Shown here: positions 1-32,237 of the stretch, piece by piece
Numbering within the stretch: position 1 is the first letter of the stretch
Layout: the number at the start of each line of letters is the position of its first letter
IMG/VR virus record: IMGVR_UViG_3300037508_000376
Location: 1-32,237 of that record
Reading direction: 5' to 3' (one strand)
Length of the DNA stretch: 32,237 bases
Source of the DNA: a virus
Program-made: the position numbers and the translations under genes
Notes under the pieces: generated by a model
Told to the model about the DNA's origin: nothing
Databases searched by the model: none
Seen by the model: only the letters and a program-made list of their open reading frames with translations

Positions 1-634
1 CAAAAGCACCTGTTCTTGAGTCAGTAGCGTGAATAACACCTGTTGCCATATCACTTCTAACGGAGTTACCTGAAGCTGGAAACCATACAAAAGGTTGCTG
101 TCCATTAACACCTCCAAATGTAGCGGCTACACCAATTGATGTTATAATATTTCCAGAACTTGTTCTATTCAAAACACCCATTGATAAATATCTTGTATTG
201 GGATTTATTCCATTTGTAATTACATAACAGTCATCAGTCCAAGTTGTAGATATTTTAGTTGTGTTTGGATCAGTTATAACCGCACCACTTGAAACAATTT
301 GAGCCTGTCTTGCAACAGTTGATTGAGTTGCATTATTTGTATTACCGCTTTGATCATACCAAGTTGTTACAAATCCATTGCCTGCACCAACAAAAGAAAG
401 TAATGCAGCTGAATCTAAAACATTGTTTGAATCATAACCAATATTCTGCTCAGTATTATCTGAACTTCTACGAACACGAATTAAATTACCCGTATAGGTT
501 GATGATAATCTTCTAAGTGAATAAGCTATTGCAGCACCAGAATAAGTATCTAATAAACCCACAAATGATGGAGCTGATCCTCTGGCTAAGATGCCATGTG
601 TTGTTAAAAACATACTATTGCCGTAACCAATCAT
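1..634 (-). CDS. LamG/arabinofuranosidase-B-like virion protein, N-terminal part (gene crosses the contig cut)
   Basis: This is the N-terminal part of a 290-residue protein whose 3' end lies at 31872-32110. The start at 634 overlaps the stop of the upstream gene as ATGA; a second in-frame ATG lies at 613. The N-terminus begins MIGYGNSMFL, followed by AYSLRRLSS, RVRRSSDN and VTTWYDQSGN. This pattern is typical of the arabinofuranosidase-B catalytic-like (LamG/concanavalin fold) domain often found in phage tail proteins. The rest is beta-rich and ends in WNSEQSTNRT. It lies among tail genes, so a glycan-binding or glycan-cleaving role at the tail tip is likely. I cannot show that the catalytic residues are present, so binding alone is possible. 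The frame is open over the whole cut. Confidence 0.85.
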   Translation of the reverse strand, partial: MIGYGNSMFLTTHGILARGSAPSFVGLLDTYSGAAIAYSLRRLSSTYTGNLIRVRRSSDNTEQNIGYDSNNVLDSAALLSFVGAGNGFVTTWYDQSGNTNNATQSTVARQAQIVSSGAVITDPNTTKISTTWTDDCYVITNGINPNTRYLSMGVLNRTSSGNIITSIGVAATFGGVNGQQPFVWFPASGNSVRSDMATGVIHATDSRTGAF

Positions 635-897
635 AATACCAAACAAACAGATCCAGATGTCAATGTGACACCACTAAATTTTGCACCATTGATTGCTCTG
701 ATAATAGCTCCAGCCTTTACTGCAGTTCCTGTTGCTGCAATATAGGTTGACTTTACATCAGTATTAGCAACCTTGATTGAACTGAATACTGTATCCTCAA
801 GGACCACAATTGCATCATGATTGATTGTTTTCTCGACAGTGTTGTTCACTATGAATGTTCCTTGTTGTGCTGTTAACACGCTGTTTGAAATTGCCAT
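631..897 (-). CDS. small virion-associated protein, unknown function
   Basis: The product is 88 aa, rich in Thr, Val, Ala and Ile, with no membrane segment, and looks like an all-beta domain. It sits between a fibre-like protein (910-1371) and the LamG-like protein and shares an ATGA overlap with the latter. The start is preceded by an A/T-rich stretch with no Shine-Dalgarno motif, as is usual in Bacteroidota. From its place it is probably a small tail or fibre accessory protein. I do not recognise a named family. Confidence 0.7.
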   Translation of the reverse strand: MAISNSVLTAQQGTFIVNNTVEKTINHDAIVVLEDTVFSSIKVANTDVKSTYIAATGTAVKAGAIIRAINGAKFSGVTLTSGSVCLVL

Positions 898-909
898 TTT
901 ATTTATTTA

Positions 910-1371
910 TTAAGTAGTTATATCTCCAGCTAATATCCATTCATCAGATCCAATCTTGATCAATGATGCTTCGGCATATTGTGCTGATAATTTTGTCTTG
1001 CCTAAAGATGATCTTAACGTAACACCTCCAGATGTGACAACTGTTGTCTGACCAGCTCCATATTGCATTAACAATATTTGTGTTCCTATTGGAAAGTTAA
1101 CACCAGACTCAGCTGGAATTCTCAAGTCATTTGCTGATCCAACATTCAACTTTAACAACTTGCCAGCATCACTGAGCTGTAAGTTGTTCAATAAACCTGT
1201 GTATGTTGCAATTTGAAGAGCATAAGTTTTAATCGCTTCTCTGACTTGTGCTCCAGTCATCTTTCTTGAAACATAAACACCAGGAGAAACATATTGCTCA
1301 ATCTCAAATATGTCATCATCAGCAAAAGTACTGGATGATAAGGCTGTTAGATCTTCAATTTTTACTCCCAT
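910..1371 (-). CDS. putative tail fibre/baseplate protein
   Basis: The 153-aa product has an N-terminal part (MGVKIEDLTALSSSTFADDD) like that of phage tail-fibre proteins that attach to the tail. Its C-terminal half has the pattern NFPIGTQILLMQYGAGQT, then LRSS and DEWILAGD. This is a beta-rich module found at the tips of many tail fibres and spike proteins, where the W-I-L-A-G-D ending is common. The gene follows the 800-aa distal tail gene with only one base between them. Receptor binding is an inference from context and this C-terminal pattern. Confidence 0.65.
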   Translation of the reverse strand: MGVKIEDLTALSSSTFADDDIFEIEQYVSPGVYVSRKMTGAQVREAIKTYALQIATYTGLLNNLQLSDAGKLLKLNVGSANDLRIPAESGVNFPIGTQILLMQYGAGQTTVVTSGGVTLRSSLGKTKLSAQYAEASLIKIGSDEWILAGDITT

Positions 1372-1372
1372 G

Positions 1373-3775
1373 TTATGCTTGTATTTCTCTGATTAAACCA
1401 TCCTGTGTGATCCTTATCTCATTTGTCTGAGTGAACCTTGTTAAAGGATCAGTATATGGATCATAAGGAGGAGTCACTATTGTTGTTTGAATACCTTCTC
1501 CTTGTATTATGCGAATCAGTTCGACAACTGTACTCTGATTCTTTCCACTCTGATAGTCACTAACTTTGAGCAACCTATATACAACACCATCAATCTGAAT
1601 TAAGTTTCTGAAATCAAGACTATTGATATCTGATGGTCTCAGCATAACAGAGCAACTGATTTGCTTTCCAAATCTTGATATCAATTCCTTGATGAACTTC
1701 TCATGATACAGATATAAGTTGTTGGTTGTGTAACTACTTGTTGACCAAAAGACATAACTTGGCACCCCAAAATTAAAATCAAAGGATGGTGAATCAAGGC
1801 TGTCCAAATGACCAACATAGGGATATGATGCTTCTGCATTGGGCACCCCACTTTCATCCCTATGCTCCCATGCTCCTGTTCTCAATCCACCTAACTGCAC
1901 AATGAATGGCTTGCCTTTTTTCTTTTCAATCAAGCTGGTGCCATCCTCATTGAACTTAACCTGGAATGATCTCGGAACAATCAAGTCAGTGAATGATGAT
2001 GGTGAATCCTCTGGAATCCTTACCAATAGCTTTTGGCTGAATGGTAACTTGAATTGAGTATCGCTTGTTGCAAATTGACTTTGACTCTCAATCAAGAATG
2101 AGCCATATTGCTCCTGGACATCATCCAGATATCTTGTGTTCCAATAGTCATCATCTTGCTCAAAATTAAATTTGTAATTCTTTGAACTGAAATTAATGGT
2201 TGGCTCAATTGTAATATCCTTTGATCTGTCCAGTTTATAAGTCCAATCAATTGCATCACCACTGGCATTGTAAAAATCAGACAATGGCTCAATCTCCAAT
2301 ATTGTTGGATCAGCTGTTGATGGCTTGACATACAAGTTGAATGCTGTGATAATACCCTTGAGGAATTGATCACATGTCATATCAGGAAGGAAAGCATCAA
2401 GATAAACTGTGGCTCCAGCTGTAATTGATTGTTGCTGTTTTAAAATGTCAAGATCAGATGTGTTGGATAAAATCTCCACCAATGTAGTTGAGGATGTTAA
2501 TCCAGTTCTTTGAATATAACAACTGTTAATCCTGAATCGAACCTCAAATCTCAACACATCATTATAATCAACATTCAATCCTCTTGTGTAATCAAATGAG
2601 AATGTCACAGCTGTTGTTGCCGATGTTAATTGACCAGAATAAATAATGTCATTAGACATCACATAGTTATTCTTATATATCAAAAACCTAACTTCATAAT
2701 CTCCACTCACACTAAATGCACCAGATCCATCTCCACTAATTACAATATTCAAATCATGATCACCAAAATAATTCAATTGATAAAGTCCAGTTGATGCACA
2801 AACAACCTTCAAAGGTGATGCGTCTTGAGCTTGACTTAAATTATCTTGATTGATGATAGCAGAATAATCTGATAATATTTCATAATCATTGTATATCACA
2901 ACACCAAGCTGAGTTGGATCAGCATTGAATGGCACCCCTCCACTTCCAAAAAAACCATTACTCAAAAAGTAACCGCTTGATGTTGTACTGTTGTCTTGTG
3001 TTGTGAACACAGATTCATTATCAGCTTGAGCTTGTGTAATGGTTGGAAGATCCCCTCCAGGATAAGCCATTAACAGCTTCTTGAATAATTGACTCTCAAG
3101 GAAATTACTATCCCATGTGATGCCAGCATAGTTAAATGCCTTCTGCAATACCTCATAGCAAAACACTTGAGGAGGAATGTGTTCCACTCCAAATGTGGAT
3201 GGAGTTGGCCGAGTAAACCCGTAATCAATCAAGCCGTAGTAATATCCTCGGCCAGTCCATCCTTGAGAGTCTTGATTACTGGAAGGAGATCCATTCAACT
3301 GGATGATTCCATTCCATGTGTCTTGTTGGTTGTCGTATGTCAGAGCATGGTTGTACTCTGAGAATCCAAGCTCATTGACCTTAATCTTTGTAAGTCTTGA
3401 GATGTAATCAATTGTGTCACTGACAAGAGTAATGTCAAATGACCAGACTCCATTCATAAGCTTGCAACTCATAAGCTGAGCTACACCATTAAACTCAAGC
3501 AATCCATTCTGGTAATATTGACATTCAGCTTTTATGCTTGGATCAAAGTCAATGAAATCAGAATCAGTACCCGAGATATTCTCGGTAACTGACAAAGTGA
3601 ATACACTCAACATCAGAGCTGTATTGCTCTTTGTTCCTGGCAATGTAATGGTCTTGGACTTATTGCCTTTCCTTGCATTCAGATCCTTGATATCATTGAT
3701 ATTGAATGTCAATGGAAATGGAGCATCTTGATCAATATCAACCAGTCTCCCATTTATGAATAATTCTCCAGCCAT
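1373..3775 (-). CDS. large distal tail/baseplate protein (800 aa)
   Basis: The product is 800 aa and mainly beta, opening MAGELFINGRLVDIDQDAPF. Such N-termini occur in large tail proteins of Bacteroidota phages that follow the distal tail gene. Internal parts include a segment around residues 455-500 (DAFLPDMTCDQFLKGIITAF) that resembles the hub-like domains of tail-associated proteins. The start overlaps the stop of the 400-aa gene at 3775. A Tal/gp27-like baseplate hub is my best reading. No peptidase or depolymerase motif is visible. The identification rests on length, order and general composition rather than on a catalytic motif. Confidence 0.6.
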   Translation of the reverse strand: MAGELFINGRLVDIDQDAPFPLTFNINDIKDLNARKGNKSKTITLPGTKSNTALMLSVFTLSVTENISGTDSDFIDFDPSIKAECQYYQNGLLEFNGVAQLMSCKLMNGVWSFDITLVSDTIDYISRLTKIKVNELGFSEYNHALTYDNQQDTWNGIIQLNGSPSSNQDSQGWTGRGYYYGLIDYGFTRPTPSTFGVEHIPPQVFCYEVLQKAFNYAGITWDSNFLESQLFKKLLMAYPGGDLPTITQAQADNESVFTTQDNSTTSSGYFLSNGFFGSGGVPFNADPTQLGVVIYNDYEILSDYSAIINQDNLSQAQDASPLKVVCASTGLYQLNYFGDHDLNIVISGDGSGAFSVSGDYEVRFLIYKNNYVMSNDIIYSGQLTSATTAVTFSFDYTRGLNVDYNDVLRFEVRFRINSCYIQRTGLTSSTTLVEILSNTSDLDILKQQQSITAGATVYLDAFLPDMTCDQFLKGIITAFNLYVKPSTADPTILEIEPLSDFYNASGDAIDWTYKLDRSKDITIEPTINFSSKNYKFNFEQDDDYWNTRYLDDVQEQYGSFLIESQSQFATSDTQFKLPFSQKLLVRIPEDSPSSFTDLIVPRSFQVKFNEDGTSLIEKKKGKPFIVQLGGLRTGAWEHRDESGVPNAEASYPYVGHLDSLDSPSFDFNFGVPSYVFWSTSSYTTNNLYLYHEKFIKELISRFGKQISCSVMLRPSDINSLDFRNLIQIDGVVYRLLKVSDYQSGKNQSTVVELIRIIQGEGIQTTIVTPPYDPYTDPLTRFTQTNEIRITQDGLIREIQA

Positions 3776-4977
3776 CAGTTCAATTGTGATCTATATGTGT
3801 ATGTTCTTTCAATTGTAATCTGCTCCTGAATCAAGCCATCTATCCTCCTTGTCTTGAGCTGATAGCTGTTGTTAGTTACTTTCACTGGCTCAAAGTCAGT
3901 CCCATCATTAACCTCAAGATACACTGATGGTGATTCAAGCAAGTCTCTGACCAGCCATTGTTGAACATCTTGATTGATCCAGTCAGAATTCAATACCAAC
4001 TGATCAGATGATGTCTTGGCAAAATCAACCTTCTCTCCTTGATAGAGAGGATATGTATAACTGGTGCCATCCCAGACTCCTTTCTCTTTCTGATAGCCAT
4101 AGCTTTGAACTGTGGTTGAATCAATTGATACCAGTGAGAAGGTGAATGAATCCCACACTCCGAACTTATTCAACCAATGCAATCTTCTTGTCTCATATCT
4201 CTTGCATTCATTATCAATCCAAATAACAAAAGTTTCTGAACCACCATTAAATGCTCCGACTCCAGTACCTCTGACTATGACCTCATAATATGCGGCATCA
4301 TCAAAGTCACCTTGAGTCACAGTTGTATTGGCAATGATTGTCTGAGGAGATGCATCAACAACAAGGAATTCACTTAATGTGATGCTTGTCAAAACATTTG
4401 CAATGGTTGATCCTGATATATCTTTCAATCTGAATCTCACATTCACTGATGTATCTGTGCAAAGTACACCTAAAAATATCCTCTCATCCAATCCGCAGAA
4501 ATATTTTTTTGCTCTTGGAAATGTTGTCAAGAATAAAGTTCCAGGAGTCTGACTGTTGCTAGTACTCGCATTATAATCAAGGTAGTCCCATCCAATCCAA
4601 TCTTGATGTCTCAATGATGCATTGATTGCTTTCAATGTTGAGCTTGTGTCACTGGCTTGAATTGTCGGAGTTGTTCCATACTTTTCATAAACAATGATAT
4701 AATATTCATTGATTGCCGTATCATAGAAAGTTGTTAAGCTACCATCAACGACCAATGGACTTGTCAGAGTTGATTGCACAGCTTCAGATACATCAATCCT
4801 TCCAAGAGTATTAAATTGCCTGAATACCTCTTGAGTCAATCTCAAAGTTGAGTTAATATAAACCTCAACAATAAAACTGAAATTTGGTTGAGCAGTCTGA
4901 TTGCTGCTGAAAGTAAACACCAATGGATTCCCAGCTGGTGCAATCAATTGTGGCTCATCATATATTGTTACTGCCAT
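3775..4977 (-). CDS. distal tail structural protein (400 aa)
   Basis: The 400-aa product opens MAVTIYDEPQLIAPAGNPLVF and is predicted to be all-beta. A central segment reads RRLHWLNKFGVWDSFTF, a pattern (LN.FG.WD) that recurs in tail proteins of Bacteroidota phages. It overlaps the preceding tail completion gene by 10 bases and the 800-aa gene by one base, so the three are probably translated together. A distal tail (Dit-like) role is inferred from the place between the tail completion protein and the large hub-like protein. No enzyme motif was seen. Confidence 0.55.
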   Translation of the reverse strand: MAVTIYDEPQLIAPAGNPLVFTFSSNQTAQPNFSFIVEVYINSTLRLTQEVFRQFNTLGRIDVSEAVQSTLTSPLVVDGSLTTFYDTAINEYYIIVYEKYGTTPTIQASDTSSTLKAINASLRHQDWIGWDYLDYNASTSNSQTPGTLFLTTFPRAKKYFCGLDERIFLGVLCTDTSVNVRFRLKDISGSTIANVLTSITLSEFLVVDASPQTIIANTTVTQGDFDDAAYYEVIVRGTGVGAFNGGSETFVIWIDNECKRYETRRLHWLNKFGVWDSFTFSLVSIDSTTVQSYGYQKEKGVWDGTSYTYPLYQGEKVDFAKTSSDQLVLNSDWINQDVQQWLVRDLLESPSVYLEVNDGTDFEPVKVTNNSYQLKTRRIDGLIQEQITIERTYTYRSQLN

Positions 4978-5492
4978 GTATCTGTATTTTTATTAAATGT
5001 AATCTCAAACATTAATCCTGTTATCTCTGCAAGGTCATTGGCAATCTTATTCAATACCTCATCAGTGACAACATTCTCAGTGATTCTCTTTGGCCTCAAT
5101 CCTCTTTGCTTGATGTTGGATGCAACAGCATAAGCATGAGTCATATCCAATCCCTTCCATTGACTTATTGCTGTGGCCATGTTATGAGATACACCAGGAT
5201 AATTGAATGAGAATCTGCTCCCATGATTATTGGTACCAACAGCATTCACCCCTTCATCAACAAATGGATAGTAATCATCAGCTTGTAATCTGAATGATAG
5301 GTTTCCAGTTGGAACAGGAATGATGGATGCTGCCAATGCTCCTGTATTATTGGCAACCTTCTTAGTGTAATCTCTAAACTCCTCTGCAAGCTGATTTGAT
5401 AGGCTGATTAAAAACCTATCATATACTGTTGCTGGTTGCTCAGCATCACTGGCTGATATCCCAAAGTCATCAAGAAAGTCAAGATCTGCCAT
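4968..5492 (-). CDS. tail completion protein, HK97 gp10-like
   Basis: The product is 174 aa. The central part (NTGALAASI, then YYPFVDEGVNAVG, then a glycine/serine/phenylalanine stretch and an Ile-rich helix) matches the HK97 gp10-like tail completion family, which caps the head-proximal end of the tail tube. After an acidic N-terminus comes a helix (YDRFLISLSNQLAEEFRDY). The start at 5492 lies 14 bases inside the frameshifted tail assembly chaperone reading frame that ends at 5479, supporting translational coupling. Function is assigned from the family pattern and from its place in the tail module. Confidence 0.75.
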   Translation of the reverse strand: MADLDFLDDFGISASDAEQPATVYDRFLISLSNQLAEEFRDYTKKVANNTGALAASIIPVPTGNLSFRLQADDYYPFVDEGVNAVGTNNHGSRFSFNYPGVSHNMATAISQWKGLDMTHAYAVASNIKQRGLRPKRITENVVTDEVLNKIANDLAEITGLMFEITFNKNTDTWQ

Positions 5493-5742
5493 TACTTAAT
5501 ATGCGTTGATGTTCTTTTTCATCCACTATCTTAAAGTAGTTGATCCAGAATAATGATTTCACATAAGGCTGTTGCGTAACTTTGTCCACACTAATTCCCA
5601 TTTCTTTGGATAATCTATGTAAGATAGTTGTCCAGTTAAACCACTCTGAATCTTCTGGTCCTGTACTATCTGCATCATCTCCATCCTCGCTCTCGCTGTC
5701 TGGATTCCTAAGATAGCCATCTTCCGCTTTTCTGATAAGTCC
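5479..5742 (-). CDS. -1 frame extension of tail assembly chaperone (GT-like C-terminal domain)
   Basis: Reading from the slippery site in the -1 frame gives 87 sense codons ending in TGA at 5479-5481. The product starts GLIRKAEDGYLRNPDSESED, continues through an acidic linker, and ends in a domain with EWFNWTTILHRLSKEMGI and VKSLFWINYFKIVDE. This domain looks like a folded helical domain with conserved aromatics, as in the T part of gpGT fusions. A fusion made by frameshifting would have 263 aa (176 + 87). It fills the gap between the zero-frame stop at 5559 and the next gene, whose start it overlaps by 14 bases. A one-base assembly error in the run of nine T would give the same picture. Confidence 0.7.
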   Translation of the reverse strand, partial: GLIRKAEDGYLRNPDSESEDGDDADSTGPEDSEWFNWTTILHRLSKEMGISVDKVTQQPYVKSLFWINYFKIVDEKEHQRILSNGRS

Positions 5743-6269
5743 AAAAAAAAACTGAAGAAATTTAAAAACTCATCACCAGGGAAATGTTCCTTGAATATAT
5801 TATATCTGTCCTCATTAGGATTCAGCACTCTTCCTCTGTCATCCTCCTGGCAGTACTCCATCCCTTGCTCAACGTACATGATTGCCAATGCTTGAGCTGG
5901 ATCCTGGCTAATATCTTCAATCAGCTTTAAGTCAATGATCTGACCAGTTGACACATGACCAAAGTTTTTCTCAAACTTGAACAGCTTGCCATCAATACTA
6001 ATCAACTCTTTTGGCTCTTGATAATTATAGGATGTTAATATCTTGAGCATGTGAGATGAAGCCTCTTGGATGCTATTGACATCAGCTCTCTTTATCTTAT
6101 TAATTGACTCTCCAGAGAATAAGCTGAGCAACTGACATTGGAAGATTAAGAATTGAGTAATATCATCCTTGTGATCCTTCATTGCCTCTGCCATCATCAG
6201 CCACCTTGACATCTGGTCTGGGGTGCATTCACTTATTGATCCTGGTAGTTTTATCTCAAGTTGTTTCAT
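5559..6269 (-). CDS. tail assembly chaperone, zero-frame product (G-like)
   Basis: The zero-frame product is 236 aa. Its first 176 residues are a helical protein (start MKQLEIKLPGSISECTPDQM) that fits the tail assembly chaperone class. The gene lies directly after the large terminase (4-base overlap) and before the tail completion gene. At residues 174-176 the codons TTT TTT TTG follow a T, giving the heptamer T TTT TTG in the correct frame for a -1 slip. The last 60 residues in the zero frame look less protein-like than the -1 frame over the same bases. The short form may therefore be either a true zero-frame product, as in lambda gpG, or partly a shadow. Confidence 0.75.
   Translation of the reverse strand: MKQLEIKLPGSISECTPDQMSRWLMMAEAMKDHKDDITQFLIFQCQLLSLFSGESINKIKRADVNSIQEASSHMLKILTSYNYQEPKELISIDGKLFKFEKNFGHVSTGQIIDLKLIEDISQDPAQALAIMYVEQGMEYCQEDDRGRVLNPNEDRYNIFKEHFPGDEFLNFFSFFLDLSEKRKMAILGIQTARARMEMMQIVQDQKIQSGLTGQLSYIDYPKKWELVWTKLRNSLM
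5742..5748 (-). promoter_or_regulatory. predicted -1 ribosomal frameshift slippery site
   Basis: On the minus strand a run of nine T (plus-strand A at 5743-5751) followed by GG includes T TTT TTG in phase with the zero frame, which is the X XXY YYZ form. A weak hairpin (AAGAT, loop GGCT, ATCTT at 5710-5723) lies 18 bases downstream, further than the usual 5-9 bases. Slippage here would join the chaperone N-domain to the 87-codon -1 frame. Confidence 0.65.
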
Positions 6270-7468
6270 ACTCTCAATGCCATGTATCTTCCTTTGTTGC
6301 TGTATTCCTTTCTACAATTCCAAGCCAATGCTGTTGAGATGACACCATCATCATGTAAGCCAGCTGGAGCTGAATAAGTCACGTTCCTTGTGTTCGGATT
6401 GTAAATATAGGAAAAATTCTCAATCTCATCTATCAACCATTGCTCATTGACAACTGAGATTGCTGATTGCTCAAATGCAACAGCCAGGTCCTCAATGATG
6501 ATTGGCTTTGTTTTGGATGTTGTTACAAATGGATGGATCAAGTTCCGACACCTTGTCTGGAGCATTTCAAAGAATACATCACCTTGATTGTTCACCTCAA
6601 CCAATGTTGTTGCATTATATTGCTTGATGATGGTTGCCACCTTCTCAATTATCTTGCTCCATTCATCATGTCTCCATCTGTGAGCTGCAACCATCTGCCC
6701 ATCTTGATTGATGATAGTTAAAACAGTGTAGTCATCAGCTCTACCAATATCTAAGCCAGCATACATCTTGGCTGTCTTGACTCCAGCTCCAATGCATTGA
6801 TTGACATTCTTGAATATACCACTGGCATTATCAATGAACTCAGCCAAGTACTCCTGTCTGAATACATGATCTGGCAATGACCTTTTCCTCTCATCCAATT
6901 CTCTTGGATCAATCATAGGATTGTCATAGGATGTAAAATGAAAGTAAGCATAACGATCATCATAGTTTGGCTGCATGCAGAGCTTATGAAAATGATTCCT
7001 CCCTTTCGGAGTTGAGATAAAAATAATCTTCTTGCCTTTGACCAGGACTGTTGCACTCAACACCTCATCCCATAACTCAGCCCTGGTGAATGCCATCTCA
7101 TCCACAACCATGTAATCAAATGTGTTACCTCGGATGTTATCTGGTCTCTCACCGGAAAAGAATTCAATGGTTGATCCAAATCCAGAGATCATCAAGTCTG
7201 ATCTATTGAATGAGAATAAACCACTGGCTGATGTGGCTCTCTCCATTTCAGAGAATACTTTCTTGCCTTGCTTATAAACTGGAGTAACCCAAGCTATTTT
7301 GCAACCTTTGTCATTGATGGCCCACCATAACAATTGGTTGATGCCAAGCATAGTCTTGCCGAACTGCCTTCCAATGTTCAGAGCATAGTACTTCTCATGA
7401 CCATGGTTGATTGCATCATGAATACTCCTCTGATTCTCATGAGGCTTGTAACCTTTGATAGTACTCAT
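6266..7468 (-). CDS. terL: terminase large subunit
   Basis: The 400-aa protein is the DNA packaging motor. The N-terminal ATPase has a Walker A-like motif GRQFGKT (residues 33-39), a Walker B motif MVVDE (120-124) and the coupling motif STP (152-154). The C-terminal RNase-H-fold nuclease has GLDIGR with D240, then LVEVNNQGD with E291, and HDDG with D373/D374, as expected for the metal-binding acids. It follows the small subunit with a 4-base overlap. It is separated from portal and capsid genes by the whole tail module, which is unusual. The class (pac, cos or other) cannot be fixed from sequence alone, though the circular assembly with no fixed ends fits circular permutation. Confidence 0.97.
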   Translation of the reverse strand: MSTIKGYKPHENQRSIHDAINHGHEKYYALNIGRQFGKTMLGINQLLWWAINDKGCKIAWVTPVYKQGKKVFSEMERATSASGLFSFNRSDLMISGFGSTIEFFSGERPDNIRGNTFDYMVVDEMAFTRAELWDEVLSATVLVKGKKIIFISTPKGRNHFHKLCMQPNYDDRYAYFHFTSYDNPMIDPRELDERKRSLPDHVFRQEYLAEFIDNASGIFKNVNQCIGAGVKTAKMYAGLDIGRADDYTVLTIINQDGQMVAAHRWRHDEWSKIIEKVATIIKQYNATTLVEVNNQGDVFFEMLQTRCRNLIHPFVTTSKTKPIIIEDLAVAFEQSAISVVNEQWLIDEIENFSYIYNPNTRNVTYSAPAGLHDDGVISTALAWNCRKEYSNKGRYMALRV

Positions 7469-7863
7469 TCAAAATCAAACTTCTCAACATTCCTGGTCTC
7501 AACCTGTTGTCTGTCATGCATGCCAAGTCTGTTCTTTGCATAGAAGATTCCTTTGCCTTCATTGCCAACAATGTCAATGGCTAAGCCTTTGAATAGGTCA
7601 TCTATTTTTTTGATAGTGTCGGATTTGAGTTTGTCATCAGAGTTCAACCAAGCATAATAAGTATCTCTATGAATACTCTTATCTTTCCTCACAATAGGGA
7701 TCCAAATTCTTAGAAAATAGTCTATTGTTGGAATATGTCTATCCAATACCATAACAATATCTCCTTTATTAGATATCATTTCTTTCTTATGGTTAAGACA
7801 CTCCTCAATATAGATATGAGCAAGTTCCTCCAGATGTATTATAAACTCATCGGAATATGCCAT
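7465..7863 (-). CDS. terS: terminase small subunit
   Basis: The 132-aa product overlaps the start of the large terminase by 4 bases. It has a helical, HTH-like middle (IDYFLRIWIPIVRKDKSI, then DTYYAWLNSDDKL) and a C-terminal segment FYAKNRLGMHDRQQVE. This ending is common in small terminase proteins of Bacteroidota phages, where it precedes the tail that binds the large subunit. It would recognise the packaging site on phage DNA. The bases before the start, TAAGAACAATGGC on the minus strand, are shared with the gene at 25117-25647. Confidence 0.85.
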   Translation of the reverse strand: MAYSDEFIIHLEELAHIYIEECLNHKKEMISNKGDIVMVLDRHIPTIDYFLRIWIPIVRKDKSIHRDTYYAWLNSDDKLKSDTIKKIDDLFKGLAIDIVGNEGKGIFYAKNRLGMHDRQQVETRNVEKFDFE

Positions 7864-7889
7864 TGTTCTTAATATATATTATTGTTCGG

Positions 7890-8957
7890 TTATTTACAAT
7901 ACTTAACATAAAACGTATATGGCACAACTTTAAGCTTTGCAAGTATCCAGATGAGATGCTTGTATTTTTTAAAGTCATATCTGTCGAAATATGATCTATC
8001 TCTCTTATGAAGATTCACCAACCTCATCATCCTTTCAGCATCTTTGCCAAGTTTAGTGAAATCAAACTCTGACTTGACAGAGAAGAGTTCTTTGGCTTGC
8101 TCTTTTGTTAGCTTACCACTTCTCACTTGAGCAGCAAGATAAACAATCCTTTTATCAATGCCAAACTTCTCTGGCAGAAGGAATGATCCAACAAATTCAG
8201 TGTACACATTCTCACAATGTTTGCCACCATAATCTTGCCAGTTGATTAGTCTCTTCATCTCAGCCTCCATTGATTCTCTGTCGAATCCATAATGAAATGG
8301 TCTCACATTCTTGATGCCCATAAGAGCATAGAATAATTGATCCTTGAAAGTGAACAGAGGATAATTGTGAAGCTTGAGTCCAGTATACTTGTTATAAACT
8401 GACTGAATATATTTTGCATCCATGTATGTCCATCCTTTTGGAGTTGATCCTTCTGTTCTAAAATCATGACCATTGAGAATGTACTTGATCTGATATTTGA
8501 ATGCAGTATCATACATGAGCTTTGTCATTGCAATATCATTTGGAATATCAGCATCTGGAACACCAGCCCAAAGGAAAGAATCATTCAGCCTATCATATTC
8601 AGATTTATTGACATTGTAAGTGATGCAATCAACTCCAAGCTTTTCAACCAGAGCTCTCATGTTGTGGATTGCTTCTGGAGCATTCCAATTGTTATCAAAG
8701 TGAATGACAAGAGGCTTGAGATTCCAATATCTCACAGCTGTGAATAATAGTGTTGATGAGTCAATCCCTCCAGAGATCCCCATGATGCAGTCATATTTCT
8801 TATCCTTTCCAGCTTGTCTTATCTTGGAAATGATATGCTTGAGTTCATGTGGATTTGCCTGGAGCTCCAGTTCATCATGGAGATCACAGTATTCACATTG
8901 AGTCTCACCTATTGAGGCAATGGACTCATTAAATAAACAGCGTTGACATTCTTTCAT
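7890..8957 (-). CDS. N-acetyl sugar amidotransferase (WbpG/PseA-like, TIGR03573 type)
   Basis: The 355-aa product has the family plan of N-acetyl sugar amidotransferases. An N-terminal pair of CxxC motifs (Cys4/Cys7 and Cys21/Cys24) may bind zinc. It is followed by a PP-loop ATP-binding motif SGGIDSS (62-68) and the segments VIHFDNNWNA and ILNGHDFRTEG. These enzymes use ATP and ammonia or glutamine nitrogen to turn an N-acetyl group on a nucleotide sugar into an acetamidino group, as in pseudaminic acid and O-antigen pathways. I chose the start at 8957; the frame extends to 9146, but that part overlaps the upstream gene and lacks family features. It overlaps the upstream glycosyltransferase by 29 bases. 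No separate glutaminase partner (PseB/HisH-like) is present. Confidence 0.88.
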   Translation of the reverse strand: MKECQRCLFNESIASIGETQCEYCDLHDELELQANPHELKHIISKIRQAGKDKKYDCIMGISGGIDSSTLLFTAVRYWNLKPLVIHFDNNWNAPEAIHNMRALVEKLGVDCITYNVNKSEYDRLNDSFLWAGVPDADIPNDIAMTKLMYDTAFKYQIKYILNGHDFRTEGSTPKGWTYMDAKYIQSVYNKYTGLKLHNYPLFTFKDQLFYALMGIKNVRPFHYGFDRESMEAEMKRLINWQDYGGKHCENVYTEFVGSFLLPEKFGIDKRIVYLAAQVRSGKLTKEQAKELFSVKSEFDFTKLGKDAERMMRLVNLHKRDRSYFDRYDFKKYKHLIWILAKLKVVPYTFYVKYCK

Positions 8958-9669
8958 AATTAACAAATTTATGATAAATTTTTGAGATATAGTCATTGTT
9001 AAAATACCTATCATGATATTGAAACATAATACTTCTGCAGATATCATCAACTGATTGATATGGAATGGATAAAGGAAGATCACCATTGTATATTGATTTC
9101 TTTCCCATGAGTCCCATTTCAATGTTTGTATTTGGACAGCCATCATGCTCAGTTAATCTCAGATTGATAAAGCATTGAGAATATACATCCACAAGTTGAT
9201 CCTTTGTGAACGTATCATGACCAGCTCTGATGATAGGAATGTTGATGCGTTCCTTTATCTCATTGATCATTGACTCACCATAATACTCTGGAGCATTGCC
9301 AGAATACCAGAAGATCTTATCTCCATTTGGCACCAATGGCCAATGGTGAGGAATGACTGCATTGATTGGACACCAGATTGAGTCAATACCTTTGGCCTCC
9401 AATGTTTCTTGGACTTGATGACTCACAGCAATGTTCCTTGCATTTTTAACAAACTTTATCCAATCAGCTGGAAGATCCTTGGCATCTGATCCGAACCAAA
9501 CAATTGTGCTAGTTCCAAGATGTGTTGCTAATAATACTAGGTCCTCTTCTCTATACATCCCCATAAACACAATCTCACCAATGCAATTCTCATAAGGAAT
9601 GAGATTATATTTTTCAATCAATCCTTTGTCAAGACCAGCAAGAGATTCTGAGATGTGAGCTTGCATCAT
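8929..9669 (-). CDS. glycosyltransferase, GT-B-like
   Basis: The 246-aa product looks like a short GT-B glycosyltransferase. The N-terminal half has a Rossmann-like segment (IVWFGSDAKDLP). The C-terminal half has IFWYSGNAPEYYG and then LRLTEHDGCPNTNIEMGLMG, which resembles the donor-sugar site (E-rich loop and following helix) of GT4-type enzymes. The start overlaps the stop of the preceding glycosyltransferase as ATGA; a second ATG follows at 9666. It stands between another glycosyltransferase and a sugar amidotransferase, so transfer of a modified sugar is likely. The acceptor is unknown. Confidence 0.75.
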   Translation of the reverse strand: MMQAHISESLAGLDKGLIEKYNLIPYENCIGEIVFMGMYREEDLVLLATHLGTSTIVWFGSDAKDLPADWIKFVKNARNIAVSHQVQETLEAKGIDSIWCPINAVIPHHWPLVPNGDKIFWYSGNAPEYYGESMINEIKERINIPIIRAGHDTFTKDQLVDVYSQCFINLRLTEHDGCPNTNIEMGLMGKKSIYNGDLPLSIPYQSVDDICRSIMFQYHDRYFNNDYISKIYHKFVNYERMSTLFI

Positions 9670-10364
9670 AACAATTCTTTAAGTTCACTAAATCCATCAT
9701 CAATCAGACTTGGATCATATCTCTCTGACTTGAGAGCTCCACTCCAATGATCATGGAATTTATGTTTGTTCATCCATTTATTAGTTGAGATTGATAACAG
9801 CTTAATATGTTTCTCAGCTGGAATGATTCCAATCTCTTGCTCTAATTTCATTGCCTTTATCCACATAGACCAATCAAGACCAGCATTCAATCTTGGATCA
9901 AATGGTCTCCAGTTTATTTTATTTAAAAAGTCAGCTCTCAGCACTCTTCCAATTCCAATTGGCTCCTGGTATCTCTGTCCTGGTGCATATCCTTTCCAGT
10001 TCACTAATCTTATTGTCTCAGATACATCTGCAAAGTGACAGCCAAGCATTCCAAGCATTCCAAAGTCTTGGATGTGAAGCTTGATTGACTCAACATAATC
10101 ATCAGAACACCAGTCAGATGATCCCATGAACATCACAGCATCAGCTTTGTAGTATCTTGATGCAGCGAATCCAGAATTCCATTTGTTGCCAAGAGGATCA
10201 TTATCAATGTGAATGAATTCAATATCAAACTCCTTTGCTATATCTTGAGCTTCTTTCTCATGGCCCATAATAATGGGAATGACTCCTTGCCTTTTAAGTC
10301 TTGAGATAGTTAATCTGACAAGAGGAAATCTGCCAAAAACAGGTATTGGTGCAGTGACTATCAT
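9666..10364 (-). CDS. glycosyltransferase, GT-A family 2-like
   Basis: The 232-aa product has features of a GT-A fold glycosyltransferase. They are an N-terminal VTAPIPVFGRFPLVRLTISRL, FIHIDNDPLGNKWNSGF (like the pre-DXD region), then MFMGSSDWCSDDYV in the place of the DXD/DDD metal-binding motif, and a later PRLNAGLDWSMWIKA. The gene overlaps its upstream neighbour by 4 bases and its downstream neighbour by 4 bases. No membrane segment is visible, so a soluble enzyme acting in the host cytoplasm is likely. Its donor and acceptor cannot be read from sequence. Confidence 0.75.
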   Translation of the reverse strand: MIVTAPIPVFGRFPLVRLTISRLKRQGVIPIIMGHEKEAQDIAKEFDIEFIHIDNDPLGNKWNSGFAASRYYKADAVMFMGSSDWCSDDYVESIKLHIQDFGMLGMLGCHFADVSETIRLVNWKGYAPGQRYQEPIGIGRVLRADFLNKINWRPFDPRLNAGLDWSMWIKAMKLEQEIGIIPAEKHIKLLSISTNKWMNKHKFHDHWSGALKSERYDPSLIDDGFSELKELL

Positions 10365-10597
10365 TGTTTGACTCCTATAAAATGAATCTTAGGCTTGAGA
10401 TGCTCTCCATCATTGATAGACTTCACCAGCTTGCTCATTGCATTTCGTATACATGTTGCACATCCTAAATTGACCTTGCCATGACCAGCTGATATATGCC
10501 ATTGATTGAGTTCCTTTTTTAGTTGAGCATTCAAAGAGAATGATCTTGTCCTTGAGAATCTTTCAGCTTGCTCTTTTAGTTCATTGCTTATGTTCAT
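10361..10597 (-). CDS. small conserved-looking protein with CxxC motif
   Basis: The 78-aa product is basic and has a segment LGCATCIRNAMSKLVKSI in its middle, with one CxxC pair. Similar short proteins with a GCxTCIRNAM motif occur in Bacteroidota phages next to regulatory and packaging genes. It overlaps the membrane protein upstream by 17 bases and the glycosyltransferase downstream by 4 bases, so it belongs to the same message. The function is unknown; the CxxC pair could hold metal or form a disulphide. Confidence 0.65.
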   Translation of the reverse strand: MNISNELKEQAERFSRTRSFSLNAQLKKELNQWHISAGHGKVNLGCATCIRNAMSKLVKSINDGEHLKPKIHFIGVKQ

Positions 10598-10796
10598 AAA
10601 TCAGTATTAAGTCAGAGATTAGATAAGTTATAAATGCCATGCCAATAAGCATGTAATCAACCACACAACAACCAGCAACAGCTATCCAAAATGATAGACA
10701 GCTCTGGCAATTAAATGGCTTGTAGTCTGGAAGATTGAAGCTCTGGAGAGCTCTCGCAATCCCTATTGGAATAGTGATAAGTAAAATGTAAATCAT
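10581..10796 (-). CDS. small membrane protein with CxxC motif
   Basis: The 71-aa product has hydrophobic segments at about residues 2-18 (IYILLITIPIGIARAL) and 35-65 (FWIAVAGCCVVDYMLIGMAF and onwards). Between them is a loop with FNCQSCLSFW. Small membrane proteins with a NCxxCLSFW loop are common in Bacteroidota phages, but I know of no tested role. The start lies 86 bases inside the 3' end of the sigma-like gene, in another frame, a long but not rare overlap for phages. It could interact with the host membrane or take part in lysis; neither is shown. Confidence 0.65.
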   Translation of the reverse strand: MIYILLITIPIGIARALQSFNLPDYKPFNCQSCLSFWIAVAGCCVVDYMLIGMAFITYLISDLILIYEHKQ

Positions 10797-11229
10797 TTTT
10801 AAATTTTTTAATGGCTAAATGGATTGTGTCCAGGGATATTCCTGTCTCATTTCTAATTTCTCTGTATGTCATCCCCATCAGATGCATCTTAGTGATTTCT
10901 TTGGTGAAGAGCTCTTGATCATCAGAAGGACTCTTGTCCATATATGAGTCAAGCAAGAGCTGCATTTCTGTCTCATGGTATTCTTGATCTGTTTCTTTAT
11001 CAAATAGTTCTGGAAGAGGATCATTTAATCTGTATTGTTTGTTGAATGTTGAATCTCTCCAGTTATATTGATTGTATGAATATCTTGCAAAAACTCTTGG
11101 AAGATCACAGGCTGGGATGTTGAGTTCATACACCAACAGATAGACATGGCTAACCAGGTCTCTGTATGTTGGATTTCCTCCAGTGACTTTCTCTGCAATG
11201 ATGTATGCTTCTTTTTTCCAAAATTCCAC
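10711..11229 (-). CDS. sigma-factor-like DNA-binding regulator
   Basis: The 172-aa product ends in a clear helix-turn-helix (about residues 113-146: KMHLMGMTYREIRNETGISL, then DTIHLAIKKFKNDL) like sigma region 4. The N-terminal half is helical, with NPTYRDLVSHVYLLVYE and an aromatic FARYSYNQYNWR segment that could stand in for region 2. The middle is acidic. It fits a phage sigma-like or sigma-related activator of late genes, directly ahead of the glycan, terminase and tail genes. The last 29 codons overlap the next gene. A plain HTH regulator is the alternative. Confidence 0.65.
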   Translation of the reverse strand: MEFWKKEAYIIAEKVTGGNPTYRDLVSHVYLLVYELNIPACDLPRVFARYSYNQYNWRDSTFNKQYRLNDPLPELFDKETDQEYHETEMQLLLDSYMDKSPSDDQELFTKEITKMHLMGMTYREIRNETGISLDTIHLAIKKFKNDLHFTYHYSNRDCESSPELQSSRLQAI

Positions 11230-11238
11230 ATGATAAAG

Positions 11239-11454
11239 TTATGGATTTTTAAAATACCAATTAAACCATTTGATGTAAAAGTCCTCTGAGACCTTTTTAC
11301 CATTCATAAATCTCCAGAGTTGAGTTGTATTGACTCCAATATCCTCTGCCACATGAATCTGTTTGTATCTGTTGGATATCTTGCTCTTTGTTTGATTAAT
11401 CATCCAATCCTTGATATTATCCTGGTGATTAAGGAATATTGTAAATGTCCTCAT
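11239..11454 (-). CDS. small HTH DNA-binding protein (Cro/XRE-like)
   Basis: The 71-aa product has a helix-turn-helix pattern in its centre (YKQIHVAEDIGVNTTQLWRF, then MNGKKVSEDF), as in short Cro/XRE-type regulators. The start shares ATGA with the stop of the 49-codon membrane gene upstream. Ten bases separate it from the sigma-like gene downstream, so two likely regulators are encoded side by side. It may act as a switch between early and late genes. No operator could be assigned to it from sequence alone. Confidence 0.65.
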   Translation of the reverse strand: MRTFTIFLNHQDNIKDWMINQTKSKISNRYKQIHVAEDIGVNTTQLWRFMNGKKVSEDFYIKWFNWYFKNP

Positions 11455-11600
11455 TGGTTTCTATAAACTTTGATTATTGTTCCTATTATCATGATGATCC
11501 AGGTACCTAAGATGCCAAACCATCCAAAGAAATGGAAGATAGATGCAATGCTGGCCAATATGACCAGCAATGACAAGAATGAAAATAATAGCTCTCTCAT
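11451..11600 (-). CDS. 49-aa membrane protein
   Basis: This short gene fits exactly between its neighbours. Its start is two bases after the stop of the DUF3127 gene, and its stop shares ATGA with the HTH gene. The product (MRELLFSFLSLLVILASIAS, then IFHFFGWFGILGT, then WIIMIIGTIIKVYRNQ) has two hydrophobic segments at about residues 4-22 and 26-43 and a short basic tail. It could be a holin-like or membrane-acting early protein. The function is unknown; the fit of both ends and the membrane pattern support it being real. Confidence 0.6.
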   Translation of the reverse strand: MRELLFSFLSLLVILASIASIFHFFGWFGILGTWIIMIIGTIIKVYRNQ

Positions 11601-11602
11601 GA

Positions 11603-11875
11603 TTAGAAGATTGAAGATTCAATCTTGTAAGCATTTAAGGTGTTGTAATACTTACCATTGTACTCTCTTCCTCTGTGATCGAATGTGACCTCAATCTCTT
11701 CACCAGTTGTAAACTTATCCATCTCTTGGATGCGATCATTCATCACTTGGAATTGGATTGACTGAGGATATTTCTCATCTGGAGTCTGAATCACAAAATC
11801 CATTACTCTGAACTTATCAGAGATTTGTCTTGGCTCTAATTTCAGGATGAGCTTTCCTTTAAGTTTATGTTCCAT
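11603..11875 (-). CDS. DUF3127 protein, probable single-stranded DNA-binding role
   Basis: The 90-aa product opens with KLKGKLILKLEPRQIS and continues with FVIQTPDEKYPQSIQFQV, then TGEEIEVTFDHRGREYNGKY and a final LNAYKIE. This is the plan of DUF3127, a small OB-fold-like family typical of Bacteroidota and their phages, often found in the place of SSB in recombination clusters. It follows the exonuclease gene by one base. A single-stranded DNA-binding partner for the ERF/exonuclease pair is inferred from fold and place, not proven. Confidence 0.75.
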   Translation of the reverse strand: MEHKLKGKLILKLEPRQISDKFRVMDFVIQTPDEKYPQSIQFQVMNDRIQEMDKFTTGEEIEVTFDHRGREYNGKYYNTLNAYKIESSIF

Positions 11876-11876
11876 T

Positions 11877-12500
11877 TTACTTATTATTTAACTGGTTAAT
11901 ATACTGACTATAATATTCATTTGCTGCAGTGAGCTTCTCTTTCATCTGATCAATGTGATGATCACCAAAGAATTCATATCTCAAGACTGTGATTCTCTTC
12001 TCTGGATCAATGTGACTGACTTTGTGAATGGATCTATTATCCCAGTCACTGAGTAAAACATCATCAGTATCAATCATGCAATAAATCAATTCTGCATATG
12101 GTTTATTCAACAGCCAACAATAACCCATCAATTGCCACATGTAATCTTTATTGGCTCCCTCATCTGATGTTGCTGGCCAAGTCTCAAGAGACCAGGATGT
12201 CTTGATATCAATAATCATATTGTCCAGGATGATGTCTGGCTCTCCAGTTAAGAATTCATTCTCAAATCTTTCAGTATTCTTGACATAGAATGTGCCTCTC
12301 ACTTGATTGACAAGAGCAATAGAATCCTCCTCCCAATCCTTGCCTTTCATCATTGGCTTTGTGACTATTGATGAAGAGAAGCCAAAGAATTGCTCCTTTG
12401 CTATTCTTCTGATCTCTGACTTAGCTGTCTCTGATAATTGCTCTGACTTTAACTTTGGAGCTGTCATGAGCTTTCCTAATGCTGATGGGTGCCATTTCAT
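11877..12500 (-). CDS. phage exonuclease, PD-(D/E)xK (YqaJ/lambda Exo-like)
   Basis: The 207-aa product has the key features of a lambda-Exo-like recombination exonuclease. They are TGEPD (residues 85-89), then DNMIIDIKTSW (93-103) giving the acidic residues and the D-x-K motif, and YMWQLMGYCWLL (120-131) with the glutamine of motif QxxxY. It begins MKWHPSALGKLMTAPK, as is common in Bacteroidota phage homologues. It would chew one strand of duplex ends for annealing by the ERF protein, whose gene overlaps its start by 4 bases. Together with DUF3127 it forms a recombination operon. Confidence 0.85.
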   Translation of the reverse strand: MKWHPSALGKLMTAPKLKSEQLSETAKSEIRRIAKEQFFGFSSSIVTKPMMKGKDWEEDSIALVNQVRGTFYVKNTERFENEFLTGEPDIILDNMIIDIKTSWSLETWPATSDEGANKDYMWQLMGYCWLLNKPYAELIYCMIDTDDVLLSDWDNRSIHKVSHIDPEKRITVLRYEFFGDHHIDQMKEKLTAANEYYSQYINQLNNK

Positions 12501-13003
12501 AATTGTGCCTCCTGTTCCTTAGTTAATGAATAATTCTCTTTCAACTTCTCAATGGTATACTTTCCATTTTGAATCTTCTCAAGAGCTATCTTGAACTGCT
12601 CATCAGTTACTGTTGGCTTGGAAGATACCTTGATTGAATTGCCATCATCATCCACAGCTTGCAATGACAACAGAGCTTGCAATGTTGCTCTCCTGTAATA
12701 AGTTGTTGCTGAAATCATCTTCTGTGGATCCTGGATCAATGGCAATGTCAACCAGCTTTCAACCTTCTGACCAGAATCAATGTCAATGATCTGAGTTAAC
12801 AAGATATTATCATGGATTGGCTGCAGTAATATCAAGCCATTCTCATGGAGGATTGGCTCAACTGTCTCAAGCAATGCATTGATATCAGCATAACTACGTT
12901 TGAAATGTGGATTTGTAGCATTCTTAACTACTTTTCCAATGTGCATCTTTGCTCTGTGGAGCTTCATGTAAAGAGTTACATGAGTTAATTCATCATTTTG
13001 CAT
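12497..13003 (-). CDS. erf: ERF family single-strand annealing protein
   Basis: The 168-aa product matches the ERF family. An early helix is followed by NPHFKRSYADINALLETVEP, ILHENGLILLQPI, a beta segment with LTQIIDIDSGQKVES, and TTYYRRATLQALLSLQAVDD. The Y-R-R-A-x-L-Q-A-L-L segment is a hallmark. ERF proteins anneal complementary strands in phage recombination. The gene starts about 15 bases after the predicted transcription start of the promoter at 13025-13055. It overlaps the exonuclease gene by 4 bases. Confidence 0.88.
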   Translation of the reverse strand: MQNDELTHVTLYMKLHRAKMHIGKVVKNATNPHFKRSYADINALLETVEPILHENGLILLQPIHDNILLTQIIDIDSGQKVESWLTLPLIQDPQKMISATTYYRRATLQALLSLQAVDDDGNSIKVSSKPTVTDEQFKIALEKIQNGKYTIEKLKENYSLTKEQEAQL

Positions 13004-13024
13004 ATCTATTAATTTAAATTTTTA

Positions 13025-13055
13025 CAAATGTACTAAAATAATTTTAATTGTGCAA
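13025..13055 (-). promoter_or_regulatory. Bacteroidota-type promoter for the recombination operon
   Basis: On the minus strand TTG (13053-13055), a 20-base spacer, and TACATTTG (13025-13032) match the Bacteroidota consensus TTG, N17-23, TAnnTTTG. The element overlaps the end of the methyltransferase gene and sits just upstream of erf. It would give the ERF, exonuclease and DUF3127 genes a start of their own. Confidence 0.6.
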
Positions 13056-13683
13056 CATGGTTGTTAATTCTTTCCATTGCCTTATCAAAATATTCTTTGT
13101 CAAGTTCGCATGCCGTTAAGTCAAATCCATAGTCATGGCATGCTATTGCTATTGAGCCACTGCCTAAATGAGTATCAAGTATTTTGTCTCCTTGCTTTGC
13201 GTATTTATCAAGTAGCCATTTGTAAAGAGCAACTGGTTTTTGAGTTGGATGGATTCGTGTTTCTTTATTTTTCATGTCACCTTGTAACATTCCTGCCCAT
13301 CTAAATTCAAATTTTCTCACCGCTGTTTTATGATTTGTCCATGCAAGTTCACAATCTGCAAAGTCATTATCTCCATTTTGTTTATCCCAAACAACCCAGC
13401 TCGAGCTATTTGAATTAGGTATATTTTCAATAAAATGATTAGCTCCCCAAATAATAACTTGTTTTGATACTCTTGTAAGTTCAATAAAATAATCTTTTGA
13501 TGGTACTAAACTATCCCAATTTTTAGCTGTATATAGTGTAGGTCTTGTTGCCTTTCCTCTTGAATGATTCTTTGCACCATCCTCACCTATCCCATATGGC
13601 GGATCAACAATAGCCAAATCAAAGTAATTATCTGGATAGCGAGCCATGAGCTCCATGTTATCTTCATTGGTTATATTAAGCAT
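13033..13683 (-). CDS. DNA adenine N6-methyltransferase (beta-class order)
   Basis: The 216-aa product has motif IV DPPY (27-30) near the N-terminus and the SAM-binding motif DTHLGSGS (about 170-177) near the C-terminus, preceded by HPTQKPVALYKWLL. This order is that of beta-class adenine methyltransferases. No target recognition domain beyond the short middle part is visible, so the target is not readable. The gene overlaps the VRR-NUC nuclease gene by 13 bases. It may protect phage DNA from host restriction enzymes or mark phage DNA, or it may pair with the nuclease upstream. Confidence 0.88.
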   Translation of the reverse strand: MLNITNEDNMELMARYPDNYFDLAIVDPPYGIGEDGAKNHSRGKATRPTLYTAKNWDSLVPSKDYFIELTRVSKQVIIWGANHFIENIPNSNSSSWVVWDKQNGDNDFADCELAWTNHKTAVRKFEFRWAGMLQGDMKNKETRIHPTQKPVALYKWLLDKYAKQGDKILDTHLGSGSIAIACHDYGFDLTACELDKEYFDKAMERINNHVAQLKLF

Positions 13684-14153
13684 AATGTAAATTTTTCATA
13701 CCACAATACAAAATCATCAAATGTTTTTGCAATAATGTAAGTACCTCCAGCTTTCTCAATAGCTTCTTGATAAGCTTTCTGAGCATCAGACTGTCTGTCG
13801 GATCCAAATTTCACCTCAATTTTGACTGACCTTCCTCTGATGGTTGCAGAGATATCAGCTGTTCCTTTGGTTGATTGTCCTGGAGTCCATTTGCCTGGTA
13901 GTTGTTTCTCGTATTGCACCTCTCCAGTTCCAACCTTAATCTTTTTGCCTTCTCTGTATTGACCTTGAGATGAGATTCTCTCGGCTTGTCCTCCAAGAGC
14001 ATTGATATAAAAGATTATGCATTTGGTAAGGCTATTGGCTGATGAATCCTTCCAATCAGTTAAAGGAATGAGCTCTGCTCTCATTGATGGATATTTAGTT
14101 GTCAGTTGTTCTATCTCCAGAGCTTTGAGTCTGTCCTTGTTAATCTTGTTCAT
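13671..14153 (-). CDS. VRR-NUC-type PD-(D/E)xK nuclease
   Basis: From the ATG at 14153 the product has 160 aa; the frame extends to 14201, but that part overlaps the upstream gene and adds no family features. The middle reads TKCIIFYINALGGQAERISS, then KGTADISATIRGRSVKIEVK, then RQSDAQKAYQEAIEKAGGTY. The D of GTADI, the E-x-K of IEVK and the Q of SDAQ form the active site of VRR-NUC nucleases. Such enzymes often process Holliday junctions or flaps. It stands between the primase-helicase and the methyltransferase. A restriction role with the methyltransferase is possible but less likely. Confidence 0.8.
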   Translation of the reverse strand: MNKINKDRLKALEIEQLTTKYPSMRAELIPLTDWKDSSANSLTKCIIFYINALGGQAERISSQGQYREGKKIKVGTGEVQYEKQLPGKWTPGQSTKGTADISATIRGRSVKIEVKFGSDRQSDAQKAYQEAIEKAGGTYIIAKTFDDFVLWYEKFTLCLI

Positions 14154-14331
14154 ATCCGTTATAATTATTAAACTCTTCTTTTGTAACTCGTTTACAATCA
14201 AATTGAGTCTTATTAGTTGTGCAGTTTACCACAAAATAATGACCTTCATCTTTCATCTTATCCAAGATGTCAAATAGTATTGTACTCTGCAGATCTTCAC
14301 CAACCTCAATGATAAAGTATTTTTGTTCCAT
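14140..14331 (-). CDS. small protein of unknown function
   Basis: The 63-aa product (MEQKYFIIEVGEDLQSTILF) starts just one base after the primase-helicase stop at 14333 and overlaps the nuclease start by 14 bases. It has no membrane segment and a mixed alpha/beta composition. I do not recognise a family. The tight packing and the place in the replication operon support a real gene, perhaps an accessory protein of the primase-helicase or of the nuclease. Confidence 0.6.
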   Translation of the reverse strand: MEQKYFIIEVGEDLQSTILFDILDKMKDEGHYFVVNCTTNKTQFDCKRVTKEEFNNYNGYEQD

Positions 14332-14332
14332 T

Positions 14333-16669
14333 CTATTCTGATTTAAAAGTTATATATCTCCCTTTGCTGTTCCTTCCTTTCTCCATGGTCCATCCTTTAT
14401 ACTTTCCATATTCAGCAATCCATTTTGAGAATCTCTGAGGATTCATTTCCTTATATCCATTGTATTCATTCTGGAATTGATTCAGCAATTCTGTATTAAA
14501 GTAATATACATCCAGTACCATAGGATTGTCAGAAACGAAATCAAAGAAATCTTTGTTGGTTGCCTGGATAAATCTCTTGGCTTCTGCATTGATGCTGATT
14601 GACTTAGTTAATCCATTTCTTAAAAACAACTGCAGATTCTTTATCATGTAGTTGTCAAATCTCAACCAATCATCATTGGACCATTGATCAAACAGAAGCT
14701 TGCCATATTCACTTAATGGAGATTTGACTGCATTAAAGTATTGAAAGAATTCAATCTCATGCCTTCTCCTGTCATGTGATCCTCCAGCTCCAGAGATTAC
14801 ATAATTGGTTGTGATGACAATCTTTGGTGATCTATTGAATGGAATAAATATCTCATCCTTATTCTTTCTGTTGACTGTCATTCCTTCTGAAACAATCATG
14901 AATAATTGCTCAAAATCAAAGTTCTTTTTGACATCATCAAATGCCAGAATTTGAGTATCAAGACTGACTCGCTGATAAACAAAGTCTGATTTACTTGGAT
15001 TGAATGACTTGCCATCAATCTTGACTGTCTTTCTCAGATATCCAAGAGCTGTCAACATCAAGCTTTTACCACTGCCTCCATTTGGATTGTCATCAATCTC
15101 CTGGTCATTGAAGATAATTGCTTTCTGATTGGTCTTATCCTTAAAGCTGTGGATTAAGTATCCAAGAGTTGATTCCAGTGATGCAATTCTGACTTGATCA
15201 TTGTTGCTCACCTTCTGGACCAAATCTCTGAAATCATTATGAAAGTCAATAACAATATTAAAATCTCTGTCAATTATCTGATTCTCCCAAATGTATCCAT
15301 CCACATCAATATAACTCAATAACTCAGTTGAATCCTTTGAGACCTTCACAACTCCATTCCTAAATGGAAGATATGAAAGATTCTCAGTATCTGCCAACAT
15401 CTTGATGTAAATGGAGTCAATCATATTCAAGTGATTCTCAGAGAATAGATAAGGACTCTTTGAGCAATGATTCCAAACATTGATGTGGCCTTTCTCAATG
15501 AGATAGTTCAAAACAAAATCTTTGATCTGATCAACTGATGATAGCCTAACTTTATTCTCAATGACTCTGACAAATGTAGGTTTCTCAGCATTCTCTGGAT
15601 AAAACTTATTGAATCCATTTTTAACCAGGAATTGAGAATATTTCAATGGCTCAATGGTTATGACATTTTTCTTAGAGATGTTCCAGAATACATCATCTGA
15701 ATTGGCTGTATCTTCCTTGATATCTTTAATGACATCATCACTTATATTGTGCTCTTTTTTGATGTCATCATCATTGGTACCATTCTTTATCTTCAATCGA
15801 ACTCTTTCAATTGTGGATCTATCCTCAAAGTACTTTGAATTGAACTGGCTCTTCCTGTAAGCTGATTTGATGGTTGTCAACATCTCAGCATGACTGAATG
15901 ATGTTCCAGCAACATATTTTGAATTGATATGGTATTCAGCCACATCTTGAGTAATTCCATAATCACAAAAGCAACAGGCTATCTCAAAAATAAAGTTGTT
16001 TCTGGATCCATCCTCAAATCTATTCTGAAAGTTAAATTTTTCAATCAGCTCAATCTTTTTTGACTCATCATTGAGGATGCAGATTGGAGGCTTGATTGTA
16101 TATTCATAACCTTTATCTTGACTGATTCCTTCGAATACTTGGCAGAATTCATTAAAATAAATATCTGGATCATAGGATTCAAAACAAACTCTTGAAACAT
16201 CTCCACATTTCCAGTCAAAATAATCTGAATTAATGTAATTTCCATAAGCATCAAATCTCCTTTTATGCTCATATTGATCAGACTCTGGTATTCTTATCAC
16301 AGCTTTGAGGCCATTTCCTCCTGGAGATCTGAAAACAATCATCACATATGGATCCTTCATCAACCTATTTTTCTCTGATTGCAAGCTCTCTTCATCTTTG
16401 TATCCATCAAAGTCAAGGACACAAAGTCCAGAATGCTCAATCAATCCATTGGCATTCCTTTCTGAAAATATACCATTAAACATGATAGCATATAAATCAG
16501 TCTTGAGCTTGCTGTATTCATTTGCTGATTTGTCAAATGTTCTTATTTTCTCAATCTTCTTGATGAGATCTGTAGTTCCTTTCTGGATTCTACCAACCAC
16601 CTCATAAATTGTCAAGGTGTATGGTGTATCCTTCGAATTGAACAAACTTTTAAATACTGATATTTTCAT
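14333..16669 (-). CDS. primase-helicase (BT4734/VirE-like N-domain plus SF3-type helicase)
   Basis: The 778-aa product is the main replication protein. The N-terminal part (about 20-180) has LYAIMFNGIFSERNANGLIE, then LDFDGY (85-90), FRSPGGNGLKAVIRIP and DVSRVCFESYDPD, which is the BT4734/VirE N-terminal primase-like domain of Bacteroidota mobile elements. The C-terminal part has Walker A GGSGKS (531-536), Walker B ILAFDDV (574-580), a sensor I motif VITTN (618-622) and a possible arginine finger DRRR (633-636), as in SF3/D5-like helicases. It follows the repeat-rich region at 16670-16941 and reads away from it, as expected of an initiator or helicase beside an origin. Confidence 0.9.
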   Translation of the reverse strand: MKISVFKSLFNSKDTPYTLTIYEVVGRIQKGTTDLIKKIEKIRTFDKSANEYSKLKTDLYAIMFNGIFSERNANGLIEHSGLCVLDFDGYKDEESLQSEKNRLMKDPYVMIVFRSPGGNGLKAVIRIPESDQYEHKRRFDAYGNYINSDYFDWKCGDVSRVCFESYDPDIYFNEFCQVFEGISQDKGYEYTIKPPICILNDESKKIELIEKFNFQNRFEDGSRNNFIFEIACCFCDYGITQDVAEYHINSKYVAGTSFSHAEMLTTIKSAYRKSQFNSKYFEDRSTIERVRLKIKNGTNDDDIKKEHNISDDVIKDIKEDTANSDDVFWNISKKNVITIEPLKYSQFLVKNGFNKFYPENAEKPTFVRVIENKVRLSSVDQIKDFVLNYLIEKGHINVWNHCSKSPYLFSENHLNMIDSIYIKMLADTENLSYLPFRNGVVKVSKDSTELLSYIDVDGYIWENQIIDRDFNIVIDFHNDFRDLVQKVSNNDQVRIASLESTLGYLIHSFKDKTNQKAIIFNDQEIDDNPNGGSGKSLMLTALGYLRKTVKIDGKSFNPSKSDFVYQRVSLDTQILAFDDVKKNFDFEQLFMIVSEGMTVNRKNKDEIFIPFNRSPKIVITTNYVISGAGGSHDRRRHEIEFFQYFNAVKSPLSEYGKLLFDQWSNDDWLRFDNYMIKNLQLFLRNGLTKSISINAEAKRFIQATNKDFFDFVSDNPMVLDVYYFNTELLNQFQNEYNGYKEMNPQRFSKWIAEYGKYKGWTMEKGRNSKGRYITFKSE

Positions 16670-16691
16670 AATACTGTTTTAATGCACTGTG

Positions 16692-16752
16692 TAAAAAAAG
16701 ATGAGGAAAGGACAGTGTCAAACCTTTTACGTGGATGCCTCCGACAACCTCA
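16692..16752 (-). ncRNA. structured 5' leader with attenuator-like ending
   Basis: Just after the predicted start, the RNA begins AUGAGG, which can pair with CCUCAU located immediately before CUUUUUUU. An inner stem AAAGG/CCUUU with an 11-base loop stacks on its 3' side. The part between holds GGAGGCAUCC, which can form a small hairpin. The pattern is that of an intrinsic terminator with a multi-branched top, as in attenuators or riboswitches. An eight-codon frame (MRLSEAST) starts at the 5' end. I cannot match it to a known RNA family. Confidence 0.4.
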
Positions 16753-16755
16753 TTG

Positions 16756-16783
16756 CAAATATAACAATTTTCTTCAATGACAA
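16756..16783 (-). promoter_or_regulatory. promoter of the primase-helicase gene
   Basis: On the minus strand TTG (16781-16783), a 17-base spacer, and a full TAnnTTTG match, TATATTTG (16756-16763), form a Bacteroidota-type promoter. The TTG lies within the first iteron. Transcription would start near 16750 and give a leader of about 80 bases before the ATG at 16669. Confidence 0.65.
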
Positions 16784-16952
16784 GTATGACAATTAAATGA
16801 CAAGTTAAAAATGCACTTGTCATGGCTATAACTCAATGCAGTATTGATTTTTAGTAATTTCATGACAGGTTGCCAATGAAAAAATGGGGGTGTCCCAACA
16901 AAAAAAATATTTTCTTAGTGTCGTATAATAAAGGGAGTTGTCTACTTGTCAT
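16777..16952. repeat. iteron-like repeats ATGACAAGT
   Basis: Six copies of a 9-mer are seen. Direct copies are at 16777-16785 (ATGACAAGT), 16786-16794 (ATGACAATT), 16797-16805 (ATGACAAGT) and 16862-16870 (ATGACAGGT). Inverted copies (ACTTGTCAT) are at 16815-16823 and 16944-16952, the last inside the end of the DnaA-like gene. The first three are spaced 9 and 11 bases apart, near one turn of DNA. The first copy covers the -33 element of the primase promoter. They could be initiator binding sites, operators, or both. Confidence 0.75.
16879..16897 (-). terminator. weak intrinsic terminator-like hairpin after the DnaA-like gene
   Basis: On the minus strand TGGG (16894-16897), a loop ACACC and CCCA (16885-16888) are followed by six T (16879-16884). 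The stem is only four base pairs, so strength is doubtful. Its place 45 bases after the DnaA-like gene fits the end of the early operon. Confidence 0.35.
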
Positions 16953-17319
16953 AATATCCAGCTTGAATTCTTTCCTTGATTAACCTCAACTCTGTTGTGT
17001 TGTAGCAATTGATAATGTCTTGAAAAATAGTAGGTTTATCCTCATCTATTTGAATTGAAAATTTACCTAATTCATTCACATATTGTCTGATTGTCCTGTC
17101 ATAAAGCTTGTCATTGCCAAAGAATTGATCATGTATCTTCAATGCATTTATCACTGTTGCATGATTCCTTTTGAATAATCTTCCAATCCTGGCAAGATGC
17201 CAACCTTCATCTCTGAGAATGGCATACAAGTAACTTCTCTTATAGATCAGATCTCTGTATCTATCCTTCGAATCCAGGCTGTCCCTCTGAATCAGTTCTT
17301 TTATTTTTTCTATACTCAT
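16942..17319 (-). CDS. DnaA domain IV-like DNA-binding protein
   Basis: From the ATG at 17319 the product has 125 aa; an in-frame ATG at 17331 gives 129 aa. The segment RSYLYAILRDEGWHLARIGR, then LFKRNHATVINALKIHD, resembles the DNA-binding domain IV of DnaA: helix, turn, helix, then an N-H-A-T-V motif in the place of the D-H-S/T-T-V signature. No AAA+ domain is present. It ends beside the ATGACAAGT repeats, the last repeat covering its stop codon. Binding to those repeats to start replication or control the primase promoter is a reasonable inference. It could equally be a host DnaA mimic. Confidence 0.65.
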   Translation of the reverse strand: MSIEKIKELIQRDSLDSKDRYRDLIYKRSYLYAILRDEGWHLARIGRLFKRNHATVINALKIHDQFFGNDKLYDRTIRQYVNELGKFSIQIDEDKPTIFQDIINCYNTTELRLIKERIQAGYYDK

Positions 17320-17407
17320 AGTATTCTTCAATTGTTGTGGTTATATCTTCATTCTCAGCCTCTCTGCTATATTGCCAAGCTTCCTCTATCCAGGATGTAT
17401 CTTTCAT
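17261..17407 (-). CDS. 48-aa acidic protein, possible gene
   Basis: The start shares ATGA with the stop of the 81-aa gene, and the 48-codon frame fills the gap to the DnaA-like gene, overlapping its start by 59-71 bases. The product begins MKDTSWIEEAWQYSREAENE and is acidic, with several aromatics. The coupled start and the otherwise empty gap support it. The overlap with the next gene weakens the case. I do not recognise a family. Confidence 0.4.
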   Translation of the reverse strand: MKDTSWIEEAWQYSREAENEDITTTIEEYYEYRKNKRTDSEGQPGFEG

Positions 17408-17649
17408 TGGATTTGTTTTTGATCATTAATACCTTTGAATAAGTCAGAGCTGGATGATATCATTCCTGTTGCTTTAACGTAATCAATCTCAATCTTTGCA
17501 CTATTGATAATAACACTACCAATCTCAGCAACAGCTTGAGCTTTGTCAATCTCTTTGTTCAACTCCTCTTGAGTTAACTCATCATTATCCAGCCTCTCTA
17601 ATGCTGCGAATAAGTGATCTCTTAGATCATTAATTTTGTTTCTTGCCAT
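17404..17649 (-). CDS. small helical protein of phage early region
   Basis: The 81-aa product is helical and opens MARNKINDLRDHLFAALERL. It continues with an acidic helix and EIGSVIINSAKIEIDYVKAT. Proteins with this plan (RNKINDLRDHLF and SVIINSAK) are frequent in Bacteroidota phages near replication genes. A function is not known to me. It overlaps the HNH gene by 20 bases at its start and shares ATGA with a possible 48-codon gene downstream. Confidence 0.75.
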   Translation of the reverse strand: MARNKINDLRDHLFAALERLDNDELTQEELNKEIDKAQAVAEIGSVIINSAKIEIDYVKATGMISSSSDLFKGINDQKQIQ

Positions 17650-18229
17650 TTATCTTTCTATTTAGTTTTGATTTTAATTTAATTACTTGCTGTATTTCTT
17701 CCGGGAATCTGTGGATGGTATTCTTTTTCATATTGTCTACCATTGAAACAAGCTCAAGATTATCCAGGATACAATTCATTCTGTTGCCATCTTTGAATCT
17801 GATTACTGATCCTTTTGGCACAGGACCATTGGCATCCTTCCAAATCTTGTGATGATAAAGAATCCAATTTGAATCAGATAGCTTATAATAAAGATAACCA
17901 TCTCTCTCATTGATAGTTCCATCTGGCTTCCAATTGGATGGCCTATTGCCTTTCTTGAACATGGTTGCCTTGCATTTTTCATACATGTTTTCAGGCATTT
18001 TCTTTCCTTTGTTTTGAGGAATATTACCTTTTTTAAATCTATGAGCTTTGCCACCTTCAATCAAATTATGCCTTCCAGATTTATCAGAATTTTTGAACTC
18101 TTCTGATTTCTTAATTCCCATTGAAAAGGCTTTATTTGCAAGCTGATAATAAGTCAATCCAAGTTCATCTGCCAAATCTTGAGTCCTTTCATAAGGAAAT
18201 CTTTCTTTGATTATATCATTCAGATTCAT
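17630..18229 (-). CDS. HNH endonuclease (homing type, HNH_3)
   Basis: The 199-aa product has an N-terminal helix-turn-helix (RTQDLADELGLTYYQLANKA) and a linker with repeated HRFKKGN, MFKKGN and NKGKKM patterns typical of NUMOD/HNH phage enzymes. It then has an HNH_3-type nuclease (GYLYYKLSDSNWILYHHKIW, then VIRFKDGNRMNCILDNLELV). His-His and the two Asn residues of the motif are present, so it is probably active. Such free-standing enzymes cut DNA at chosen sites to spread their own gene. No neighbouring gene is visibly split, so it is not within an intron. Confidence 0.85.
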   Translation of the reverse strand: MNLNDIIKERFPYERTQDLADELGLTYYQLANKAFSMGIKKSEEFKNSDKSGRHNLIEGGKAHRFKKGNIPQNKGKKMPENMYEKCKATMFKKGNRPSNWKPDGTINERDGYLYYKLSDSNWILYHHKIWKDANGPVPKGSVIRFKDGNRMNCILDNLELVSMVDNMKKNTIHRFPEEIQQVIKLKSKLNRKINGKKQN

Positions 18230-18323
18230 CGTTCTTGTATACTTTGTTAATAATGTTTAATCTGATCATCAATCTTCTGATCCTTCTCAATTTAATCTTT
18301 TGCCTTGCACTCTTAATGATCAT
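18216..18323 (-). CDS. 35-aa basic peptide, possible gene
   Basis: The start shares ATGA with the stop of the 71-aa gene upstream, and the frame runs to 18216, overlapping the HNH start by 14 bases. The product (MIIKSARQKIKLRRIRRLMI, then RLNIINKVYKNDESE) is very basic with regular spacing of Arg, Lys, Ile and Leu, as in an amphipathic helix. It could bind nucleic acid or a membrane. Its fit between neighbours supports it; its size keeps the call uncertain. Confidence 0.4.
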   Translation of the reverse strand: MIIKSARQKIKLRRIRRLMIRLNIINKVYKNDESE

Positions 18324-18535
18324 AGCTCCTCAACTTTATATCCATGATCAATATACCATTGTAATGTATCTCTTTCCTCATCTTGAAAGTTAGGATCAAA
18401 TAAACATTGATTCTGATCCATAACACAATTCCACCAGAATCCTCCTTCCTCTTCCATTTCATCCTCAAGCCATACTCTGAATCTTCTCATCAATGGATGT
18501 GGCTCATTTGTGTAGTTAGCTATTGTAATTTTCAT
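18320..18535 (-). CDS. small acidic protein, unknown
   Basis: The 71-aa product is acidic and rich in aromatics (FRVWLEDEMEEEGGFWWNCV, later WYIDHGYKVEEL). It has no membrane segment. Its start overlaps the stop of the 65-aa gene as ATGA. Small acidic proteins in phage early regions often bind host proteins or act as DNA mimics, but nothing here fixes a function. Confidence 0.6.
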   Translation of the reverse strand: MKITIANYTNEPHPLMRRFRVWLEDEMEEEGGFWWNCVMDQNQCLFDPNFQDEERDTLQWYIDHGYKVEEL

Positions 18536-18729
18536 TTTAAATCAGTTAAGTCGTTAAAAAATAAACTTATATGTCTACCATTACTCATGTGTTCAACAAC
18601 AACCTCAAGAAAATTTTTAAGATTATCATAATGTTTAAATGACAATTGTTGCACTGTCTGAGTTGTGAATGTTTGTTCAAAATAATGAACTCCAGTTCTT
18701 TGGTCAAAATGTTCTTCTTGTATTTTCAT
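18532..18729 (-). CDS. small protein, unknown
   Basis: The 65-aa product (MKIQEEHFDQRTGVHYFEQT) is mixed alpha/beta with no membrane segment. It shares ATGA with the next gene and follows the previous one after 6 bases. I do not recognise a family. It belongs to a run of short early genes. Confidence 0.55.
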   Translation of the reverse strand: MKIQEEHFDQRTGVHYFEQTFTTQTVQQLSFKHYDNLKNFLEVVVEHMSNGRHISLFFNDLTDLK

Positions 18730-18735
18730 ATCTTC

Positions 18736-18957
18736 TCAACTTTTAAAATTAACGGAGGCCACATGTCCATCTTTTTGATTGCATCCTCTGGACTGTTGGC
18801 TTGAATTATTCTCTGTTGGATGGTCCATCTCACATCCTTCACTTTGTACGTTACTTTGAAATTCTGCATCTCTTTTTGCTCTTAAAAAATTATTATATAA
18901 ATCCATGTTGAATCTGCCAGCTCTCTGCCACCAATATTCATAATAAGCTGTTGTCAT
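18736..18957 (-). CDS. small protein with aromatic N-terminus, unknown
   Basis: The 73-aa product opens MTTAYYEYWWQRAGRFNMDL and has a polar, Ser/Gln/Asn-rich C-terminal half with two cysteines. Its start overlaps the 69-aa gene as ATGA. No family is recognised. It may be an early protein that acts on the host. Confidence 0.55.
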   Translation of the reverse strand: MTTAYYEYWWQRAGRFNMDLYNNFLRAKRDAEFQSNVQSEGCEMDHPTENNSSQQSRGCNQKDGHVASVNFKS

Positions 18958-19163
18958 ATCTTGTTTTTGTAAATGGTTAATCTTCCAATGGCTCTTGCAC
19001 AGGTATCAATTCGATCCTCATATTTATCAGCAAGCTGATTAAGACCAGATCTCTTTAAGTCTGGAATCAGTGATTGATACATTTTTATTCTGTACATGAA
19101 TCCATCAATAATTGCATTGACATTCTCAATCTTTTCAAGTCTTGTGATTATCTCCTCTCTCAT
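18954..19163 (-). CDS. small helical protein, unknown
   Basis: The 69-aa product (MREEIITRLEKIENVNAIID) is helical throughout and basic at its end, with a likely coiled-coil at its start. The start shares ATGA with the 48-codon membrane gene just upstream. No family is recognised. Confidence 0.6.
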   Translation of the reverse strand: MREEIITRLEKIENVNAIIDGFMYRIKMYQSLIPDLKRSGLNQLADKYEDRIDTCARAIGRLTIYKNKI

Positions 19164-19306
19164 CTCATTAAAATTAAAGTTGAATATAATCCACCAATGA
19201 CAATAATAACCATTGTCAGAAGGCTTAAAACTGCACTCAAAAAAGATTTGTGCTCATCATTCGCTGGAAGGAATGGCTCAATAAGACTAATTAATTTTGC
19301 TTTCAT
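19160..19306 (-). CDS. 48-aa single-span membrane protein, first gene of the early operon
   Basis: This short gene starts at 19306 and its stop shares ATGA with the following gene. The product has a polar N-terminal half (MKAKLISLIEPFLPANDEHK) and a hydrophobic segment at about residues 22-46 (FLSAVLSLLTMVIIVIGGLY and onwards). It is the first gene after the terminator at 19394-19422 and a repeat-bearing intergenic region. Small single-span proteins at this place may act at the host membrane; a holin next to the lysis genes is also possible. Confidence 0.6.
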   Translation of the reverse strand: MKAKLISLIEPFLPANDEHKSFLSAVLSLLTMVIIVIGGLYSTLILMR

Positions 19307-19331
19307 ATCTGTTTTGTTAATTATTATGGTG

Positions 19332-19339
19332 TAAAGTTA
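19332..19339 (-). promoter_or_regulatory. possible -7 element of the early promoter
   Basis: On the minus strand TAACTTTA differs by one base from TAnnTTTG and lies 26 bases before the first early gene. The same octamer occurs after the capsid gene terminator (25662-25669). No good TTG lies at the expected distance, so the call is tentative. Confidence 0.35.
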
Positions 19340-19363
19340 AGAACTTTTTTCAGTTATGAAATA

Positions 19364-19382
19364 ATTTTAACATATTTTAACA
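19364..19382 (-). repeat. tandem 10-bp repeat, possible operator of the early promoter
   Basis: Two copies of ATTTTAACA (plus strand, 19364-19372 and 19374-19382) lie 10 bases apart, one DNA turn. They sit between the terminator and the first early gene. A possible -7 element TAACTTTA is at 19332-19339 on the minus strand, and TTTG at 19384-19387. A regulator site is likely but not proven. Confidence 0.4.
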
Positions 19383-19393
19383 AATCAAGGTAT

Positions 19394-19422
19394 AAAAAAA
19401 GAGAGCAATTTTCATCACTCTC
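19394..19422 (-). terminator. intrinsic terminator of the head/lysis operon
   Basis: On the minus strand GAGAG (19418-19422), a loop of about 12 bases, and CTCTC (19401-19405) are followed by seven T (19394-19400). A T-G pair may extend the stem. It lies about 46 bases after the stop of the last gene of the head/lysis operon. Confidence 0.75.
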
Positions 19423-19468
19423 CTTCTCGTTAACCAAAATAAACAGATATGCAGATCAAATATAGTTA

Positions 19469-19744
19469 TTATTTCTTTCTCAGCAAGAATTTAACAAGTT
19501 TTCCAATCAATCCAGATTGCTCATTAACATCAACTTTGACCTCTCCATTGTTGATCTCAACATCAACCTTCTCTGAGTCAATCTTGATGCTCTTATTGTC
19601 TTTATCTTTATGCAATTCAACATCAACCTTTGGAGTATCAACCTTAACATCAGTGACTCCATCCTTTCTGGTGATCTTTACATCAATATTCTTTGTATCA
19701 ATGTTTATATTCAAGTTCTTTTTTGGTCTTCCTGGCTTTTTCAT
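19469..19744 (-). CDS. AT-hook/beta-repeat protein in the lysis cassette
   Basis: The 91-aa product starts with a basic AT-hook-like motif (KKPGRPKKN, residues 2-10). It then has a run of alternating strands with repeated D-V-K/D-V-E patterns (NIDVKI, TDVKVDT, KVDVELH, KVDVEIN, EVKVDV), as in a short beta-solenoid or repeated hairpins. It ends in an amphipathic basic helix (LIGKLVKFLLRKK). The gene shares one base with the end of endolysin and is the last gene before the terminator. It could bind DNA minor groove or membrane. I know of no family with this plan. Confidence 0.65.
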   Translation of the reverse strand: MKKPGRPKKNLNINIDTKNIDVKITRKDGVTDVKVDTPKVDVELHKDKDNKSIKIDSEKVDVEINNGEVKVDVNEQSGLIGKLVKFLLRKK

Positions 19745-20262
19745 TATGCTTCATTTGTTGTTACTACTCCTTTTGGCTCAAGATGGACAACTCTCACAGA
19801 TGCTGGTTGTGCAATCTTCCATGCTGTCCTTCTTGCTTGGCTTAATCTTGACTTCTCAATGCGAGATATGCTCACTGAATTGTTTTGATTTCCTCCAAGT
19901 ACATGATAATGTGTTGAATCCTCACCAACATAAATCCCTACATGGCCACCTCCATTCCTGGTGAATGTCAATATATCTCCAAGCATTGCCACCTTAGCAA
20001 CATTGCCATACTTATTCCAGTTCAATGCCCATAATGGAGCTTTGACAACATCCAATCCAGCTGCATGACAACAGTATGCCACGAATAAACCACACCAGGG
20101 GATCTCATCATTTGTGTAAACCTTCTCAAGACCAAGAGCTTTGGCCCAGGATAAGATGGTTGGATTGTGTTGCTTTCCAACTATCTCCTTTACTCCAATG
20201 TGCTTAACAGCCTCAACCAATAATTTGGGAGCTGTTTCTTTCTTAAGCCAGGCATAACTCAT
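19744..20262 (-). CDS. endolysin, TIGR02594/NlpC-P60-like peptidase
   Basis: The 172-aa product has the TIGR02594 plan: helical N-terminal part, then EIPWCGLFVAYCCHAAGLD with catalytic Cys57, GDILTFTRNGGGHVGIYVGE with His107, and VLGGNQNNSV with Asn125 as third residue. Enzymes of this type cut peptide or amide bonds in peptidoglycan. No signal peptide is seen, so release by a holin or through membrane damage would be needed. It overlaps the upstream membrane gene by 4 bases. Confidence 0.9.
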   Translation of the reverse strand: MSYAWLKKETAPKLLVEAVKHIGVKEIVGKQHNPTILSWAKALGLEKVYTNDEIPWCGLFVAYCCHAAGLDVVKAPLWALNWNKYGNVAKVAMLGDILTFTRNGGGHVGIYVGEDSTHYHVLGGNQNNSVSISRIEKSRLSQARRTAWKIAQPASVRVVHLEPKGVVTTNEA

Positions 20263-20507
20263 ATGGAATCTCTTTTTATGTAAATGTACTTAATTTTTCT
20301 CTTGATTGTCATGAGGCTATCAATATCATGCTTGATGTTCTCTACTTTGATTTCATTATCATGTTCAAGATCATGAAGATATTTCTCAGCTTTGATTGTG
20401 GTTGCATCTTTCTTTGGTGCCTTGTATTCATGCACAGGCATTGGTGCAAAGATTGCAAATAATGAGCTTGCTATTGTGGCAAGCAATATTACTTTATTCT
20501 CCATCAA
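20259..20507 (-). CDS. small exported or membrane protein, possible spanin-like partner
   Basis: The 82-aa product has a hydrophobic N-terminal segment (about residues 5-22: KVILLATIASSLFAIFAPMP) followed by a long charged helical part (residues 28-82) with KIKYIYIKRD at the end. It overlaps the upstream membrane gene by 14 bases and the endolysin by 4 bases. The place fits a spanin component, but no lipobox cysteine is present, so it is not a classical outer-membrane lipoprotein. Confidence 0.6.
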   Translation of the reverse strand: MMENKVILLATIASSLFAIFAPMPVHEYKAPKKDATTIKAEKYLHDLEHDNEIKVENIKHDIDSLMTIKRKIKYIYIKRDSI

Positions 20508-20736
20508 GTTTTTTGTTAAGTTCTTTTTGAAACAAGATATCTTGCATCAGTTTTTTATCAGCCTTTCTCTCCTCATCACAATCATCAATCTTGTTTTGTT
20601 GTGTTTTAATTTCATTGTCCTTGGATGTGATCAGATATCTTCCAATCATAATGACAATTGCAAATAGGATAAAGAATAAATAAGTAAATGGACTCTTGAG
20701 AAATGTTTTGAAATCAAGATTGAAAATTTTTTCCAT
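20494..20736 (-). CDS. small membrane protein with coiled coil, Rz-like
   Basis: The 80-aa product has one membrane segment (about 15-38: SPFTYLFFILFAIVIMIGRY) after a short polar start, then a helical charged part likely to form a coiled coil (DNEIKTQQNKIDDCDEERKA). The plan is that of an inner-membrane spanin (Rz). It is followed by another small membrane protein and the endolysin, so a lysis role is likely. A holin role is the alternative. Confidence 0.6.
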   Translation of the reverse strand: MEKIFNLDFKTFLKSPFTYLFFILFAIVIMIGRYLITSKDNEIKTQQNKIDDCDEERKADKKLMQDILFQKELNKKLDGE

Positions 20737-20746
20737 ACTTATTATG

Positions 20747-21424
20747 CTAATATGTTTTATTCAGCACAAAGATATCTGAGTAAATTGAATTATTTGCATT
20801 GTTTGAGCTCCATTGGCCTGTAATATTTAATGTATTGCTGATGGTAGTATCAAAAGTTGTGTTATTGATTGTATTCCAAGCGAATCCTTGCTGAGTTCCA
20901 GATGCTAATTTTAAGATATGGAATTGTGCCAATGATACAACTGATGCAACACCAGCTGCTCCAATTGCTCTGATTGTGAATGTTACATTCAACATGAATA
21001 CTTGATTGGTGATTGCTGGCATTGTTAAGGGACCAGAGTTGCCTAAATCAACAGATCCAGCCTTTAATCTTATGGTCAATGTATTATTATTCTGAGCACT
21101 CATTACTCCTCCCATTTCAACTCTGAATGAATCACCAACTTTAAAACCATTTGCTGGCACAGATAAACTACCAACTCCACCATCAATCAAAGTCAATTCA
21201 CTTGTTGTTGCTGTTATGGTTGTGCTATTGGCTGTCTGTGCAAATAAACCCACATTTGTTGTGGCTGATGGTCCAGGAATAGTAACAACTGTTTCTCCTC
21301 CACTATCTGCAGCTGTGACTCCATCACCAGCAAATTTTAAAGTTGATCTCTGAGTTAATGCTGTGCTCTCATCCTTGATAGTATCATATGCTTGAGCTGT
21401 TACATTGATGGTTGTTGTTGCCAT
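20747..21424 (-). CDS. fibre-like virion protein
   Basis: The 225-aa product is rich in Thr, Asn, Ala and Ser and is all-beta. The N-terminal part (MATTTINVTAQAYDTIKDES) may form a shaft. The C-terminal domain (VGLFAQTANSTTITATTSEL, later FAWNTINNTTFDTTISNTLN and DIFVLNKTY) resembles jelly-roll tips of phage fibres. It follows the connector genes and precedes the lysis genes, so it may be a head fibre, decoration protein or second receptor-binding protein. The start overlaps the preceding stop by one base. Confidence 0.6.
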   Translation of the reverse strand: MATTTINVTAQAYDTIKDESTALTQRSTLKFAGDGVTAADSGGETVVTIPGPSATTNVGLFAQTANSTTITATTSELTLIDGGVGSLSVPANGFKVGDSFRVEMGGVMSAQNNNTLTIRLKAGSVDLGNSGPLTMPAITNQVFMLNVTFTIRAIGAAGVASVVSLAQFHILKLASGTQQGFAWNTINNTTFDTTISNTLNITGQWSSNNANNSIYSDIFVLNKTY

Positions 21425-22008
21425 TATAAGTTGATATTAATAGTGTTATTTGTTGTTGTGCTTTGCGTAAAGCTATCCTCAAGAGTTCCATTGACATATA
21501 CCTCATAATCAGTTGTCAGATCTCCACAATTGGTTGCTGGAGGATTGCCATTTTCAAAGTCATAATCATCATAAGGAATGGAACACCAGTCATTGTAATC
21601 ATAAATTGATAGTGATGCATTCATGGTCCATCCAGCTGTTACATCTGGTCCTCTGTTAATGAATGGTTGTGTCTGAATATCTCCAACAATATCCATAAAC
21701 TCCTCAAATCTCCATTGCTGGAATGTTATTCTGATGTCATTGCATATGCTCAAGCAATCAGAATGTATCTCATTGATTTGTCTATATTCCTGGATGTTAT
21801 ATTTATCACAGATTGTGATGATCATATTCACATTCACAGCTTGAGATGTCATTGATCCTGGTTGCAATGTAACAACCATCAAGGGATATTGAACTGCATC
21901 TCTTGACACAGCATCAATGAAATCACCTTGAAAGAATTCGTTTATCTGCCTGTGTTGTGTTGCTATTATTTCCAGTTCTTTCATTAACTGGTTTAATGTT
22001 TTTTCCAT
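21424..22008 (-). CDS. neck/tail terminator-like protein
   Basis: The 194-aa product opens MEKTLNQLMKELEIIATQHR. It continues with QINEFFQGDFIDAVSRDAVQ, YPLMVVTLQPGSM, and a beta part with VNVNMIITICDKYN, a plan found in tail terminator or neck proteins of Bacteroidota phages. The C-terminal part (FTQSTTTNNTININL) is polar. Its place after the connector gene supports a head-tail joining role. It overlaps a possible 45-codon gene at its start. Confidence 0.6.
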   Translation of the reverse strand: MEKTLNQLMKELEIIATQHRQINEFFQGDFIDAVSRDAVQYPLMVVTLQPGSMTSQAVNVNMIITICDKYNIQEYRQINEIHSDCLSICNDIRITFQQWRFEEFMDIVGDIQTQPFINRGPDVTAGWTMNASLSIYDYNDWCSIPYDDYDFENGNPPATNCGDLTTDYEVYVNGTLEDSFTQSTTTNNTININL

Positions 22009-22060
22009 CCTTATTGAGATATGCTTTTAATTTATCAATCTGTTTCTTAGAGAATTTCAT
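21923..22060 (-). CDS. 45-aa basic protein, possible gene
   Basis: The start shares ATGA with the stop of the 171-aa connector gene. The product (MKFSKKQIDKLKAYLNKDGK, then NIKPVNERTGNNSNTTQADK) is basic and polar. It fills the 48-base gap between the two connector genes but then overlaps the 194-aa gene by 86 bases. The coupled start is the main support. It may be a small virion-assembly factor or merely a chance frame. Confidence 0.4.
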   Translation of the reverse strand: MKFSKKQIDKLKAYLNKDGKNIKPVNERTGNNSNTTQADKRILSR

Positions 22061-22572
22061 TGTATCCAGTTCAATGGTTTATATCCAGTATCATCTCTCT
22101 TTACATTCTCATTGCAGTTGTCATTGATACAAGTCTGACAATACTCTGGATATTTAACTCCTTGATCATCTTTCAGATATCCAATCAATCTCTCCTTGTA
22201 AAAATAGGCATCCTTTCTCAACTGATCTCTTAGCTCTGCCACTTGATTTAATTCAAGAGTTTGTTGATTCTCATCTGTGACTCTTCCAGCTCCTTTATTA
22301 GTTAGCTTATCAGTCAACAATAAAGCTGCTCTGTAATCAACAAATGCAACCAGACAAGGAATAACATAATCATTCATAAGATCCAAATAATCTTGAGTCC
22401 ATGTGTTTGTCTCAACTCTTAAAAGCAATGCCTTGAATAATGGAGTCCCAAGAGCTGGCTGAATATACATGTCCTGTGATCTCTTAATGGCCACAGCCAA
22501 GAGCTTAGTATCCGTATTATTATGGATCAATCCAAGCTTCTTTAAATTTTCAACTGATAGTAAGTAGTTCAT
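22057..22572 (-). CDS. head-tail connector-like protein (DUF6712-like)
   Basis: The 171-aa product is helical. It opens MNYLLSVENLKKLGLIHNNT and continues with VAIKRSQDMYIQPALGTPLF, LVAFVDYRAALLLTDKL and LRDQLRKDAYFYKERLIGYL. It ends with a cysteine-rich CQTCINDNC segment. This plan matches the connector-like proteins (DUF6712) found after the portal in Bacteroidota phages. It would form the ring between portal and tail. The start lies 4 bases after the portal stop. Confidence 0.7.
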   Translation of the reverse strand: MNYLLSVENLKKLGLIHNNTDTKLLAVAIKRSQDMYIQPALGTPLFKALLLRVETNTWTQDYLDLMNDYVIPCLVAFVDYRAALLLTDKLTNKGAGRVTDENQQTLELNQVAELRDQLRKDAYFYKERLIGYLKDDQGVKYPEYCQTCINDNCNENVKRDDTGYKPLNWIQ

Positions 22573-22576
22573 AGTC

Positions 22577-24544
22577 TTATCGTTTTACAACTAATTGCTG
22601 AATCCATTCATGTCTACACCATGGAGTTGATGCTTGAGTATCTGGATTGGTATACCATCCACCTCTGTATCTCCACACATCTCTGTATGGATTTAATCTA
22701 TTTGAAATGGTATTAATCTCATCCCGGGTATACAATCGATTCAATGACAATAATCTCTCGCAGAATTGTCTTGATCCACTCTTTGCTGGTGGAACATCCA
22801 ATCTGGTCCTGTATCCATATCTCACCTCAAATCTTTCAATTGGAATCTGCTCCTCTCTGACTAATTGCTTTCCCAAATCGGTAACCTCTCCCTTTAATAA
22901 GATATCCCATTTCATTAATCTTGACATTGACTTGGCAATCTCCTCAATGTTTGTATTCAATGCCTTAGCAATACCATTGGAATCCTCACCATCACCAATC
23001 AACTTCAATACATTCTTATCAAAATCATTCAACTCAGCTGATATCTCAGCAATGGTTGCAAATAGTTGATCTTGTTTTGAGAATACATCAGCTGATGGAG
23101 TATCCCATTCAATTGGAAATGTTGCCAATACCTCATATTCATGAGCTGGATCCCCATATTGTGCAAAGTATCCAATCTCATCCTCATCATGATCAAACTT
23201 GCATGATGACATTTGCTGTGCTCCTGGTTGCAATCCCACAATCCTTCTTGCCTGTGCCTCGTCAATAGTTGGAAATGATGCCAATACAATGCTCAATGCA
23301 CTCTCTGGAGTCAACAATCCTTCTTTAATCTTGGCAACCACATCAATCAATGATGCAATCTGTGCTCCATTTAATGCTGATTTAGCAACATCCACCTGTG
23401 TCTCATTGGAAGGAATATCCCCAACTTGAGCTGGAGCTGTTGGCTGTTGTGTTGTTTGACCAATTGGAGTCACATCTCTTAATTTAATTACACCAGTATC
23501 TCCAGATAATTTAACCATATAATTCAACACCCATTCAATCCTCTTCTGTCTGGTCTCAACATAAGTCTTTTTAAATATCTCAAATAAATCTGCACTCTCA
23601 GCTGCATTGAATGATCCTTCTGGAGCTACACCAAATAAAGATGGAGCAACAACTGCATGAGCAACAAGAATGTTCTGTTGAACGCTGGACTCAAGAGATT
23701 CATATCTTTTATCAAGATCATTGCCAGTTAAGTTGTCAACCTTTGGAGCTTGATCACTTGACTCTGCAAATGTTATGATGATATCACCACTGTTCTCAAT
23801 GGATGATGCTGGTCCTTTAATTTGATTCTTGTATGATTCTGCCTCTTCTTGTGTCTCTGGAAAGCCATTCATGAATGTGATCATGGTGCCAGACTTGAAT
23901 CCATTCTGCAGTTCATACATGTGGAATTTACTGATATCAACATCAGTCTGAATTGCTGTGATTCCACCTTGATAAGGAGGCTTTGGATAAACTCCATGCT
24001 CTTTACGGCCTTTCTTTGCTGGATCTTTATAATAGATAATAAATGATCCAACCTTATTATTTTCATCAAGAGCTGGCAAGACTCTGAGATTTGTTTTCTC
24101 AGCTGATTGCTGTTGCATAGTCCAGTCATCAGAAAGATAATACATTCTTTCATCAGATGATATTCTGATTGCATCAATTGGAAGATATTCCCAAACAGCA
24201 ACTCTGGTTCCTTCCTTATTCCAGGTACCTTTGACAGCGAATGCTCCGAACAATTCATAATCAAATGCCAATTGCTCAACAATCTCATTCATTGTGAAAT
24301 CAGAATAAGGATTGGCAATGAATCTTGCAAGCTCTCCAGAGACAACTTCAAGACCTCCACCAGCAATGTAATGAGTTTTATTCTTGATAATACCTTGATG
24401 CCAGGCTGATCCATTGTAAAGATCAATCAAGAAATATGGATAATCATTCTTTTTACCCCATTTGATAAAGCCAAGCATTCTGTCTTGCTCCTCAATTGGA
24501 AGGACAAAATCTTTTCTGAATGACATTGATTCAAACTTATTCAT
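22577..24544 (-). CDS. portal protein with long C-terminal extension
   Basis: The 655-aa product is the portal. The first 370 residues have the portal plan (IKWGKKNDYPYFLIDLYNGS, YEYLPIDAIRIS-type region, IENSGDIIITFAE, NILVAHAVVAPSLFGVAPEG). A Pro/Gln/Thr linker follows (near 370-390), then a helical part, then at about 515-560 a winged-helix-like segment (DSNGIAKALNTNIEEIAKSM). The final domain (near 580-655) ends WRYRGGWYTNPDTQASTPWC, then RHEWIQQLV, a Cys/His ending also seen in minor head proteins. It forms the DNA gate of the head. The portal comes after the capsid gene, the reverse of the usual order. Confidence 0.85.
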   Translation of the reverse strand: MNKFESMSFRKDFVLPIEEQDRMLGFIKWGKKNDYPYFLIDLYNGSAWHQGIIKNKTHYIAGGGLEVVSGELARFIANPYSDFTMNEIVEQLAFDYELFGAFAVKGTWNKEGTRVAVWEYLPIDAIRISSDERMYYLSDDWTMQQQSAEKTNLRVLPALDENNKVGSFIIYYKDPAKKGRKEHGVYPKPPYQGGITAIQTDVDISKFHMYELQNGFKSGTMITFMNGFPETQEEAESYKNQIKGPASSIENSGDIIITFAESSDQAPKVDNLTGNDLDKRYESLESSVQQNILVAHAVVAPSLFGVAPEGSFNAAESADLFEIFKKTYVETRQKRIEWVLNYMVKLSGDTGVIKLRDVTPIGQTTQQPTAPAQVGDIPSNETQVDVAKSALNGAQIASLIDVVAKIKEGLLTPESALSIVLASFPTIDEAQARRIVGLQPGAQQMSSCKFDHDEDEIGYFAQYGDPAHEYEVLATFPIEWDTPSADVFSKQDQLFATIAEISAELNDFDKNVLKLIGDGEDSNGIAKALNTNIEEIAKSMSRLMKWDILLKGEVTDLGKQLVREEQIPIERFEVRYGYRTRLDVPPAKSGSRQFCERLLSLNRLYTRDEINTISNRLNPYRDVWRYRGGWYTNPDTQASTPWCRHEWIQQLVVKR

Positions 24545-24872
24545 ATATGTTAAATGTTATGTTTGTTGAGAATTCTGTTGATGGTGAATCTTGCTGATAT
24601 ACATGAGCTCTTCCCTCCTCAACCAATCCATCTGATAATTCTGGATCCAAATTTACTGCAGATGTTTGTTGATAGATTCTATAAGTATAATATCCATCAT
24701 AATCAAATGTAACATCCACTCCATCATTAAGCTCAAACTCATCAAATCTTGAGATGGCTGTGCTCAAATTTGGCAAAATGCAATAGTACTTTAAAAAAGA
24801 TTGTTCATGCTCAAATTCAAATAGGTAATGAACTGGACTCACTGTTGTCAGTTCTGTCACTGTCACTATCAT
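24537..24872 (-). CDS. small virion-associated protein, unknown
   Basis: From the ATG at 24872 the product has 111 aa; the frame extends to 24905. It is beta-rich (MIVTVTELTTVSPVHYLFEF, then VDVTFDYDGYYTYRIYQQTS, VNLDPELSDGLVEEG). The plan (V-x-x-L-x-T, Y-x-F-x-F, Y-x-x-Y-x-I-Y-x-Q) is common in short structural proteins of Bacteroidota phages. It overlaps the portal start by 8 bases. A fit with the head is inferred from place. Confidence 0.6.
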   Translation of the reverse strand: MIVTVTELTTVSPVHYLFEFEHEQSFLKYYCILPNLSTAISRFDEFELNDGVDVTFDYDGYYTYRIYQQTSAVNLDPELSDGLVEEGRAHVYQQDSPSTEFSTNITFNIYE

Positions 24873-25053
24873 TGTTGAAATTGAGTCCTTCTCTAATCTT
24901 AGCATCTTTAATCAGTTTTGGTTTACGTTTTTCAAATATGTGCATGAGTCCAATCTTCTGATAAAAGTCCTCTTTGCCTCTCTCAATGGTTATCCATTTA
25001 CTCAGTAATGGTGACCATTGCATTGATCCAATGTATTTTTTGAGTATTTCCAT
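24817..25053 (-). CDS. small protein, unknown
   Basis: The 78-aa product (MEILKKYIGSMQWSPLLSKW) is basic in its first 55 residues and ends in a Ser/Asp-rich tail (NNDSDSDRTDNSESSSLPI). It starts right after a strong terminator and a TATATTTG element, so it would be the first gene of a new transcript leading into the portal. Its end overlaps the next gene by 56 bases. No family is recognised. Confidence 0.6.
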   Translation of the reverse strand: MEILKKYIGSMQWSPLLSKWITIERGKEDFYQKIGLMHIFEKRKPKLIKDAKIREGLNFNNDSDSDRTDNSESSSLPI

Positions 25054-25057
25054 AGTT

Positions 25058-25065
25058 CAAATATA
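25058..25065 (-). promoter_or_regulatory. possible -7 promoter element before the portal operon
   Basis: On the minus strand TATATTTG matches TAnnTTTG fully. It lies between the terminator at 25068-25091 and the ATG at 25053, so the transcript would have almost no leader. No TTG is found at the usual distance upstream. Confidence 0.4.
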
Positions 25066-25067
25066 AC

Positions 25068-25091
25068 AAAAAAGGAGGGACACAGCCCTCC
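25068..25091 (-). terminator. strong intrinsic terminator
   Basis: On the minus strand GGAGGG (25086-25091), loop CTGTGT and CCCTCC (25074-25079) form a six-pair GC-rich stem, followed by six T (25068-25073). It closes the transcript of the gene at 25117-25647. Confidence 0.85.
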
Positions 25092-25116
25092 CTTATGATA
25101 AGAGTTTATACAATTC

Positions 25117-25647
25117 TTAAATTGATGGAGATTGCTGTGCTAATAATGAAGCGTAAACAGCTGGATCAACATCTGGAACAGGATCATTTTCTAATCCTCC
25201 CATGATGATATCATGACCTAATCTGTCAGATTTCAATACTCCAGATCCATAGGCAGAAGCTTCAGCAATCTGAAGGCCTTCACCAAATCCAAGAGCTACA
25301 GTAGTTCCATCAGCTTTCTCTACAATTGCAACACACTCATTCTGACCTAACAAATGAATCTCAGAACGCAATTCTTTTGTATCCGAAGCCAAGATCATTG
25401 TCAAGGTTTGTTCGTACCAAAGTGTTCCATTTCCTTTATTGACTCGGATTGGTGCAGTGTAGCTTGATAAGTTTGATTTTAACTTATATAAGAATACTTC
25501 ACCAGTAACAGTCAGAGCAGTGATCTCATTGTCAACAATTGTGGATGCAGAAACATTACCCAAAGGAAATATCATAACAGATTTGATACCACCTTTTCCA
25601 TTGGTACAAGTTCTGTCATTGTATCCTGTTGTCATATTACAAGCCAT
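25117..25647 (-). CDS. tail-tube-like or major virion protein
   Basis: The 176-aa product opens MACNMTTGYNDRTCTNGKGG. It continues with KSVMIFPLGNVS, LTVTGEVFLYKLKSNLSSYT, NGTLWYEQTLTMILASDTKE and SGVLKSDRLGHDIIMGGLEN. This plan occurs in abundant virion proteins of Bacteroidota phages next to the capsid gene and may be the tail tube protein, which is otherwise missing from the tail module. The gene lies between two terminators, the sign of a highly expressed single-gene transcript. A head decoration protein is the alternative. Confidence 0.6.
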   Translation of the reverse strand: MACNMTTGYNDRTCTNGKGGIKSVMIFPLGNVSASTIVDNEITALTVTGEVFLYKLKSNLSSYTAPIRVNKGNGTLWYEQTLTMILASDTKELRSEIHLLGQNECVAIVEKADGTTVALGFGEGLQIAEASAYGSGVLKSDRLGHDIIMGGLENDPVPDVDPAVYASLLAQQSPSI

Positions 25648-25661
25648 TGTTCTTAGTTTTT

Positions 25662-25669
25662 TAAAGTTA
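25662..25669 (-). promoter_or_regulatory. possible -7 element between capsid and tail-tube-like genes
   Basis: On the minus strand TAACTTTA lies between the terminator at 25672-25695 and the ATG at 25647. The same octamer stands before the early operon at 19332-19339. It differs by one base from the consensus TAnnTTTG. Confidence 0.3.
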
Positions 25670-25671
25670 TT

Positions 25672-25695
25672 AAAAGGGAGGAGTTACCCCCTCCC
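25672..25695 (-). terminator. intrinsic terminator after the capsid gene
   Basis: On the minus strand GGGAGG (25690-25695), an eight-base loop and CCTCCC (25676-25681) form a six-pair stem, followed by TTTT (25672-25675). It starts 11 bases after the capsid stop at 25706. Confidence 0.75.
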
Positions 25696-25705
25696 ATAAT
25701 TATTT

Positions 25706-26677
25706 TTAGTTAGGTGAAGATGTTCCGTTCCACACTCCGATTTGATCCAAGAATGGTACCTGTACTCCAGCTCTGAACTTAGAACGTAGGTATATGACAT
25801 CATCATCTTGCGAAAACCAAAGATCAAAGTTCTCAAAGTCAGAAGATAAGTCAGTTCCGAATACAAATTGAGAAGCTCTACCAGTGTAGATGTTATCAAG
25901 ACCATTCAATCCGTTAACTTTAACAATTCTCATGTTTGTTCCTGGAAGGATTAACTCATTCAAGTCACCAATGTTTGCTGGATTGTAATGGAATAAGTTA
26001 TCATCAACCAAATTCTTAGTCAAGAAATTAAAGTTCTCACGACCTGTGAAACAAATGAAATCACCAGCCTCAGCAACATTTGCTGGAGTATTTACGAAAC
26101 ACTCATAGAATACATCAAATGCATTGGTTGCAGAGATGCTTGCTGTTGAAGATGAATTCAAATTCACACAACCATTTGCAGTTGTTAAGAATTGACGGAA
26201 TCCATTCATCAATGCCAAGTTACCTGTACCTGTAGCTTTGTTACCTTTCCAGATTAACTTATCCAATTCAAATGAATGCAATTGTAATAAGTAATTGATA
26301 ATTTGTTGCTCAAATGGAAGAGTCTTATCTTCTGCCATTGCTCCTGGTCTAAGACCTAACTGAGTCCAGAATCCATCAAGATCCTTCTGGCAGAAAGATT
26401 TCATATATCCAAGAGTCTCAACTGCAATTGCACGATCAGTGAAAACTGTATCTCCATCTGGAGTCATATTACAATCACCAGTCTGATATACAATTGAATC
26501 ATCTAATAATTTCAATTCTTGAGATCCTTTAATCCCTTGCTGAATTGATAGATATTGTAATGTGCGAGCTTCAGTAACTGAACGAACAATTAAGTCCTCT
26601 CTTTGCTCATCAACATAAGCTGCAAGACCAGAAACATCCCAGTCAAATTTTGCCTTTAAATATTTTTTAAGTGACAT
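25706..26677 (-). CDS. major capsid protein (HK97 fold)
   Basis: The 323-aa product has the plan of Bacteroidota phage capsid proteins: N-terminal basic helix (MSLKKYLKAKFDWDVSGLAA), LIVRSVTEARTLQYLSIQQG, KLLDDSIVYQTGDC, NALMNGFRQFLT-type region, DFICFTGRENFNFLTKNLVD, and LILPGTNMRIVKVNGLNG. It sits just after a scaffold gene and a protease gene. It would form the icosahedral shell, probably after cleavage of the N-terminal part by the protease. The gene ends at a terminator. Confidence 0.85.
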   Translation of the reverse strand: MSLKKYLKAKFDWDVSGLAAYVDEQREDLIVRSVTEARTLQYLSIQQGIKGSQELKLLDDSIVYQTGDCNMTPDGDTVFTDRAIAVETLGYMKSFCQKDLDGFWTQLGLRPGAMAEDKTLPFEQQIINYLLQLHSFELDKLIWKGNKATGTGNLALMNGFRQFLTTANGCVNLNSSSTASISATNAFDVFYECFVNTPANVAEAGDFICFTGRENFNFLTKNLVDDNLFHYNPANIGDLNELILPGTNMRIVKVNGLNGLDNIYTGRASQFVFGTDLSSDFENFDLWFSQDDDVIYLRSKFRAGVQVPFLDQIGVWNGTSSPN

Positions 26678-26684
26678 TTTATTA

Positions 26685-27416
26685 TTATTTATTACGTTTT
26701 AAAAATTGTTGTCTGGCTGTCAAGTTGCCAACTTTGCTAAATTTCTCAGCTTCTTTGGTTTCAACTGATGGCTGGCCTTTAAAAGATTCGAATTCACTTT
26801 TTAAATTGCTCAACTCATTTACCAAAGTTGTGTTATTTTCTGCAATAGCCTTAGTCATTTCTGCTATGCCTTCGACAGCCTTAGAGAATGCTTCTAACTT
26901 TGCGTTTACAATTGATTCAACTTTCTCAGCACTCATTGACTCAGCAACTGGCATTGTAGTCTCTTCATTTATCTTAGCTATCACAGCAGATGCTACATCA
27001 TAAGCAACTCCCATCTCAAGTCCTAATCTTTCAGCGATCACCTCAGTGATATCCTCCAAAACTTGTGGTAACATCTCAGCAGAGATTGCTTGAAAGTCTG
27101 AGCTTGTCTCCTCAACGGCAACCTCTCCAGCACCTTCATTGGCTCTTTCATCAATAACCTCAGTGATGATTCCTTCAGCATCAACTACAATAGAAACACC
27201 AGCAAGCTCACCACTCAATGAATGTGTTCCTTCTGGAGCTGGTATTCTTTCACCATCAGCAACAACAAAAACTGGCATTCCAACTTCAAGAGCATCATAC
27301 TCAATCACTGTAACACCATCTGCCAATGTAGCCTGTTCAAATGTCTCAACTGATTTTGAGAATTGTGCTTTCATTTCAGCAATCAATTCCTTAATAGTTT
27401 GTAAATCTTTGTTCAT
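26685..27416 (-). CDS. scaffolding protein
   Basis: The 243-aa product is acidic and largely helical, with long coiled-coil parts (residues 1-30 and about 150-225: ESMSAEKVESIVNAKLEAFS and KAIAENNTTLVNELSNLKSE). A beta-type insert lies between (VIEYDALEVGMPVFVVADGE). It ends in a basic tail (ARQQFLKRNK), the part that binds the capsid protein in scaffold proteins. It lies between protease and capsid genes, the usual place. Confidence 0.8.
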   Translation of the reverse strand: MNKDLQTIKELIAEMKAQFSKSVETFEQATLADGVTVIEYDALEVGMPVFVVADGERIPAPEGTHSLSGELAGVSIVVDAEGIITEVIDERANEGAGEVAVEETSSDFQAISAEMLPQVLEDITEVIAERLGLEMGVAYDVASAVIAKINEETTMPVAESMSAEKVESIVNAKLEAFSKAVEGIAEMTKAIAENNTTLVNELSNLKSEFESFKGQPSVETKEAEKFSKVGNLTARQQFLKRNK

Positions 27417-27428
27417 GTTTATTATATT

Positions 27429-28331
27429 TTATTGTTCGAAAATCCCTAATTCCTTAAGCTTAGCCTCTGCCCATCTCTTTCCAGCAAGTCCTCCCCATAA
27501 TAGATATGAGATTGTTCCACATGCTGATTCATCATCTGCATTATAGTACACCTCTGCTCTTGATAGATATGAATACATTCTTTTGATGATAGCCACTGAA
27601 ACAGTTTGTTTGTTTGCCAAAGTTGTTGCTCTTAAACGGCCAACTCTTGTGGCACATTTATTTCCATACTTCTGATTGAGCTCAATTCCTTTCTTGGCAT
27701 TATTGCTCACAGCTTCTGGATAATCATTGTAAAATCTGATATATTCCTGTACTGATTTCAGCTCTTGATAGATTAATGAAAATTCATGCTCCCATCCTTT
27801 GCCTGTCTCAAGCAATTGGAATACTCCCTCAATTGAGAATCCTGTAAACATTCCAGCCTTGGCTGCATCATATACATCCTTATTGGTAACCTTATAACTC
27901 ACAATCCAGGATCCATCATTCTCATTCTTGAATCTTTCTGGAGCTGTGAATCCTTTTGACTCATCAATGATATATGACATGATCATATATATCCCATCAA
28001 CCACTCTTCTGCTATCATGCTCAAGATTCACATTATTAAAGTTCTCTCTCCTGGCATAATCAAAAACAATATCCTTAATGGCTTGCTTTGAAAAGTTCAC
28101 ATAATACTCCTCATTAGTCTGAGGATCTCTTCTATATATGGGAGTATTTGCAGATATAGCAACTCCAGTGATGACTTGCTCCTCATCATTGAATTGATAA
28201 GCAATCTTTTGGCTGAATGTTTCAAATGACTTCTCATGTGCTGGATTGGCAACCAATGAATTGAATGATACAGTTGTTTCTGGATCTTCCAAATCTATGA
28301 TAATATCATATAATGGTAGTTCTCTAATCAT
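27429..28331 (-). CDS. prohead protease (XkdF/S78_2-like) with extra C-terminal domain
   Basis: From the ATG at 28331 the product has 300 aa; in-frame ATGs at 28376 and 28418 lie inside the divergent gene and are less likely. The N-terminal part (30-175) has VNLEHD with His105, GSWIVSYKVTN and TGFSIEGVF with Ser166, as in XkdF-type prohead proteases. The C-terminal 90 residues (CATRVGRLRATTLANKQTVS, then IIKRMYSYLSRAEVYYN, then YLLWGGLAGKRWAEAKL) form a separate domain that recurs in Bacteroidota phages but has no known role. It would cut scaffold and capsid during head maturation. Confidence 0.85.
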   Translation of the reverse strand: MIRELPLYDIIIDLEDPETTVSFNSLVANPAHEKSFETFSQKIAYQFNDEEQVITGVAISANTPIYRRDPQTNEEYYVNFSKQAIKDIVFDYARRENFNNVNLEHDSRRVVDGIYMIMSYIIDESKGFTAPERFKNENDGSWIVSYKVTNKDVYDAAKAGMFTGFSIEGVFQLLETGKGWEHEFSLIYQELKSVQEYIRFYNDYPEAVSNNAKKGIELNQKYGNKCATRVGRLRATTLANKQTVSVAIIKRMYSYLSRAEVYYNADDESACGTISYLLWGGLAGKRWAEAKLKELGIFEQ

Positions 28332-28343
28332 ATAAATATTATG

Positions 28344-28351
28344 TAATTTTG
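28344..28351 (+). promoter_or_regulatory. possible -7 element for the plus-strand glycosyltransferase
   Basis: TAATTTTG matches TAnnTTTG and lies seven bases before the ATG at 28358, so the message would have almost no leader. No TTG is found at the expected distance, and the region is AT-rich, so the call is weak. Confidence 0.3.
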
Positions 28352-28357
28352 TTCGAA

Positions 28358-29005
28358 ATGATATTTGTTTATCCATATCACAGTAAGGCTGAATCTGACT
28401 TTGAAATAACTCAATCAATCAGACTTGTTAAGCTTGTTTATCCAGATGCTGAGATATGGACCATTGGTAAGGCCATTGATGGAGTCAATAATCTTCCATG
28501 CAATCAGCACAATAATATCAGAGGCTGTGATGTTACCAATAGAATTCTGACTTTTGCCAAGAAGATTGGAGGAGATTTCATCTACATGAACAAAGATTTC
28601 TTTATCACAAAATCATGGCAATCTCATGTGGCCATAAATATGGGATCCATCATTGTGAATCCAGAGCATCCACCACATACTCAGATTGCTCAACAAAATA
28701 CTCTTGAATTCTTAAAGCATAACAACTTCACAGCTTATAACTATGAGACACATACACCAGTTATGATGAACAGCAAAAAGTTGATTGATTTATTTGACAA
28801 TATAAACTGGCAGAATGACAACCATTTCATCAAATCAATTTATTGCAATGTTTACAAGGTACCATCAAAGGAAGGATTCAATTGTAAGGTCTCAGTTCCA
28901 AACATTGACAAAGTTAAAGAATTGATAATCTTGCAAGGATGCTTCTCAACTGGTGATGCTTTTTGGAATGTATCCAGGACTGAATGGTTTAAAACGTGGT
29001 TTTAG
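28358..29005 (+). CDS. Stealth-like glycosyltransferase, only plus-strand gene
   Basis: From the ATG at 28358 the product has 215 aa; an upstream TTG at 28349 is less likely. The N-terminal part (MIFVYPYHSKAESDFEITQS, then YPDAEIWTIGK) starts like a nucleotide-sugar transferase. GGDFIYMNKDFFITKSW resembles the NDDxF motif of Stealth phosphotransferases and related GT-A enzymes, here N-K-D-F-F. YNYETHTPVMMNSKKLIDLF matches the HTP motif that follows. It lies between the tape measure (17-base convergent overlap) and the protease gene, the only gene on this strand. It may work with the glycan genes at 7890-10364. Confidence 0.7.
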   Translation: MIFVYPYHSKAESDFEITQSIRLVKLVYPDAEIWTIGKAIDGVNNLPCNQHNNIRGCDVTNRILTFAKKIGGDFIYMNKDFFITKSWQSHVAINMGSIIVNPEHPPHTQIAQQNTLEFLKHNNFTAYNYETHTPVMMNSKKLIDLFDNINWQNDNHFIKSIYCNVYKVPSKEGFNCKVSVPNIDKVKELIILQGCFSTGDAFWNVSRTEWFKTWF

Positions 29006-31637
29006 CCTCTTGCAATTGTACCTTATTCTGTGTTCCTGTAATATCAGACTCCAATACTACCACTTGACTGACAGGAATATTATTCCCTTGTCCAAGGCCC
29101 AATGTTGTCAGATCAGTTTGTTGTGTATTCGTGTTGGCTGTGAATGAACTTGCTCCAGCTCCAGCTGCTCCTGCTCCACCATTTGATAGTTGTGGTGCAG
29201 TTGGTGCAGATCCAGCTTGATACTTCTGATTCATGATGGCCATTGCTTGAGTAATACCAATCAATGATGCTGATGCAATGGCAGCAATACCAGCTGGAGA
29301 TGGAGGAGGACCAAATTGAGCAATCCCCTTCACAATAGCTGATGCTGTATCAATGGCAACTTGAGCAAGTTTCAATGCTTTGTCTCTATTGAATTGAGCT
29401 TTCTTAATTTTCTCCTCTTGCTCATATGCCTGGAGTTGAACTTGATATTTTTGCTTTGCAAAGTTTTCCTCAATTTTTTTCTTCTGATCAGCTGTCAATC
29501 CTTCTTGACTCAATTGAGCTTGTAAGTTCTTATCAAGATTGGCAAGATCTTCATCTCTATTTTTGGCAATTGAATTCAACCTGGCTTTATCAATCTCATT
29601 GATGAATGCATTTATCTTCTTAAGTTCATCCAATCCTTTTTGAGCTGCATCAATAGCCTCTGTCACTCTCTTAAGTGATTCCTCTCTGGCTTTAATCTCA
29701 TTGGCCTTAGCTTGATCATCATATTTCTTGTCAATCTCAGCTCTCTTCTTTCTGTATTCATCTTGAGCTTTTAATTGAGCATCATAATACTCCTCCTCAT
29801 CAATTGCTCCAGCTTTGAATGCTGCCAAGTTCAATGCCTCTTGTTTTTTATACCATTCATCAAGATCAAGCAATTCATTCTCTCTCTCATCATTCATGAA
29901 TCTTGTTATCTGATTTCTCAAATCTTTCTTTCTTGCCTCTTGCTCTGCAATCTTATCAAGCTCCATTTGATTGTACTTCTCAATGATTGCCATCCTATCA
30001 ACATTCTCCTGGACCTTGAGCTGATATTCAAGCAATCCATTTCCATGAGCTTGTTCATATCTCTTATCATATGAAATGGCCAACAATAAGAGCTCTTTAT
30101 CTTTGCTCTCTTGCATTAAATCCAAGCTCAATTGAAATTGCTCATCCTCTGCCTTGATTCTGTCATCATTGGCTTTCTTTTCAGCCTCTGCCAATTCTTT
30201 TAATCTCTTAATCTCATCCTCTTGTCTCTTCTTAATTTTGGCCTTTCTTTTTTCATAGGCTTTATCTGCCTCATCTTGCCTTCTCTTTTCCTCCTCTATC
30301 TGCAAGATGGTTAAATCTTCTGCATTTTTCTTGTTGACTTTGTATTGATCATTGGCATTTTTCTTGGCATCTTTCAATGACTTCTCTAATTTCTTAGCTC
30401 TGTCACTATCAGCATCACCAGTCTTTTTAAGCAATGCAATCTCTGCCTCATAAGCTGCAATCTTTTCTTTCTGCATTGCAAGGATTGCTCTTCCAGATCT
30501 CAATGCAGCCTTGAGTTTTTTCTCCTCCATCTCCTCTGTATTCTTTCCAGCTGCCTGTGCCTTTCTGATTTCAAATGAAAGATTCTCATCCACAGCTCTT
30601 GCTTTCTTCTGCTCAGCTGCAATCTTCTTATTCATCTCTTTCTCTGTGGCATCAGTCTTGGCCTTGGCATTGGCCTTCATCTTGATGGTATTCTGATCAT
30701 CAATAATACCTAAGTATTCAAGAGCTTTGATTGTGCTGTATATGATACCAATGAAAGGAAAGAATATTGAAATCAATATCTTAATCTTTGGTCCAAGCTT
30801 CTCAAACTGAGCATAAGCTTTCATCGTATACTCAGCAAGCACATCAAAGTTAGCAATCAACATTCCAATGGCAACCACAATTGCACCAATCCCTGTTGCA
30901 ATCAATGCCAATCTGAATAACTTCATGGCTGTTGTTGCTCCACCTGTTGCTGCAGCAAGAGTCACATTGGCTCCAGCTTGAGCTTCTGTTGCAACAACAT
31001 TGGCAACAGCTGGTGCAATACTACCAGTTAAGATGAAATTTTTAGCTTTCTCAAGTCCATTCCTAAGTTGTAATCCAAGGATGGATTCCTTATTCAAATT
31101 ATTTGCGATTATACTCACTGAATTAACAAGTCCCTGGACAGCTTGCAACTTAACCATGGTCTCAACCAATGCCTCATTCTCAACTCCAGCCAATGCAGCT
31201 GCAGATTGTATTCCTTGGAATGCCGCTGCTCCTGTCTCAACTCCTTGCAATGCAGTATCAACACCAACAAAGTCAGATGATAAAGCTGTTGTTTGTGCCT
31301 TTAAATCTCCAATCTCATCCTTTAATCCAGCTGCATTTGTAATGGCTTGCTTTCCAACAGGACTTGATGCACCAGCTTTGGCAGCTAAGTTCTGATATTC
31401 CTTCATTAACCTGGTCATCTCCCTCATGGTCAATCCACCATCCTGGAGTCTCTGATTAAGCTCAGCAAGCTTCTGATCAAATGCCTCCATTCCTTGATTG
31501 GATGCCTCTGTTGCTGTCTTGGATGTATCCTTTAAATCTTTGTTTAATTCCTCAACAGCTTTGTCGAATGATTGGATATCTTGAACAGATTTTCCAGTAT
31601 CAACCTTCAGTGAGAATACTGCTGTTTTTTCTGCCAT
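28989..31637 (-). CDS. tape measure protein
   Basis: The 882-aa product is the tail tape measure. The N-terminal part has long helices (MAEKTAVFSLKVDTGKSVQD onward). Two hydrophobic segments lie at about residues 235-265 (LFRLALIATGIGAIVVAIGM) and 285-305 (KILISIFFPFIGIIYSTIKA). A long Lys/Glu/Ala-rich coiled coil follows from about 320 to 760 and a Gly/Ala/Thr-rich end after it. This is the longest protein of the phage. By the usual ratio of about 0.15 nm per residue the tail would be near 130 nm long. It comes after the distal tail genes, not before them as in most siphoviruses. Confidence 0.93.
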   Translation of the reverse strand: MAEKTAVFSLKVDTGKSVQDIQSFDKAVEELNKDLKDTSKTATEASNQGMEAFDQKLAELNQRLQDGGLTMREMTRLMKEYQNLAAKAGASSPVGKQAITNAAGLKDEIGDLKAQTTALSSDFVGVDTALQGVETGAAAFQGIQSAAALAGVENEALVETMVKLQAVQGLVNSVSIIANNLNKESILGLQLRNGLEKAKNFILTGSIAPAVANVVATEAQAGANVTLAAATGGATTAMKLFRLALIATGIGAIVVAIGMLIANFDVLAEYTMKAYAQFEKLGPKIKILISIFFPFIGIIYSTIKALEYLGIIDDQNTIKMKANAKAKTDATEKEMNKKIAAEQKKARAVDENLSFEIRKAQAAGKNTEEMEEKKLKAALRSGRAILAMQKEKIAAYEAEIALLKKTGDADSDRAKKLEKSLKDAKKNANDQYKVNKKNAEDLTILQIEEEKRRQDEADKAYEKRKAKIKKRQEDEIKRLKELAEAEKKANDDRIKAEDEQFQLSLDLMQESKDKELLLLAISYDKRYEQAHGNGLLEYQLKVQENVDRMAIIEKYNQMELDKIAEQEARKKDLRNQITRFMNDERENELLDLDEWYKKQEALNLAAFKAGAIDEEEYYDAQLKAQDEYRKKRAEIDKKYDDQAKANEIKAREESLKRVTEAIDAAQKGLDELKKINAFINEIDKARLNSIAKNRDEDLANLDKNLQAQLSQEGLTADQKKKIEENFAKQKYQVQLQAYEQEEKIKKAQFNRDKALKLAQVAIDTASAIVKGIAQFGPPPSPAGIAAIASASLIGITQAMAIMNQKYQAGSAPTAPQLSNGGAGAAGAGASSFTANTNTQQTDLTTLGLGQGNNIPVSQVVVLESDITGTQNKVQLQEAKTTF

Positions 31638-31642
31638 TTATT

Positions 31643-31882
31643 TTATTTTTCAAATGGTTGTGTTGTTACTTCAAATTGATATGGTTGTCCAAGTATTAAT
31701 TCAGTTCCTTGATAAAATTCAATATACCAAAAAACAGGAGTATCTAAACTTGCTTCAGTATAATCAACATAATATTGTGTAACATCATTAGGAGTAACAG
31801 GCAAGCCATAATAATCAGCACAGGCCTTTCTTGCATCAATTGCTTCCTGTTCATTCGTGTATTTATATCCATTAATAAACAT
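31643..31882 (-). CDS. small protein between tip protein and tape measure
   Basis: The 79-aa product (MFINGYKYTNEQEAIDARKA, then YVDYTEASLDTPVFWYIEFY) is acidic with many tyrosines. Its plan recurs in short genes directly after LamG-like or fibre genes in Bacteroidota phages, where it may be a chaperone or small subunit of the tip. It overlaps the LamG-like gene by 11 bases, and the tape measure start follows after 5 bases. Confidence 0.65.
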   Translation of the reverse strand: MFINGYKYTNEQEAIDARKACADYYGLPVTPNDVTQYYVDYTEASLDTPVFWYIEFYQGTELILGQPYQFEVTTQPFEK

Positions 31883-32237
31883 TCCAATAAGTTTTAGCGT
31901 TTGTTTCTATTCCTGTTCTGTTTGTGCTTTGCTCTGAGTTCCAATAAACATATTCAGCATATCTACCACCCATAAATAAGGTAGCACCAGACTGACCAAA
32001 TCTATCCATATTTGAGCCAGCTTGTGATGCTTCAGTTCCTGTTGTTGCTAATTGAGAACCATTTAAAAACACACGCTTAACATTTGAAGCGTCTTTTAAA
32101 CTTGTTGCTACAAAAGCACCTGTTCTTGAGTCAGTAGCGTGAATAACACCTGTTGCCATATCACTTCTAACGGAGTTACCTGAAGCTGGAAACCATACAA
32201 AAGGTTGCTGTCCATTAACACCTCCAAATGTAGCGGC
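31872..32237 (-). CDS. LamG/arabinofuranosidase-B-like virion protein, C-terminal part
   Basis: This is the 3' part of the gene described at 1-634; bases 32111-32237 are the duplicated end. On the circle the coding sequence runs from 634 down through base 1 and on from 32110 to 31872 (290 aa plus stop). The C-terminal half includes TWTDDCYVIT and the segment GGRYAEYVYWNS, a strand pattern usual at the end of LamG-like jelly rolls. The stop overlaps the start of the next gene (31882) by 11 bases, which fits translation from one message. The apparent 95-codon frame starting at 32159 is only an internal methionine and not the true start. Confidence 0.85.
   Translation of the reverse strand, partial: AATFGGVNGQQPFVWFPASGNSVRSDMATGVIHATDSRTGAFVATSLKDASNVKRVFLNGSQLATTGTEASQAGSNMDRFGQSGATLFMGGRYAEYVYWNSEQSTNRTGIETNAKTYWNVY
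32111..32237. repeat. 127-base copy of the window start
   Basis: Bases 32111-32237 are identical to 1-127. A repeat of exactly 127 bases at contig ends is the usual mark of a circular assembly graph made with a word length of 127. It points to a circular or circularly permuted genome of 32110 bp. A true terminal repeat of this length is possible but less likely. Confidence 0.9.

Follow-up and report, generated by a model that had tools for sequence, protein, structure and literature searches.

A recombining, probably glycan-writing locus immediately upstream of the terminase genes of uncultured freshwater phages, with what is apparently the first phage-encoded N-acetyl-sugar amidotransferase

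Among freshwater phages there is an abundant, uncultured group in which the stretch immediately upstream of the terminase genes is best explained as a recombining glycan-writing ("glycotype") locus, of which the three-gene cassette described here is the local allele. This conclusion follows from exchange at two levels, that of the middle gene of the cassette and that of the cassette as a whole; the exchange is new, while the kind of locus to which it belongs, that of phage glycan-modification loci, is known. The boldest reading, to which we give a probability of roughly 0.45, is that phages of this group exchange ready-made cassettes, among them one with an N-acetyl-sugar amidotransferase (NASAT) that would put cationic acetamidino sugars on virion proteins. 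Apparently no phage clade had been found to encode a NASAT before this one: a search of named phages (50,697 records) returned no match to either of the two glycosyltransferases (GTs) of the cassette or to its NASAT, nor any with a bacterial NASAT as query.

The window, by which we mean the whole stretch of DNA analysed, is IMGVR_UViG_3300037508_000376, positions 1 to 32,237, a single virus record (IMG/VR) of 32,237 bases. Because an exact 127-bp repeat stands at both ends of the record, it is taken as a complete genome of ~32.1 kb; the minus strand is the coding strand of this phage's genes. The features needed below are as follows.

32111..32237, no strand: 127-bp direct repeat, identical to window 1-127, which marks the record as a complete, circularly closed assembly
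10361..10597, minus strand: h1, a small conserved gene that bounds the exchangeable island on its upstream side
9666..10364, minus strand: GTA, 232-aa soluble GT-A fold glycosyltransferase, GT2-like
8929..9669, minus strand: GTB, 246-aa short GT-B fold (GT4-like) glycosyltransferase, in the exchangeable middle slot
7890..8957, minus strand: AMT, 355-aa N-acetyl-sugar amidotransferase of the NASAT/WbuX/WbpG type
7465..7863, minus strand: putative small terminase subunit (TerS), the next gene downstream, assigned from its position beside TerL only
6266..7468, minus strand: large terminase subunit (TerL), the backbone marker for the tree

An earlier note on this DNA had described three overlapping glycan genes at 7890-10364, beside the terminase. 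All three are present on the minus strand, directly upstream of the terminase genes and in one run of overlapping genes, with one start corrected: the NASAT frame was listed mechanically as 7890-9146 (418 aa), and conservation places its start at 8957 (355 aa, MKECxRC...). The overlaps are of 4 nt between h1 and GT-A, 4 nt between GT-A and GT-B, and 29 nt between GT-B and NASAT; a gap of 26 nt then precedes the putative TerS start, and the gene run continues into TerL. Family scans recover DUF3127, a BT4734-like primase, DUF6712 and an XkdF-like protease; neither an integrase nor a repressor was noticed among their results. This gene content, together with a portal and a primase nearest to those of Nonlabens and Flavobacterium phages, points to a host in the Bacteroidota. 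A further conserved gene, h2 (window 10581-10796), lies upstream whatever the cassette type; it encodes a small membrane protein in which the motif CQSCLSFW occurs, is possibly holin-like, and lies outside the exchanged block. A perfect 12/12 match to a sigma-70-type promoter (window 9632-9604, minus strand) falls within the GT-B gene, at its start; it is likely a chance product of the codons there, and Bacteroidota promoters differ from this consensus. The sigma-70 scan as a whole does scarcely better than shuffles.

The third gene had been read as a WbpG-like amidotransferase with two CxxC pairs and a PP-loop, and this assignment is borne out. Against TIGR03573 the protein scores 180.2 bits (E=7.1e-53) over profile positions 1-335 of 344, a nearly full-length match to the sugar family that lies far above other PP-loop families; a PDB sequence search gives 8wex as a weak match. 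The PP-loop motif SGGXDS is found as S62-G63-G64-I-D66-S67, all but X being invariant in 15 orthologs, and the four cysteines of the tetracysteine (C4/C7/C21/C24) are invariant in the same set. The family and the LpNASAT structure have been described, along with a tetracysteine pattern, CXXC-Xn-[GN]XCXXC (PMC10607449), of which the [GN] two residues before Cys3 is not kept in the phage clade. The score also lies under the curated TIGR03573 cut-off of 203.2 bits, as do those of three other phage NASATs (163-179 bits). We file the phage NASAT, on its sequence, as a divergent, phage-specific branch, not as a canonical member of TIGR03573. The tree, which 5 of the 20 Bacteroidia HisH/solo loci did not enter, gathers the phage NASATs into one clade on a very long stem, apart from the Bacteroidia NASATs (support 98/100), among which HisH-partnered and solo enzymes are intermixed. 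A contig scan with the phage NASAT as query brought up a single bacterial relative. A second group of NASAT-like domains is also seen in Bacteroidia (e.g. G139, G091, G106), in open frames of 600-720 aa that score ~95-144 bits on TIGR03573.

At least 172 viral contigs of IMG/VR carry the phage NASAT, with a shared gene neighbourhood wherever the flanks are long enough to judge. All relatives are metagenomic, identical contigs having been collapsed by NASAT sequence, and the locus counts given below are of matches listed, describing the sample, from which true frequencies may differ.

For the other two genes, which had been taken for a GT-A enzyme and a GT-B-like enzyme, the structure prediction that the earlier note had proposed yields confident folds (AF2, pLDDT 93.7 and 88.2, from models built from phage alignments only), and both assignments hold. 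GT-A has a weak Pfam match (Glycos_transf_2, 0.0047) and 48% identity to an uncultured Caudovirales GTA-type protein, and its best Foldseek matches are GT-A enzymes (6p61, WrtF). The motif G-S-S-D84-W and the residue D164 are invariant in 30 aligned orthologs; D84 would be the Asp motif and D164 a candidate catalytic Asp, exact roles that we assign by analogy. Foldseek also lists CMP-KDO synthetases, a reading that we reject: the N-terminal motif is GT2-like, the glycosyltransferase matches are better and the nucleotidyltransferase glycine loop is missing. GT-B, which is shorter than is usual for a fold of two Rossmann-like domains, finds no match in a family search and resembles GT4 enzymes by Foldseek (8xsh, SenB, SdgB, TarM and BshA; E ~1e-5, TM ~0.5-0.66). 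The PDB sequence search returned nothing for GT-A or GT-B, PHROGs and PADLOC nothing useful for any of the three proteins, and neither a membrane span nor a flippase is predicted among them; the enzymes are soluble.

The middle gene has been swapped or lost repeatedly. Among the 93 distinct loci in the matches listed, the slot between GT-A and NASAT holds GT-B in 57, a SAM methyltransferase (Pfam Methyltransf_23, 4e-14) in 21, a highly divergent GT-B in 3 and another GT-like protein in 2, and is empty in 10, three of which retain a scar of GT-B. Mapped onto the TerL tree (69 rows), the state of the slot changes at least 16 times, against a minimum possible of 6 and a shuffled mean of 26.7. In phages ~95% identical in GT-A, NASAT and TerL the slot may be filled by GT-B, by a divergent GT-B or by the methyltransferase, or may be empty, and in two pairs (L061/L064 and L043/L053) the slot gene is cleanly present in one member and absent from the other between flanks 92-99% identical. 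The clean deletion of GT-B in L043/G154, as compared with L053/G156, leaves a scar of 22 codons; the GT-B at first credited to L039, L043 and L055 is only apparent, being this scar of the deleted gene. The earlier note proposed a search for the same three-gene order in other phages and did not foresee this variability: GT-A and NASAT are kept in the near clade, the middle gene varies and there is no fixed three-gene unit.

In sister phages the cassette is also replaced as a whole. We had considered GT-A and NASAT to be invariant across the phage group, which is true of the near clade only; among 60 loci sampled by distant TerL, all from the matches listed and with enough upstream sequence, the NASAT set occurs in 7. 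At the same site other phages carry GT-B, GT2 and methyltransferase, or GT-B, methyltransferase and GT2, or a single relative of GT-A (~31% identical), or none of these, and no alternative cassette is without a GT or GT-like protein. One case is a pair of genomes of which one (G165) has the NASAT set and the other (G166) GT-B, methyltransferase and GT2; the cassettes, of 2.3 and 2.0 kb, are unrelated, and the flanks are identical at 93.4% over 6.25 kb on one side and 93.9% over 1.8 kb on the other. NASAT is missing altogether from five sister records of 31-34 kb. Relatives with TerL at ~67-71% have no glycosyltransferase at the cassette site, and another phage (L305/G171) has no such cassette there, from which it follows that the cassette is not universally needed.

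The cassette is one of a few variable loci, since small early genes, and tail genes too, are among the regions that fail to align between near-identical genomes; in the window these regions include the putative tail/fibre genes at 631-4977 (g01-g04, among them the tail genes g02-g04) and at 28989-31637 (882 aa). The putative TerS (window 7465-7863) likewise has divergent alleles, at ~68% vs 98% nucleotide identity in relatives L177-L184, between phages ~95% identical in NASAT and TerL. Some clades have inserts between NASAT and TerS (L177:5925-6371, L204:2072-2527, L220:5212-5646, L026:4964-5374 and L069:6340-6756), of which one is similar to a portion of the head protease gene and a second is apparently fused to a HAD-like phosphatase domain (judged by eye, with no family match).

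As to what such a locus would write, we infer the donor sugar, the order of steps, the ammonia source, the acceptor and the benefit. GT-A would take its N-acetyl sugar from a nucleotide sugar of the host and attach it to an acceptor, for which an exposed protein of the virion is the likeliest candidate. The chemistry proposed for NASATs is that a sugar N-acetyl group and ammonia give sugar-NC(=NH)CH3, with ATP going to AMP (PMC10607449), and the phage enzyme, using ATP at its PP-loop, would thus convert the N-acetyl to an acetamidino group, leaving a cationic sugar; it may act before or after sugar transfer. The middle-slot enzyme would finish the structure, GT-B adding a second sugar here and its counterparts in relatives a methyl group or nothing, and the benefit would be an altered surface identity of the particle, i.e. 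its 'glycotype'. The ammonia may be free or come in trans from the host. The earlier note saw no glutaminase partner, and there is indeed none: PF00117 is absent from 16/16 records, comprising the complete window genome and 15 relatives. A solo NASAT is not unusual, since of 20 Bacteroidia loci inspected 10 have a HisH-like motif within ~4 kb of the NASAT and the remaining 10 show none, HisH having been detected by motif in a set where 4/20 loci gave no NASAT by the motif test.

We prefer a virion acceptor because the enzymes are soluble, their genes immediately precede those of the terminase, 16/16 genomes lack base-modifying genes and precedents for virion glycans exist, namely the capsid and tail-tube glycans of mycobacteriophages (Freeman 2023, as cited in PMC12619734 and PMC11256854). 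That a glycosylated virion protein is the target seems to us an even bet, and its choice over the host surface is a judgement, not a measurement. If the cassette instead decorated O-antigen, capsule or S-layer late in infection, it would block superinfection or the adsorption of progeny to debris. NASATs normally serve O-antigen (PMC10607449) and are known from LPS glycans; one scores above the cut-off in 53/149 Bacteroidia genomes, and the closest bacterial NASAT among those retrieved sits in a polysaccharide locus. The GT clusters of pelagimyophages have been read as modifying the host O-chain (PMC7029224), and the high exchange rate is like that of serotype loci. Yet there is neither a membrane protein nor a flippase nor a polyprenol-phosphate GT in the cassette, its genes lead straight on to those of the terminase, which is a late position, and with no integrase or repressor noticed by family scans a lasting serotype conversion is not obvious. 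We consider a host-surface target unlikely, though it is the main rival.

The target might also be no surface at all but something soluble or a small molecule, such as a defence signal, a decoy or the pool of nucleotide sugars. PP-loop enzymes are versatile and the GT-B matches include the small-molecule GTs BshA and SenB, but the NASAT match is to the sugar family over nearly its whole length and PADLOC finds nothing, which makes a soluble target improbable. Phage GTs do often glycosylate DNA (e.g. as read in PMC10202952), and GT exchange could mirror escape from restriction if the GTs and NASAT built a charged sugar on phage bases. Here the first reading of the sequence, which saw no hydroxymethylase or other base-modifying gene and thought glycosylated DNA less likely, agrees with the wider sample: PF00303 (thymidylate-synthase/hydroxymethylase type) and PF12851 (TET/JBP) are absent in 16/16 genomes, the window and 15 relatives, the TET/JBP control being only weakly positive in reference genomes. 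The sole DNA-modifying gene seen is an N6/N4 DNA methyltransferase (window 13033-13683), absent from most complete relatives, and DNA hypermodification is accordingly very improbable.

The cassette genes are under purifying selection, with median dN/dS of 0.073 for NASAT, 0.145 for GT-A and 0.139 for GT-B, as compared with 0.062 for TerL. That they are hitch-hiking morons of no benefit to the phage, as the exchange and loss that do occur might suggest, is hardly credible given this constraint (0.07-0.15), the invariant key residues, the retention of GT-A in 16/16 near-complete relatives and of NASAT in 29/29 TerL-sampled near relatives, and the replacement of the cassette by functionally like genes instead of its decay.

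Phage glycosyltransferases are common, yet usually scattered and unexplained. Natural sets of near-identical phages here show the kept parts, the exchanged parts and the breakpoints at one locus, and the role of a phage glycan can be put to a direct test in phages among which little except the cassette varies.

Set beside known systems, the phage enzyme shares with the NASAT family (WbpG, WbuX, LpNASAT; TIGR03573) a nearly full-length match, the PP-loop, the four cysteines of the tetracysteine, the YGGKH motif and the solo arrangement of half of the sampled Bacteroidia loci; unlike the family it is phage-encoded, in a long-stem clade under the curated score, lacks [GN] before Cys3 and has no O-antigen locus around it. 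HisH/HisF-partnered NASAT systems encode a glutaminase alongside, which the phage genomes (16/16 without PF00117) do not. The gtrABC serotype-conversion modules, which comprise a flippase and polyprenol GTs and are found in temperate phages, resemble the present locus in being exchangeable glycan-writing genes; their flippase and membrane-bound GT have no counterpart here, where no cassette protein has a membrane span. The pelagimyophage host recognition cluster is likewise a hypervariable aquatic-phage region carrying GTs, but it is a tail-fibre island of ~45 kb in a T4-like phage (PMC7029224), as opposed to a precise ~2 kb cassette ahead of the terminase in a phage of ~32 kb. Mycobacteriophage Che8 and its relatives come close in that their encoded GTs are thought to act on structural proteins, though from another genomic place, and the citing papers mention no amidotransferase (PMC12619734, PMC11256854); here there is block exchange. 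The glycotype locus, if true, would be a phage counterpart of bacterial serotype loci.
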